Part shown: positions 1 to 64,000 of the stretch, in pieces
Layout of the letters: every line of letters begins with the position of its first letter
How positions within the stretch are numbered: position 1 is the stretch's first letter
Source: Cavia porcellus
Lineage: Eukaryota > Chordata > Mammalia > Rodentia > Caviidae
Direction: 5' to 3'
DNA length: 64,000 nt
Assembly: GCF_034190915.1 (NCBI RefSeq)
Contig: NW_026947484.1
Location: forward strand, 182,894,982 to 182,958,981
The notes under the pieces: generated by a model
The model's input: only the letters and a program-made list of their open reading frames with translations
Told to the model about the DNA's origin: nothing
The model's database searches: none
Program-made: the position numbers and the translations under genes

Positions 1-450
1 TCAAATTCTCAGGATTTGATGCTTCGTAGTACCCTCTTAATCTCTACTTATATCATTTATCATGCTGTTTGCTTTAGTGTTGTTGTCTGAGGTTTTTTTC
101 AGTGACCTGTGACCTCACTAAAGAAAAGTAATTGACTTATATTCAAATTCCTCCCAGCCAGATTAGTGACTGGAATGGAGTAAATGCTCAGAAATATTAG
201 AATGATAAATATGGCTTCATGAAACATGAGTGTGAACCAGCTACGTCTCTGCACCAAGATTTAGAACCAGGAAATATTCACTTCTCTGGTGGGCACTGGG
301 CCCCTTAGGACATGGAGCTGTGGTAGAATTAGGGTCACAATTACTTTGAGCTTCCAGCTGCCCTTCCACGAATGATAACCACATCTTAAGCCAGTTTTCA
401 ATTGAAAAAAAGAAACTGCACAACAGATAATGACACTACTGCCTGATATT
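1..450. other. AT-rich sequence, nothing recognised
   Basis: I see no gene, recognisable repeat or regulatory signature here. The open frames are short and look like chance. Confidence 0.5.
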
Positions 451-600
451 GTGTATTGTGCCAGCCATTGTTTGAGGAAGACATTTTTATTCTCATTCTA
501 CAGGAGATACACCATGGAGTTATAAGATTTCCCCAAGATCTTATGCGAGTAGAAGTTGAGCTGTGGTGTGAATCCAAGGCTGGTTGACACAGAAGCTGTG
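451..600 (-). repeat. MIR SINE fragment (old)
   Basis: The plus strand shows the reverse complement of the MIR core: a TTTTATTCTCATTCTACAGG-like run, then a region like the 'gaggttaagtaacttgccc' block and a degenerate 'gaatccaaggctggttgacac' end. It is diverged, so the boundaries are approximate. Confidence 0.55.
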
Positions 601-1237
601 TTATCTGGATCATTTCTATTGCTGCAATTCCAGGTTATCGTTTGGATAGTTGGTAATCATTAACTACATTGGAGTAGTGTGACTATCATATAAAGTCTTT
701 GGCAAGAATTGGCAATTACTGTTCTATACAGTGTAAATATGAAAAAGTTTAAGATTTTTGAATTTAGGAGAATAATACAGACATTTTAGCTTGTGCTCTA
801 GACTGCAAATATAAATTTGGGGTTATTAAGAATTAGGATGCTATAGTAATGTCCCATATGCAACATTTATAGATCCTACTCAGGTTCTTTCTCTGCCAGG
901 TAGAGCACTGATGTTTATCTCATGATATTAACCAAGACGGAATAAGTACTATTGTCAGGAAATGATGGTTGATAATGAGGGATATGAATAGGGAATAAAG
1001 TGATAATATCTCAGGAATTGGCAGAATTGTATACATCTTCTAGACTAAGCCTTCCATTTTCTAAGAATAAGGCCGAGACACAGAGACCACCCCATGCCAA
1101 CATGAATGAATCCTGGTCTTAATTCATAGGTGAAGACTGTTCATTTTACCTTCATCAGTCTCATGGTAGTTCTCAGTCAATCTGGACACATCAGGACAAA
1201 AGTGTATTTTTATTAAAAAGTATATTGACCTGTTTAT
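601..1237. other. AT-rich unique sequence, nothing recognised
   Basis: No open frame of note and no repeat I can name. Confidence 0.5.
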
Positions 1238-1493
1238 TTGTTGTAATAGTCCACTTTATGATGCTGTAACAAAATAACTGAAACTTGGTACTTTATAAAG
1301 GAAAGAGTATTTAGCTCACAGTTCTGAAGTTTCAGAGTGTGGTGCTGGCATCTGCTCAGTGCTGGCAAGGCCCTCAGAGCAGACAGCATCACAGTGGTGG
1401 GAGCAGCTGTGGAAGAGGTCATACACCAAGACCCTGAGAGCGAAAAAGAGCAAGAGAGAAAAGCCAAACTTGGTTATAAAAACATGCTCTTGT

Positions 1494-1509
1494 GAGAATT
1501 AATTCAACC
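1494..1509. repeat. Left target-site duplication of HAL1 copy 1
   Basis: GAGAATTAATTCAACC is repeated exactly at 4671-4686 on the far side of the element. A 16-bp direct repeat is typical of L1 endonuclease-primed insertion. Confidence 0.93.
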
Positions 1510-2245
1510 GACTTCCGGGAGAACATGGCAGACAGATAACAGCAACTACCGGAGGCTCTCTGAAAGACTCGGCTCAGAAGCCAGGAATGGTGCGGACTAA
1601 GGAGACATAAGCAGGTGGAGATATGCTCTGCTGACTCAGGAACGAACTGGGCTGAGAGAAACCAACTTGGAATGCAGTCCTGGTGCTAAAACATGAAGAG
1701 AAAAGCCTCGGTGTGGAGGCTGGACCCCGCGCCATTGTAAGCCGCGATTTGGGTTTCCCATCGCGCGGCGGCTGGCTGCCTCTACAGTGGCTCGGCAAGG
1801 AGAGAGACACGCAGAAGCTCTGAGAACGGCAATCTGCGAACCGCAGGGAGGCGTGCACTGACTTGTGGTGAGGTGAGTGAGAGAAGCTGACACTCTACCA
1901 CAGTTTGACTCCAGCAGAGGACTTTCTGGGCCCGGGCAGTCCTGCGGGAGCAGGGCGCGGTGGCGACTCCAGCCACACATCCCCCTCTCGGGCGGGATTG
2001 GTGAAAAGTGCCTGGCCTGCGTGACGCTGCCGGCGGACCTGGTAGGCTGTCCCAACCCAGATTCCAGAGCCTGACGGTGGCCGGGAGGGGAGACGCGTAG
2101 GCTGCCTGGTCTGTAACTCCCTGGTGCGCAGCGGTGAGCGGGAACACCTAACTGGTGCAATTCGATCAGGCTGTGGCTGACTGGGAGAGAAGCTGGGCCT
2201 CTTATATAAGCTTGCATATATAAGGAACAGAGAAGAAGAGGCAGC
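1510..2245 (+). promoter_or_regulatory. HAL1 copy 1 5' UTR / internal promoter region
   Basis: This is a GC- and CpG-rich leader of 736 bp ahead of ORF1, as in full-length L1 elements, where the 5' UTR carries the internal polymerase II promoter. The segment about 1980-2045 aligns by eye with 12350-12410 in copy 2, where most CpGs have decayed. Two TATATAAG-like motifs lie at 2203-2210 and 2216-2223, just before the ORF1 start. Promoter activity is inferred from position and family. Confidence 0.6.
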
Positions 2246-3298
2246 ATGGGAAAAGGCAGCAACAAGAAGGGCTCCTCGGCCCCCAATTCTGAGAAACAGG
2301 CAATAGCAGACACCACACCAATATACATAAGGCACCATATAGAGAGCCTCATAGACCAATTCAGGAATGAAGTTATCAACGACCTGAAGCTAGAAGTAGG
2401 CAGAATAGTTAGAGAAATGCTAAGTACCACCCAAGAAAAAACAGGTGGTGGAATGGAAGAACAGAAAAAAAGGGGAGAATTGTTTGATGGAGAAAACAGA
2501 GAAAGCATAGAATACGTGAAGCAGGTTCAAAGGGACTACCAAGATACTAAGAAGTCTATAGAAGACTGGCATAACAGCTTGAAAGAAACTAAGGACAGAC
2601 TATCTGAACTGGAGGGCAGACTTGTAATATGGGAGAATGAAATGAAAAACTTCTTAAAAATAACAAAGAAACAAACAGCAATAATACAAAGACAAGAAGA
2701 TGATAAGAGGATCCATAACTTAAGGATTAAGAACATAAAAGAAGAAGTAGGGACACAAACAAGTGAACTACAAAAGCTACTCACAGAAATAATCCAGGAG
2801 AATTTTCCTAATTTAGCAAAAGGTAAAGATACTCAGATGTATGAGGCATACAGGACCCCAGCTACCTACAACCCAAACAGAGCAACACCCAGGCATATAA
2901 TAATAAAAATTCCAGAAATTCAATACAAGAACAGAATATTAAAAGCTGTAAGAGACAAGAAACAGACCACTTACAAGGGAACACCCATCAGAATTACAGC
3001 AGATTTCTCTGCACAAACCATCAAATCACGAAGAGCGTGGGGGGAAATAATTCAAGCTTTGAAAGATAATAATCTCCAGCCAAGATTGAGATATCCTGCA
3101 CAACTGTCCCTGGAAATTGATGGAAAAACAAGGTGCTTCCAGGATAAAGAGGAACTGGGGGAATTTGCAACCACCAATTCAACTCTAAAGAGAGTATTGC
3201 AGGATATTCTAAAAAAAGAAAAATACAAAGAACCCAGAAATAGTGGCGGGGAGGCCACAACGAATGGAGCAGAGAACAAAATGAAGAAGACAAACTGA
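2246..3298 (+). CDS. L1/HAL1 ORF1 protein (RNA-binding chaperone), intact
   Basis: ORF1p is a trimeric nucleic-acid chaperone that coats L1 RNA in a cytoplasmic particle and is needed for retrotransposition. The frame is open for 350 codons, close to the usual mammalian ORF1p length. The first ATG has a strong context (A at -3, G at +4). Visible regions: a charged N-terminal segment (residues 1-80), a heptad-like coiled coil (about 85-155), an RRM-type domain opening at IHNLRIKNI (157-165) and closing at RHIIIKI (216-222) plus the ILKAVR segment, and the C-terminal domain from YKGTPIRITADFS (243-255) through SRRAW to about 310. The tail (320-350) is basic. A homologous but broken frame is in copy 2 at 12640-13732. 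No ORF2 follows. This is a transposon gene and not a host gene; whether it is expressed cannot be seen. Confidence 0.9.
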   Translation: MGKGSNKKGSSAPNSEKQAIADTTPIYIRHHIESLIDQFRNEVINDLKLEVGRIVREMLSTTQEKTGGGMEEQKKRGELFDGENRESIEYVKQVQRDYQDTKKSIEDWHNSLKETKDRLSELEGRLVIWENEMKNFLKITKKQTAIIQRQEDDKRIHNLRIKNIKEEVGTQTSELQKLLTEIIQENFPNLAKGKDTQMYEAYRTPATYNPNRATPRHIIIKIPEIQYKNRILKAVRDKKQTTYKGTPIRITADFSAQTIKSRRAWGEIIQALKDNNLQPRLRYPAQLSLEIDGKTRCFQDKEELGEFATTNSTLKRVLQDILKKEKYKEPRNSGGEATTNGAENKMKKTN

Positions 3299-4670
3299 CA
3301 GCTACTGACAGAAAAAGAGCTCAACAGAAATGAGGCAGAGAAGATTGGATGATAGGAACAGCTATTTTGGAGAAAATGACATCCTAATAGGTAATACTGA
3401 TTTAGTATCATCTTGTTTTGAAGTCTCATCTAGCTTTTGTCCTTCTGTCTCCAATGGTCTAAATAGGCTGTATCTTATTGGATTTTATTATGTACGATAG
3501 TATAAGCAAAAACCTTTTAAAGACAAGGAGATTATACAGAAACCATTGTTCATTTTCTGTTAGTCGATTCTAAATACTCTGTAATGCTGTCATTCTCTTG
3601 AATGGTTTTACATTGTTTTGATATACTTAATGCTACAGTATATGAAGTTGTACTCAAGGATTTCAAAGAAAGAGACAATATGGTAACTACTTTTAGGTTA
3701 GGATTATCTGGTGGTGAAACACTATTCTGCTTAAATGGTTATGTTTTGATCTGCCCTGTTTCGCTGTTATGCCCTCTTTTATCTCAATCTCCACTCCATT
3801 ATTTACTTTTTTATCTTTATCCTTTTAATTAAAGGAAAAAAATAGCAGGATATATTATAGTAACCCACTTTGACTTTTCAGTACCTTGATTTAAAGCCCT
3901 GTATTACTCTCACCATCTGGTTTTTAACTGATGTTCCCCTATTCTGTTTTGTTGGATAGTATCAGGTTCGAAAGTTTAGGCATCAGCTGTAAAGATAATG
4001 AGACTCATTATGACGCCCATTCTTGTTGACTTTTATCTACTTTTGAAGACCTACAATGTCTCCAATGTTTTGGTTTTGTCGGTTTTATTCTTTATTGTTT
4101 TGTTCAATTGTATTATAACTAACGATATAGGCAATTCTATTAGAGATAGCGGGAGGCATTATGGTAACCATTGTTGATCACCTTGTATTATGTTTTTATA
4201 TTATCTATTATGTCCACCCTTTTGACTTGACCGATTCTGTTCTGTTATGTCACATTTGGTTTTACTCTCTTCCAAAAAAGTAATAAGAACCGTGGGAGCA
4301 ATGAAACCCAAAATGTGTAATAGTCATGGTACAAAAGAGAGGAAAAGAAAGTGCTCCAAACTATATAACTGCATGTATATTTAAGTGTATAAGATAGAAA
4401 ATGATATCACAGAGTTTTATTGGATCAATGAACAGAACTGTTTGCAGTATCATTGATGGAATGTCCACTTTACAAGCTTTAATTTTGTGACGAACAATTA
4501 TTTCTAAGATGACAATATGTAATCCATTAACTAGTGATTTCCTACTGTTCATTTTTTTTTCTGTAAATCTGTATAACTTGTACCCTTTCCCTGATTTTTT
4601 TTTCTTTTCTCCTTAAATAAAATTTTTAAAAAATTACTTAAAAAAAAATAAAAAAAAATTTTAAAAAAAA
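3299..4670 (+). other. HAL1 copy 1 3' UTR and A-rich tail
   Basis: This is a 1372-bp non-coding tail with two parts. The first part (about 3349-3835) matches the 3' UTR of the minus-strand L1 fragment at 48921-49816 and ends in a pyrimidine-rich stretch plus ATTAAA, like an L1 3' end. The second part (about 3840-4670) matches the ends of copy 2 and copy 3, with its own pyrimidine-rich run and AAATAAA. Weakly repeated motifs suggest both derive from related L1 3' UTR units. Confidence 0.65.
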
Positions 4671-4686
4671 GAGAATTAATTCAACC
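4671..4686. repeat. Right target-site duplication of HAL1 copy 1
   Basis: Identical to 1494-1509. Confidence 0.93.
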
Positions 4687-5060
4687 CTGGAGACGAGCAT
4701 TAACCCCTCGTAACACCAGGCTCACTTGTTACCTTCTTCAAGGACTCATCATTTAAAGGTTCCACTAGCTCAGCACCACCACAGGGACCCAGCTTCCAAG
4801 CCACGGGATTGTGGAGGGCACCCTCAAACCATAGTCACTGTCAGGCTTTGTTTTCCTTATGCCTTGGCAGTTTTATCTAGAGATGTCACAAACTAATAGT
4901 TTTTAGTACCCTAACCTATAAAAGCATAATTCTATGTACCTGGCTTATATTTGCCTACTCTCTTGTTGATTGACATTTAAATTTTATTCAGTTTTAAAAA
5001 TGATAATGTGCATTATGAATTTTTTTAAAGGTTAGTACTTTAAAGTTTTTAAACTGACAG

Positions 5061-5365
5061 CTGACTCACTGATATTTATCAAGCATCTGCTATGTGCCTG
5101 GCACTCTGCGGTTTGTTTATAATATCACCAATTAAAAGACCAAAACCTATAAATTCATAAGGTACAGCCCACAATACCCTTCATCATGTTAGCAGCAGTT
5201 ATAGAAGGGTCTACTCTGCACCATTTCCTGTACCAGACAGAATACCAGTGCTTATCCATAGATAAGTACCTCGTATTCCTAGTGTACAGATGAAGAAATC
5301 GGGTCTTAGACAGGTTAAGTAACGTATGCAAGAGCATATAAAATATAGTAGAACTGAGTTTGTGC
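5061..5365 (-). repeat. MIR SINE, nearly full length
   Basis: The plus strand carries the reverse-complement MIR order: TTATCAAGCATCTGCTATG, GCCTGGCACT, then ACAGATGAAGAAATCGGG and AGGTTAAGTAACGTATGCA. About 100 bases in the middle do not fit and may be an insertion. Confidence 0.6.
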
Positions 5366-5865
5366 ATTCACTCAATAAGTACTTTTGTTTTGTGCACCTA
5401 TTAAATCCCAGGTATTATTCCAAAGTCACATTGTGGAATGATACAAATGTTAATAGATGAAACAGGAGTCATGTAAATTAGGCAACAGACATAAACAGGT
5501 AACAAAGATAGGAACACACGATCATCAAATATGACAAGTGCTATAGAGGAAGTGATGTCAGTGAATGTAAGAGGCGGGGTTAGGAGGAGGGAAGGTGCTT
5601 ACATGGGGCGAGCTGATGGGATTTCAGAAGGGGTAGACAGACGGTTCAGTAGGGTTCTTTTAAGCAGAGCTCACAGCTGGTTTGGAAAAGCTTGGTGTCC
5701 TTGAGGGTCTGAAAGGAACCTAATGCGGTTTAGGAGCCCGTGAGGTGAAGGTGGCAAGGAAGACAGTAGAGAAGGCTGGTACTAGATTATAAAGAGGAAC
5801 ATACATTTTATTTGCCATGGAATGGAACGGTTTTCAAGGGTTTCAAATAGGAAACAAAAATATTC
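5366..5865 (-). repeat. L2 LINE 3' region, reverse orientation
   Basis: The sequence follows the reverse-complement L2 pattern: 'attcactcaataagtac', a region like 'aacaggtaacaaa...', a purine-rich 'gacaagtgctatagagga', then 'aaaggaacctaatg' and 'ttgccatggaatgg'. Old and diverged. Confidence 0.55.
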
Positions 5866-8035
5866 TTATTTATGGTTTTAAATAATCACTTTTTTAAAAA
5901 AAGAAAATGTTGGAGGAAAAAGTGGATTGAAACAAACAAGGTGGAGATGTCAGTAATTCAGGTGGGAGAGGACCAGGGCCGGGATGAAGTCATGTAGAGG
6001 AGGGAGGAAGTAGGAGATCCCACTTCTCCTTTCTCCCTTCCTACCCCTCCATCGCTCCCCCATTTCTTTCTCTCTTTGATCTAATTATTTCTTGATGGTA
6101 TAAACAACAGTATTATAGGATTCCTGGATCTGCCTTGTTTCACTGGCTGGGGATGGAGATGTATTACAGGAGAGCCTTATTCCTGGAATTTTTGTGAACC
6201 ATCTCTGTTGAGTTCTGAAAGGACCTAAGGAGTCTCTTCTCTTTCAAAGGGCTTAAAGGTTTCTTTTGTCCTCAGCTACACGAGACCACATTTCTGACGC
6301 GCTGCTAAAACATTTCTGTGGATGGGGGTTATGTGTATTGTTCCGTTTTTGAGGAACACTGCTCATACTGACTTCTGACTTCATGCATTTTGCAAAAGTA
6401 CAGCTCAGTGAATGTGACTTCCGCTGTCTGTGGCTTTAAATGCTGTGAGGGAGGGTTTTTTGTGGGGCAAAAGCTGATAATGGTCTATTATTCTAAATTA
6501 TAAAGAGTTGGGTAGTAAAGAAGTAAATCAGGCTACTGTGGATGAATTATTGTATTTATGTAGTCCAAAATGACATTAAAATGCATTTCTTCTATTATTT
6601 TTAATTTCCTCAAACACAATGAATATTTATTTCTGGAAAACAAGAAACTACAAAGAACAAAATTTACAACTCCCCTCATCATGAGATACTCACTGTAAGG
6701 GCTTATTGTGTATAAGAAGGTAACTTTTAAATAAGTTATTTTATTTTACTAATCCTAAAAGTCAATCATGCTCATTGTAGAGCGTTTAGACTGTGGAAAA
6801 TGAGAAAGAAGAAAATAACATCCTCCTTAGACAATTGTTGGTAATATTTTAATACATTTTAAATTATTTTTTAATTCATAGTTTATATAATTGGTTATCA
6901 CATGATCTCTATTTTTCCAATTAATATTGCATGAATAACTTTTTGTTATTACAAGCTTCAATAATATTTAAACACAAGATGAAGCTGAAATCTGTATTTG
7001 CTACAATGTGCTTTAAATTCCAAGCTGTAAAACAACAAATATATAAAATTAAAATAGTACCCACTTCACTGGTCTGTTGTGAGAGTTAGGTGGATTAGGT
7101 GACTGATATGTATAAGACAGCTCTCATCATTTCCTTCCTATCCATTTAATTTGCTTCATTTTTTTCAATATTAATGCAATTTCTTAATGAAAATTTTTGT
7201 CTGTAGAGCTCTTTGTGAATGGCTTATTTCTGCCTTTACAGAGTTAATGCCCACAAGAGGACTTACTCAGTCAGAGGGTGGGCACAGGGCTAAGAAATTA
7301 AACATCGTGTCTGCAAGCATCCTCGTGGGGAAGTTCTGAGATTTCAGCTGTGTTTTGAGAAGCTGTCTTACTGCTGATGAACATAAATAAAAGATAATGT
7401 CCCAATGGATGACCCACAGGGTTAACGTCCTGTGTTTTGAAAAACATTGATTCTGAATTGCAGGACAGGGGGAAGGAGAAATGCCTCCTTAACTAGATAC
7501 AGAGGAATCACTCAGGGGGGCTTAAGAAAAAATATAATCTTTCCTTTTCTCTCTTCAGCAATTTTTATTCCCAGCCAGGGCAGCCTATGCCACTTCTACC
7601 TCTGAAAATCCCTTTCTGCAGTTCAACTCACTGATGTAATCAAAACCACTTACAGATTGAATTGTGTTACTTCTTTCAAATACGCTGGACAGAAACAAAG
7701 AAACTGCAAAGCCATCAACAGTTTAAGAAAGATGAATAGTGTCCAGGACTCAGGGTCTGAAGCAAAAGAGGGGACATGATCGCTTTTGTGCAGCACTGTG
7801 GCTGCCATAGCTGTCCACAGCTTTGCTCTGGGCCTCCCTTGGACACACTGTAAAACTACCTGCTGAATTTAAAGTGTGTGGTACTGAAAGCTATCACAGA
7901 ACAACTATGATCTCTTCATTCAGCTCTAAGAACCATTTCCAGGCCCAGGATTTCACCTTATTAATTCCTCCGAACCTCCTCAGTCTGGTCTCCTTAATCA
8001 AAACTGCTGTTACTCACCTGCCTCCTCTTTCTCAT
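5866..8035. other. AT-rich sequence without a recognised gene
   Basis: There is no convincing coding frame. A pyrimidine-rich run lies at about 6020-6075. The segment about 6590-6970 is AT-rich and resembles decayed L1, but I cannot place it. Confidence 0.4.
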
Positions 8036-8350
8036 TAGCCAGTTAAGGACTCACAGCTTTCTAGTTCCGCCTTCCCACACTCTTTGGGTGGGGCTTGCCA
8101 ATCAGACAATACCATCTCCTTGGTCACTCTCATTGGTTCAGGAGTAGGCCTGAGCCAATGACCAAAGGAGAGCTTTGTTTCTAGGCCTCTCAGGAAAACA
8201 GAAGGTTCTTCCCCGAAGGTGCCAGCTGGGTGGCTGATGTAAGTGCCAGTTGCTTGAAGCCATTGTGAGAAGCTGTCTGCTGTAGCAGAGAAGCAAGTCA
8301 AAGCACAGGGAAGAATTGCTGGGAGGTGGAAAGATAAAGAACTCAAGGAT
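8036..8350. repeat. Probable old interspersed repeat with CCAAT motifs
   Basis: The stretch has a repeat-like look (TTTCTAGTTCCGCCTTCCC, GCCAATCAGA, ATTGGTTCAGGA, GAGCCAATGACC) that I associate with multi-copy mammalian LTR-like sequence, but I cannot name the family. The antisense frames of 103 and 122 codons across it have no recognisable domain and are not called as genes. Confidence 0.35.
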
Positions 8351-8669
8351 ATTGTTTAAATCTCTGGGGTTAGTTGTAAAAGCTGCAGTCTTTTTCACTT
8401 TAATCTGTCTCACATCAGGAAGGTTTTTTATGGCCCAAAGCAATAGTTCTCTCAAAGAAATATCCACAAATATCTTACTACCTGATAAGTAAAACATGCT
8501 ATTCACACCTGTAGTTCCTTATGGACATGGACACATGTAGCTGTAACATTTTAAGTGCATCGTATATATATTTAGATATTAAATATTAAGTAAATGAATG
8601 AATGAGCCAATGTCATTGTATTTTTAAACAATTCAGTTTCAGAGCCAGAATGTTACAGATGTGATCATT

Positions 8670-9160
8670 AACTAAGAATAGACAGAGGGAAATTGACCCA
8701 TGGCATTTAATAAGGTTACCCAGCTATTAAGAATTCTAGACAGAATTGAGTTCAGGTGAATTGAAATGCAAATTTCCATCTGTTGCCAGAATGGCTCATA
8801 GCTGTTGCCACTGTTTGTCAAAGCACCATCTCAGATACAGGGCCTGAAACTTAGGGCGCCTTCCCATTTACACCAGTAGCACGCAGTCTCTGAACTTCTT
8901 AAGCCCCAACTTCTCTGGATGCTGGTGGTGGGTTCTTCACACGTGTCAGTAAGTAGCAAGAATGAGAAATCCCTCAAGACAGAAGTTACTTCAGGTTACA
9001 GTGAGTAAAGGGCTACATACTTTTAACCTGCTGCTTATACAGATGAGAGTCAAAGGGGCCCAGAAAGGTACATTAAATTGTCTAAGGTCGCACGGCCTGT
9101 GCAAGAACAGGATCTGAGCCTGTATTCCAAGACTCCTTCGACTGTACTCATGGCTTTGAG
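8670..9160 (-). repeat. Two MIR fragments, reverse orientation
   Basis: 8670-8765 has 'aataaggttacccagctattaag'. 9030-9150 has 'atacagatgagagtc...ccagaaaggtac...tctaaggtcgcacggcctg...gatctgagcctg'. Both fit the reverse-complement MIR core. Confidence 0.55.
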
Positions 9161-9256
9161 ATTGGATGCATGTTCAGATCACCAGAAGGAGCAGTCCTCC
9201 TATATATTCATTGATCTGAATAGTGCAGGGCAGAGTTTCTCAAAAACTCTCCGGTA

Positions 9257-9465
9257 AGGGGGTGTCATAGTTCACACCTGTAACCTCAACTACTCAAGAG
9301 GCTGAGGCAGGAGGATTGAAAGTTTTAGATGAGCCTAAGCAACTTAGATCCTCTCTCAAAATTTATATACATATAGATCTATAGTTGGATGATAGATAGA
9401 CAGACAGATAGATAGAATGGCACTGATACTCCCTGGGTTCAATCCTCAGTATAGGGGGAAAAATG
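9257..9465 (+). repeat. B1/ID dimeric SINE (B1-dID type), old
   Basis: The B1 head (GTTCACACCTGTAACCTC, then GAGGCTGAGGCAGGAGGAT) is followed by a GATA-type simple repeat (about 9385-9417) and an ID-like tail ending CCTGGGTTCAATCCTCAGTA. B1-ID fusions are a rodent signature. Confidence 0.65.
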
Positions 9466-9699
9466 TTCTCCACTTGACTTTAAAATGTAGCAAAGTTTGG
9501 AACCACTGCAAAAACATTTTGCTTATAAACTTCCAAGACCCTTGGTGACATCACCCAATATGTGAGATACAGGTTCCAATTCAGGTCACGCCCTGACCTG
9601 AGGACAACTAGGTCTTCCAATGCTTTTTTTCTTAGACAGACAAACACATAGAAATCTTTTATACTTGTAAGCCATATTCATCATCTTGAGTATCCTGCC

Positions 9700-9830
9700 A
9701 GCATGTTGTATTCTTATCCCTCTAGTTGCCCAAAGAAATGGAGACTCAGCTAGCAAAAGTCATTTGTTTGAGATCATCCAAGCAGTAAACAGCAACTGGG
9801 GGCCAGCCCTCTGACTCAAATTATGTGGTT
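9700..9830 (-). repeat. MIR fragment
   Basis: Reverse-complement MIR core: 'aaatggagactcagctag', 'tttgagatcatccaagcag', 'ccagccctctgactc'. Confidence 0.5.
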
Positions 9831-9994
9831 TTACATGGTGTGTTCTTTCTTAAAACTGTTACTTGCTTTTAATAGGTAATCAAACACAGGGTGCAACGTT
9901 CAAACAACAGAGTGAGCAAAAAGTGAAACATGGGCTTCCTACTCTACCCTGCTCAGTTTTTCTATTTCTGCTGTAATTTTTAAGAGATGGTCTA

Positions 9995-10480
9995 CATATT
10001 TTTGAGTACATGCACAGGCATTTCATGTTCCTTATCCTCCAACAAATGGTAACTTATTATTCATACACAGCATCCTGATTTTCTTTAAGCAGTATGTTTT
10101 GGAGATGTTTCCACCTCAGTATGCAGAGCTGCCTCATTCTTATTATATGTTGCATAGAGTTTATTATTTGCACACTATGTATTATTTGACCAGTTTCATT
10201 TTGACTGGTATATTTGTTGCATATGAGCTCTTGGTATTATAAATAATGCTGAAATAAATATCCTTATACACATAGTGGGAGTATATTTGAAACTAAGTTA
10301 GAAATATACTTTTTCGGAAAAGGATGTGTAGATTTAAAATTCTGATGGATCTCCTCAAGTTACCCACAGAGTTGAGCTGTTTTGCATTGCTTTTAGCAGT
10401 CTGCAAAGATTGGCTTTCTACACTCTTGACTACATTGTGTTACTAGTCTTTCTGATCTTTCCAACCTGACAGATGAATAA
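9995..10480 (-). repeat. L1M fragment (ORF2 end / 3' UTR), reverse orientation
   Basis: Plus-strand text such as 'gctcttggtattataaataatgctgaaataaatatcc' and 'ctgatggatctcctcaag' is the decayed reverse complement of an old L1 3' end. No frame survives. Confidence 0.55.
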
Positions 10481-11169
10481 ATTGTGACTCATGGGAATTT
10501 TAATTTGTGCAGAGGAACTTTTAAAGCTGAAAAAGCTTGAGGGGTTTGAACTTCAGGGTGAGACTGTGAATTCTAGAGTATTTGAGCCATTTCCTACTTC
10601 CGTTTTTTGGAAAGCAGTTATATAGTCCCTTTCTTTTAGCAGTAGAATGATCTTTGACGTTTAGAATCTTGCAACCCTCACGAGTTCCCTGGTATGGGTT
10701 CATATAAATAATAATTATACAGTTATTATGCATTAGCCTCTCCATAGGTGCTGGTAGGCATATATTTTTTTAGAGCAAGTACTTTTTAATATATATGTTA
10801 GATGCTATGGCTACCCCCCTCATACACATAAAGACAGAGAGATGTTATAGTTAAAGAAACAAGCCAAGAACTTGCCCAAGCAAGTAAGCGGGGCAGGCAT
10901 TCACAGCATATGGCAAGGGAGAGAGGCATTTACAGTGTATGCCACTTGACTCAGAGCCTGCACTATCCCTCCTGGCCTAAATTATATCATGCTAATTCCA
11001 GATAGACATAGTATGTGAAACTTAATAAATCACTGAAATTCATGCAGCTTATTTTATCTGCAGTCACATTTTAAACAGAAATAAGAGTTGCTCCCAATTT
11101 AAAAAAAGACTTTGGTTTTTAAATCTCTTCCAGAATTTCAGACCTGAATTTCTTAAAAATCCCTTCTCC
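10481..11169. other. AT-rich sequence, nothing recognised
   Basis: No gene. A minus-strand 74-codon frame (10521-10745) has no recognisable motif. Confidence 0.45.
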
Positions 11170-11660
11170 ACCTCCCAATTCTCTTATATCTTGAAAGTAC
11201 TGTGGAGTTTCTTATCCATCAAACTCCCAGTCTCCTCTTTTAACCCTGGTACCTGATTCCTCCTCCTCTTTTTCTTTCTCCAAAATTTAAAAAGAAACTT
11301 ACAACAAGGCTCCTTTTTAAATATACAGCAAGTAGACTGTATATTATTGTTAACTACAACACTTTGCTAGGATATCTCTACAATTTTTTCATTCTGCTTA
11401 ACCAAAACTTTATACATATAGTATAGTGACTCCCCAAAGGCTCCTTCCTCCCAGCCCCAGACAACCACCATTTATTCTGCTATTTCTTGACTGCATCAGA
11501 TGTCTCATAGAAGGGGAACCTTGTAGTATTTGTCCTTTGGGGACTAGCTTATTATAATTAGCATGTTTTCAAGATGCACTTTCTTTTATGTCCTCTTATC
11601 TCACTAAATACCAACTCTTATGTAATTCAACTAAATATCTTAAGTTCTTCATTTCTTAGT
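11170..11660 (-). repeat. L1M fragment, reverse orientation
   Basis: The plus strand contains 'cccagccccagacaaccaccatttattctgc', 'gtatttgtcctttgggg' and 'gcatgttttcaagatgcac', the typical reverse complement of an old L1 3' region. Confidence 0.6.
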
Positions 11661-11822
11661 TTTATATCATGTATACTACAAATTCTGAATCACAGAATTC
11701 AGGAAGTGGGCCCCACCAAGAAGGAAATTAAACCACAACACAGGTTCTTTTCTGCAAAGAGATTAAAAACGTATTTATTGAATAAGCACTTTTTTTAGAA
11801 CCACTCAAAGATGTCTTATTAC

Positions 11823-11837
11823 AAAACCAAACTAGAG
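11823..11837. repeat. Left target-site duplication of HAL1 copy 2
   Basis: AAAACCAAACTAGAG is repeated at 15278-15292. Confidence 0.9.
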
Positions 11838-14800
11838 AGCCACTCCTGGAGAGCAGTGAAGGGTTACCCGTCTTTTTTCACAGCAAAACTGGGTGCTGCT
11901 GAATACCTTTAACTGCCACTGTGACCTCAAGCCAACTAGTGACTGGAACGCCCATTTCCTTGTGTACAGTATTTGATGATGGTTCTGGACTGTGGTTGGC
12001 ATCTCACACACTGGCAGATGTTTGTACACCTGCAACTGATGATCCTTTAGAAAAGATACACTACTATGAAGTACGTGAACTCCTGTGCCTGCGACTCATC
12101 AAGCTACCCGAATTCCTGCTGCTTCGACTCCCTGGAACCACAGTCGTACTGAAGGACAGTCACATTGAAGTCAGAGGTCAGTGAGCCCAACAGAGAACAG
12201 AGCCAGCAAGGGACCTGCATTGACCTGCAGTGCTGGGAATAAGACCCTTCCATGGCAAAGGGGCAACCAACTGGACAACATGTTGGAACTGGGCAGGATG
12301 GGCATGAACAAGGAACAGCAGTGACTTCAGTCAGTTGTTCCCTTCCCAGATAGGATTGGTGGGGTGTGCTTGGCCTGGGTCACACCCCTGGCTGAGACCA
12401 AATAAGTTGTTCCAACCAATTCCCTACTTGCAGGGCACACTAACACAGTGAAGCCCTCAGCAGGTTGACTAATTGGAGGGGAGGGGCCAGCATACACAGC
12501 CCTGTTTGCACCTCAATAACACACTGGAGTGGGCAGGATTACCTAGCCAGCATGCTTCAGAAGAACCATAACCAACAAGGAAAGGGACTGGGACATCCTC
12601 TATATACCTGTATGGGAGAAACTAAAAACATGACAAAAGAAAGAATTAAGAAAAAGTCCCCAGCTCCCAGCCTGAGAACATTGATCCAGGAGAGGTAAAT
12701 ACAAAAGAGACTAAGGGCAGCAAACATGCAATATCAGACACAGCATCAGTGGACATAAAGAGATATCTTTAGGACCTCATAGATGAGCACAAAAGTGAAA
12801 TACTTAATCAAGTAAAGCAAGATATAAGTAGATTAATAAAAGAAATGCTAAACACCTCTTGACACAGAAGAATGGAAGAACACAAAAAAAGGAGAGAAAT
12901 GTTCAATGAATATAAAGAAAACATAGAACACAAGAAGCAGGTTCAAAGAGATTACCAGGAAATAAAAAACTCCATTGAAAGCTGGCTAAACTGCTTGAAA
13001 CTAAGGATAGATTATCTATACTGCAAGACAGGTTTGCAATGTGTGATCATGAAAGGAAAAATTTCTTTAAAATAACAAGGAAACAGGCAATAACAATACA
13101 AAGGTAGAAGATGACAACAGGATCTATAACTTAAGAATAAAGAATGTGACTGAAGAAGCAGGGGTACAAACAAAGGAACTACAAGGCCTATTCACAGAAA
13201 TAATTAAGCAAAACTTCCCAAGCATAGGAAAAGGAAATGAAATTCAGATGTATGAGGCATACAGAACTCCAGCTGCCTACAACCAAAACAGAGCCACACC
13301 CAGACATATAATAATCAAGATCTCAGAAATACAATATAAGAACAGAATATTAAAAGCTATCAGATAAAAGAAACAGATCACCTATAAAGGAAAACCCATC
13401 AAAATCACAGCAGACTTCTTGACACAGATCATTAAATCAAGAAGAGCTTGGAGCAAAGTATTCCAAGCCCTGAAAGAAAATAACCTCCAGCACAGATTGA
13501 TGTACGCTGAAAAACTGTCTCTAGAAATTAATGGAGAAACATGATGCTTCCAAGACGAAGAAGAACTGGGGGAATTCATGACCACCAATCCAACCCTCCA
13601 GAGAATACTGAAGGACATTTTGGAGAGAGAGAAAAGTACCAGGATTCCAGGAACAGAGGCAGAGAGGCCTCAACGAATGGAGGAGAAAGTGGAATGAAGG
13701 AGAAAAGCAGACAACTAATGGCAGAAAAATAGCACAACAGAAATGAGGCAGAGAAGGTTGGCTATAATCTCTAATATAGATGGCCTTGATACACTAAAAA
13801 AATAGAAAAACTAAAAAAAAAGAAAGAGACACAGGCAGAGTACATCAGGAGATAGGGTCCACCGAGATGTTCTTTATAGGAAATATAATTAACCTGAAAA
13901 AGGGCATATGGACAGAAAATCAAATACGAGAAAAAAATGCTCTGTGTGATAGGGAATCAGAACGTAATAGGGGCTACTCAACCAACACCTGCAGATAGGT
14001 GGAAAGACAGGCTTTAATAGGTAAGGGAATACAACTTGAGATCAAATCCAGGGGGGGAGAAGGTTCGGAACCACTTAGGTAAATAGCAGGTTGCCCCCCC
14101 ACAATCTAAAAACTGAGGGAGGTTGTGAGACCCAAAAATGCACAGTACACCTTGGGGGAGTGAAAGGGGAGAAATAGTCTTAAAAAAGAAGGCAGAGGGT
14201 ATTGTTAATAGTGTACCAGGTTAAAATCCACATTACTTACACCGCTCTGCTTAGATATATTCTGTCCCAGTTTGTCTACTTGCACTAGATCTCAGGGCAC
14301 AGACAGCTATTCCAAAAATAACAGAATATAGTACAGTAATCATCCTTACCTTCCTATTAACTTGATCTGGAGCCCTGTATAGCTTATACTATTTTACCCA
14401 TGACTGAACTTAGTTAAATCTGGTTCCTTTGATTGCTGTTTGGTATTGACAGATTTTATTCAAAACTGTTATGATTGACAGTATCAAGTCTGAGAGTATA
14501 GGCAACTACACTGAAGATGACAAGATTCACTGTGATACCCATTCTGGTTTGATTACCACCTGTTTTTGAAGTTTTACACTATCTACAAAGTTTTGTTTTT
14601 ATTAATATTATTATGTACTGCTATATTCAATTATACTATGTCTGATGATATAGATAATTCTATTGAAGATAACAAAAGACAACGCAGTAACCATTGTAGA
14701 ACACCTTGTACTGTAGTTTTATATGACTTTTACATTTCATGTGTTTATATGAAAATGTTTTGTCTTGCTTTGTTTTGTTTCTCCCTCTAATATAGAAAGG

Positions 14801-15277
14801 ATAGAAATACAAGTTGAGACTCATGAATGTGTGGAGTCTAAGTTTACGAGAACTGATCCTATAATGCATGAAATGAACAACTGCTTTGAAGAAAAAGAGA
14901 CACTACAGTACCCAGTGTTGATCCCATAGTGTCATGATGTGAAATCTAATACTATTATTCTTTGTTCTGAATGATTTTAGCCTGCTTTGGTTTGTTTAAT
15001 CTTAGCATAAATGAAGCTATGGATAACTGCATCTACGTTTAAGTGTATAGGATTGACAACCATGTTACTAAGTTTTTGTTGGATAGTTGAACAGAACCAT
15101 TTGCAGTCTCGCTGTTTGAATCCCTACTTTGTATGCTTCACTTTTGTAACTTGAACAAGAGGACAATGTGTAATCATCAACTAGTGATTCCTTACTGTTT
15201 ATTTTTTCTTTGGAAGTATGTATTATTTCTACCCTTTTTCTGTTTTGTTTAGTCTTTCTTTAAATAAAATTAAAAAA
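11838..15277 (+). mobile_element. Full-length half-L1 (HAL1), copy 2, degraded
   Basis: This 3440-bp element lies between 15-bp direct repeats. It has a 5' UTR that aligns in part with copy 1 (12350-12410 with 1980-2045), a broken ORF1 (12640-13732) and a 3' UTR ending like copy 1 (a pyrimidine-rich run, then TTTAAATAAAATTAAAAA). There is no ORF2. CpGs are largely lost and ORF1 is frameshifted, so it is older than copy 1. The 3' UTR between about 13760 and 14340 differs from copy 1 and contains G-rich and C-rich runs near 14050-14100. Confidence 0.8.
12640..13732 (+). pseudogene. Broken HAL1 ORF1
   Basis: Pieces in different frames match copy 1's ORF1 in order. 12872-13075 covers the coiled coil (shares QVQRDYQ, KNSIE-like). 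13146-13367 covers the RRM (shares QMYEAYRTPA and ATPRHIIIKI). 13541-13732 covers the C-terminus (shares ELGEF and TTNP/S-TL). A TGA lies at about 12858 and frame changes fall near 13010-13080 and after 13367. The reading frame cannot make a full protein. I do not reconstruct it. Confidence 0.85.
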
Positions 15278-15292
15278 AAAACCAAACTAGAG
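15278..15292. repeat. Right target-site duplication of HAL1 copy 2
   Basis: Matches 11823-11837. Confidence 0.9.
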
Positions 15293-16004
15293 TTTTAACT
15301 AAGAAGATTAGAGAGGTAAAATAGAAAATGAGAAAAGAGGTACAGCTGGAATATTTTGGGTTCTTCACTTATAATAAGTCCTGTGGCAAAGGCTAGCCAC
15401 ATGCAGTTATTGAATATTTGAAATGCAGCCAGTTCAAATTGACATGTGTCTTAAACATAAAATATATACTGGATTTTTGAGAAAGATTTAGGGTGAAATG
15501 AACATGAAACTATTTTACAAGCAATTTTTCATACTGTAATCAGTATGTCAAGCTGATAACACTTTAGATATATTAGGTTAAAGAGAATACATTATTAAAA
15601 TGAATTTTATCTGTTTCTTTTTACTTTTTAAAATGTGGGACCAGAAAAATTAAAATTACATACCTGGCTCACATAGTATTACTATTTGACAGAGCAGTTT
15701 GAGAATTCTCAGTAACTAAAGGGCAAGATTACGGGAAGATTCTATGAGAAGAGAAAGGCCTGGGGACTGAAAAGAGAAAGAAAAACCAGGTAGGCACACA
15801 AGATGACCCTGAAAACACATTTCTCCAGGTTCTCAGTTGTCTTAAGGTCACACATACAATGCTAACAAATGCACACTCATATGCCAATTTTAATGTAGTT
15901 TATAATTAACATGCAAAATCTATAATTTGTTTTATACTTTTGTAGATTGGCACATTTTAGGAGGACTTCTTTTTTTTTTCCTTTGTCATCTTTGTCATTT
16001 GCAA
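15293..16004. other. AT-rich sequence, nothing recognised
   Basis: No gene or nameable repeat. Confidence 0.45.
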
Positions 16005-16160
16005 GAATGGATTGCTAATAGTGCAACCTTGATCAAGAGACAGATTGTTTCACGCTCAGTTTCTGTAACTATAAAATATGACTAAAACTCTTGCCCCATG
16101 TATCTAACTAGGTTTTTGTGTGTCAATTGGAAATCAGAAAGTGTTTGACAATTAAAAGTT
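16005..16160 (+). repeat. MIR fragment
   Basis: Forward MIR core: 'caaccttgatcaagagac', 'cacgctcagtttctgtaactataaaatatgactaaaac'. Confidence 0.5.
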
Positions 16161-16454
16161 GTTATTCTGTATTGTTTAAGAGAGTCAAGAGTCTTCTTTT
16201 ATTTCATGAAATCTGAGATCAGGTGATACTTGAAGAGAATCTTAATAAAATTTGTAAAGATTTGACTGGTCAGTATGGCATTTTACTTTCTGTATTCAAC
16301 AGAATATGTCCAAATAATTGAAAGTCTTACCGAGTGGAGAGGACTGCCTCAGGTGAGGCTTCAGAAAGTGTACTGAGTTCCCAAGGAAGCATCTATTGTG
16401 TGGGAGATAAAGGAAGCTGGTGTACGGCATGGGAGATACTTGCAGGTTCAATGT

Positions 16455-16895
16455 GTGCTAGACAGAATAATCACTCTCCAAAGAAGTCCATGTATCAGTC
16501 CCCAAGACCTGTGTGTGTTATTTCACATACAAAAGGAATTTTGCAGGTTTGACCAAGTTAAAAGTGTTGGTTCAGGAAGATTAAGCCTGGATTATCCAAG
16601 GGGAGCCCAAGGAAATCACAAGGATCTTTATAAGAGGCACGCATCAAGATATAAGAGAGAGTAGACATGATAATAACACCAGCATTTGGAGCGATGTGAT
16701 TTGAAGATAGAGGAAGAAGCCCCAAGCCAATGAAAACTGGAACCTCTAGAAAGCAGACAGGCAAAGATGCAGGCTCTCTTTAAGTACTTCATAATTTCAA
16801 ATCTGAGACCCCTTCCAAGTTTATGACCTCCAGAACTGTAAGATAAACTTGTTCCAGTAACTTTGTTTGTCACAGCAGAAACTAATACAGACTTA
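16455..16895 (+). mobile_element. MLT1/MaLR-like LTR, old
   Basis: Signature stretches are 'ccatgtatcagtccccaag', 'ggatctttataagaggcac', 'cctccagaactgtaagataa' and the end 'gtcacagcagaaactaatacagac'. These fit the 3' half and polyadenylation end of MaLR-type LTRs. The 88-codon frame at 16398-16664 lies inside it and is not a gene. Confidence 0.55.
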
Positions 16896-18589
16896 TGTTT
16901 TACAGTAGTTCAACTTACCTTTTCAACTTCATGATGGTATGAAGACATACCTATATGAATCATTCTATTGTACAGAAAAGTTGCATGGAATATTCAACAT
17001 TTTACTATGAAATATGCTTCATGAGAAACAATTTTGCCCAAATGTAGGCCAATGTGAGTGTTCTGAGTGTGTTAAAATAGACTAGGCTAAAATATGATGT
17101 TTGGTAGATTAGGTGTATTAAAATGCAAAAACTGTTAAAGTAAGGATGGAGTTACTTGTATCATGACCTAAAAAATGTAAGTAAAACTAGGAGCTTATAA
17201 GTGAAGCCATGTCACATCTATACATACTGGATAACAAGAATTATCACAATAAAATCTGCCAATAAAATAACCTAACACAGAGACCACTGCAACCTTAGCA
17301 AATATTGCTGCAAAGATGTCTGCGCACCAATCTCTGTCCCAACTTGAACAACATCAGTGTTATTGATAATTATAGCCAAAGATTTTTGGTTCAAGACTCC
17401 TTATGGAGTCTCTCCCATTTGGCCTTTAGAAACTTCCCCTGGGCTAAATGTCCTTGAACACACTCATTACTGTTTCATGAGTATTACCATTGTAAGGTTC
17501 TGATGTTTCCAAATAAACTTTTTAATCCTTGGAGACTCTTTCCCCATTTAGCATTTACATTGACAACATGCTTTTTTTGACTTTTTGGTATTTTTGATTA
17601 ATGACAGGTTTATTGAGACATACCCCCATTATAATTTGAGAAATATCTTTATACTAAATATTTCACTCTGTATGACTATAGCTTATATTATAAGCTGGAC
17701 GAGTTCTTCCAGTGAACCATGTCATACTGCAGTAACCACACATGGGCAACCTCTAACTAAGCTTATTGCATGAAGAGGTCACATTTTCTTTTTAATTTCA
17801 TGAAAACATCTTTGTTTGGGGTGCATTGCTAGAGACTGGTCCTGAGGGCACAGGTGAGATGACAGTGATGGGATTGGACACAGGATAGCTGCAGTTTAGG
17901 AAGTAAGGGATCATCTCAGAGGAGTCTGTTTACATCTGCCTCCCAGGTAAAGATTCTTGGCTGAATTAGCTACATCAGCAAGTGTCTAAGATGGCTTTGA
18001 GGATGCACATAAGATCTGCCCTGCTTATCCTGGGAATTCCAAGATGTACTTCAGAATTAGAGAGTTTTGAAATGTATTGTAAATTTTACTGAGTAGAAAT
18101 GACTTTAGAGAAATCAGATATGAGTAATGATGTGACCACATTTATACTTATAGGTTAGTGTTACCTGGAATATTTGCCTTAAAATATTATAAAAGGTGGG
18201 TTTTGACTTGGCTTTTAACATTGGCATGTGAAGATTACCATATTTTGAACTGCCAAATCTGTAATGCCAAAAACCTGAAACTCTGGAAATTAAAAATTGC
18301 TTTATTTTTATTTGGAAGCAAGTTTAGACATGAAATGACATAAAAATGTCTTTAAAAAAATATAACTATTTATTTCATCTTACTTGTGATGAATAAAATC
18401 CCTGATTATGGAGTGTTTCTCTAGCTTTTATGGGAATGTTATAAAATATATATTGTATGCATGGTGTTGTATAATATATATTATATGCGTGACTTTTAAA
18501 AATCCAAATTTCAGTCTCAACTAATTTGGCTCCAAGACTTTAGAGGAGTTATGAAGTTGCAAAGGGATGTCTTCATTTATAAAGTTCTA
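16896..18589. other. AT-rich sequence, mostly unrecognised
   Basis: No gene. About 17540-17760 has the flavour of an L1M 3' UTR ('gacaggtttattgagacata'), but this is weak. Confidence 0.4.
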
Positions 18590-19400
18590 GGTTGAATAAC
18601 CTCAGCTTGGGACATTATTTGGAAATAAAGTCTGTGCAGATATAATTAGTTAAACTGCACTTCAAAATATTGGATGACACGTTTGGTTTTACTCTCCTCA
18701 AAAAAAAGTAATAAGAACTGTGGGAGTAATAAAACCCAAAATGTGTAATTGTCATTGTACAAAATAAAGGAAAAGAAAGTGCTCTAAAGAATATAACTGC
18801 ATATATATTTAAGTGTATAAGATAGATAACCATATTACTGAGTTTTGTTGGATCATTGAACAAAACTGTTTCCAGTCTCACTGTCTGAAAGTCCACTTTA
18901 TATGCTTTAATTTTGTAACTTGAACAACTATTTCTAAGATAACAATATGTAATTTATTAACTACTGATTTCCTATTGTTTATTTTTTTCTGAAATTCTAT
19001 ATAACTTGTACCTTTTTTCTGGTTTTTTTTTTCTCTTTCTCCTTAAATAAAAAAAAAAAAAAAAGGATGACAGTGAGCCCTGAATCCAATGACTTGGTGT
19101 CCTTGTAAGCAAAGACACACAAAAGAAAGTCATGAGGTGATGGAGGTAGGCATTGGAGTGATGCAGTTATAAGCCAAGGAATGTCAAGGACAGCCAGATA
19201 CAAGATGCTATGAGTAGCGCATCGGGAAGTGGGTCGGGATGGCTCTTTCTTCCTCAGTCTCTTCAGGTGGAAGTAACTGCACAGACAACTTGACTTCAGA
19301 CTTCTGCAGTCCTGAACTGTGAGTGAACAAATTTCTAGTGTTTTAAGCCACCTAGTATGTAGTAATTTATTGTACTGATACTCAGAAATTAGTACCCTAA
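18590..19400 (+). mobile_element. Old LTR split by HAL1 copy 3
   Basis: 18590-18671 ('ttggaaataaagtctgtgcagatataattagttaa') and 19073-19400 ('gacttggtgtccttgtaagc', 'ggagtgatgcagttataagccaagga', 'gaactgtgagtgaacaaatttc') are the two halves of one MaLR-type LTR. Confidence 0.55.
18680..19064 (+). mobile_element. 5'-truncated HAL1, copy 3
   Basis: This 385-bp fragment matches copy 1 from about 4252 to the end, e.g. GTTTGGTTTTACTCTC and AGTAATAAGAAC, and the same pyrimidine-rich end with an A tail. GGATGACA at 18672-18679 and 19065-19072 is the target-site duplication. Confidence 0.85.
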
Positions 19401-19520
19401 ACCAGAGCTAGTTTAGTAATAGGAATAAAAATAGAAATATCTTAAACTTTTGAAAATTTTATTAATTCATTCAACAGAATATATCTTTTAAAAAGGAAAT
19501 GATTGAAAAACTATAGCTTA

Positions 19521-19637
19521 GCTGAGGCAGGAGGATCGTTGTGAGTTTGAGACTAGCCTGGGCTACAAAGTGAGCTCAAGGCCAGCCTGAACTGCATAGC
19601 GAGACCCTGTCTAAAAAAAAAAAAAAAGAAAGAAAGA
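19521..19637 (+). repeat. B1 SINE, 5'-truncated
   Basis: It starts inside B1 at GCTGAGGCAGGAGGATC and runs through the internal duplication to GAGACCCTGTCT and an A/AAAG tail. Flanking AACTATAGCTT and AACCATAGCTT look like a target-site duplication with one mismatch. Confidence 0.8.
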
Positions 19638-19650
19638 AAAACCATAGCTT

Positions 19651-20724
19651 GCATAGTGACATTATACTCTTTTTAAAAAGAATGTTAATATGATTTTTTA
19701 TGACAATACTGTTTTTAATAGAAAACATTGAAAACTATCTGATTACAAGGAATGGCAAAAATCAATTATAATATATTAATGCTATAGAATAACTATCAGC
19801 CTAAAATTGATATTTTTATGGAATATTCATGCTGGGTTAAAAATAGTATTCAAGAGTTGTCAGAAATTGTCACATTGAACATGTGAGATTTATGCATTTC
19901 ACTGTGTAAGTCATCCATTTAATGCGTCTAAAAACTGTAAACAAATTTTGATCTCTAGATGATATAGTTTTTCATGGTGGTGTGATTTAGTAATTCTGAA
20001 GCTTTCTTTGTATTCTAGGCTTACCCAAGTGCATGGAAAACAGGGTAATGGGAGTCAGTATTTTCACTGCTGCAAAGAGTTACAAATGTGAATAGGTGGA
20101 GATCTACACTGTATCCTAAAGTGCTGGCTTAGAACTGGAAGTATTAGCTGCATTCATGATATGTGACTATATATTTAATGCATATCAAATTTTAGATAGA
20201 TGAGTATGGGAATAATATAATTACCGAGACAGAGAAACAACTATAAATGGATACATATAGATTGATCCTAGGAGAAATGTCTACATAGTAATAGTGAACA
20301 TACCTGTTTGCCTGCTGCACAGTATGCCAAGACAAAGAATTTAGTCACCGGCAGCCACACAGGAGGAGGCAGTAGACCAAATCTCATATGCACCTTACCA
20401 AGGATAGGGCTTAGCGGTACTTATGCGATAAGGAAGCACGGTGAATTAAGGTGTGGGGGAAGGCAACTGGAGGTAATCAGTGGTGTGTCCATGTGTAATC
20501 AAATTTCATGGGTCTTCATAGGACAGATATTCAGAAGAAGGTGGCTTTTAACATGACCAAAGGGTGGAATTTTGGCCTTTGGCTTGAAAATGTCACCCAC
20601 TAAACACTTTGTTTAGGTTCAAGTGAAGAGTCAGTGGTTTCAATAATAGTGCTCTTTGGGTTCCTAAAGAGTAATCTAGGTGGCTATTGTTAAAACTCAT
20701 GTGATAGAATGTCTTAGTTACTCT
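19651..20724. other. AT-rich sequence, nothing recognised
   Basis: An 82-codon frame at 20308-20556 has no recognisable domain. Confidence 0.45.
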
Positions 20725-21140
20725 TCCTTGTGGCTGAGACAGAATACCTGACATCCAAAGTTAAAGGAGGAGGAGTTCATTTAGCTCACAGTTTAACAGA
20801 GATTTCAATTCATAGTTGGTTGGCTCCATGACAGAGTGGCCTGACACAGGAGCACTGCAGAGGAGAAACGGTTCATGGCAGGCAGAAGGCAGCAAAGTAT
20901 GAAAAAGCAGCAGCAACAAGCAAGGAACAACTGCAACTCTTTTTCTGTATCTTTATATTTTATACAGGCTACCTGCTCTTAGGGTACATCGTGCCCTTAA
21001 TCCTAGCATTGCACTGACAATCCCAGCACGACATCTTTGACTCCAGGGTCACACCCCAGTATCCAGCAACCACCAAAAAGCCCCTCTTATCACTGCATGA
21101 AGCTTTGGGGATGCAACTAGATACAAATCATAATCATCTA
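20725..21140 (-). mobile_element. Old MaLR/ERVL-type LTR, reverse orientation
   Basis: Pattern on the plus strand: 'tggctgagacagaatacctgac', 'catttagctcacagttt', 'gttcatggcaggcagaagg', and a pyrimidine-rich 3' half. Confidence 0.5.
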
Positions 21141-21311
21141 CACCAAAGACTAACAGTATACTGCTTAGATATGTGACCTCAAAAATTAGCGAGCCATAAA
21201 GTCAACTAAAAGCAAGGAACCCAAAGAAAATGACACTAGGTTTATTATTCAGGTTTTCCCTTGATCCCACACCTTGCACTTAGAACCTGTATTCTAAGTT
21301 CCACTCTCTAG

Positions 21312-21540
21312 CCAGGTGTGGTGGTGTGTGCCTATAATACATACATACATATATATAATATAATATAATATAATATAATATAATATATACATATATTTAT
21401 ATATTAAAAACTGGGTGTGTACATATATGCACATATATATAAAAGTATGTGATATACGTATGATGGTATATCATATATATCTATAAAGTGACATACATAT
21501 ACACATATATGTTACATGTATCTATACCACTATATTCTGA
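21312..21540. repeat. B1 5' stub running into an AT-rich microsatellite
   Basis: GCCAGGTGTGGTGGTGTGTG (B1 head) passes straight into (CATA)n, (TAATA)n and (TA)n-like repeats. The SINE body is missing after about 30 bases. Confidence 0.65.
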
Positions 21541-22098
21541 ACTATATGATAGTCAACAATCTAAAAACTTTACATGGTATGCTAGCTTTTTGCACTATAA
21601 TAAATATCTGATACAAGGCACTTATGAAAAAGCTATGTTAGCTCTCAGTCCTCAAGGTTGAAAGTGCGAGTGGCACACTGTAGGTTCAACAAGGCACATG
21701 TTTTGGCCACATCACTTCATGGTACAGATGGCAATAGTGGCAATGCCTGGTACAATGGGCTAAGCAAGTGATTATTGCCTTGAATTAGGAGCAGAAAGAA
21801 TGGAAGGGGCAAGAGTTGCTCCTTTTGTAACAACCCTCTGCTGAGAATTCAAGGGGCTGCAGGAGGATGAGACACCGCTTCTTAAAGATGCTGCCACCCC
21901 CCAGTAGGGCCACCCTGGGGACCAAGCCTCCAGTATGTGAAACTCTAGGGGATCACAGTTAAGCCACATCTAACTGACAGCACTGTGTGCCATCCTCCAG
22001 ACAGAGGTCAGTTGTCCTGAGTCCTGACCTGTGACCAAGCTAGAGGAATAAGTTCCTAACTTACCTCATTCTCCCTCTCTCTCCCTTCTCCTTCTCTT
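21541..22098. other. Unrecognised sequence
   Basis: No gene. It ends in a pyrimidine-rich CTCTCTCCC run (22070-22098). Confidence 0.45.
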
Positions 22099-22166
22099 CC
22101 TGGGAATTGAACCCAGCCCCCTGCCTGCTTAGCATGACCTCTCTCAGTGAGCTACACCTACAGTCC
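22099..22166 (-). repeat. ID SINE, reverse orientation, old
   Basis: 'cctgggaattgaacccagc...cctgcttagcatgacctctctcagtgagctacacct' is the reverse complement of a tRNA-derived ID body with its B-box and A-box regions. Confidence 0.65.
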
Positions 22167-22249
22167 AAAATTCCTTTCTTATTTCTTTTTATTTTCCCTT
22201 TCCTTTTGAGCAACTGAAGATATACAACAAAATCTAGACTTTAATTCCC

Positions 22250-22400
22250 ATTTATTCATTATTTATTAGTTCTTCGACCTTAGGGGATGCTCAAGTTATT
22301 GACCATCTGAACTGCAGTTTACCCTTGAGTAAACTGTGAAAGATAAATATCTTACAGGGCTGTTGAAGAGATGAAGACAGTGATCTTAAGACTTCAACAC
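22250..22400 (+). repeat. MIR fragment
   Basis: Forward MIR: 'cagtttacccttgagtaaactgtgaaagataaatatc' and 'cagggctgttgaagag'. Confidence 0.5.
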
Positions 22401-24289
22401 AGGATCTGCTTCACTGTGGGGGTCAACTGTTGGTTCTCTTGCACTCTCTGGTTTTTTTTCACTGTTTTATGAAGTCTTCACAGGGTCCCAGGTAGAACTT
22501 GTTGTGTTATCTTCTGTGTTCTGGAGATTTCTTTCTTCTTTTACTTAAAAGAGCATTTGACACGGGTGGCTGAGATTTTCCTTTTTATGTTTGTCTTCTT
22601 GGATAGGCTGAGAGCCTTTTCCTGAGCACAAATGTGCCACTTTAATCTCAGAACCCCCAGCCCCTGGCACAGAGTCAGGCAAACTACAGAACTCAATAAG
22701 CACTTACAGAAAGTGGGAATTCCAGTCCTCGCACTTCTCATGTAACATCTCTTTGTCCTCTAACTAGAAATAATTTTTCCCTCTGGTGGGAACTCTGACT
22801 GCATTCTGACTTGAATCATAGCTATGTGCAAGTGCTCTTGTTTTTTTCTTCCCTTTTTAATTTACCCTCCCACCGCTTCACACAATCCCAGTCATATGAT
22901 TGCTGGAACCACATGCCATTAATCTCAGAAGTCCCAGCAGTGTCTGACCCATGCATTCCATCGTTTGTTTAAGATGTAATTCTTCTTGAGCAAGGAGCAA
23001 GGGATATGACTCACACACAGAATGTACAATGCAGTTCTGAACTTTTTTGTGTAGGTTTGCTCAGCAAACCACTTCCCCTTTGCACAATAGGAAGGATGAG
23101 GCTGTTCTCAATAGTCAAATCAGTCAGGGTTATTAGAGGTCATTTAACTACCCCTAGATAAAAGACAGTTTTAAAACATTAATTCATGACACATCTTCAC
23201 CTTTAGGCTTCTCATTTTGTTTTTGTTTTTGCCAAGAATATGAGGATAAAAATTCAAGTTACCGCACATGTGCAAAATATAATACAAATGCTAAGCAGGC
23301 CAAGGATTAGTAGATTTGATGAGAAAATAAAGTTGGAATGCAACAGTATGATTGTAGCTCCCATAGACACAGAGTTTACAAAAAGCTGTATCCCCTTAGA
23401 CATAATTAAACTAGACTACCACACATGCTATTTAAAATTATCTTAAAGTTGCATTACAGAAGTTGGACAGCACAATAGAGATTTTGTCAGGGTCCAGTAG
23501 CACTTTGGGGTATTTTTCTTTCATTTAAGAAATGTTTACTGCACTTCTGTCATGGGACAGACAGTACTATGCTGGAAATGGTTGATAGAGAGGTAAATAA
23601 AACAGCCTTTCCCCTTAATTTCTCTTTCTTGCTGTTAAATACTCCACATTGGCCATATTTATCTTGACCACCAAACATGCAGATTGCTACAAGGAATGAA
23701 GAGAATGTTTGTAAAGCAGTTCGGATGTTTTGATGGGTTTTATGCAAGAACTTTATGTGATTATTCTCCAGCACAAAATTAATGTGTTAAAAATCAACCA
23801 TGAAATTGCATTTCTAAGGTACTTTTGCTTTTGACTTTAGAATTTCTTAATAGTCAAGTCCATTGAATCTCATGTGATTATCAATTTTTAAAATTAAACT
23901 TGTTCGCACCATTTAACAAAGAAATAGTGTTTTGATTACTTTTGGAATATAAATATACCATTCTATGTGATGCTTCATGGAGCTTTTTATTTTCCTTTGA
24001 ATATCCATATCTTCTCTTCAATCTCATAAAATGTGAGAACTAAGAGGGAATTTGGGTAACATAATGCTAGTCAAACATTTCTATTCTATTCATAATGTTT
24101 GAAAGTGCTTTCATTATGTAGATTGGAGGTTTTGAAATACTTTTGTCCACTTATAAATGGCATTTAGTTGTTAATTACTAATATTTCATTTTCTTATTTT
24201 TATTAAAACACATTATTCCCAGTTGGAGCTTCCAATTAAAATGAGGTAATTAGAATTGTCAATAGCCAAGGTGGCTACTGATTTTTGAA
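22401..24289. other. AT-rich sequence, nothing firmly recognised
   Basis: No coding frame above chance. A short MIR/L2-like tail may lie at 22630-22720. Confidence 0.4.
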
Positions 24290-24440
24290 TGAGACTACCT
24301 GGGGCTAAAACTCCTGTCTGCTACTAACAAGCTTTCAATCTCCAGCAAATTCCTTAACTTAATATGCCTCAGTTTCCTTATCTGTAAATTTATGATGACA
24401 ACTGTACATATGTCACAGAGTTATGAGGATTTCCACATTA
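24290..24440 (+). repeat. MIR SINE
   Basis: Clear forward MIR core: 'atgcctcagtttccttatctgtaaatttatgatgac', then 'cacagagttatgagg'. Confidence 0.65.
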
Positions 24441-25140
24441 TCAAAACCCCCCCAAAAAAGTGTATTTTATGATCTTCTTAAGTCTAACATAGAATAAATG
24501 CACGTTTCCAATAGGATTTCTAAAACATTAAATATATTTTAGCTTGTGAATATTCATTATTCCAATGACATTCTAGTTCCCAGGTTTCAAACTGCTATTT
24601 GTGGATAAACTTCTCTTTTAAAAATGATTAACTTGAAATCCAGAGAGGCAAATTGTCTGAGGACATTAAGGTTGCCAGAGCAAGAAGCAGCACTAGAACC
24701 AAAAACCATCAGAATGTAGGATTGCGCATCTATCATGCTAGCTGGAAGTTTGCTCACAAGAGCACAAACATACATGGATAAGACACAGAGTTAGAATTAC
24801 GAGCACTAACTCATTGTCATGGATTCTGTATGAGTTGAAATTCTATTTTGTTTGGAATAATAGAAGCCTCCTGAATCTATAAGGGATGTGTTTCCAGAAT
24901 TTGGAAATTCCCCATTGTAAAAATATCACTGTTGCATATACCATTCACCAGAAAATACATTAAAAAAGAAATGAAAAATTGAAGTGACCTTAATATGTTT
25001 ATAAATTTTGACTAAAGTAACTTATAAGGCTTGCAAAATTAGTTCTGCCATAGAAATGAAGTTGACAATGTGTTAGGACATCATTACAGAAATAAACTGA
25101 ACCAAGAGTTTACCTGAAGAAGCCGAAATGATGGTGATGG
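24441..25140. other. AT-rich sequence, nothing recognised
   Basis: Only short chance frames are present. Confidence 0.45.
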
Positions 25141-25290
25141 GTGTCCACGATTGTCACTGCCCCGAGGGCTGAAGGCGCTGCTAAGAGGAGACAAGAGGAA
25201 GGCGGGAAGGCCGTCCAGCCCAGCCTCTGCACTCGAGCGAGGCTCAGCGAGGCTCACAGGGCGGGCTGACTCCCGACCAGCCTTGAGTTT
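25141..25290. other. Short GC-rich, CpG-bearing patch
   Basis: It contrasts sharply with AT-rich flanks and carries a local duplication (GAGCGAGGCTCAGCGAGGCT at about 25224). A 72-codon plus-strand frame crosses it. It could be a retrocopy fragment or a small regulatory patch; I cannot tell which. Confidence 0.35.
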
Positions 25291-25499
25291 TGTCTCAACC
25301 AGTTACCAATACATGTCAGGAATCTTCTGGAAGGTCCTGTACAGTGGAAACCTGTACAGTGGAGAATGAGGAGCCCCAAAATGCCAGCAGTCTATCGGAC
25401 TCGGTGCTGGAGAGGATGTGTTAATACTTGTCTGTTTTGCTAGTGGTTCTGTAAACTGGTACAAAATGTGAGTTTATTACTTAAGTTTCAAAACTGTTC

Positions 25500-25830
25500 A
25501 TTTCATTTGATCAGTAAACCCACACCTACAAATGTATTTTAGGGGAACATTTAGGAATACATGGACACTTAGAACACTGTACAGTAGCAAAATACAGGAA
25601 GTGATCTCAATGATCATCAATAGAAAAGTGATGAAAAATATTGTATGTTTATACAATGGGAACTAAACATCTATTACAAATGATATTTTAAAAAACATTC
25701 ATTTTTGTTAAGAAATATGATTTAATGTTAAGTCAAAGAATCAGAATACAAATCTATGTATACACATTATGACCATATTTGTAAAATATTTTATGTTCTC
25801 AAATAAAATGAATACAGAAAGGCAATAAAA
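25500..25830 (+). repeat. L1M fragment
   Basis: 'tgatcatcaatagaaaagtgatg...tgtatgtttatacaatgggaac' and the following text resemble the ORF2 end and 3' UTR of an old L1, with no open frame. Confidence 0.5.
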
Positions 25831-26050
25831 ACATAAATAATGGTTCATTTTAGAAGTGGCAATGCAAAAGATGTTTATTACATGTTTTCTACATGACGCA
25901 GCACTTAAAATTAACTAATTTTATTAAATAAAATATGACTATGTTTACAAAATTAAGCATAGAATGAAAAGAAACACAGAAGCCTAATTCTTCTTTATGG
26001 AAACATAATACTTTCTTATGGATCCTTTCACAAAACCTAAATTGTAGAAG

Positions 26051-26096
<46 letters not shown>
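26051..26096. repeat. (TG)n microsatellite
   Basis: Nearly pure TG dinucleotide run. Confidence 0.95.
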
Positions 26097-26098
<2 letters not shown>

Positions 26099-26139
26099 TA
26101 ACATTCATTCCTTCATAATGGACAAATATCACAAATACT

Positions 26140-26530
26140 GTTTTATACTTCATGTTTTCATTTAACAATACATCTTGAAAATTGTTTCATGTGAGCAAAC
26201 ACATGTGCATCCCATTATTTTTATTTAAATTTATTTATTTTTAATTTAAACTGAAAATTTAAAACTAATATATAAAAACCGTACATTTTCCTAGGGTACT
26301 GTGTCATGTTTTTATGTGAGTATACTTCGCTATTTTAAATGATTGCATGGTGTTTTCTAATATGGAGGGAACATTATTTATTTAATCTGTCCCCTATTGA
26401 TAGACATTTAAACTACTTAAAAAGTTAGATTATGCTTTGATGCTATAAAAAATGTTTATAACATTTGTGTGTACGCTTTTATGTACAGGAATAGGTAAAT
26501 GCCTAAAATCCTGAGTGAAAGGCCTATACT
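26140..26530 (-). repeat. L1M 3' fragment, reverse orientation
   Basis: 'tgattgcatggtgttttctaatatgg', 'ttaatctgtcccctattgatagac' and 'gaataggtaaatgcctaaaatcctgag' match the reversed old L1 3' end pattern. Confidence 0.55.
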
Positions 26531-26689
26531 ATACAATAGAAAAAATATACATAAGTTTTAAAATTTAATTAATGTACATGATTCAGAAGAAAGATTTTTA
26601 AAATTCCAAAATATAATAGTCCTAAATATCTAGTTTACTTAAACATTATTTGGGCTTTTTAAAAAATATTATGTGTCTTGACATACAAA

Positions 26690-26820
26690 ATAAAGAATTT
26701 ATAGTATCTTGCAAAGACAATGTCCATTGTAACCTTTTCCAAGTCTCTGAAACAGAGTCTGACTCACAGTAGTTAATTCAATAAATATTGATTGAATAAA
26801 TAAGTGACTGAATGAAATTC
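26690..26820 (+). repeat. L2/MIR 3' end
   Basis: 'gactcacagtagttaattcaataaatattgattgaataaataag' is the typical 3' terminus. Confidence 0.5.
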
Positions 26821-27315
26821 AGAAGTAGTTTTCATTACTGACTACTCTTAATAACAGCATGTTCTGGGGTGAGGCTAAGTTTCCTAAAAGCAGAGCCTGA
26901 GACAGGGATTTGGAAGTATTTCTTAAGGAAACACAAACCTGTAAGACACGGGGGGACACAGGAAAGAGCAGGACAAAGGCACACAGTGATCCTGCTTCAG
27001 GTCAAGTCTCATCCTCACTGCACAGTGGTCCCATCCATCTTAAGGACAGGTTCCAGGTATTTTAACCTCATATTAATCAATTTCATTTTTGGCTGCAGGC
27101 CAGGGCTGGGGGTGTGATCTTCTCGTGCATCAGCTCCCAATTCAGACACCAATTTCTAGAAAAGGGAATCATTGTGAGCCATTAACAGTGAAGCCTCAGA
27201 GCTGCTAAGACTTGACAGACAAATGCCTGGCCTCCAGGAAATCTGGGCAGGGACCAACGGTGTCCACTACTTCACCCTATTTCACAGTTTTATTCAAATA
27301 CAAATGTTCACTCAC
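26821..27315. other. Unrecognised sequence
   Basis: An 82-codon plus-strand frame (26869-27117) has no motif I recognise. Confidence 0.4.
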
Positions 27316-27445
27316 ACCCTGGCGTGGTGGTGCACACTTGTAGGCCAGGCATTCTGGCCTACAAGTGTTTCAAACACTGTAAGTTTGAAACCAGCCCGGG
27401 AAATCTAGTGACTTAATGAGACCCTGCCTCAAAAAAAGAAAACAA
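27316..27445 (+). repeat. B1 SINE with an internal inverted repeat
   Basis: B1 head (GGCGTGGTGGTGCACACTTG) and tail (GAGACCCTGCCTCAAAAAA) are present. The middle (27334-27368) is replaced by a perfect hairpin with 14-bp arms (see findings). Confidence 0.75.
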
Positions 27446-27451
27446 TATAGG

Positions 27452-27560
27452 TGAGGGACTGGGTTTTTAGCTCAGCTGCATAAGCACCTGCCTTGCAAGC
27501 AGTCAGTCATGAGTTCAATCCCTGGTACCGACAAAAAAAAAAAAAAAAAAAAAAAATGTA
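27452..27560 (+). repeat. ID SINE
   Basis: tRNA-derived body with TTTAGCTCAGCTGCATAAGC (A-box region), GAGTTCAATCC (B-box region), GGTACC and a long A tail. Confidence 0.85.
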
Positions 27561-27625
27561 GGTGAGGTAGGGATGCAGCTTAGTGAGAAGGTCCTAGGTT
27601 CAGTCTTCAGGGCAGCCAGAAAAAG
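27561..27625 (+). repeat. Degenerate ID-like fragment
   Basis: 'gtagggatgcagcttagtgag...ctaggttcagtcttcaggg' resembles a second, older ID directly after the first. Confidence 0.5.
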
Positions 27626-28611
27626 TGCATCCATGAACACGGTCAGTGTGCTTCTTAGCTATTGACTGAATGCCCTTACTCCTTTTCTAATATGCATAAA
27701 TGTCAGGAAAGACAAACAAACAAATCTGTCATTTTTTCAACTAAGAAATCTGATGCAATATTATCTTTGAACAATATGTGCTTGCTTCCTTTAACTCAAC
27801 ACACAGAAAAATAAATTTTAAAAAGAAATTTAAGCTCAACTGTTGGCAAAGAATAACATTCCCGTTGCTCTTGAGTATCTATTTTTCTGAATTAGATTAC
27901 ATGATTGATGTTTTTAGCATTTGTGGGATTGGCCATTTCTGCAATATTGTTTTCTAGCCTTAAATCTCTTCTTCAGGCAGGTAACATAACCAGAAATCCA
28001 CTGGTCACCTGATTCCTCTTCTAAGTTGTCACAATATAACCCCCTGCTCTCCCAAAGGAGCATTAAGCCACTTATTTGTGCTTAATTTGGATTCCAAATT
28101 TTTTTTTGTTACCCTGACAATGTTTCCCAATGATAATTAACTCTACAAAAAAGAAAAACTCCTTGGACATTAAAATTTTATATACACTCTCGATGGAGAA
28201 TTCGATTGTGAAGAGGGACCACTTGCAGAGACTTGAGAGCCTCCTTGATAATTTGGCATTTTGGGTTATTTGGGACATGCCTCAGAGGCTTGGCTTTTCT
28301 CTGTGTTATTGTCCCTGGGATTGTGACAGGCTCAGAGAAGAAAACAGGCTCACACTAATTGTCTACAAGGACCTTTCAAGCGGCCCAGGGCCCAGGGCCA
28401 TTCTCTGTGGACAGTGTGAAGATTCCAGCCCTTCCTCATCTCTACCCTGAGGCTGAGCCCTAACAGGTTGCTCCTGGGACCAGGAAGAGTCTCAAAGCAA
28501 GACATCCACACGGAAGGGTAATTACAGTCTTAAGACAGAATGGGGTTATGCTTAATTAATAGAGTTAGTTTTTTCCCCAAGGGGCCAACACTTGCATAAG
28601 GAGTGTGCCTG
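27626..28611. other. Unrecognised sequence
   Basis: A 106-codon plus-strand frame (28130-28450) has no domain I know, and I see no convincing splice or promoter context. Confidence 0.4.
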
Positions 28612-28634
28612 CATGCGTGTGTGTGTGTGTGTGC

Positions 28635-28668
<34 letters not shown>
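28612..28668. repeat. (TG/CG)n microsatellite
   Basis: TG dinucleotides with a few GC variants (TGCGTGCG). Confidence 0.9.
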
Positions 28669-28672
<4 letters not shown>

Positions 28673-28849
28673 ATTGGGAAAAAAACCCAGACATTTCTGA
28701 GCCTGAGAGGAGACTCTAAAACCTCTCATAAACCTATAATTTTGCAAGAAGCTTTGTGGTTACATGACAATTCATGAGGTCAGTCTTACTGAGCTCTGGC
28801 TTCTGTTCCAGCATTGACTCAGAGTGGGGAAGGAGAAAGAAGCTGCCAT

Positions 28850-29020
28850 TTCCCCAGAGTTTATTACAACCCTGACATCTTTACCTTTATCATCTTGTCA
28901 GTCCCCACACCATGTGGGTAAGACACAGGGTTCTTATTTTATATACAAGAGAGTAATGATTAGCCAAGACCACAGAGCCAGTAAACAAGTAAAACCCAGG
29001 GCAGTAAATTCTTATCCTTC
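28850..29020 (-). repeat. MIR fragment
   Basis: Reverse MIR: 'cttattttatatacaagagag', 'gccaagaccacagagccagtaaac'. Confidence 0.5.
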
Positions 29021-29849
29021 ACCTTTCTTGCAAGGTGACCAAGAGGAATCTTCTAGTCCTGTCTGCTCTCTTGCATCTCAACATCTGTGGGTTGAACAAA
29101 GAGTTTGGTATTAGCCCAAGTGGGATTCTACTCAGTTTGTCTGCTTTACCCAAAGGGTGTAAACCCATGTTCCTTTGCTTGTTGGTCACTCTGGGAAAAA
29201 CAAGCTCTATCTTTTGTATCCCAGCCAAAGGCATCCACCGCCTGGGGGAATTTCTTAATTCCCCAATGTGCTAGGTTCCACTTAAATGCTCAGATCATTC
29301 TATGTTTATAAATTCTACTTTGTATAAGGCCCACTCTGAATGCTTAGCACCTGGCATCCCACAAAGTCTCCGTAAGTGCAGGCTACTGTGAATCCAGATT
29401 TGAGCAAGACAGTGGCATGGAAAACACAGTGTGAGGGCAAAGTTCCTATGGCTTAGCTGCTCTGCAAGCTCCTTCCTCCTGAGGCCATTGGGGCAAGCCA
29501 CCACAACGTATTGCTGTGATTTATCAGGACACAAGAGGCAAGCAGGCTGGCCCACAGCTCAGGCACAAGTTCCAAAAGGCATTTGCTGAGTTTCTGCCAC
29601 TGTTCCTGGGCAGTTAAATTTAGCTCTGCCTCATACTAGCTAGACACCTCCACCCCAGAAGGAAACCATGTCTTAGCCTCATTCTCAAGACCCTAGCATG
29701 CAACTGCCCATCCCCTGCTTCCTGGAGTGGGCTAGGCTTGGTTCTTCGATAGAACTCCTCATAGTCTCTTTTAATTAAAAGCATTTGCTACTCACCACTC
29801 TCTACTCCCCTCCTTTTTTTTTTTTTTTTTTTTACATCTAACATATTAT
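29021..29849. other. Unrecognised sequence with a T tract
   Basis: Several short frames of 60-90 codons overlap on both strands at 29020-29555, but none shows a domain. A T run occupies about 29812-29833. Confidence 0.4.
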
Positions 29850-29975
29850 TAAATTTGCCCGCTATCCTTAAAATTATCCCATGAGGTAATTTTGCAGACA
29901 TTTTGTATACAGGGAATCTGAGCACAGATTTAAACCTAGATCCTACAGCTCCAAATCTCATGCTTGTTCCACGTG
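29850..29975 (-). repeat. MIR fragment
   Basis: Reverse MIR core: 'attatcccatgaggtaattttgcagac', 'gatttaaacctagatcctac'. Confidence 0.5.
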
Positions 29976-31364
29976 AGGGCAAGGACCATATTTCAGGTAG
30001 TACTTACTCCATGCCTCATAAAGAGCTCTAGTTCTTATTGAATGGAGTAAATTCATTTAAATGAGAGAAGCCAGCAGCACCAATTACACACAAGAAATCC
30101 AGAGAGAACCATTTCAATAGTGGGAAGGTGAACCAGGGCTTTGCTGCATCCACTTCCTATAAATTTACCAGTTACCTGCCAGGGCCAGCAGAATTGTCAC
30201 TAGTAGCTCAAAAATAAGAATTTCAAATTTCAATAGAACTCTTAAATTTTAACTGTGAGTCTAAGATTGAGAAATGGTTTTCATAAAGATATTTGCACTT
30301 CATATTGAAATCCTTCCATTCCTTATACTTTGATTTATTCTTCTTTATTCAATCATTGAGGAATTTTTTTGAATACATACTATGTGCTGGGAACAATTCT
30401 AGGCACTTTATCCAACCTCGTTCTCCATCGTGGTTCATTCTTCTGGAAAAACACTCACTATTTTGCTATTTCCATAAAGGCATGGAATATCACATGTCCT
30501 ACATTTTAACTGAGAATTTTTTAGAATAATAAAAAAATAGAGAAACCTAGGGACAGTTTTTCCTAGCAGCCTCCAAGAACCTGTCCCATTGGGGTGCTGG
30601 GTCTAAATAAAGTTGATGAAAGGAACTGAGTCTTTTACTGGTTGTATGATGGTCATGTCATGCATAAAGGTGGGGACATCCAGACAGTCTCAGTTTTACC
30701 CTCTGTGCGTGGAGATCACCCCAGTTAGAGCAGAGAGGTAAAGGGAGGGCCTGTGGAAAGTGAAGTAGCAGTGACTAGAACAGGGCCCAGTGTGGCTGCA
30801 GCTGTCAACACATGAGATTTTTAACAGAGTAGTGATGTAAGTCCCCAAGCAACCTTCTTCCTGCCAAGGCCACCAGGCAGAAAGCTTGCAGGCATCCTGA
30901 CAGCATCAGGCAGCACAAGATATCCCCTGGTGACCTCAGGGAGGGTGCGAGGAGGGGTTACCCTAGGTCAAAGACAGGCCAATGGGCAGCCTTTGTCCTA
31001 GCAACTGGGTTCTGAAGCAATGACATTCCAGTTCTCTGAGTAGCTGCTTAAAGAAGCAGATTCTTGGAAAGTGATGACAGTGAGGGGGCTGATTTTCTCC
31101 CTAGCTTTTTCTGTTTCCCCTGCTCGCCCCTTGTGTGTGTGCATGTTTCTCTTTCCAAGACCTCCCCAGGAGAAGAGGAGAGCTGCTCCTGTTTTCTGGT
31201 CTTTGTGCTTCTGAGGAATAGCACCAAGGGGTGGTGAGAAGTTGCAGGAATGTTATTGGGTCCCCTGCCTCCTGGGATGATGTACTTCTTGTGTCACAGT
31301 GAACCCCGAATAAATATCTTCCACTGTATATAAAGGTGGGCAAACTCCCAGATGTCCAGATGTT
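29976..31364. other. Mostly unique sequence
   Basis: Contains an MIR/L2-like piece at about 30345-30415 ('catactatgtgctgggaac'). No gene recognised. Confidence 0.4.
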
Positions 31365-31407
31365 GGGAGTTAGAATGTTTGTGCTCCCACCACCATTAAA
31401 TTTAGGG

Positions 31408-31562
31408 GTGTTTTTGTTTTTGTATTGTTTTTTGTCTTGAGACAGGGTCTCACTATGTAGTTGGGCTAGACCTGAGCTCACTTTGTAGCCCAGGTTGGTC
31501 TGGAACTCACTTCAGTTTCCCAAGTGCCTGGATTACAGGCGTGCACCACCGTGCCCGTCTTC
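31408..31562 (-). repeat. B1 SINE, reverse orientation
   Basis: GAGACAGGGTCTCACTATG through GGATTACAGGCGTGCACCAC, with the internal duplication present. Confidence 0.85.
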
Positions 31563-31629
31563 AAATTCACAGATGAAGCACAGCGTGAGGTGGGGAGGTG
31601 GGGTCTTCAGGAGGTCATTAGGTTTAGGT

Positions 31630-31703
31630 CAGTGCTGGCAAACCTATGGCATGTGTGCCACAGCAGGCTGTATCACTGAAAGCTAAAGGGTTCACCATCA
31701 CTG
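31630..31703. mobile_element. Short hAT-like non-autonomous DNA element
   Basis: This 74-bp segment starts CAGTGCTGGCAAACC and ends GGTTCACCATCACTG, giving imperfect terminal inverted repeats of about 15 bp. The CAGTG ends and 'aacctatggca' resemble OposCharlie-type hAT elements. No clean 8-bp duplication is visible. Confidence 0.4.
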
Positions 31704-31965
31704 GTGATTCCTGAGGTGCAGCCCCTACAGGAAAAAACACCAGAAAAGGCCTTATGAGCCACAATGAGAAGATGGATACTTGGAAGCAAGGAAGACATCC
31801 ATTACTAGGCTCCAGTCATCCAGCACCTTGCTTGATCTTGGACTTCCAACCTCCTGGGCCAAAAGAAAAAACCCTCTATGGCCTTGTGTTGTACAAAGTT
31901 GAGTGGACAAAGCCAAGGTCTCAGAATTCAATTTTCAGAAATGAAGCTTTCTTACATGTTTAAAC

Positions 31966-32384
31966 TCCTGTCCTGTTTTCTGGTCCCGTGCACATCACAG
32001 AGTGCACAATGCTGAGTGTGTTTGCTGAAAAAATGCAAAAGCCCTTACCTGGGAAAGGTCACAAACAAGTGATCATCTGTCCATTTCCTGATGCGGGTAG
32101 TCCAGGGTTGGCTTTGTATCCATTTGGTTGCAAAGTCATTTTACAAACACCAAGTTCAGCAACTGTGTGCTCACTCCCTGTTCTCAATAAGGACAACTCA
32201 GCTGTCTCTCAGGAGGTTTGGTTATTCCATAATTCTTTAGTGGAAACCTGCCAAATGAGAACTTCCTGGTCTTCTTCAAGGTCTGGGCCTCACACCCCAT
32301 GGAATTGAAGCTTTCACTGGTCTCACAGGAGTACAGAACGGGGGTAAGAGGAATGACCTCAAGCTTTCAACTATATCCTTCTGA
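31966..32384. other. Unrecognised sequence
   Basis: A 106-codon frame (31988-32308) shows no known domain. Confidence 0.4.
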
Positions 32385-32725
32385 AATAAAATCCCAGCTC
32401 TGCAAGTCTCTGTGTGGGCTCAGAACTACTTCCTGAGCCTCAGTTTCCCCATCTACCAAGGGGGATGGTACCATACCTGTCTCATAGATTTCAGGTAAGG
32501 ATAGAGTGAACCATGTCTAAGAGTTCCTAGCAAAATTCATTCACATGTCAGCTATTTAAACTTGAGCTGAGCCGCAAACTGAATTAGGAATCATTACCGA
32601 AAAGTCCCCTTTACTGACTGGATGACGTTGGGTAAGTTGAAAGAACTCAATAAGCCTCAGTTTCCCCAGGAAACAGCAGGTCACATTACTATTTTAAAGA
32701 GTTGTGAGAATAGGTGTACAACAGA
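32385..32725 (+). repeat. Two MIR copies in tandem
   Basis: 32385-32560 has 'tgagcctcagtttccccatctaccaagg' and 'cctgtctcatagatt'. 32605-32725 has 'gatgacgttgggtaagttg' and 'taagcctcagtttcccc'. Both are forward MIR cores. Confidence 0.6.
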
Positions 32726-32779
32726 TGGATCTCTCCACTGCACAATGTCTGGATCTCATTTCCCTATAGAGGACCGGTA

Positions 32780-33180
32780 CAGAACGTTTACAATCCGCCT
32801 CACGCTCGCACTTGGGGCTTCCTGCATGCGCCCAGGTCCCACCCACAGTTTGGCTAACAGCAGACTTGCAGAGACTCTGCCAGGAGCGCCCGCCCTTCGC
32901 GCACGCGCGCCAGAGCGGTCTCCCGGAGCAGCGCCTGCTGGTTACCTTTCACCTAGTTCGCGGACTCGGGCACCGGGTAACTCGCGGTCAGACGCCCGGC
33001 CCGGCGCGCGTGCGCGCTGCTGGCTGCCTCCGCAGCTCGGTATCCCGAGCACTTATTATTTGGCGGTTTCCGTTTCGCTCTGAAATGAAGGGTGTAGGCT
33101 CTGCGGACGTGGCCTGATTTCTGGGTTCTGACGGGGTGGCGTGCAATCGCGAGCCTAGGAGTTGGGGGCAACATCAGATC
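32780..33180. promoter_or_regulatory. CpG island, candidate promoter
   Basis: Dense CpG sequence (e.g. CGCGCACGCGCGCC at about 32898 and GGCGCGCGTGCGCGC at about 33003) stands out from AT-rich surroundings. It carries NRF1-like alternating GC repeats and an E2F-like TTTGGCGGTTTCC at about 33059. No TATA box is obvious, which is usual for CpG-island promoters. CpG density continues weakly to 33560. Overlapping frames on both strands (65-150 codons) are expected in GC-rich DNA, and I do not call them. The gene it may serve is not identifiable. Confidence 0.55.
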
Positions 33181-33479
33181 CCCTCAGCTGTCACCCTGCC
33201 CCTGGTCTCCCGTTACCTCTAGTCTACCTGTACCCCATCTGTTGTCTGCACCCTCCCTCCCCTTCTCCCTCAATTGGCTGCTATTCCGCTGTGCCCATCT
33301 CCTCTCATCCCTTTGCCCCCCCAAAAGAGGCAGCTGACTCCAAACCCAGCTCTGGGCTTCCAAAAAGAGCTCGCGCCAGAGAAAAAGACACGTGGGTACG
33401 AACTTAACATTCCTTTTTCTGCCAGCGAGAGGCCAGAGCAAATGAGCAGGGGATCGGTTTCTTTATTTCCCCCTTCCTA

Positions 33480-33565
33480 GATGACCGCGTTGAAGACACC
33501 TGGGCTGCCGCGCCTCGGGGTTACTGCCGGTCACTGGCGGGCGGAGCTTGCGGGCGCTCAGGCAG
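33480..33565. promoter_or_regulatory. Second small CpG cluster
   Basis: 'gaccgcgttgaag', 'gctgccgcgcctcgggg' and 'ggcgggcggagcttgcggg' cluster CpGs 300 bases after the main island and may belong to the same regulatory region. Confidence 0.35.
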
Positions 33566-34334
33566 GGAAGGACTTGTCTGCTGGAAACCACAGTCGCTCA
33601 AACGCTTTTAACTGTTTGGGGAAGTTCTGAGTTTGCAACCACACCAACCTTAAGGGTGATTTTTCAGCAGTTCGTGTTCGCCCCTCTGCCCTGGGTCTTC
33701 CTCTCCTGGTATCCCTACCAATGGGGTGGAGAGGCTGCAGGAAGAACCAGCCGCCTGCAATATACCTCCTGGAGTGGCCTGTGCCCTTCTCTAACTACCG
33801 CTGGTCCCTGAAGTCCAGCAATAACCCTGAAGAAGTGAAGTTAGGATACTTGGGTTGGTCCAGGCTCTACCATGGATGGGGTGATTTGGGATGTTTTTCT
33901 CTCTCCAGGATTAGTAGCTTCAGTTGTAAAATGTTGGGGTTAAGCTAATCCAGATGAGCGGCTTAAAGTTAGGTGACAAACCCTGAGATTCTCTAATTCT
34001 ATGTTATGTTTGCTCCATTTCAGACTCCATTCCTGCAGGGAATGGTGTTAAGAATTGTCATCTGAGTTACAAGTGTGTTCCATGGTGGACAGTTGTGATG
34101 TTTTCTGGGTTTCTTTGAAAGACTGCTTCACTCTTTCAAGCCATAAGGTTAAATAGGTAGGTCATTCTCTAAAGGACTAACAGAGCCAAGGGCTTGCACT
34201 CTGAATACTTTTTTGATTTTGCTATTGTTCCAAGACAAGGTATAATGCAACCAGTTCTTACCAAAAGAAAACTTGTAGCTAGCAGGAATAGGTGTTCTTA
34301 TGCTGTCACTTTAATATGAATAGACTTTATCTTT
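33566..34334. other. Unrecognised sequence
   Basis: Possible transcribed flank of the CpG island. Frames of 75-87 codons at 33548-33948 lack known domains. Confidence 0.35.
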
Positions 34335-34490
34335 TAAATTTTTGGTTTTTTGAGACAGGGTCTTGCTTTGTAGTTCAGGATGACCTTCAACTCACCATGT
34401 AGCCAGCCTGACCTTGAACTTGTAGAGGTCCTGTTACCTCAGACTCCTGAGTGCTGGGATTACAGGCTGCCAAGCGTGAGTAAATTTTTA
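34335..34490 (-). repeat. B1 SINE, reverse orientation
   Basis: GAGACAGGGTCTTGCTTTG through GTGCTGGGATTACAGGC. Confidence 0.8.
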
Positions 34491-34627
34491 AAAACAATTG
34501 TAATTAAATAAACATGCCACTTGAGAAAAAATGTGAAGGCTGAACACAAGCAGTTTGAAGCAATGTTAGTTTGATAAATTCTAAATGAAACTATACATTT
34601 TGATATAGATTAATAGAAAGTCCTGCA

Positions 34628-34654
34628 CTCACACACACACGCACACACACAAAA
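34628..34654. repeat. (CA)n microsatellite
   Basis: Short CACACA run with one G interruption. Confidence 0.85.
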
Positions 34655-34789
34655 CCTACCAAAACCTTTATGAAAGGAATGCAAATAAGGTTTCAACAAA
34701 TACAGTTTCTTGACATTTCTGCAGTATGTAATCCTCGTGATAATACAATAAGTTGAATGAATACAAAATCATAGCTTCTGTTTTATGGA

Positions 34790-34910
34790 AGAAGAACATG
34801 TAGTGTGCATTAATTCATTTATCCTTCTAACAACCTCTTGAGTTAAATTATGCTCTTGTCCCTTTTAGTGCAACCAAAGAAACAGGGGGTTGAAAAAGAA
34901 ACTGGAGTTT
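34790..34910 (-). repeat. MIR fragment
   Basis: Reverse MIR: 'taattcatttatccttctaacaacctcttgag'. Confidence 0.5.
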
Positions 34911-35319
34911 CAGGTTCTTACTAGAACTCATCAGACAAAGATTCATCTTGGAAGTGATTCTGGAACTCAGGGAAGACCTTTGTTTTAGGGGTTTCTGTTG
35001 GCTGAAGACCTAGAATAAATCAGCACTGAAATTTGTATTCAAGAAGCTGAAGATACCTTGGGTTGCATGCCTGGAAATCCAGAGTAAAGTACAAAAGATT
35101 TTGGGAGGGGGACCTGCCCTCCTGCTTGAATCCTGACTGTAAGGCTGGGTTCAAGTCTGAGTACCTAGGACCATGGGTGAAGACATAGACACAGATGAGA
35201 AGCCAGGAACACAGGCAGTGGTTGTCCAAGATGAAGCATTTCCCTTGCATTTGGCTTGCTTTTCTGATCTCTGCCACTGCTTTGAACACTATGGATTCTC
35301 AGGGCCAAGCATAACATGT
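34911..35319. other. Unrecognised sequence
   Basis: Minus-strand frames of 79-89 codons at 35020-35404 have no known domain. Confidence 0.4.
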
Positions 35320-35520
35320 AAGTCAGCATGCTGTAGTGAAAACGGATAGATTCAGGATCAGATTGACGTGGTCTGTGGCCTTGACTCTGCTCATTTTTTT
35401 CCAACTAGATGGATTGGGTACAGTCCTTAACTTCTCTACGTCTGTTTTCCTAGTTATAAAGTGGCGACAGTCAGACATACCTTGTAGCATTGCTATGGGA
35501 ACTAAGTATAATAATATATA
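35320..35520 (+). repeat. MIR SINE, near full length
   Basis: 'gcatgctgtagtgaaaacgg', 'cttaacttctctacgtctg', 'gttataaagtggcgacag' and 'gtagcattgctatgggaac' follow the forward MIR order. Confidence 0.6.
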
Positions 35521-35799
35521 TTTAATAATCTTCCTCTTCTTGTTTTCTAATCCTCATACAAACACAGAGGTAGATTGTGTAATCTTTGGCCAATAATTTA
35601 AGGAAGCCCTTGAAAAAGATCATTCAAATCTTTACAAGGTCTTTGGCTAAAGTGGTGGTCTTTAGAGGCTTAGCTAAGTTTTCTCATCAAGAAGCTGTGG
35701 GAGAGAGAGAGCGTTCATAGATGCATCTGCATCAGATCAAGAGGAAATTAGAGTCTCTGGCAATCTGAGAGTAAAAGCCTGAGGAAGGGTGATAATAGG

Positions 35800-36075
35800 T
35801 ACTATGGCAGGAATGTACATGTCCCCTCAAAATTTGTCTGTTGAAACTTAATCCCCAATCCAACAGTGTTAAGAGACAGGATCTTTGGATGGTAAAATGG
35901 TCAGGAGGACTCTTATGAATGCACTTAGAAATAATCCCTAGGAAAGCCAGTTCATCCCTGCTGTTCCGTGAGAACTCACATGAAAAGTACCATCTCAGCA
36001 GAGAAGTCTCATCACTTACAGGTGGCTTAATCTTAGACTTTCTGACCTCCCTAGGCATGTAGATGTCTCGGTAAG
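35800..36075 (+). mobile_element. MLT1-like LTR
   Basis: The 5' half is clear: 'ctcaaaatttgtctgttgaaacttaatccccaatcc' then 'acagtgttaagagac'. The end has 'cttaatcttagactttctgacctcc'. Confidence 0.7.
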
Positions 36076-36217
36076 TTTTGTGTGGATATTAATTGGCATC
36101 AAACTCTATGGAGAACAGCAAAAGAATCCCCAAGAAAATAGTTCTTAAAAAGCTGTCTTTTGGAACCTAAGTTCATTAAGAATAAGGAACTCTTTAATAT
36201 TCGAAGAAAAAAAATTT

Positions 36218-36365
36218 AAAAAGCCAGACATGGAGGCCCATGCCTGTAATCCCAGCAATCAAGAAGCTAAGGCAAGAGATTTCTTTCGAGTTTGAGGCTG
36301 GCCTGGGCTACATAGTGAGTTCAATGTCAGCCTGAACTACATAGCCTGTCTTAAACAAAACAGAC
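36218..36365 (+). repeat. B1 SINE, diverged
   Basis: GCCAGACATGGAGGCCCATG head, GAGTTTGAGGCTGGCCTGG, duplicated segment, degraded tail. Confidence 0.8.
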
Positions 36366-36534
36366 AAACCACAGCAATAAAATTCAAAGGACTCTTGGGG
36401 AGATTTTAGGGTTTCCTATAATCCATGGAAAGGGGAGTCTAAACCATACTTATGTTCACATGAAGAGTCAGGATATCTCCAGCTGACATCTCAATTTCAG
36501 AGGTAAAAAACTTAGCAGAGAACAGGTAGGTACT

Positions 36535-36693
36535 GCCAGGCGTGGTGGCTCATGCCTGTAATCCCAGCACTTGGGAGGCTGAAGCAGGAACACTGTTGTG
36601 AGTTCGAGACCGGCCTGGGCTACAAAGTGAGCTCAAGGCCAGCCTGAACTGCACAGTGAGACCCTGTCTCAAAAAAAAAAAAAAAAAAAAAAA
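36535..36693 (+). repeat. B1 SINE, full length and young
   Basis: GCCAGGCGTGGTGGCTCATG head, internal duplication, CCTGTCTC and a pure A tail of about 23. GTAGGTACT at 36526-36534 and 36694-36702 is the target-site duplication. This is the best-preserved B1 in the window. Confidence 0.92.
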
Positions 36694-36702
36694 GTAGGTA
36701 CT

Positions 36703-37190
36703 TATTCAGTCATTAAGTAATTTTTCTGTATTCCTGGAATGGTTCTAAGCACTTTTCATACCTAGCACTTTTAATCCTCATTATCATGCTATATTTACTG
36801 CTATTATCATGTTTTAAAGATACAGACACTGAGTCTCAAAGAGGGTCCTACAAGAAGTAAGTGGTGGAGCCAGTATTCAAATGCAAGTGAATGTACTCTA
36901 CCTAGCAACATTTTGGTGTCTCTAACTGGAACTGGCTTTTTCTTTTTGCTGCCATGCTGTTAATGGGAACTATGGCCATAGGATGTTGTTCAGTGGAAGA
37001 ATCAAAGAAAGAGGGTTTGTGAAACAGATGCATGCTGGGATGCTGTTACAGATAAACTTCTCTAAGCCTCAGTTTTCTCAAGTATAAAATGAGAATAATG
37101 GCACCTATCTCACAGCATTATTTATAAGATAAAATGAGATGATGTGTGTAAACATGCTTTGAAACTACAAATACAGTATAGAAATGTTAT
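36703..37190. repeat. MIR fragments on both strands
   Basis: 36710-36900 is reverse MIR-like ('tgttttaaagatacagacactgagtctcaaagag'). 37055-37190 is forward MIR ('taagcctcagttttctcaag', 'aaaatgagaataatggcacc'). Confidence 0.55.
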
Positions 37191-38199
37191 TTGCATTGTT
37201 GAGAAAAATAATGGTTGGAACACTGTTTGAAATCAGTCCACTCAATTTCCAATTACATCTTAGTAATGAAAATCCATCTCCCCAGAAGACGTCAGTGTCT
37301 CCTATTCAAACAACAATTCAAAGCGCACTCAGATTTGTTATTAGTTTGCACTGGCTTGTTCATTATCATAGATTCCATACTTTGTTACACTGGATCTTTC
37401 TACTGTGCCACAGGCCAAAAAAAGATGAGATGAGCCAGATGGCCACTAGGAAAAGTGCTTTGTCATCTATTAAAGCATTTTGCTTACCTATTGGAGGGTT
37501 TACTCCTCAGTAGATGCTTTTTTTATTTGCTCCCCCTTTTCCTTCTCTGGCAATTCCCTCTGCCTTTCAGTCAAACAGTAAATCATTTCCCAGATATAGA
37601 TTACCTTCTTTTGGGTCTTTTCCACCTATGCCATCAACTGTCCTTTAAGCACTGATGTATTTTCTCTGTCACATTTGGATACTTACAAGCTCCCAAGTAA
37701 AGATATTTAATAGTCATTCTCGCTCTATAACAAGAAATCAATATGCTAAAGGAAAGTATAGATTTTTGGAATAGAACAAAAAGGTTCTAGGAAGCAGAAC
37801 ATCTGTCACCTTCACAAATTTGTGCCAAAGTTTTTCATAAACAAGACAGAGTTCATCAGAGTTTTCTCCTTTTTTTTCAGTTTGTTACCTTTAATGGTAA
37901 AAAGAAATAACTATTTGCACAGGAATTTTGAGGTCCATGAGTTGAAGACATCAGTCATGAATGTATCATTATCAAAAGGCATAGTCATGTACAAAGGCTG
38001 TGGGCCAGGGGAAGAAGGATTATGCTTCTTAAAGTTAATATCTGTAAGGTCTACAAACTACTAAACATGAAGGTGATTAATACAGGTTGTTTATTCTTGA
38101 ATTTGCTACTGTTTTGACTTCCATCAACTCTAAGCTTAAATCTGTAACCAATTTAGCAACAGCTATAAGTCTCAAACATTTGTTTTGTTTTGGAAATTG
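37191..38199. other. AT-rich sequence, nothing recognised
   Basis: A 109-codon plus-strand frame (37184-37513) has no domain I recognise. Confidence 0.4.
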
Positions 38200-38340
38200 A
38201 GCCAGTGTCTCCTATACTTTATCTCACTCAACCCTTATAATATTACCAGTGAAGTATCAACCTTAAAGAGGAGGAAGGAGAGATGAAAAGGCAGGCAAGT
38301 GAACTCGGCTGAGTCTGAATTTCATGCCTGCACCATTATT
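38200..38340 (-). repeat. MIR fragment
   Basis: Reverse MIR: 'ctcactcaacccttataatattaccag...ggaaggagagatgaaaaggc'. Confidence 0.45.
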
Positions 38341-38449
38341 TAGAGTTCCTTCCTGTTTTCTAACACATCTTAAAGCTTCCCTTCCTTATTTGGCTTCTGC
38401 ACCCCTTGTTTTAATAGATTACATTTATAAGTATTGCTTTCTTGAACAA

Positions 38450-38893
38450 AACCAAGAATTGTGACTATAACAGCATTATCATGCTGTTACCTTGGAGAGT
38501 CTTATTACATGCCATCAGTTACAGCCTCCTGCAGTCATACGTGGGGCTTCTTCAGAGGTGGCGGGATCTAGAGTATGTGACACTGGAACTGATTCATGGT
38601 ACAGTGCTAGAATCAAGGGCACTAGGAGTCAGGCTGTGAGTGCTACACACCCTAAGTAGCGTGGTTAAGCTCTAAGGGATAAAAAGAGGTGTAGCCATCT
38701 CTTGCTGCTTGCTTCCTCTTGTCCACCATGAACAGTTTCGCTGTGATATCTGTCTGCCATCCCACCCTCTCTTGAAGCTGGCTGATTATGGACTGAAACC
38801 TCTACAAACTGTGAGCTAAATAAACCTTTCCTCCTTTAACTTTGGGTGTTGTGTATTTTGTCTCAGCAACGAGAAAAGTAACTAAGATACCAT
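38450..38893 (+). mobile_element. MaLR/ERVL-type solo LTR
   Basis: The 3' half is distinctive: 'gctgattatggactgaaacc', 'ctgtgagctaaataaacctttcctcc' (polyadenylation signal) and 'cagcaacgagaaaagtaactaag' at the end. The 5' boundary is uncertain. Confidence 0.6.
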
Positions 38894-39034
38894 CCCTGGG
38901 CTGACCTCTCACAATAGAGTTAAATTCAGGTTTGGTGATCCCCAAATTCCCAACTTTTTTTCATGATCCTCATGATAATGGCAGAAAATCAGGAAACAAA
39001 AATAAGAAACACAAAATAAAACAACACTGGACAA

Positions 39035-39139
39035 CTAGGTGTGGTGGTACTTGCCAGTATTCCTAGCACTTGGGAGGCCAACACAGGAGGATCACTGTAA
39101 ATTTGAGGCCAGCCTGGGTTGCACAGTAGGTTCAGCCTA

Positions 39140-39187
<48 letters not shown>

Positions 39188-39205
39188 CCTGTCTTTAAAA
39201 AAAAT
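39035..39205 (+). repeat. B1 SINE with an internal (TA)n expansion
   Basis: B1 head and middle are normal to 'aggttcagcctaaac'. A pure TA run (about 39139-39182) follows before the B1 end 'tagtgatcctgtctt'. Confidence 0.85.
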
Positions 39206-39289
39206 TCCAAAAGTCTTAGAATTGCAGAATTTAAATAACAGATACTCTGTTTCCTTTGCAGAGTAATTAGAAGAATTAATTTAGATAAT

Positions 39290-39480
39290 GCATAGGCTGA
39301 TGCTTTGGAAACTGGTCAGATCTCTACAAAGCACTACTGTGAGCTACTCAACATTTAGTAGGTGACTCTGGCAAGCCAACAATTCTTAAGTTTAGTTTCA
39401 TTACCAAAAAATGGACTGTTAGTTCTTCCCATTCAGGGGTATCGTGAACACTGAGAACCACTTGGTCCACAGTACAGGAT
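39290..39480 (+). repeat. MIR fragment
   Basis: 'ggtgactctggcaagccaac', 'gtttagtttcattaccaaaaaatggactg'. Confidence 0.5.
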
Positions 39481-40009
39481 ACCGAATTAGTATTTTACTG
39501 ATACTGTTTGAAAATGTTTTTCAAGGCCCTATCTTTGCCAAGTTTCTCGAGTGCTTCTGTGCCTTCTCCTGTTCTTTGTTCTCCTTTGTTGGCAATTTCT
39601 TCAACCCATGTCCTCGAGTCAAGTCTGAACACTTAGCTCTCTTGTCCGCCCACCTCGGCATGCACTTCCACAGGGAGCTTACGGGAACACAGCCCTGAAT
39701 GGCACTCTCCGTGGAACAGAGCCACGCCTTCAGCCTGTGCAACAAATCCCATCTCTACCCTTTCTCTTTTCTGAAATCTTTTAGTCCATGCTGAGATCCT
39801 TGTTAAAATGCAACTTTTGCTTCAACAGGGCTGGGTTTGAGCCTGATTCTGCATTTTTTACCCCCTTCCAGTGGATTAAGACGCCCCTGGTTTCAGGACC
39901 ACATTCTGAGAAGGGAAATCTAGCCTTCATTCCACTCCACAAATCTCCTGGTCACCACGTTGATCCTGTGATCTTCACAGCAGTTTTCCTTTTCAGAGGG
40001 CATTTATAG
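39481..40009. other. Unrecognised sequence
   Basis: Frames of 73-84 codons on both strands lack known domains. Confidence 0.4.
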
Positions 40010-40195
40010 TTTTTTATTTATTTGTTTATTTGTTTTGCAGTGTTGAGGATTGAACTTAGCACTGAGCTATGTTCTCACTCACTTATTTTTATTTAGAGAC
40101 AGGGTCTCACTAAATCACTAAGTTGCCCAGGCTGGGCTCAGACTTGTGATTGTCTTGTCTTAGCCTCCCAGAGCATTGAGATTGTAGGCATTTGT
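40010..40195 (-). repeat. B1/ID dimeric SINE, reverse orientation
   Basis: The ID part ('gcagtgttgaggattgaacttagcactgagc') comes first on the plus strand, then the B1 part ('agagacagggtctcactaaatc' to 'gagattgtaggcatttg'). Confidence 0.65.
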
Positions 40196-40534
40196 ATGTT
40201 TTTTACTCCTGAAATACTGCCTATTTCTACCCCCTTTATACATGGTGATAGAGCCCTGCCCCACCAACCTGATCACCTGGAATAAAAACAAAATATCCTG
40301 TTCCCCTTCCAGCTAGCTATGGCCATGTGACTCCATTCCGAGTGTACACAGAAATGGTTTATGAAACACTTAGAAAGTATTCATACAGGGACAGGATAGG
40401 CCCTAATTAATTCTTTCCTTGTTCTCCTTCCTGTGGGTTGCAGTGGTGCCATGGTGTCTGATGCTTAGTTGTCATGTTAGGCTGTGAGGGGGTGTGGCCT
40501 GCAAAGCAACGGTGTGGAAGAAACCTAATGTCTT

Positions 40535-41020
40535 AGTGTCTCTTGTGTTGCTATAACTGAATTACCACAGACTGAGTAACTTATAGAGAGTAAAGATTTA
40601 TTTGGCTCGTAATTCAGAAGGCTAGGTGAGCAAGAGAAGGAGGCAGCAGTTGTAAGTCCCTTCTTGCTAATGAAAACTCTTTGCGAGTCCCAAGGAGACA
40701 CAGGATATCACATGACAAGTCTTACTGAGAGCCCTAACTCAGGTGTCTCCTCATAAAGCCTGAGGAGTGGGGCCACACCCTTATGACTTCATTTAACCTC
40801 AGTTACTTCCAAAAAATTCCATCCACGAAACCACAGGTAGATTAAGTTTCTACCTCCTAATACTTCACAAAGGAGATTAAGTCAGGGCTGGGGATTTAGC
40901 TCAGTGGCATAAGCGCCTGCCCGGCAAGCTTGAGGTCGTGAGTTTGATCCCTGGTACCAAAAAAAAAGGAGATTAAGTCAGTATGAATTCTATTGAGAGC
41001 TTTTAAACCTTAGCACTTGA
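40535..41020 (-). mobile_element. MLT1-like LTR, reverse orientation, hit by an ID
   Basis: 'gtgttgctataactgaattaccacagactg', 'gatttatttggctcgtaattcag' and 'ctacctcctaatacttc' follow reverse MaLR order. The ID at 40886-40964 interrupts it near the end. Confidence 0.6.
40886..40964 (+). repeat. ID SINE, intact, with 17-bp duplication
   Basis: GGCTGGGGATTTAGCTCAG start, tRNA-like body, GGTACC and a short A tail. AAAGGAGATTAAGTCAG at 40869-40885 and 40965-40981 is identical on both sides. Confidence 0.93.
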
Positions 41021-41334
41021 CTATGTACCTCTGAATTTTTTTCATATGAGAGGGAAATGCATGGTTTAAACTGCTGATATTTGGAATTCTCATTTCTTAT
41101 GGTTTAACCTAATTAGTACAGGCTGCTTATGAGTAGATGCCCTTTTATGTGTGTGTCTACTGGCAGTGTCAGGAGGGTTCTCCCCTAGCCTCTGAGGTTC
41201 CTGAGAGTTTCAGCCTTTCTTCAGGTTCTGCAGGATTCATTTTCCCAACACAGATGTTTTATTATTTTATTTCCACTAGACAATTTTTTACTGCCCACCC
41301 TGCATCAGTGGACCTCTAGGAACCAGCCAGTTTG

Positions 41335-41450
41335 ACATACACATAGGAGTGTCTCTGGACCTAGGTCTGGGAGGGGCCCCAGGAATCCACATTTAAAATA
41401 CAGAATATAGGTGGTCTGTCAATCAAATATTGAGAAATACCACTGAACAT
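41335..41450 (+). mobile_element. MER5-like hAT remnant
   Basis: 'gggaggggccccaggaatccacattt' and 'attgagaaataccactg' resemble the 3' part of a MER5-type DNA transposon. Confidence 0.4.
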
Positions 41451-41529
41451 TTTTTCCTAATTTATAAAATTATGAAGTGTTTTGATCCTGTAGCAAAACA
41501 AAATGAGTAGCATAATGAATACTTCATTG

Positions 41530-41990
41530 TCATCTCCCTTTGCTAAATTTTACTTAACACTCGTAAGGTAGTAAGTTATTCCACACTCTATGAATAGACC
41601 AAAATTTGTCTATTTTTCTTTTGATAAACATTTAGTTTTTTTCTCCCCAAAGTTTAGTAATTATAAATAATGCTCGAATGAATCTTCTCAAAGTGTAGCT
41701 CCTTGTGCACATTTAGAGGTGTTAAATCTACTTGACATAAAGTTTATCACCTCCATCATGAATTATACAAGTCACTATATAAATGAATCAATCTGGAAAT
41801 CTTGTAACAACCTTGAGTAACAATACACACAGACAAAAAGCCTGATTATTCCTTATTTCTAGGGAAGTAAAAAGAGAATGACATACATGAAATGGACTGC
41901 CTGAAGTTAATCCAGAGGGAAACAGAAGGAGCAGAACTTGCAGCCAGGATCACAGCATCTGAATTCTTTTCTTTCCCTCCAGCATGCACT
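41530..41990 (-). repeat. L1M fragment and MIR fragment, reverse orientation
   Basis: 41530-41740 has 'gtaattataaataatgctcgaatgaatc' (L1M end). 41770-41990 has 'ccttatttctagggaag...ctgcctgaagttaatccag' (MIR). Confidence 0.5.
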
Positions 41991-42883
41991 GCATGAATGC
42001 TGGTGACCTCTGCAAATTCCCCTGCGTCAACTCATCTTCTTCTCCTTACTCCTGTCTCCAACTGGCATGTTCTTTCTTTTACCACACCTTACTGCACTCT
42101 TTAATTCACATTTAAAACAACTAATATTATCGGCATTATTAGTTGTCTGCACAATATCATCCATGGTTCTTTTTTCATTATCACTGGAAGTTTACATTCT
42201 TTGGGATGACAGTGTGCCCCAGGGGCCGGGGGACAATGAAGGGAAAAAAGCCTCACTCCAGTGTTTCTGGGTGGGGAACTTTGTGACTCAGCTCTGCCAG
42301 TGAAGCTACATGGAATTTTCCTGCAGAGTGACTAAAAAGTCTGCTTGTCTTGGTGCCCGTGGTCACCTGTCTTAACATTTTTCTCTGAAATAAGCATGGG
42401 CAGCTGTAGGTAAGATTCCCACCACGTCCATTTGGAGCTATGAGGCTGGCACCACATGTGGAGTCTGTTGAGGCAGGAAAGACGGTGTGTTCCTTTGCCA
42501 TGGCTGCCTCAACACCACAGGATGGGGACTCACACAACAGAAATGTGGTCCAAGGGGTTCTGGAGACTGTAAGTGCAAGGCTGATGGGTCAGGGGCTTAC
42601 ATTCCCTCCCAGCCCTCTCCCCTTGCCTCGCAGGTTCCACCTTTTCCCCTGATGGCTCACTCGGGGCCCACATCTGCTCTTCTATAAGGACAAACGTCAA
42701 GGTGATTAGGAACCTGAACAGACTCGTTTTAACTTAAATTCCTCTTTAAAGGACCTCTCTATCTGCAAGTACACTCACATTCTGAGTTACAAGAGGTTTA
42801 GGATTTCAACATGGATTTGGAAGAGAGGGATAGCTAACCCTACAATATAGGGATATACAGAGCTTGAGTACTATTTTTGTTTG
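41991..42883. other. Unrecognised sequence
   Basis: Frames of 66-94 codons at 42067-42687 on both strands lack known domains. Confidence 0.4.
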
Positions 42884-43038
42884 TTTGTTTTTATCTTTTT
42901 GAGACAAGGTTTCACTATGCAGTTCAAGCTGGCATTGATCTCACTTTGTAACCTAGACTGGCCTCAAATTTGCAGGGATTCTCCTATCTCAGCCTCCCAA
43001 GTGCTGGGATTACAGGCGTGTGCCACCACATCAGGCCA
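42884..43038 (-). repeat. B1 SINE, reverse orientation
   Basis: GAGACAAGGTTTCACTATGC through GGGATTACAGGCGTGTGCC. Confidence 0.85.
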
Positions 43039-44274
43039 GAACCTGAGTACTTGATGGACTTCTGGAGCAGCCAAACTAACTTGAGTGTGCCTCTAAGGCT
43101 TGGGCTACAAGAGAGAAAGAAGTTTGCATTTTTGTAATTAAGATTCTGTGGTGGGTTTCAGTTTCCTGAGGCTAAATACAGTCTAACTGGTATGAATAAA
43201 ATCACTTATTCCTGTTTGCTCCTGTCTTTCTTTAAGTGAACGGGGCTCTTTATTCCCTTTTTAGTCTGAATATATAGAATATAAGTGAGCATTTTGGGCT
43301 AAACAATTAAAATCTAATGATAAATTATAGTTAATTTGAGGCCATCCAAAAATCCATGTAATTGAGTGATTCTGATTCTCTGCCATAAGAGAATCTAATT
43401 TTTAACTTAATCTGACTTTTAGAAAATTTTCCTGGGAAGGAATGCAAATGAGTTATCATATATGAGATACTGATTTAACACTGCCTTCATAAACTTAAAC
43501 TGGTACATATTTCTGTTTTAAATAGCAGCATAAACCCTAACGTTGAAAGCAAGACTTTTTATATAATAATCACTTATTTCCTTGGAAATTAGGGTTCATT
43601 TCTAAGGTTGGAAATTTAAATGATATGGAAAGAGTTCTGATAACTTTGCAGAAATGTATTTGGAGAAAATACCATTTTGAATATTGTGCATTATTGTCCA
43701 TTGACATTTCATTTGGATCTTATCAGCATCTTTCCGATAAAAGCATATTTATTTTTATGCCTGGCTTCAGTAACGCTCATCTGCCTCACAGGAGGGTTTT
43801 GCAGAAGTACTAATGAATATGATTGGCATGCTCTTTGGAAATATGAAGTACAATAAAAATGCACAAAACAATAATATGGTACCACTTAAGCTGAAACATG
43901 CTGTTCAGTGCAACTTTGAAGAGGCATTGAAGTATATTCATCATCATCTAGCTATGTTCAATAGGAAGTCAAAGCTGAAAATCTAGATTTGTGTTTCAGA
44001 GGCACCATGAGCAACTACATAGTTTTAATTTTTTATTTTTAATTGTTATTTTCTATGGTGTTTGGCTAAAATGTTACCTATAATTTTACTACTAATAATA
44101 ATTTATTTGAGAATTTCAGGTTTATACTTAATAGTATAGCCATTTATATAGACTCAAATATACCCTTCTAAACAGTTTAGCATTAACAGTTTATACAAGG
44201 GCTGTTATTTATAAAAATGTTTTTAAAATAGTGATTTATCAGTTGAAAAATCAAGGGTTTATTTTAGTCATATT
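43039..44274. other. AT-rich sequence, nothing recognised
   Basis: No gene or clear repeat. Confidence 0.45.
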
Positions 44275-44660
44275 AGCCATTGCTTGGACACAGTAACCCA
44301 ACACCCAAAACTTAAAGAAGGACAAGTTTCATTTAGCTCACAGTTTCAGGGGGTTCAGTACATGGCAGCAGGCTCCAAGGCAAAAGCTGCATGGTGGAAG
44401 GGTTTGGCAGGGCAGAGGTGCTCAGTTTGTTGTAGCTGGGAATCAGCACCGGGGATAAAGGAGTGAGGGATCAGCATAGACCTTCAGGCTATGCCTCCAT
44501 GACCCATCCACATATACCCAGCAATGTACTCCAACAATCCCCAGTAGGTCCCTAAACCAACCAAATTGACACCACCCTAATCTCTACATCCCTGTGATTC
44601 CCTTGTCAACTTTATACCCAAGTACATCACTTTAAACCATATTTAATCTCCAAATAGAGA
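44275..44660 (-). mobile_element. MaLR/ERVL-type LTR, reverse orientation
   Basis: 'cacagtaacccaacacccaaaac', 'catttagctcacagtttcag' and 'tacatggcagcaggctccaagg' parallel the LTR at 20725-21140. Confidence 0.5.
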
Positions 44661-45789
44661 CAACAGCAACTATACTGCATACACCTGGAATTGCAAAAAA
44701 TTATTTCTTAAGTCTCTGTAGTACCAGCAATCTTCAAAAGTCTAAGTCAATGTCTTTCCTGAGGCTTAAGGCAAACTCTTAGATATAAACCTCTGGAAAA
44801 ATAAAAAACAAGCTACATAATCCCAAGGTACAATGGCACAGGATAAACAGGCCAGATCTTTCTCTAAGTAAGGCATTCTTTGCTTTCCCGGCTACGAACT
44901 TCATTCATTTATTCAACAAATATGTATATACCAGGCATTAGAAAGGGGATGAGAAAAAGGGACTGCTTGGAATTAGATTGGACACCATATATTAAAATAT
45001 CCAGTGCCTTTTTTGTATTAAGAAAAGTGAGTAACATAAAGGGTTCAGAAAAAAGAGGAACATCATAGAAGGAGAAAATGGAAACGATGCCGTCTGTTCT
45101 GAAAAGGGCTCTGAAATGGAAGGTGAGAATCTGAGAATCTGGATCTCTCTAACAGTAAGTGAACTTCTGCGGCCCCTTAGGAAGGTAGGTAAAGACAGGA
45201 GGGAACACAACTACAATGCTCAGTAGGATGGAAGACTTGGGGTAATGGATCAAAACAGACAAACAACCTCCATGAACAGTTTGAGAACACCCTTATTCCA
45301 TGGCCACCTGGGCTAATCAAGAAAACTTTAAACTTCCCAAGAAAGATGAGGGGGGGGGGATATCTAGATAAACCTGTAAACCTGCTACCATGAAGTAGAT
45401 ACAGTATAGAGAGAAGAAAAACCCCATAAGAGTCACTCAGTGAGCCATAAAAAAATAATTGAAAGAAGAATGGGAAACAATACTTAAGAGAGTCAAGTAC
45501 TTAGATGCCAATGGGTTGCACCTAGGTAATAAAAATGTGTCCTAGAGGTTATAACAGAAAACATCAAATAATAATCTTAAAATTAATTGAGTCTGGTAGT
45601 ATAGGAATCAGCCTCTGCATCAGAGAAGAAGGCTTCCTTGATGCTGAATGTAAATCACCTGGCACGGTACCTAGCATGGTTGTTATCATTTGTAATAAAA
45701 ATAAATAGCTGTGAAGTGCTTGTAAATTTCCCATTTTCCCTTCAACTCTACTCCTATGCCAGTAAGCGACCGTATTCTATTCTGTTTTA
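44661..45789. other. Unrecognised sequence
   Basis: Short frames only. A GGGGGGGGG tract lies at about 45350. Confidence 0.4.
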
Positions 45790-46530
45790 CAAACCTAGAA
45801 ACTCACCTTTTTGAAGCAAATATGAAATTTTGATATTGCAGCTTCTTGTATTTATGGCACCCGTCCATCTCTCTGCCTGGGTACCACCACCACTTTATTA
45901 CACTGCCATCATATCTAGGTCTATTCCAGCAGTTTACTAATGAGCCTCCCTAATTCCACTCCTATTCTACTTCCATCTAGCCCTCTTCATGTAATCAGCA
46001 CCTTTATGTTAAAACAAAATGTGTTTACACCACTTCAGTCGGGAAACCCATCAGCAGTGCCCCATCACTTTTGGTAAAGGCAAAGATAATACCGTGACGG
46101 AGTCTACAGCACTCCAGACTCTATCCTCTGTCCCACACTCCAGCCTCATCTGCCATCTTTTTCTCTTTTTCCTGACACCTTTCAGTTCCTAAAATATGCC
46201 AGGCTCCTTGCCTCAAGGCTTTGCATGGGTTATGTCATGTGCCTATAAACACTTTCTGCTGCTAGTTTTGTCTAGCCAATTCCTACTTACCCTTCAGAAC
46301 ACACTTTACCAGCAATTTGCTTTGGAAAGGCTTTCTGGCCATGCACACAAAGGGAATAATCTTGTGGTACACACTTTGCTTTCATGAGCACACTATGTAA
46401 CTTGTTTTTCTATGAAATTATTTCTTTATTGAATCTTTCTCCTACTAGACTATAAAAATCATAAGGGTAGGGAGTATGTCCATTTTGCTCATTGTTAAAG
46501 CCCTAGCAAAACACCAGGCAAAATGTAAAA
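45790..46530 (+). repeat. L2 LINE 3' region
   Basis: 'gctccttgcctcaaggctttgcatg', 'ccttcagaacacactttacc', 'ggaaaggctttctggcc', 'ctactagactataaaaatcataagggtaggga' and 'cctagcaaaacaccagg' follow the forward L2 end order over 700 bp. Confidence 0.7.
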
Positions 46531-46561
46531 AAAAAGTATCTGTATTTTTACCTAAATAAAA

Positions 46562-46564
46562 TAT

Positions 46565-46617
<53 letters not shown>
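46562..46617. repeat. (AT)n/(AC)n compound microsatellite
   Basis: ACATACATACAT, then (AT)n, then ACACACACAC. Confidence 0.92.
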
Positions 46618-47194
46618 AAGCATGTTTAGCCTCTATCTGATTTAAGATCTAAATGATAAAAGAAACCTATTATGATGCCAGCTATTTCCATTTGGCTATT
46701 GTGTGGGGGAAGAGGGTTTATGAAATCTTTCTATGAACATGAAACTGCTTTAAAAAATAAAACTCTATTAAAAAGTAAAAGTTAAATGAATATGGAGGAT
46801 TTAAAATTTATACAAAGTTAGGGAAAACAGTATAATGGAGCCCCAAGTTTCCACTCCTTTTATCTGGGGTGTCTGGGATATCTAGCAAATAATTTCTTTC
46901 TAAATTGCCTTCAGATTTTATGACTGATGTCATCATGATAAAATGGGTTACATGGAAGCAAAGACAGACCTGTGGAAGTGACAAATGATCACTGACTGTT
47001 TAAAAAATAATAATATGAGCCTACACGTTTTGGGCTTTCTGGTCCCCAAAGTGCCTGTGTGCTTTGACAGCTATCTGAGTTCAGTGGCACCAGAGCTTCT
47101 GGTGTTGGTTACGTCACTGTGCTACTGGATGGCAGAATGCACTGGTCCCCTCAAGAGCATTTGAAACCCATAGTCATTGTTTTCTTTCATTATC
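46618..47194. other. Unrecognised sequence
   Basis: No gene. Confidence 0.45.
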
Positions 47195-47265
47195 TTTATT
47201 CTTTTAATGTTTGAGACAATGTCTCACTGTGTAGGCCAGGCTGGCCTTGCCCTAATTCATTTTGA
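47195..47265 (-). repeat. B1 fragment, reverse orientation
   Basis: 'gagacaatgtctcactgtgtaggccaggctgg' only. Confidence 0.65.
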
Positions 47266-47364
47266 TGGCCATTTACCCCTACATTTTTGAACAAAAGCAA
47301 TGACAATTAGCCAGTGTGAACTATAAAAGTAAATAAAAGGTTTGAAAATACAATGCTATAGTTA

Positions 47365-47705
47365 GATCTTAAAATTCTTCCAGAAGTCCATGCACTGAAG
47401 GCTTGGTCCAGTGCCCATCACACTACTGGAAGGTGGTAGACTCTTCAGGAGATGGAGCTTAGTAGAAGGAAGTTAGGTTGTTAGGGGAATCTCCTAATAG
47501 GGGGTCTGGGACCCTAGGGTCTCTTCTTCATCTTTTCCTTTTTTGTCTCCCAGACACCTTGAGGCAAACAGTCTTCCTCTGCCACAAGCCCAAAGTAACC
47601 GGATCAGATGACCATGAACTGAAACCCTAAGACAGAATAAAACTTTTCTCTTATTAAGTTGATTATCTCAGGCATTATGTTACAGTAGTAGAAAGCTAAC
47701 GCTCA
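47365..47705 (+). mobile_element. Rodent LTR-like repeat
   Basis: 'gccacaagcccaaagtaacc', 'gaccatgaactgaaaccctaagacagaataaaac' (polyadenylation signal) and 'gtagaaagctaacgc' match the end of the LTR type at 38450-38893. Confidence 0.55.
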
Positions 47706-47739
47706 GCATGATTAAGCTTTGTACAGTTTCTTGAATTTG

Positions 47740-47930
47740 CTATGCTGCTTCCATCCCCAGGCCTTTGCACTTTGTCTCTGTCCAAATAAGCATTCCATTT
47801 ATCCCTCAGCCATCAGTGTGAATGACCTTTTCCCCGGAAGCCACTGCTGACCCTCCTGTCTTCCTTCTGACATAGATGATCTTGTGTGTAGTCTAGGGCT
47901 AGCCTCTACTAATTGCTGACCCACTCATCT
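47740..47930 (+). repeat. L2 fragment
   Basis: 'atccccaggcctttgcactttgtctctgtcc' and 'ccggaagccactgctgaccc'. Confidence 0.5.
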
Positions 47931-47939
47931 GTCTTTCCA

Positions 47940-47971
47940 GCTGTGAGCTGTGAGCTGTGAGCTGTGTGTGA
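47940..47971. repeat. Short 8-bp minisatellite
   Basis: GCTGTGAG-type units repeated three to four times. Confidence 0.85.
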
Positions 47972-48024
47972 GAAGAACTATGATCTGTATAGGGAGGAAT
48001 TATAATGTAGGAATTAACAATAAT

Positions 48025-48310
48025 GCATAAGATCTGACGTTAGTGAAACCTGGGTTCAGATACAATCAAAGTAGGGTTGGGGAGAGTGGTGCAGCACCTG
48101 CCTGGTAAGTGCAAGGTCCTGAGTTCTGTTCTCATTACCAAAAAACAAACACATAAAACCCCAAATAGAATCAAAGCACTGACTGGATTTTTGACATCTG
48201 CATCATACTTGTCACTAGAGATATGAGGTATTATGAACATAAAGCACTTAACAGAATGAGTACCTAGTACACAGTTAATGCTCAGTAAGGATGTGCTGAA
48301 TAAAAGGGGT
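48025..48310 (+). repeat. MIR interrupted by an ID-like SINE
   Basis: MIR head 'acgttagtgaaacctgggttcag' and tail 'gcacttaacagaatgagtacctag' flank a degenerate ID at about 48073-48160 ('agcacctgcctggtaagtgcaagg', 'attaccaaaaa'). Confidence 0.55.
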
Positions 48311-48906
48311 GAAAAGAAAGGAAAAAGAAACAGAAAGAGAGGAATGAAGTGGTGTGAATGATTACTCAGGCAAAAAGCAAAGATGAAAGATTTCCATAAC
48401 AGTTAAGAGATTCTAATCTTGAGTACTGTGCTTCTCTCCTTATCACTGACCAAATTAGAGAGGCCTTCACATTTTTAAGCTGAAAAATATGTTTTTACCT
48501 GATCTTATATATAGAAAAAAATATTTTTTCAGTTCCTAAAGGAGGAATTCACTGGGCTGCCTTTCTTATGGGCTAATGTGATTTTCATCTTTCAGCTGTT
48601 TTTAGTATCTAGTTTTTTGGTGGGCTGTATACCCTTTACTCATCTGAAGAGGTCATTTATTGGACACCAGTTGGTACAGAGAACTCTAGCTAACACCAAT
48701 ATGGAATAACATGATCTTTTCAGTTCTGTTTCTCTTGGGCAAAGCAAAGTGGTATTTTAAAGAGTGTGTAGGCCATGTACTTCGATAACTCTTTGATGTG
48801 CCAGGACTCTGCATGATGGACATGTACATCTTTCTGAAAAAGCTCAATTTTGAACACCAATAATCAGCCTGACACTGTGATAGCCTTTCAGGAGACATTA
48901 AGGGAA
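48311..48906. other. AT-rich sequence, nothing recognised
   Basis: No gene or clear repeat. Confidence 0.45.
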
Positions 48907-48920
48907 GTGAGGTTCAACTT

Positions 48921-49816
48921 TTTAAAAAAAATTTTTATTAAAAAAATAAAAAATAATTTTAAAAAGGAGATTGAGATAAAAGGGGACATAACAACATAAC
49001 AACACAGGTCAGAACAGAACAATTTAAGCAGCATAGTGTTTCACCACAAGATAACCCGACATAAAGACAGGTGTGGTGGCTCATGTCTGTAATCCCAGCA
49101 CTTGGGAGGCTGAGGCAGGAGGATTGTTGTAAGTTTGGAAAACAGTCTGGGCTACAAAATGGGTTCAAGGCCAACCCTGCCTGCATAGTGAGACCCTGTC
49201 TCAAAAAGACAAAAAAAAAAAAAAAAAAGATAACCCGACATAATAGTAGTTATCATAGTGTCTCTTTCCTTGAAATATTTGAGTATAACTTTGTATACTA
49301 TAGCATCAAACATATCGACAGTGTAAAACCATTCAAGAGAATGAAAGTATTACAGGGTATTTAGAACCAACTAACAAAACAAACAATGGTTTCTATATTA
49401 TCTCCTTGTCTATAAAACATTTTGTTTATACTATCACATATAATGGGATTTCAAAACAAGAAGATATTAAATCAGCACTATTATGATGTCTTGTTTTCTT
49501 CAAAATAGCTGTTCATACCATCATAGACAATAAAATCAAACAGCCCAGAATAAAACCATTCCAATTAATGAATAAAAATGATAAGGCTTCAAAGCAATAT
49601 AATGGGGAATCATGATTACCACATACTTTTACGTATTCTTATCGTTTCTTACACTAGGGAAACTATTCGGTATTTACACATGTGAGGCTGATTTATTTCA
49701 CTTATGAGTAGGGTCTCAAACTGTGCCCATTTATTTATAAATATCTCAATGTGATCACTCTTTATAGCTGAGTATTACTCCATTGTATAAAAATACCACA
49801 ACTTTTTTATCCATTC
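48921..49816 (-). mobile_element. 5'-truncated L1 (ORF2 end plus 3' UTR), reverse orientation
   Basis: GTGAGGTTCAACTT at 48907-48920 and 49817-49830 is the target-site duplication. On the minus strand the element opens with the L1 ORF2-end hallmark ('ttatacaatggagtaatactcagctataaag', reverse of about 49760-49795). It then runs into a 3' UTR matching HAL1 copy 1 at 3349-3835 and ends in an A/T-rich tail at 48921-48960. It is a remnant with no usable frame. A B1 has inserted into it. Confidence 0.8.
49065..49226 (+). repeat. B1 SINE nested in L1
   Basis: Head AGACAGGTGTGGTGGCTCAT, end CCCTGTCTCAAAAAGAC and an A tail. AAGATAACCCGACATAA at 49048-49064 and 49227-49243 is a perfect 17-bp duplication within the L1 3' UTR. 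Confidence 0.92.
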
Positions 49817-49959
49817 GTGAGGTTCAACTTCTGCCATTGAGTAGCAGACGGTCAACTAGAGGGGATTAGACAACAAGGTAAGTGCAAACTAGAGGAGATG
49901 CTACAGGAGAGACACAAGGATAGGTTAGGTTAGAGACAGCAAAAAGGCTTCATTTGTCC

Positions 49960-50545
49960 ATTTTTTCACTCAATAAAAAATATATATTGAGTGACTATTA
50001 TATACCAGATACTAAACCAGCTATTAGGAGTGTGATATAAAAAAGCCAATATTCCTAATTTCTAAGGCTCAATTATAATCTAGAAGATACATATATAAGG
50101 ATGTGGATATATGTTATATGAATATATAACTTATTCATTTGTTTATTTGACATTTTTGCAGTATCTACTAAATTCTAAGTCAGGAGTAAAGAGAAAAAAA
50201 GTGATTCTATGGTAAAAGGTCACATATACGAACTCAAGAGATGGATGTACAAGCAATAAATCAAAACACGGGATGTCTGGTGTCAAGACAGATGAGTTCA
50301 AAACTTTTGTAGTCATGACGTAGAGAGTGAAGGGGCAATGAACTTTTTCAGGCATCAGGGAGTTTTCCTGAGGGCACACAATAGAGGCAGACTTAGAGGA
50401 TCAAGTGGGACTCCAGGAATTCTAAAAGGTGGAAAGAAGAGTGTAGAGGCGGCTAGAATGGAGTAAGAACCAAGAGTTAAACCGTGCCACATGACGGAGG
50501 GCTTTTAAGTCCCGTATCTGAGAGCATGGGATGTCGAGGTGCGGC
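49960..50545 (-). repeat. L2 LINE region, reverse orientation
   Basis: 'cactcaataaaaaatatatattgagtgactattatataccag', 'gagggcacacaatagaggcagac' and 'tgccacatgacggagggc' fit reversed L2. Diverged. Confidence 0.5.
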
Positions 50546-53103
50546 AACCATCCAGAGGAACAGATGAGCAGATGTGCACAGTGGGAGGTAGAGAGAATGT
50601 TTGGGAAAGTTCACAGTGCAGCAAGTTTTTAAGAGTGCTAAGTGAGGTGCAGGATATTCTTAGGAAACAAGAAGATAAAAGCATTCAATCAAGAAGACAC
50701 ATCATTCCTTGATGAGACTGTTCCTCTTCTTGAATTTTAAAGATGAAAATTATGAAGAAAAAGAATTCCAAAAAAAAAAGCATCATGAGTTAAGACAGAG
50801 GCAGCGAGGCCACGTCCACAGAGTCAGGGTGCGGTGGAGGTAGCTTGTCCTGTGCCTGTAAATCCCTGCTAACCCCGTGTTTGCCCTGGCTCTACCCACC
50901 GTACTCACTGTACAGGTGAAAGCAGAAAAGGCACCCCCAGATACTCACTCCCCTGAAGGGCAGGTCTTGGGCATTCAGAGATTTTTGAGATTCAGAGACC
51001 TCACCTGTTTGTAAGTCCTCCAGCATAGTGATAGCTGCTCCATGAAGGGGAGAAATCACCCCAAGACTCTCATTTAGTACCAACCAGTAGCTCCTCCTTT
51101 TAGATTCACCACCAACAAGGCCTTTTTCCCTGTGTTGGGGTCAGGGGAGGCCAAGAAGAACACTGCTGTTCTCTCCTTCTGATCTTGGAACCAACTCAGA
51201 AATGAGGCCAGGAGGCGGACCAACAGAGATCAAAATATCAGCTTTGCATATAGATAAAGCTGATCTGCAAAGCGTGGCCTGACCTATAGCCAAATGAGTT
51301 TTCTTAAAACTCTTCTCATCTTTGATTACCCAGCAAAACTGCTGCCCATCTACGCAAGAAAAAGGCTTGTTGGCCATGCTGACCACAAGGCAGAAAAAAT
51401 GCAGGTGGCCTATGGATAGGCTGGCCCTCCAAAGAGCACGCAGAGAGAAACGTCAGAGGCAGGTTCACTGGTCAGGTCCATCACCCCTTCTTTGGGAGTG
51501 GGGAAAAGCCTCACATTTGCTTTTCTGAGGAGTATAAACTATTTCTCTCTGTAGTGTGAGCAAAATAGGGACTATTCTAACCCCATTCCCTACTGACTTC
51601 ATTTCTGTCTTCTGCAGGATTTTATTTTAGCACCTGAGGACTTTGTCATTTACTTCCTTAATGAGAGGTCTTTATCTCAAGTTTGCAAGTTCCTTAAAAT
51701 GGAGAGCACTGCTTTGCACTTTTTCTCCGACTCTCTTTCCCCTCACGTGACTGGGAAGGTGGGGGAGGGAAGGATAGGAAGAAAAAAGGAAAGGGAAGGG
51801 AGGAGCAAGAGCACAGATGGGCATTTTATCTGAGTAGCCCTGAAAAAGTTTAGGATTAAAAAGCTTTTAGTAGGAAATGTTTAGTATTAATTATGGTTCA
51901 CAAACTTCGACTCATTCTGGCAGGCTTAGAGATGAAAATGCAGCCAGGGATGTTGCAGTGCATCCTGTTTTCCACAGATTTTTTTAAAAATACTGTATCA
52001 CATCAAGAATGCTTTTATACTCAAAACACAGCAATCAATATTGAAGACAACTAAAGAAAACTACATTGATGTTGGCTCTATATTCGGAAATTTTACCAAC
52101 TCCAGAGAAAGCAGAGAGAAAGGTGGCTCTAAATAAGAACAAAAACAGAAGGTGCTCAAATATAAATGTTCTAAGTCACTCATTGTTTTAAAACTTAAAG
52201 TTTTACTTATTAATGGATTACCATGTTGTTTCCATATGTATACACATTACATACTGTTTCAATCAGGTTAAACATATTTGTCCCCTCAAATGTTTATCAT
52301 TACTTAATGGTGAAAATTCCAGTTTTTTGAAATGTGCAGGGTGTGATTGTGACCTAGAGCCACTCTGCTGTGTAAGAGCACACCAGAACTGCACACTCGC
52401 GTTTAACTGTAACTCAATATCCATTGGTCAATACAGCCTAAGTCATTCTATTTCAAAAGCACACATTTCTAAAACTCACCATATTTATTAATAGAACAAA
52501 TTTGCTAACGTCTGTTGGGCCATCACTAGAAAAACTGTTTAAAGCTCCAAGAAGCGATGGAGGGAAGGAAGATAGAACAATAGCTGGTGGTGACTCTCCA
52601 TGGTGTCCTGCTGGCTGCGGATGGCTCCAGGGATCTCCTGCTGCCATGACCAGAGTCACAGTCATTAGCTGTGGGCCCCGGGAGCAATCTTTATGGTGTG
52701 GTTTCTGGGCTTATCTGAAGTCGCCCTATGTCTTAGTTCCTAGAGTGGGAATCCTGCTGCCTGATACGTAGTCTCAGCCAAACGATTCTGTCACTTGGAT
52801 TCTGTTTACACTGATGGGCCCTTCTAGAGATGCAATCTTTCTCTAGAACCATCATTCTTCAGGCTCCTGGTTTCCTGGATTGCCTACTTGAGCTGGTGGC
52901 TCCTGACCTTGGCAATATGATATTCCAGTAGTCTCTCACCTCTTTCCAGATTCCCTCTTCTTCAGTCACAGGTGCTATTCTGAGTAAACACTCACTTTTT
53001 GAATTCCTGCCTTGCCTCTCTGATTTTGCCTGCTAGATACCTCCAGATACCTGTTCCAACACGAGGAGGTTGCTTTCTTTGAACAAGGTCACTAGTACTA
53101 ACA
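50546..53103. other. Mostly unique sequence upstream of the provirus
   Basis: Contains a purine-rich run at about 51747-51812. Frames of 60-92 codons occur on both strands (e.g. 51141-51386 minus, 52502-52771 plus), none with a recognisable domain. No promoter or splice context is clear. Confidence 0.4.
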
Positions 53104-53109
53104 CATACC
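53104..53109. repeat. Provirus target-site duplication, left
   Basis: CATACC, repeated at 59829-59834. Six bases is the size made by betaretroviral integrases. Confidence 0.95.
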
Positions 53110-53592
53110 TGTCGATGTCCGCTCCCGGCCGGCAGGAAGGACACACGACAAAATCTGGTAGTGGACAACCTTTTCTTTTTATTTTCCTTCTCCGTACAGC
53201 CTGCCCTGGGTTCTCCCAGCTGAAGCCTCCTCTGGTCCGCTCCCCGCGGCTCCTTTTGTGCTTCAGTCTGCCCCAAAGCCTCTACCGGTCCGCTCTCCGC
53301 GGCTCCTTTTGGGCTTTTACTTCTGGGCTTCTACCTGGCTTCTTCTTCCGCCCAGGGGTGGCACCGGTATATATACGGGTACAGTGTCCAATCATGTTAA
53401 AGTAAGCAAGGCAAGCTGATTGGCTAACATCATCAGTTGCCAGGCAGACTATATTGTTGAGCGGGTTGTTTACGCGGTAAGCAGGAAACTAACATATTCG
53501 ATGGGAGGGGTAATCTACCTCAGGCTTTGCTCTTTACCACAGGCCGCACGTCCGCCGCGCAAGGCGAGCTATCACAGACGCGGCTCCCAACA
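53110..53592 (-). repeat. 3' LTR of the provirus
   Basis: 483 bp, TG...CA ends, same length as its partner. Read on the minus strand it has a CCAAT box (ATTGG on the plus strand at 53419-53423), a TATA element (about 53366-53378) and AATAAA (complement at 53178-53183), in U3-to-R order. It differs from the 5' LTR at 53153 (A here, G at 59389). Confidence 0.95.
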
Positions 53593-53608
53593 TCTCCCCC
53601 TATTTTAT
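53593..53608 (-). promoter_or_regulatory. Polypurine tract
   Basis: The minus strand reads ATAAAATAGGGGGAGA directly before the 3' LTR. This is the usual primer site for plus-strand DNA synthesis. Confidence 0.85.
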
Positions 53609-54096
53609 TTTTTATGAATGTGCGCATCGTAGCCCTTCCTGGACTGGGTGCAGAGGCTTATGCCCTATGTGTAGGTCCACCGTAGGTCCTTGGCTTAGAC
53701 CCTGGTTGGCCATGCCATGGTCTGCCAAGGCCCTGAGGCCCTCGTCCTTTTTCTAGGGCCAGGCACAAACTGGACGGAACCTGGATGCACACAAGCTTGC
53801 ACTCATTTCCTCTCCGTAAAGAAATCCCCTCGGAGAGAAATTTAGACCTGGGCAGCATCTAACAGTCCAGCGGCTTACGTGCAGGATGGGGTAGGGCCTG
53901 GCTTAGGTCGAGTCGTGCTGGGGAGGCACGCTCTTACCCGTCATTGACTCACCTACCCTGCTGTGTATTGTCACCTTATGGAGGAGAATGAGGGATGCCC
54001 GCCATATCTAGACTCGGTCGTGGGCCAATTGAGCAAGCCATGCATATGCCTGAGGATCTTCTTGTCCATTTCGGGCTACCGCTATTTCTATTCATC
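53609..54096 (-). other. Non-coding segment between pol and the polypurine tract
   Basis: Nearly 500 bases where env would lie. I see no signal peptide, fusion motif or transmembrane frame; the longest minus-strand frame (53658-53858, 66 codons) matches nothing I know. env was lost from the lineage, not merely mutated here. Confidence 0.75.
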
Positions 54097-56712
54097 TTAT
54101 TGGTTGGTCTGTGATGGATCTCCAGTAGGGCAGGTCTGATCTTCAGTCGAGGGCTTTGTTGCCCGTGTCAGTCTCTCCGGTATCCACAGTGGTTCTCGTC
54201 CCGGTTCCTGTGGGAAAACACAAACCGCGCCTCGGTTCCAGCTGACCACTGGATCCGGGCCCATCCATTGTCCTGTCAGGACATCTTTCCACTTCACCCA
54301 CCCTTTATGGTTGGGGGAAGGGTTGCAGTGCTCCACAGCTGGGGAGCGATTATCATTATTTAAATTTAAAAAATTGTGTGTGAATAGTGCCATGGATAAT
54401 CGTGCCTTTGGGGCCAGGCCTTGGCCTACTCCCCCTTTTTGTTTTTGTAAAATTTCTTTGAGGCTTCTATGAGCCCTCTCAATGATTCCTTGACCTTGGG
54501 GATTGTATGGGATACCATGTTTTAATTGAACCTCCATCATTTTGCAGAACTCATTGAAGGCTTTGCCTATATAGGCTGGTCCATTATCAGTTTTTAATAT
54601 TTTTGGTTTGCCCCATGCGGCCCAAGCTGCCAGGCAATGATTGATCACATTAGACACTTTTTCACCTGTTTCTGCTGTTGCGAATATGACGTGAGAACAG
54701 GTGTCTGTGGAAACATGAACATATTTAAGAGTCCCAAACTCCTGTATATGTGTGATGTCCATCTGCCAAACATCACCAGGGATCAAACCTCGAGGGTTTA
54801 CTCCCATCGGTATGGCAGGTTTGTATGTGGCACAGGAGTCACATAGTCGCACGATATCTCGTGCATCTGCTCTAGAAACATGGAAATGGTTTGCTAGTGT
54901 CCTGGCATTAACATGAAATTTATCATGGAAGGCACGGGCTCGCTCGATTGGTGTTAGTAAGGTAAAAATCCATAACGGGCGAGTGGCAGTGTCAGCAGCC
55001 GCATTCCCCTGTGCCATGGGCCCCGGCAGGGATGTATGTGCTCTTATGTGGGTGGTGAAGACCTTATGGTGTCTGTTCTGAAGCAATGTCTGGATAGACA
55101 GGAACAGTCCAGCCACTGTGGAAGTGGATCTAATTAAACTGGCAGTCTCAAGCACTTGCATAGCATTGACCACATACCTAGAATCGGAGACAATGTTAAT
55201 GGCTTCTGAGAACCGTTCAAGAATCATTTTAACGATCTGCAGTTCTACCACCTGAGGCTGATCTGGTTTAAATTGTATGGTAACCGGGGGCTTGCCTAGG
55301 ATCACATAGGCGCCTATCCCCGTCTTGGAGCCATCTGTGTATATTGTAGTTGCTAGGACTAATGGCTCAGAGGCAGTAACCTTTGGAAAAATTATAGGGT
55401 GCTGAGTGACAAATGACAAGATAGGGTCTTTAGGGTATTGATTGTTTATATCCCCATGGAAAACACATCTCAGAATGGCCCAGGTATCTATGCAGGCAGC
55501 CAGGGTCTTGATCTGGCTGGCGGTATAGGGTACTCGGATGGCTTGTGGTCCTGAGCCAAAATGTTGGACAGCTCTATCATGCGCTTCAAGGGCCAATGAA
55601 GCGACTGCCTCCGGGTAATGCTCTATGACTTTTGCAGGTGAGACCTTAGGGTGTATCCACAGTAGTGGTCCTTTCTGCCAAATCACCGCTGTAGGCTGTA
55701 GACTAGTCTGTAGCAAACAGACATCAAAGGGTCGCCCTGGTTCAATTCTGTGTAAGGTAGCCCCACCTAAGGCTTTTTCCACTCTCTGTAAGGCAGCTCT
55801 TGCCTCAGGAGTGAGCCTCCTGTGGGAGGCTATATCTGGGTCTCCCTTCAGAAGGTCGAACAGGGGTTTGAGATCTGAATTTGGTATATGTAAATATGGC
55901 CTAATCCAATTAATGTCTCCCAATAGCCTTTGCATGTCATTTAGGGTCCTAACGCCATCCATCCTAATGGTGACCTTCTGCGGAGAGACTAGCATAGGGG
56001 AGATTCTCGCGCCTAAGTAGGTCACCATTTCTCCTCCCTGAATCTTGTCGGGGGCAACATGCAGATTAGCTTGTCTCAGGGCCTCGACCAACTGGCTGAG
56101 CATATTATTTAGCATGTCTGGGTCCCTGCCGCTGAGCAAAAGGTCGTCCATGTAATGCATACATCTTATCTTGGGAAAGGATTTTCGTAGGGGGGCCAGT
56201 AGGGAATCAAGGTAAATCTGACACATAGTGGGACTGTTGGCCATACCTTGGGGCAACGTTACCCACTCGTATCTGAGATCAGGGCTTTCTTGGTTAATGG
56301 TGGGCAAAGTAAAGGCGAACCTATGAGTGTCCTCTGGGTGCAGGGGAATTGAGAAGAAACAGTCTCTAAGGTCTATAACATAAACTGGCCAGGACTGAGG
56401 GATGGCTGAGAGAGCTGGCAGCCCCCTCTGGACCGCCCCCAGGGGCTGCATCTGCGCGTTGACCGCCCTTAGATCATGGAGCAGCCTCCACTTGCCAGAC
56501 TTTTTCTTAATTATAAAAATGGGGGTGTTCCATGGGGAGGTTGACGGCTTAATATGTCCTAATCTAAGTTGTGTACTGACTATTTCTGACAAGGCTAATA
56601 GCTTCTCCTTAGGCAGGGGCCACTGAGGTACCCAAACCGGATCATTTGATTTCCAGGTGATTTTGATCGAAGTGGGTAGGAGAGCTTCTTCAGCGGCCCC
56701 TAAGAAAAACCC
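54097..56712 (-). CDS. pol: Pol: reverse transcriptase, RNase H, integrase
   Basis: This frame copies RNA to DNA and integrates it. It is entered by a -1 shift from pro at 56706-56712 and stays open to TAA at 54097-54099, about 870 codons. Counting from a TTG at 56592: the RT palm has an aspartate in VIDLRD (74) and YMDD (147-150). RNase H has D420 (YTDGS), E450, D470 (SDSRY) and D534. Integrase has an N-terminal zinc site (H556/H560, C584/C587) and the DDE triad D612, D669 (KTDNG) and E705. All expected catalytic residues are present and there is no internal stop. The frame has no ATG near the start of homology, which fits expression only as Gag-Pro-Pol. Whether the enzymes work is not shown. 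Confidence 0.93.
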   Translation of the reverse strand, partial: GFFLGAAEEALLPTSIKITWKSNDPVWVPQWPLPKEKLLALSEIVSTQLRLGHIKPSTSPWNTPIFIIKKKSGKWRLLHDLRAVNAQMQPLGAVQRGLPALSAIPQSWPVYVIDLRDCFFSIPLHPEDTHRFAFTLPTINQESPDLRYEWVTLPQGMANSPTMCQIYLDSLLAPLRKSFPKIRCMHYMDDLLLSGRDPDMLNNMLSQLVEALRQANLHVAPDKIQGGEMVTYLGARISPMLVSPQKVTIRMDGVRTLNDMQRLLGDINWIRPYLHIPNSDLKPLFDLLKGDPDIASHRRLTPEARAALQRVEKALGGATLHRIEPGRPFDVCLLQTSLQPTAVIWQKGPLLWIHPKVSPAKVIEHYPEAVASLALEAHDRAVQHFGSGPQAIRVPYTASQIKTLAACIDTWAILRCVFHGDINNQYPKDPILSFVTQHPIIFPKVTASEPLVLATTIYTDGSKTGIGAYVILGKPPVTIQFKPDQPQVVELQIVKMILERFSEAINIVSDSRYVVNAMQVLETASLIRSTSTVAGLFLSIQTLLQNRHHKVFTTHIRAHTSLPGPMAQGNAAADTATRPLWIFTLLTPIERARAFHDKFHVNARTLANHFHVSRADARDIVRLCDSCATYKPAIPMGVNPRGLIPGDVWQMDITHIQEFGTLKYVHVSTDTCSHVIFATAETGEKVSNVINHCLAAWAAWGKPKILKTDNGPAYIGKAFNEFCKMMEVQLKHGIPYNPQGQGIIERAHRSLKEILQKQKGGVGQGLAPKARLSMALFTHNFLNLNNDNRSPAVEHCNPSPNHKGWVKWKDVLTGQWMGPDPVVSWNRGAVCVFPQEPGREPLWIPERLTRATKPSTEDQTCPTGDPSQTNQ

Positions 56713-57605
56713 AATCCTTGCCTACCTTTTTTGTTTTCTACTGGTATTGGGGATGTCCGACCCTGCAGGGCATTGCCCAAGCCTTTGCCGGGGGTATATC
56801 CCTGGTTCCTGAGTATATCCTTAGCCTGGGGGGAGCAGTTTGACGTAAGCGTGACATCCATCTGAGTGAGGATGTCCCTTCCCCATAGAGACACTGGCAA
56901 CTGCAACACAAACGGTTGGAAATGGCCCTGATGACCCTCCTCATCGCACCAGAGCAGGGTTGAAGCACTAACCTGAGGAGCTGACACCATCCCCAGGCCC
57001 TGCAGCGTGTTATCTGCAGTGTTGGTGGGCCAGTTGGAAGGCCAATCCTTTCTGGAGATAATGGAACGGTCAGCTCCTGTGTCTAGGAGCCCTGTTATAT
57101 TCTTGCCATTGACCTTAAGTGAGAGCATGGGCCTTTTACCAAGTGTCATATGGAGTCCCTCAAAGACTTCCCCTGAGGAACCGAAACCTTGACTTTCTCT
57201 AATTTTCTGCTTTGAGGGAAATCTCTTGTGGAGACTGGGGAGCAGCAAGAGCTGCGCTATCTTGTCTCCTTTATTGATTACCATAGTACCCACAAGAGAT
57301 TGAACCATAATTTTAATATGTCCTGTGTAGTCTGAGTCTATGACCCCTGGGACTACTGTGAGACCCCGAAGGGCCGTGGAGGATCTCCCGATCACCAGAC
57401 CCACGAAATTTTCGGGTAACGGTCCCTTAAAGGTGGTTTCAACCACTTGAACACCCATATCAGGCACTAATATAAGTCCTGAGGCGACACTGAGGTCCAC
57501 ACCTGCTGACCCAGGGGTGGCCCTTGTTGAAGGCTGCCACCCTGAGCTGTCCTGTCTCTGGGGCGGGGGCCCGCCTGTGAAGGGGGCCCCCTCTGGCCGT
57601 TTTTT
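56700..57605 (-). CDS. pro: Pro: dUTPase fused to aspartic protease with G-patch
   Basis: The frame is entered by a -1 shift from gag at 57599-57605 and ends at TAG 56700-56702; a GTG at 57500 is not a likely start. First comes a trimeric dUTPase, which limits uracil incorporation: the AGVDLS opening, GRSS, GVIDSDYTG, GDKIAQLLL and a C-terminal GFGSSG motif are all visible, so the five conserved dUTPase motifs appear present. The protease follows, with catalytic LLDTGADRS and a WGRDIL helix near its end. The tail has a glycine-rich G-patch (GYTPGKGLG, QGLGF). This order, dUTPase then protease then G-patch, is the betaretroviral arrangement. Confidence 0.93.
   Translation of the reverse strand, partial: KKRPEGAPFTGGPPPQRQDSSGWQPSTRATPGSAGVDLSVASGLILVPDMGVQVVETTFKGPLPENFVGLVIGRSSTALRGLTVVPGVIDSDYTGHIKIMVQSLVGTMVINKGDKIAQLLLLPSLHKRFPSKQKIRESQGFGSSGEVFEGLHMTLGKRPMLSLKVNGKNITGLLDTGADRSIISRKDWPSNWPTNTADNTLQGLGMVSAPQVSASTLLWCDEEGHQGHFQPFVLQLPVSLWGRDILTQMDVTLTSNCSPQAKDILRNQGYTPGKGLGNALQGRTSPIPVENKKGRQGLGFS
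56706..56712 (-). promoter_or_regulatory. pro-pol -1 frameshift site
   Basis: The minus strand reads G GGT TTT in the pro frame, four codons before or at the end of pro (then TCT TAG). It fits X XXY YYZ, and pol is in the -1 frame exactly from here. A downstream RNA structure was not tested. Confidence 0.8.
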
Positions 57606-59146
57606 GGCTCTCTAGCATCTTGTCCACAAATACGGTTGCCCTGAGCATCAAAGACCGACCTACACTCCTCAGCTTTGTGTGATCCCTTTTTGCATCGCCC
57701 ACAAACATATGGTTCTTCATTCCTAGGGCGAGGCCTAGCATCTGCATTGTTTGGGCAATGACGTTTAATGTGTCCTGGCTCCCCGCAGGCAAAACACCCT
57801 TTAGCCTTACATTCCCCTTCTAACCCGCGAGGTCCCCTCTGCTGTACAGCCGCGGCCAGGAGAGCAGCCACTCCCGAGTTGGAGAGCGGCCCCCCTATCT
57901 CTCTGCATATCCTAATCCAGGCGTTGAGGTCCTTGTTCTTATGAGGAGCTATCGCTGCCTTGCACTCCTTTGTACATTGCTCAAAAATCAGCTGTCTTAC
58001 CAGCGGTTGAGCCACTCCCGGATCAGAAAATATCTTATCGGCAGCATCTTGCATTCGGGCCACAAAGTCAACAAATGGCTCTGTGGTACCCTGAATTATT
58101 TTTGAAAGACACAAGGAGGCTGTTCCGGCACCACTTACCTGTTTCCAGGCGCGGAGCCCTATGGCATTGATTTGTTCATAGACAGCGCCGGGGAACTGGG
58201 TCTGGTCATCAGCGTGCCGACCTTCTCCCATAAGCATTTCCTTGTTCCACCCCCGGTTTCCCCGATTGGCGTTTCTCTCAGCCTGCTCTGCAGAGAACTC
58301 TGCGTACCAGGCTCGCCAATCCAGGTAACTGCCCGAGGGCAGACACGCCTTTGCCAGCTGAATCCAGTCCGCGGGGGTGAGGGGCCCAGAAGACAGATTC
58401 TCCAGCATGGCAATGGTGTAAGGCGCAGTCGGCCCAAAGGTTGTAACTGCATTTTTAAGTTCTCTAATCTGCTTTATCTCAAAAGGCTCCCATACATTGC
58501 GTCCCTGGCCCATAGCTACTTGTACAGGAAATATCCCGTAGGGGCCACTATCTATCCCAGGTGGATGTACCTCATGAGACAAGCGTCCCCCCTGCCAAAG
58601 CCGCCTGTAAAAATACCGACCCGCCGGCGGCGGAGCATAAGACAGCGGCCGTGATTGGGCGGAAAATGGGGGCCCGTGCATCACTTCCTGTTCTGGCGAA
58701 AGGGGAGAGAGCTCCCAGGCGGCCGCCTCGTGGCGAGGAATCGCCTCCGGAAACGGCCCCCAAGGTGGGGCGGAAGGCTTCGCCTCCCTCTCGCGCCGGG
58801 GAGCGCTTAGGAGCTCTCTACTCCTCCGCAGACCAGGTTGAGCAGAGCGCAATTCGCGGGGCAACGCTGGAAAAGAACCCTGCGACTCCTTATTGAGCGA
58901 TTTAGGCTCCTGACAGCTGGTCTCTTTGGCCTCCTTGCCATTCAACTTTCCCTCGTCCTCGGAGTCAGACGACTCCGAGGCTAGAGCCCCGTCCTCCTCC
59001 TTAGCATCCTTGTTCCCCTTGACGGGCCCCTCTCGGGAGCTCCCTGACTGGGCCTGCTCAGATACCCTGCGTACTTTTGTAAGCTCTTGAGAGCTTTCTC
59101 CACAACCACCCTCGCTCTTAGTGTTGCTACCTAACATGTTTCCCAT
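57467..59146 (-). CDS. gag: Gag polyprotein
   Basis: Gag builds the particle and packages RNA. The frame is open for 559 codons; its ATG has a strong context (A at -3, G at +4). Residues 1-7 (MGNMLGS) suit N-myristoylation. Residues 8-125 are charged and low-complexity with an acidic serine patch (58-66), and 126-205 are proline-rich. I see no helical matrix domain. Capsid spans about 205-425, with the major homology region at 350-373 (IIQGTTEPF...). Nucleocapsid has two CCHC knuckles (451-464, 482-495). The length is short for a class II Gag, mainly at the N-terminal end. pro overlaps the last 139 bases in the -1 frame. No stop or frameshift is seen. Confidence 0.93.
   Translation of the reverse strand: MGNMLGSNTKSEGGCGESSQELTKVRRVSEQAQSGSSREGPVKGNKDAKEEDGALASESSDSEDEGKLNGKEAKETSCQEPKSLNKESQGSFPALPRELRSAQPGLRRSRELLSAPRREREAKPSAPPWGPFPEAIPRHEAAAWELSPLSPEQEVMHGPPFSAQSRPLSYAPPPAGRYFYRRLWQGGRLSHEVHPPGIDSGPYGIFPVQVAMGQGRNVWEPFEIKQIRELKNAVTTFGPTAPYTIAMLENLSSGPLTPADWIQLAKACLPSGSYLDWRAWYAEFSAEQAERNANRGNRGWNKEMLMGEGRHADDQTQFPGAVYEQINAIGLRAWKQVSGAGTASLCLSKIIQGTTEPFVDFVARMQDAADKIFSDPGVAQPLVRQLIFEQCTKECKAAIAPHKNKDLNAWIRICREIGGPLSNSGVAALLAAAVQQRGPRGLEGECKAKGCFACGEPGHIKRHCPNNADARPRPRNEEPYVCGRCKKGSHKAEECRSVFDAQGNRICGQDAREPKNGQRGPPSQAGPRPRDRTAQGGSLQQGPPLGQQVWTSVSPQDLY
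57599..57605 (-). promoter_or_regulatory. gag-pro -1 frameshift site
   Basis: The minus strand reads A AAA AAC in the gag frame (between P and G codons). It is the classic retroviral slippery heptamer, and the pro frame is open in -1 from here. Confidence 0.9.
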
Positions 59147-59345
59147 CTTTTAATATGTTACTCACCGCGTGAGGCCCAAGGAATCCGCCACTTACGCGTG
59201 AGCCTGAGGGGAGTCTAAAAGCCCTGTAGGTGCGCGCCACCCAGAGCCCAGGCTTATCCCCAACTCACCTGTCTCGCAGCTCTGTACTGGAGCGTTGTCC
59301 ACTTCCACGTCTCGGGGGTGATCAGTCCCCGGGCGGGCCTCCAAA
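59147..59345 (-). other. Proviral leader
   Basis: 199 bases between the 5' LTR and gag. It should hold the packaging signal; none can be defined by eye. Confidence 0.7.
59326..59343 (-). promoter_or_regulatory. Primer-binding site, primer tRNA uncertain
   Basis: Two bases after the 5' LTR the minus strand reads TGGAGGCCCGCCCGGGGA. It starts with TGG as expected. By eye it matches glycine (CCC) and proline sites about equally and only partly (13-14 of 18), and lysine only with a gap. Confidence 0.6.
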
Positions 59346-59828
59346 TGTCGATGTCCGCTCCCGGCCGGCAGGAAGGACACACGACAAAGTCTGGTAGTGG
59401 ACAACCTTTTCTTTTTATTTTCCTTCTCCGTACAGCCTGCCCTGGGTTCTCCCAGCTGAAGCCTCCTCTGGTCCGCTCCCCGCGGCTCCTTTTGTGCTTC
59501 AGTCTGCCCCAAAGCCTCTACCGGTCCGCTCTCCGCGGCTCCTTTTGGGCTTTTACTTCTGGGCTTCTACCTGGCTTCTTCTTCCGCCCAGGGGTGGCAC
59601 CGGTATATATACGGGTACAGTGTCCAATCATGTTAAAGTAAGCAAGGCAAGCTGATTGGCTAACATCATCAGTTGCCAGGCAGACTATATTGTTGAGCGG
59701 GTTGTTTACGCGGTAAGCAGGAAACTAACATATTCGATGGGAGGGGTAATCTACCTCAGGCTTTGCTCTTTACCACAGGCCGCACGTCCGCCGCGCAAGG
59801 CGAGCTATCACAGACGCGGCTCCCAACA
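59346..59828 (-). promoter_or_regulatory. 5' LTR of the provirus (promoter)
   Basis: 483 bp. CCAAT (complement at 59655-59659), TATA (about 59602-59614) and AATAAA (complement at 59414-59419) are in the order needed to drive minus-strand transcription of gag-pro-pol. A near-duplicated segment of about 34 bp, ending at the CCGCGG blocks, lies downstream of TATA (about 59465-59547). Confidence 0.93.
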
Positions 59829-59834
59829 CATACC
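59829..59834. repeat. Provirus target-site duplication, right
   Basis: CATACC, identical to 53104-53109. Confidence 0.95.
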
Positions 59835-60067
59835 CAAATTAAGATTGTCTTTTGAAAGATTAACCTGAGAAAGTTGTATGACAAACCTAATTCAGGGATG
59901 TTTTTCCAAAATATTTTCGAAGTTTTCTATTGGAATTTCATGGAGTCCAAGGCAGCAAGTGTCCACAACACTTGCCCAGTTGTACTCTCCAATTTGCATA
60001 CGAGGACATGGAGGCTCCATGAGCTCTGGAACACACAGAGATCAAACATCAAATTACAGACTAAAAG

Positions 60068-60165
60068 GGGCTGGGAACTTAGCTCAGCGGCATACACACC
60101 TGCCTTGCAAGCAGGCAGTTGTGAGTTCAATCCCCGGTACCGATGAAAAAAGAAAAAAAAAGTGT
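60068..60165 (+). repeat. ID SINE
   Basis: GGGGCTGGGAACTTAGCTCAG start, GAGTTCAATCCCCGGTACC and an A-rich tail. AAATTACAG on both sides (about 60050 and 60173) may be the duplication. Confidence 0.85.
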
Positions 60166-60261
60166 AAAAAAAAAAATTACAGCTTAAAGCTGAACCCAGC
60201 CTCCTCTTTTCTAAAGAATGACTTCCTTCCAGTTTACAAACCATGGAAATAGTTATGCAGT

Positions 60262-60415
60262 AAGTCTATAGCAGTGGTTGTTAATCTTTTATGAATCACA
60301 GAATCCTGGAGGAATCTAAAGAAAAGCGAAAAATACGACCCCTCACGAAAGTTCACATGGCTGCAAGACTTCCACATTCCTCCAGGATGTGAACTCCTGC
60401 CTTTTGATTAACAGA
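60262..60415. repeat. Possible old DNA-transposon remnant
   Basis: 'gcagtggttgttaatcttttatgaatcacagaatcc' resembles the CAGTGGTT terminus of hAT-type elements. No second terminus is clear. Confidence 0.3.
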
Positions 60416-61521
60416 TACCTCCCTCTAAATTTCAACAGAAACAGTTATGTGGCATGATTGTCCTCCAGACCTGCATCCAATTCTGGCTGTCCTTAAATAT
60501 CGAATCCTTGAAGGAACAAGATGTTCCTCCACTGCAGTTTCAAAAGAATGCACTGCGTGCTCAAAAAGCATTTCCACAGAAAGCATTCCAAAAATATTTG
60601 AAGAAAGCCAGAGCCCCTGCACAGTCAGCATCTGAGGATGACCACCTGGAACATGGGAGTTTTGTGTGCCTGTTCTGGCTGGTTGTTGAATAATCCGCCT
60701 CTCAGGCAAAGCTTATGGAGTGGCTGTGGGGTGATAAAATTTCTTTTATGCTCATGCAAACAGGCACAATTCCAAAACAGACAAGATGCCCTCTCCACAG
60801 ATACTGCCTTACCATACAGGTTTCTTAGACCATACCAGGAAGTCCGTGTAGCCAAGCTTTATAGAAATATGTACCTCAATTTTCATCTCTGCTTCATCCA
60901 ATACACACTGGGTATAGCTCTGAAGAGACCAGATTCTTACGTTTCATCATTTACATGTCTATTTGACATTTATGGTAACATCATCAATATAACAGAGAAC
61001 AACACAGTGCCACAAGCCTCTCAAGAAAGGCAGACAAACAAACAACCTCAGCACTGTATGACTACTCCTACCACTTGAGAAATACAGGACACTACGGTTC
61101 AATCTGCTATCTTTGAAGGAAAGTTACTTCTTAAGCTAAGATCTGATGTATATTTTTCCAGGCTCAGTGCAATGTATTTGCTCAATCTTAAAACATTTCT
61201 CTAAGCAGAAATCTTGTGCTTGTTGGACGATCACTCAATGAAGGGCAACTGTTCATTAACTTAGGGCTGCTGTGTGGGGGGCTCACTTCTAGGAAAGTCA
61301 GCTGGGATCAGGTGCAGCTGGCCATCTCCCTTGGCTCTTTCTGAGACATCTGTGAAGTGGAAGGAAAAGCATCAGACAGAGCTCTTGCAAGTTTCAGCCC
61401 TGGAGCTCTGTCATTCACTACATTCCCACATCTCACTTCGCTCTGAATAGAATTAAGCCACCTCCCAGAGCCAACAAAGCTACTGAAGACCTCTACAGGC
61501 TTAAGAACATATAACCAAACC
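60416..61521. other. Unique sequence with one 146-codon frame
   Basis: The plus-strand frame at 60638-61078 has no domain or signal I recognise and no promoter next to it; it may be chance. The first CpG island begins 850 bases further on. Confidence 0.35.
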
Positions 61522-61548
61522 ATCCATCCATCCATCCATGCATCCAAT
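61522..61548. repeat. (CATC)n microsatellite
   Basis: CCATCCATCCATCCATCC with one GCATCC variant. Confidence 0.9.
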
Positions 61549-61929
61549 CCACTGCCACGCTGGCCATCGCTTTGAAGGTGACCGTAAATTTAGAAATGGC
61601 AGGCCACCTATTCCTAGGGTCTGTGCCTGAAGCCTTTTGCTGCCTCACAGGACCTGGATTTGGCAAGGAGCGGGGAGCTTGAATTCCAGGCAGGCTAAAA
61701 GGCCTTGGCTCAGAAGCTCTGGGGGATTTCACAACACAGCTGGCAAAAACTTCCTGGGGAGATATAGAGGGAGAGAAACGTTGCAATTCTGCAAGCTGGG
61801 AAAAGACCAGCTTTGTGGGTCCCGAAGAGCAGGATGGGGCCGCAAGAAAAATTCCTCATTAGGGCTGGCCTTCCCCTGCCTTCCAGGTCTACACAAGCCA
61901 CACCACTACAAATGCACACCTTGGGCTCT
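61549..61929. other. Sequence leading into the CpG island
   Basis: Moderately GC-rich; overlapping frames on both strands without known domains. Confidence 0.4.
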
Positions 61930-62345
61930 ACTTCAGCCGGCTTTCCGCAGGGACACTCGCGCATGCGCACCGCTTGCACCGCCTGCACCTCTTGCAAACG
62001 CTTTCTAAACCTCAGAGGCCCAGATCCTCAGGTTAGAGGAGACAGCGGCCCCTCGATGCTCAGCAAGGCTGGGTGCGCGATCCCTAATGGCTTTGCAGTC
62101 CTTAGGCTGGTGGGCAGCAGTGGGGTTTGAAGGAACCAACTGCAGAAGTGCGGGGCCCTAGAACTACAACTCCCGAGAGGCCCGCGCCAGCCGCCTCCTC
62201 CCAGGCGGCCAGACCCCGGCGGCTTAAAGCGGCGACCTGCGGGCTGCGCTGCGCCCGGGGAGGGGCGGGGGCGGGGCCCGCACCCTGTGCTGCCCCGTCC
62301 GCTTGGAGGCCTCTTCGCCTGTCTGCGGCTGGTTTCCAAGGCTTC
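61930..62345. promoter_or_regulatory. CpG-island promoter candidate with NRF1 and ZNF143 motifs
   Basis: A dense CpG stretch holds a perfect NRF1 consensus (CGCGCATGCGCA, 61958-61969), a ZNF143-type ACTACAACTCCC (62163-62174) and a strong Sp1-type GC box (GAGGGGCGGGGGCGGGGCC, about 62259-62277). These three together are typical of TATA-less housekeeping promoters. The motif orientation does not settle direction, so it could fire either way. Antisense frames of 95-108 codons across it reflect GC content. No first exon is identifiable; the served gene probably lies outside or downstream. Confidence 0.65.
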
Positions 62346-62754
62346 TGCAATTCTGCGTTGTTAATTGAGCAAAAGAGAATCTGAAAATCCCTTATAAATT
62401 TTTGTAAAATAATGATTTTCCCTACCATATCAACTCCACTTTAATTGCCTTGTTCCAGGAGAGTGGGCGATGTTTAATTATACTTATTTTTCTAGAGATT
62501 CAGCCTAATGTATGAAGGGAGGGAAGTCTAAGAAGTCTTTTAGTGACCCGTCCTGAAAAAGTAAAGTTGATTTGATAAATGTTTTAATTTTCTAATTTCC
62601 AACCTTTGTAATGAAATATTGAAATGCACCACACTTGAAATCTCATTTTAAAGTGCAGATTTTAAAATTTGTGCTAAATTATAACCTAGTCTTTGAATGG
62701 GATGCAGCTTACCTTCCAGAATACTGCCGCTGGTCCTTAGGAGTATAGTGGGGT
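62346..62754. other. AT-rich sequence after the CpG island
   Basis: No exon recognised. It could be first-intron sequence if the island fires rightward. Confidence 0.35.
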
Positions 62755-62793
62755 TTTTTTTTTTTTTTTGTTTGTTTGTTTGTTTGTTTTTTT
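62755..62793. repeat. T / (TTTG)n low-complexity tract
   Basis: T run, then TTTGTTTGTTTGTTTG, then another T run. The 60-codon frame across it is an artefact. Confidence 0.9.
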
Positions 62794-62944
62794 TGGCTAG
62801 TTACTGTGGTAAGAACTGGTTTGACCTGGTTGACACACTGAAACTAGAAATTCCCAGCTTTTCCTGCTCCAGCTCCTAAGCCGGATTTTGTACAACCACT
62901 AGTCAGCTACAATAAGCATGCTAACAATACAGGAGTTGTCCTGC

Positions 62945-63025
62945 ACTCTGTCCTCCTCCCCCTTCTCCTCCTCCTTTCCTTCCTCCTTCTCTTCTCCTCA
63001 CCTTTTCTTTCTCTTCTGCTTTTTT
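62945..63025. repeat. Polypyrimidine tract
   Basis: CTC/CTT-rich on the plus strand with almost no purines. Confidence 0.85.
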
Positions 63026-63589
63026 GCAAATACATTTTAAGGGCCTCAAGAGGAATCATTTCAAAACTTGAATACAAAATACTTTTAGAGTTGGTTTTCT
63101 CCCCCTTCGTTTTTCGACTTGTATCAGTTTGCTGAGTTTTATGACTATGTGTGCATTCATTCTGTTTGGTGTAATATTTATGGATAATGTGAAATTGTTC
63201 AACTGTGTCAAAAATTATTAAGACGTGTAATATTTATTTGTTCTTTGCATGGGGGATTCAGCAATAAGTATGCTGAAAAATGGAAGTAACAGTTAATGTA
63301 CAATGATTTTAGAGATGACTGGAAATGCTATTATGTTCAGAACAAACCCTCTGTACCTTCTGAAACATTAAATAGGGGAAAGCAATATTTGTGATATTTA
63401 GAGTTTTCAAAATTCTCAAATGTTCTCTTTAGAGCCATCAACAAAATGTTTTCTGGTTACTAATAATCATTCAATTTATCAAATCCTAGCCAGCATAGTA
63501 AAACAAGAAAGCATAAGAAAAAAGATGTTATTGTGTACAATAAATATTAAGAAACCTTTTGATCAGTAACACTTTTAAGAGAAGTGAGC
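63026..63589. other. AT-rich sequence, nothing recognised
   Basis: No gene. Confidence 0.45.
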
Positions 63590-63840
63590 TGCAAAGAAGG
63601 GTAAAATGCAGCAATAAAGTGTATTTCTATCACCAGCAGTGAAGAACGAACATTAATTGGACGAAAAATACCACTTACAGTGGCATTAAAAAATCAAGAA
63701 CCTAGAATAAATCTCAAAGACACATAAAATTTTTATGGAGAAAAGCATGAAAGTTACTAAAAATTGTTGGGAAAATATCTAAATTGATGAGTACAGCATA
63801 TTATGGGTGAAATGTCTTTATAAAGTTATAAATTCTCCCC
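63590..63840 (+). repeat. L1 ORF2 remnant, old
   Basis: 'cttacagtggcattaaaaaatcaagaacctagaataaatctcaaagac' fits an internal L1 ORF2 segment, with stops in frame. Confidence 0.5.
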
Positions 63841-63847
63841 TATCTGT

Positions 63848-63995
63848 GCATTTCATGGCTGAGCATAGTGGTGCATACCTCTAACCCCAGTACTCTGGGA
63901 GGCTGAAGCAAGAAGATGGCAAGTTTGAGCCTAGCATGGGCAATTTAGCAACTTATCAAGACCCTGAGGCCCTGTCTCAAAAAAATTAGTAAGTA
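63848..63995 (+). repeat. B1/ID-type SINE, cut near the window end
   Basis: 'gctgagcatagtggtgcatacctctaaccccagtac...gaggctgaagcaagaag...gcctagcatgggcaatttagcaac' and 'cctgtctcaaaaaa'. Confidence 0.7.
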
Positions 63996-64000
63996 AAGAT

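What the first reader, a model, noticed from the sequence alone, without database searches (positions are those of the whole stretch)
53110..59828. Very young, coding-intact, env-less class II provirus
The two 483-bp LTRs show one difference by eye (53153 versus 59389), the 6-bp duplication CATACC is perfect, and gag, pro and pol have no stop or unexplained frameshift. All catalytic residues checked are present. One difference in 483 implies recent integration, so the site may be polymorphic in the species and the family may still be moving. The missing env fits an intracellular retrotransposon lifestyle.
Basis: partly seen in the sequence, partly recalled or inferred. Interest (0 to 1): 0.9.

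Follow-up and report, generated by a model that had tools for sequence, protein, structure and literature searches.

The report
Matrix-less guinea pig retrotransposon
A likely recently inserted virus-like jumping gene, most likely from the guinea pig genome, keeps open reading frames for its copying genes but shows no envelope gene and no Gag matrix domain, a combination predicted to keep it inside the cell.

Summary
Window 53110-59828 is a complete class II provirus on the minus strand: 483-bp LTRs with one mismatch, a perfect 6-bp target duplication, open gag, pro (with dUTPase) and pol frames with canonical -1 slip sites, and no env detected. The host is most likely guinea pig (Gag 97% identical to a Cavia porcellus cluster of 25 sequences). 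Guinea pig IAP elements are already reported as a young 'megafamily', so a young env-less copy is not new in itself.

A nine-residue leader with a myristoylation motif runs straight into the linker. The window and six guinea pig clusters share this start; the nearest MA-bearing guinea pig relative, P0011, has a full MA. No MA remnant lies upstream, and AlphaFold2 shows no N-terminal fold, while P0011's MA is predicted confidently. Three other Gags (one from rat) lost MA differently, beginning with a hydrophobic segment. In HIV-1 a large MA deletion redirects assembly to the endoplasmic reticulum. I infer that MA loss helps make this family intracellular. Polymorphism, expression and particle location remain untested; the own-genome search did not complete.

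The parts
53104..53109 (.). target-site duplication CATACC, left copy
53110..53592 (-). 3' LTR, 483 bp
53593..53613 (-). polypurine tract next to the 3' LTR
   Evidence: read from the sequence
53614..54096 (-). non-coding stretch between pol and the polypurine tract; no env similarity in the seven peptides tested, no Rfam match
54097..56721 (-). pol ORF (RT, RNase H, integrase), 874 aa, stop to stop
56700..57611 (-). pro ORF (dUTPase, protease, G-patch), stop to stop
56706..56712 (-). pro/pol slip site GGGTTTT
57599..57605 (-). gag/pro slip site AAAAAAC followed by a GC-rich hairpin
57467..59146 (-). gag, 559 aa: leader, linker, CA, two zinc knuckles; no matrix domain
59120..59146 (-). first nine Gag codons, leader with a myristoylation motif standing where the matrix domain is expected
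59147..59345 (-). 5' untranslated leader; no matrix remnant in any sense frame
59326..59343 (-). primer-binding site, tRNA not identified
59346..59828 (-). 5' LTR, 483 bp; TATATA at LTR positions 218-225, AATAAA at 410
59829..59834 (.). target-site duplication CATACC, right copy

Best explanation
This is a likely recent copy of an IAP-like class II LTR retrotransposon, most likely from the guinea pig, with open gag, pro and pol frames, no detected env and a Gag without a matrix domain, and it would likely assemble and copy itself inside the cell instead of budding out. Shown here: the anatomy of the copy, the absence of MA in this Gag and in six related guinea pig clusters, and a complete MA in other relatives. 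Inferred: LTR-driven RNA is translated into Gag, Gag-Pro and Gag-Pro-Pol by two -1 frameshifts; Gag keeps an N-terminal myristoylation motif but lacks the globular MA that steers Gag to the plasma membrane and takes up Env; particles therefore form on internal membranes (ER cisternae) or in the cytosol, reverse transcribe, and integrase puts the cDNA back into the same genome. MA could be lost because, once env was gone, its two main duties were no longer selected. Some other IAP-like Gags seem to have reached a matrix-free state by another route, beginning with a hydrophobic segment instead.
For: Provirus anatomy. No Gag_p10 match at E<=1 in the window Gag, P0004 or P0005, against matches in P0006, P0008, P0009, P0011, P0012, P0046; a purpose-made MA profile agrees. 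Census of 99 Gags: 53 with MA, 46 without; the window and six Cavia clusters share the start MGNMLGS[N/G]TKSEGGC and match a myristoylation pattern, 7 of 7. No MA in the 5' leader. AlphaFold2: residues 1-203 mostly below pLDDT 50 in the window Gag; MA helices 10-90 of P0011 at 87-97. CA is more conserved than linker between the window and P0005, both MA-less (94% against 81%, p 4e-5). [quoted passage not shown] Env loss plus an altered Gag N-terminus is the described route of IAP, MusD and ERV-L (PMC3197615, passage).
Against: Localisation, myristoylation, expression and mobility were not tested. In the tree of linker plus CA N-domain the MA-bearing P0011 falls among the MA-less rows (88/94), so a single loss is not proven, though it is not rejected (p-AU 0.149). 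Between the window and P0005 the NC part is only 75% identical (63 of 84), less than the linker; P0005 ends differently there. Of the six MA-less guinea pig clusters only P0004 and P0005 exceed 500 aa; P0010, P0217, P0220 and P0222 are shorter models (377, 303, 306, 264 aa), and P0010 diverges within CA. A PSAP motif, a late-budding signal (role recalled), is kept, which does not suit a purely intracellular life. Gene models favour open copies, which weakens the argument from constraint.
Confidence: 0.65

Rival explanations
1. The MA-less subfamily is non-autonomous in practice: its RNA is mobilised in trans by proteins of matrix-bearing relatives, and MA loss is a passenger change without a role in location.
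For: Matrix-bearing relatives exist in guinea pig (P0011, P0012, P0015, P0046, P0059, P0202). Young copies would still look intact.
Against: gag, pro and pol are all open here; CA is more constrained than linker between two MA-less lineages; the close MA-bearing relative P0011 is itself only a 386-aa model.
Confidence: 0.22
2. Gag acts as a full Gag after all: MA is supplied by an alternative upstream exon or start, so the short leader is only one isoform.
For: Three splice-donor-like GTRAGT sites lie in the 5' leader (59268, 59195, 59165).
Against: No MA-like stretch in any sense frame of the leader (best 1.4 bits); the ATG has a favourable context and starts a myristoylation motif; no MA match elsewhere in this Gag.
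Confidence: 0.05
3. The LTR identity is a product of conversion or of assembly collapse, and the insertion is much older.
For: LTR identity alone cannot exclude conversion, and no reads were available.
Against: The duplication is perfect, three frames are open, CpG observed/expected is 0.78 in the LTR against 0.20 in window 1-50000, and the flanks differ.
Confidence: 0.05

Closest known systems
Guinea pig IAP megafamily (Magiorkinis and colleagues 2012, not held; seen here only through passages of PMC4102558 and PMC3758190)
   Same: Same host, IAP-like class II, young; megafamily ERVs are said to lack env (PMC4102558)
   Different: The passages seen do not describe its Gag; the missing matrix is the new point. 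One guinea pig IAP lineage is said to have acquired a gamma-type env (PMC3758190), unlike this copy
Murid IAP (mouse, hamster)
   Same: Env-less and in the same Pol branch of 22 rows (100/100); Pol 52-55% identical to named IAP Pols
   Different: Separate branch within that group; a rat IgE-binding-like Gag (P0198) and two unnamed Gags begin with a hydrophobic segment, the window with a polar leader; the primer site differs from the tRNA-Phe site recalled for mouse IAP
IAPE (IAP with envelope)
   Same: Described as progenitor of mouse IAP (PMC3197615, passage)
   Different: Has env and buds; the window copy shows no env and no MA
MusD and MuERV-L
   Same: Env-less elements described as intracellular (PMC3197615; PMC6466679; PMC5930517; passages)
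   Different: Other lineages; their exact Gag changes were not compared here
HIV-1 Gag with matrix residues 16-99 deleted
   Same: Short N-terminus kept, globular MA removed; a large MA deletion moves assembly to the ER (PMC2267008; PMC8703376; passages)
   Different: A laboratory lentivirus mutant; here a natural, inherited and multiplied state in another lineage

Membership tests
Class II (betaretrovirus-like) ERV | gag, pro with dUTPase, and pol in three frames joined by -1 slips; 6-bp duplication; Pol and CA similar to betaretroviruses | tested here: met
IAP-like clade (broad sense) | Pol groups with IAP against simian retroviruses 1 and 4 | tested here: met
   26 of 121 Pols used: a branch of 22 rows at 100/100
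Murid IAP (narrow sense) | Pol nested within mouse and hamster IAP | tested here: not met
   the named IAP rows lie in a branch of 8 rows (97/97), the window in one of 13 rows (95/93)
Murid IAP (narrow sense) | Hydrophobic ER signal at the Gag N-terminus (recalled) | tested here: not met
   best 19-residue mean hydropathy in the first 60 residues -0.72, against 2.45 to 2.93 in P0048, P0044, P0198
Murid IAP (narrow sense) | Particles in ER cisternae | not testable with these tools
   needs electron microscopy
Guinea pig IAP megafamily | Guinea pig host, low divergence, no env | tested here: inconclusive
Active, polymorphic retrotransposon | Empty allele in other individuals, or new insertions | not testable with these tools
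   no reads of other individuals; own-genome search unanswered

The most novel reading that the evidence does not exclude
The guinea pig IAP-like family is a natural delta-matrix retroelement: by losing MA while keeping a myristoylation signal it became intracellular by a route different from the hydrophobic N-terminus of other IAP-like Gags, showing that a matrix domain is dispensable for a full retroviral copying cycle once env is gone.
Probability: 0.5. Interest if true: 0.75.

Novelty: new variant of a known kind. Interest (0 to 1): 0.56.

Why it matters
How retroviruses turn into purely intracellular genomic parasites is described mostly for mouse IAP, MusD and ERV-L. A lineage in another rodent that dropped the matrix domain outright, and still multiplied with its other genes open, would make convergence testable: does losing MA, rather than gaining an ER signal, suffice to keep Gag inside? 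It is also a natural counterpart to HIV-1 matrix-deletion mutants, and a possible source of insertional variation in a laboratory animal.

Tried and rejected
Env relic: seven peptides of 27 to 66 residues from the sense frames of 53593-54096 gave no retroviral Pfam match (the only match was ANTAR at E 0.044, taken as chance); the other pieces of those frames and the antisense frames were not searched.

RNA export element in the 3' non-coding stretch: no Rfam family at its gathering score anywhere in the window; the whole stretch (z -0.76) and the hairpin at 53801-53860 (z -0.65) fold no better than many shuffles.

Hidden MA upstream of the gag start: leader frames score at most 1.4 bits against the MA profile. 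Rejected.

Other copies: no LTR or internal match at E<=1e-3 elsewhere in the window; IMG/VR gave no relative of Gag.

A clean deletion scar: one alignment places the gap after MG, another fits the leader without a gap against the end of MA, so I say that MA is absent and a nine-residue leader stands in its place, not that a deletion has been mapped.

PPxY loss as a further sign of intracellular life: dropped. The window and P0004 have PLSY, but MA-less P0005 keeps PPSY and MA-bearing P0059 has PLSY.

Primer tRNA: the 18-nt site does not resemble the tRNA-Phe site recalled for mouse IAP; a threonine-type tRNA was a guess from memory and was not tested.

Full report
The observation. The window holds a complete provirus on the minus strand. 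The 6-bp duplication CATACC is perfect (53104-53109, 59829-59834). LTR and internal pieces have no match at E<=1e-3 elsewhere in the window. With assumed rates of 2 to 4.5e-9 substitutions per site per year (my choice, recalled), one difference corresponds to about 0.2-0.5 million years, Poisson 95% range 0.006-2.9 million years. CpG observed/expected is 0.78 in the LTR, 0.36-0.73 in four internal pieces and 0.20 in window 1-50000, as a young insertion would show.

Coding capacity. gag (57467-59146, 559 aa), pro (ORF 56700-57611) and pol (54097-56721, 874 aa) are open. AAAAAAC and GGGTTTT lie in the overlaps in the right register. The gag/pro site is followed by a GC-rich hairpin more stable than most shuffles (z -2.44, 4 of 200 at least as good); the stretch at the pro/pol site is not (z 0.66, 144 of 200). 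Pfam finds CA, two zinc knuckles, dUTPase, protease, G-patch, RT, thumb, RNase H and the three integrase domains. Alignments to a solved retroviral polymerase (7sr6) and integrase (7usf) show the YMDD box, the RNase H acidic residues, the HH-CC zinc site and the D,D(35)E triad (residue roles recalled). dUTPase and protease line up with solved enzymes (2d4l, 3sqf). Between pol and the 3' LTR about 480 bases gave no retroviral Pfam match in the seven peptides tested.

Host and family. The best Gag hit, P0004, is named Cavia porcellus, is 97% identical (545 of 559) and stands for a cluster of 25 sequences. P0075, an unnamed Pol, is 99% identical over 74% of the query. In a Pol tree of 26 rows that I chose from the 121 at hand (446 matches, 120 listed), the window falls in a branch of 22 rows with mouse and hamster IAP (100/100), apart from simian retroviruses 1 and 4; within it the named IAPs lie in a branch of 8 (97/97) and the window in one of 13 (95/93). 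A 2014 paper names the IAP family of Cavia porcellus among megafamilies with mean divergence under 10% (PMC4102558, passages). A review reports that one guinea pig IAP lineage acquired a gamma-type env (PMC3758190, passages). So a young env-less guinea pig IAP-like copy is expected, not new. A 2011 table of young guinea pig repeat families lists ERV1 LTRs but no ERV2 LTR (PMC3183009, passage), which does not by itself fit a burst of this family.

The missing matrix. The window Gag has no Gag_p10 (MA) match even at E<=1, nor have P0004 and P0005, while P0006, P0008, P0009, P0011, P0012 and P0046 have one; P0014, the last of the ten scanned, is an N-terminally shortened model. A purpose-made MA profile agrees. 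The leader MGNMLGSNT runs directly into KSEGGC, which in P0011 follows the end of MA. In a census of the 99 Gags gathered here, 53 have MA at 15 bits or more and 46 do not. Of the 46, seven (the window and the Cavia clusters P0004, P0005, P0010, P0217, P0220, P0222) carry this type of start; two (P0013, P0014) start with MG but inside the protein; three of 500 aa or more start otherwise (P0044, P0198, P0201); the other 34 are under 500 aa, many probably shortened models, and apart from P0048 I draw nothing from them. Four of the six Cavia clusters are themselves short models (264-377 aa). All seven match an N-myristoylation pattern (pattern recalled). AlphaFold2 gives low confidence for most of residues 1-203 of the window Gag, with two lone helices at 18-34 and 94-112, then a good CA that matches retroviral capsids. 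The same method on the paralogue P0011 gives MA helices between residues 10 and 90 with block confidences of 87-97, and P0011 matches solved matrix proteins by sequence (best 5hyb, E 1.3e-7), whereas in 27 PDB matches of the window Gag no best stretch begins before residue 192.

History. In a CA tree of 67 of 72 Gags (five rows with too little CA dropped: P0010, P0011, P0059, P0072, P0074) the window, P0004 and P0005 form one branch (99/85) inside a clade of MA-bearing rows plus the shortened P0007. On linker plus CA N-domain, with 13 of 14 rows (P0007 dropped), MA-bearing P0011 falls between P0005 and the other MA-less rows (88/94). Holding the MA-less rows together is not rejected (p-AU 0.149), and similarity along P0011 shifts from slightly P0005-like to window-like. 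One loss followed by recombination is the simplest reading, not a proof. The window and P0005 share the leader and differ at 19% of linker sites but 6% of CA sites (p 4e-5), so CA was probably constrained after the loss. Against this, their NC part is only 75% identical (63 of 84), and P0005 ends differently there; gene models also favour open copies. The window and P0010 agree at only 61% of CA sites because P0010 departs from the family within CA.

Mechanism. [quoted passage not shown] The window family fits this with a different alteration. Three MA-less Gags, P0044, P0048 (both unnamed) and P0198 (rat), begin with a hydrophobic segment (mean hydropathy 2.64, 2.45, 2.93), whereas the guinea pig leader is polar (-0.72). 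That two routes led to matrix-free Gag is an inference from these sequences. A PSAP motif is kept, which would rather suit budding. Localisation, myristoylation and mobility are untested.

Limits. The own-genome search did not complete in eight tries, so copy number, polymorphism and LTR divergence across the family remain open. My literature statement rests on ten searches: no listing or passage that I saw described a matrix-less guinea pig Gag, but three key papers (Ribet 2007 and 2008, Magiorkinis 2012) were not held and may touch on it.

Noticed in passing
window 1494-4686, + strand: Apparent HAL1 (half-L1) insertion: one L1-ORF1-type ORF (2246-3298, 350 aa, Pfam Transposase_22), no ORF2-sized frame (longest + strand stop-free run 76 codons in 3299-4671), A-rich end, perfect 16-bp duplication GAGAATTAATTCAACC at 1494-1509 and 4671-4686. 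HAL1 families are listed among young guinea pig repeats in PMC3183009 (passage).
   Followed up: partly
window 59160-59268, - strand: Three splice-donor-like GTRAGT sites (59268, 59195, 59165) in the 5' leader of an element without a detected env.
   Followed up: no
window 59326-59343, - strand: The primer-binding site starts TGGAGGCCCG; its tRNA was not identified, and it differs from the tRNA-Phe site recalled for mouse IAP.
   Followed up: no
P0044, P0048, P0198 (protein records): IAP-like Gags without MA that begin with a strongly hydrophobic segment; P0198 is named from rat, the other two are unnamed.
   Followed up: partly
window about 60067-60165, + strand: An ID-like SINE (name recalled) just outside the provirus, with similar stretches at 27454-27556 and 40885-40970; fits a rodent host.
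   Followed up: no
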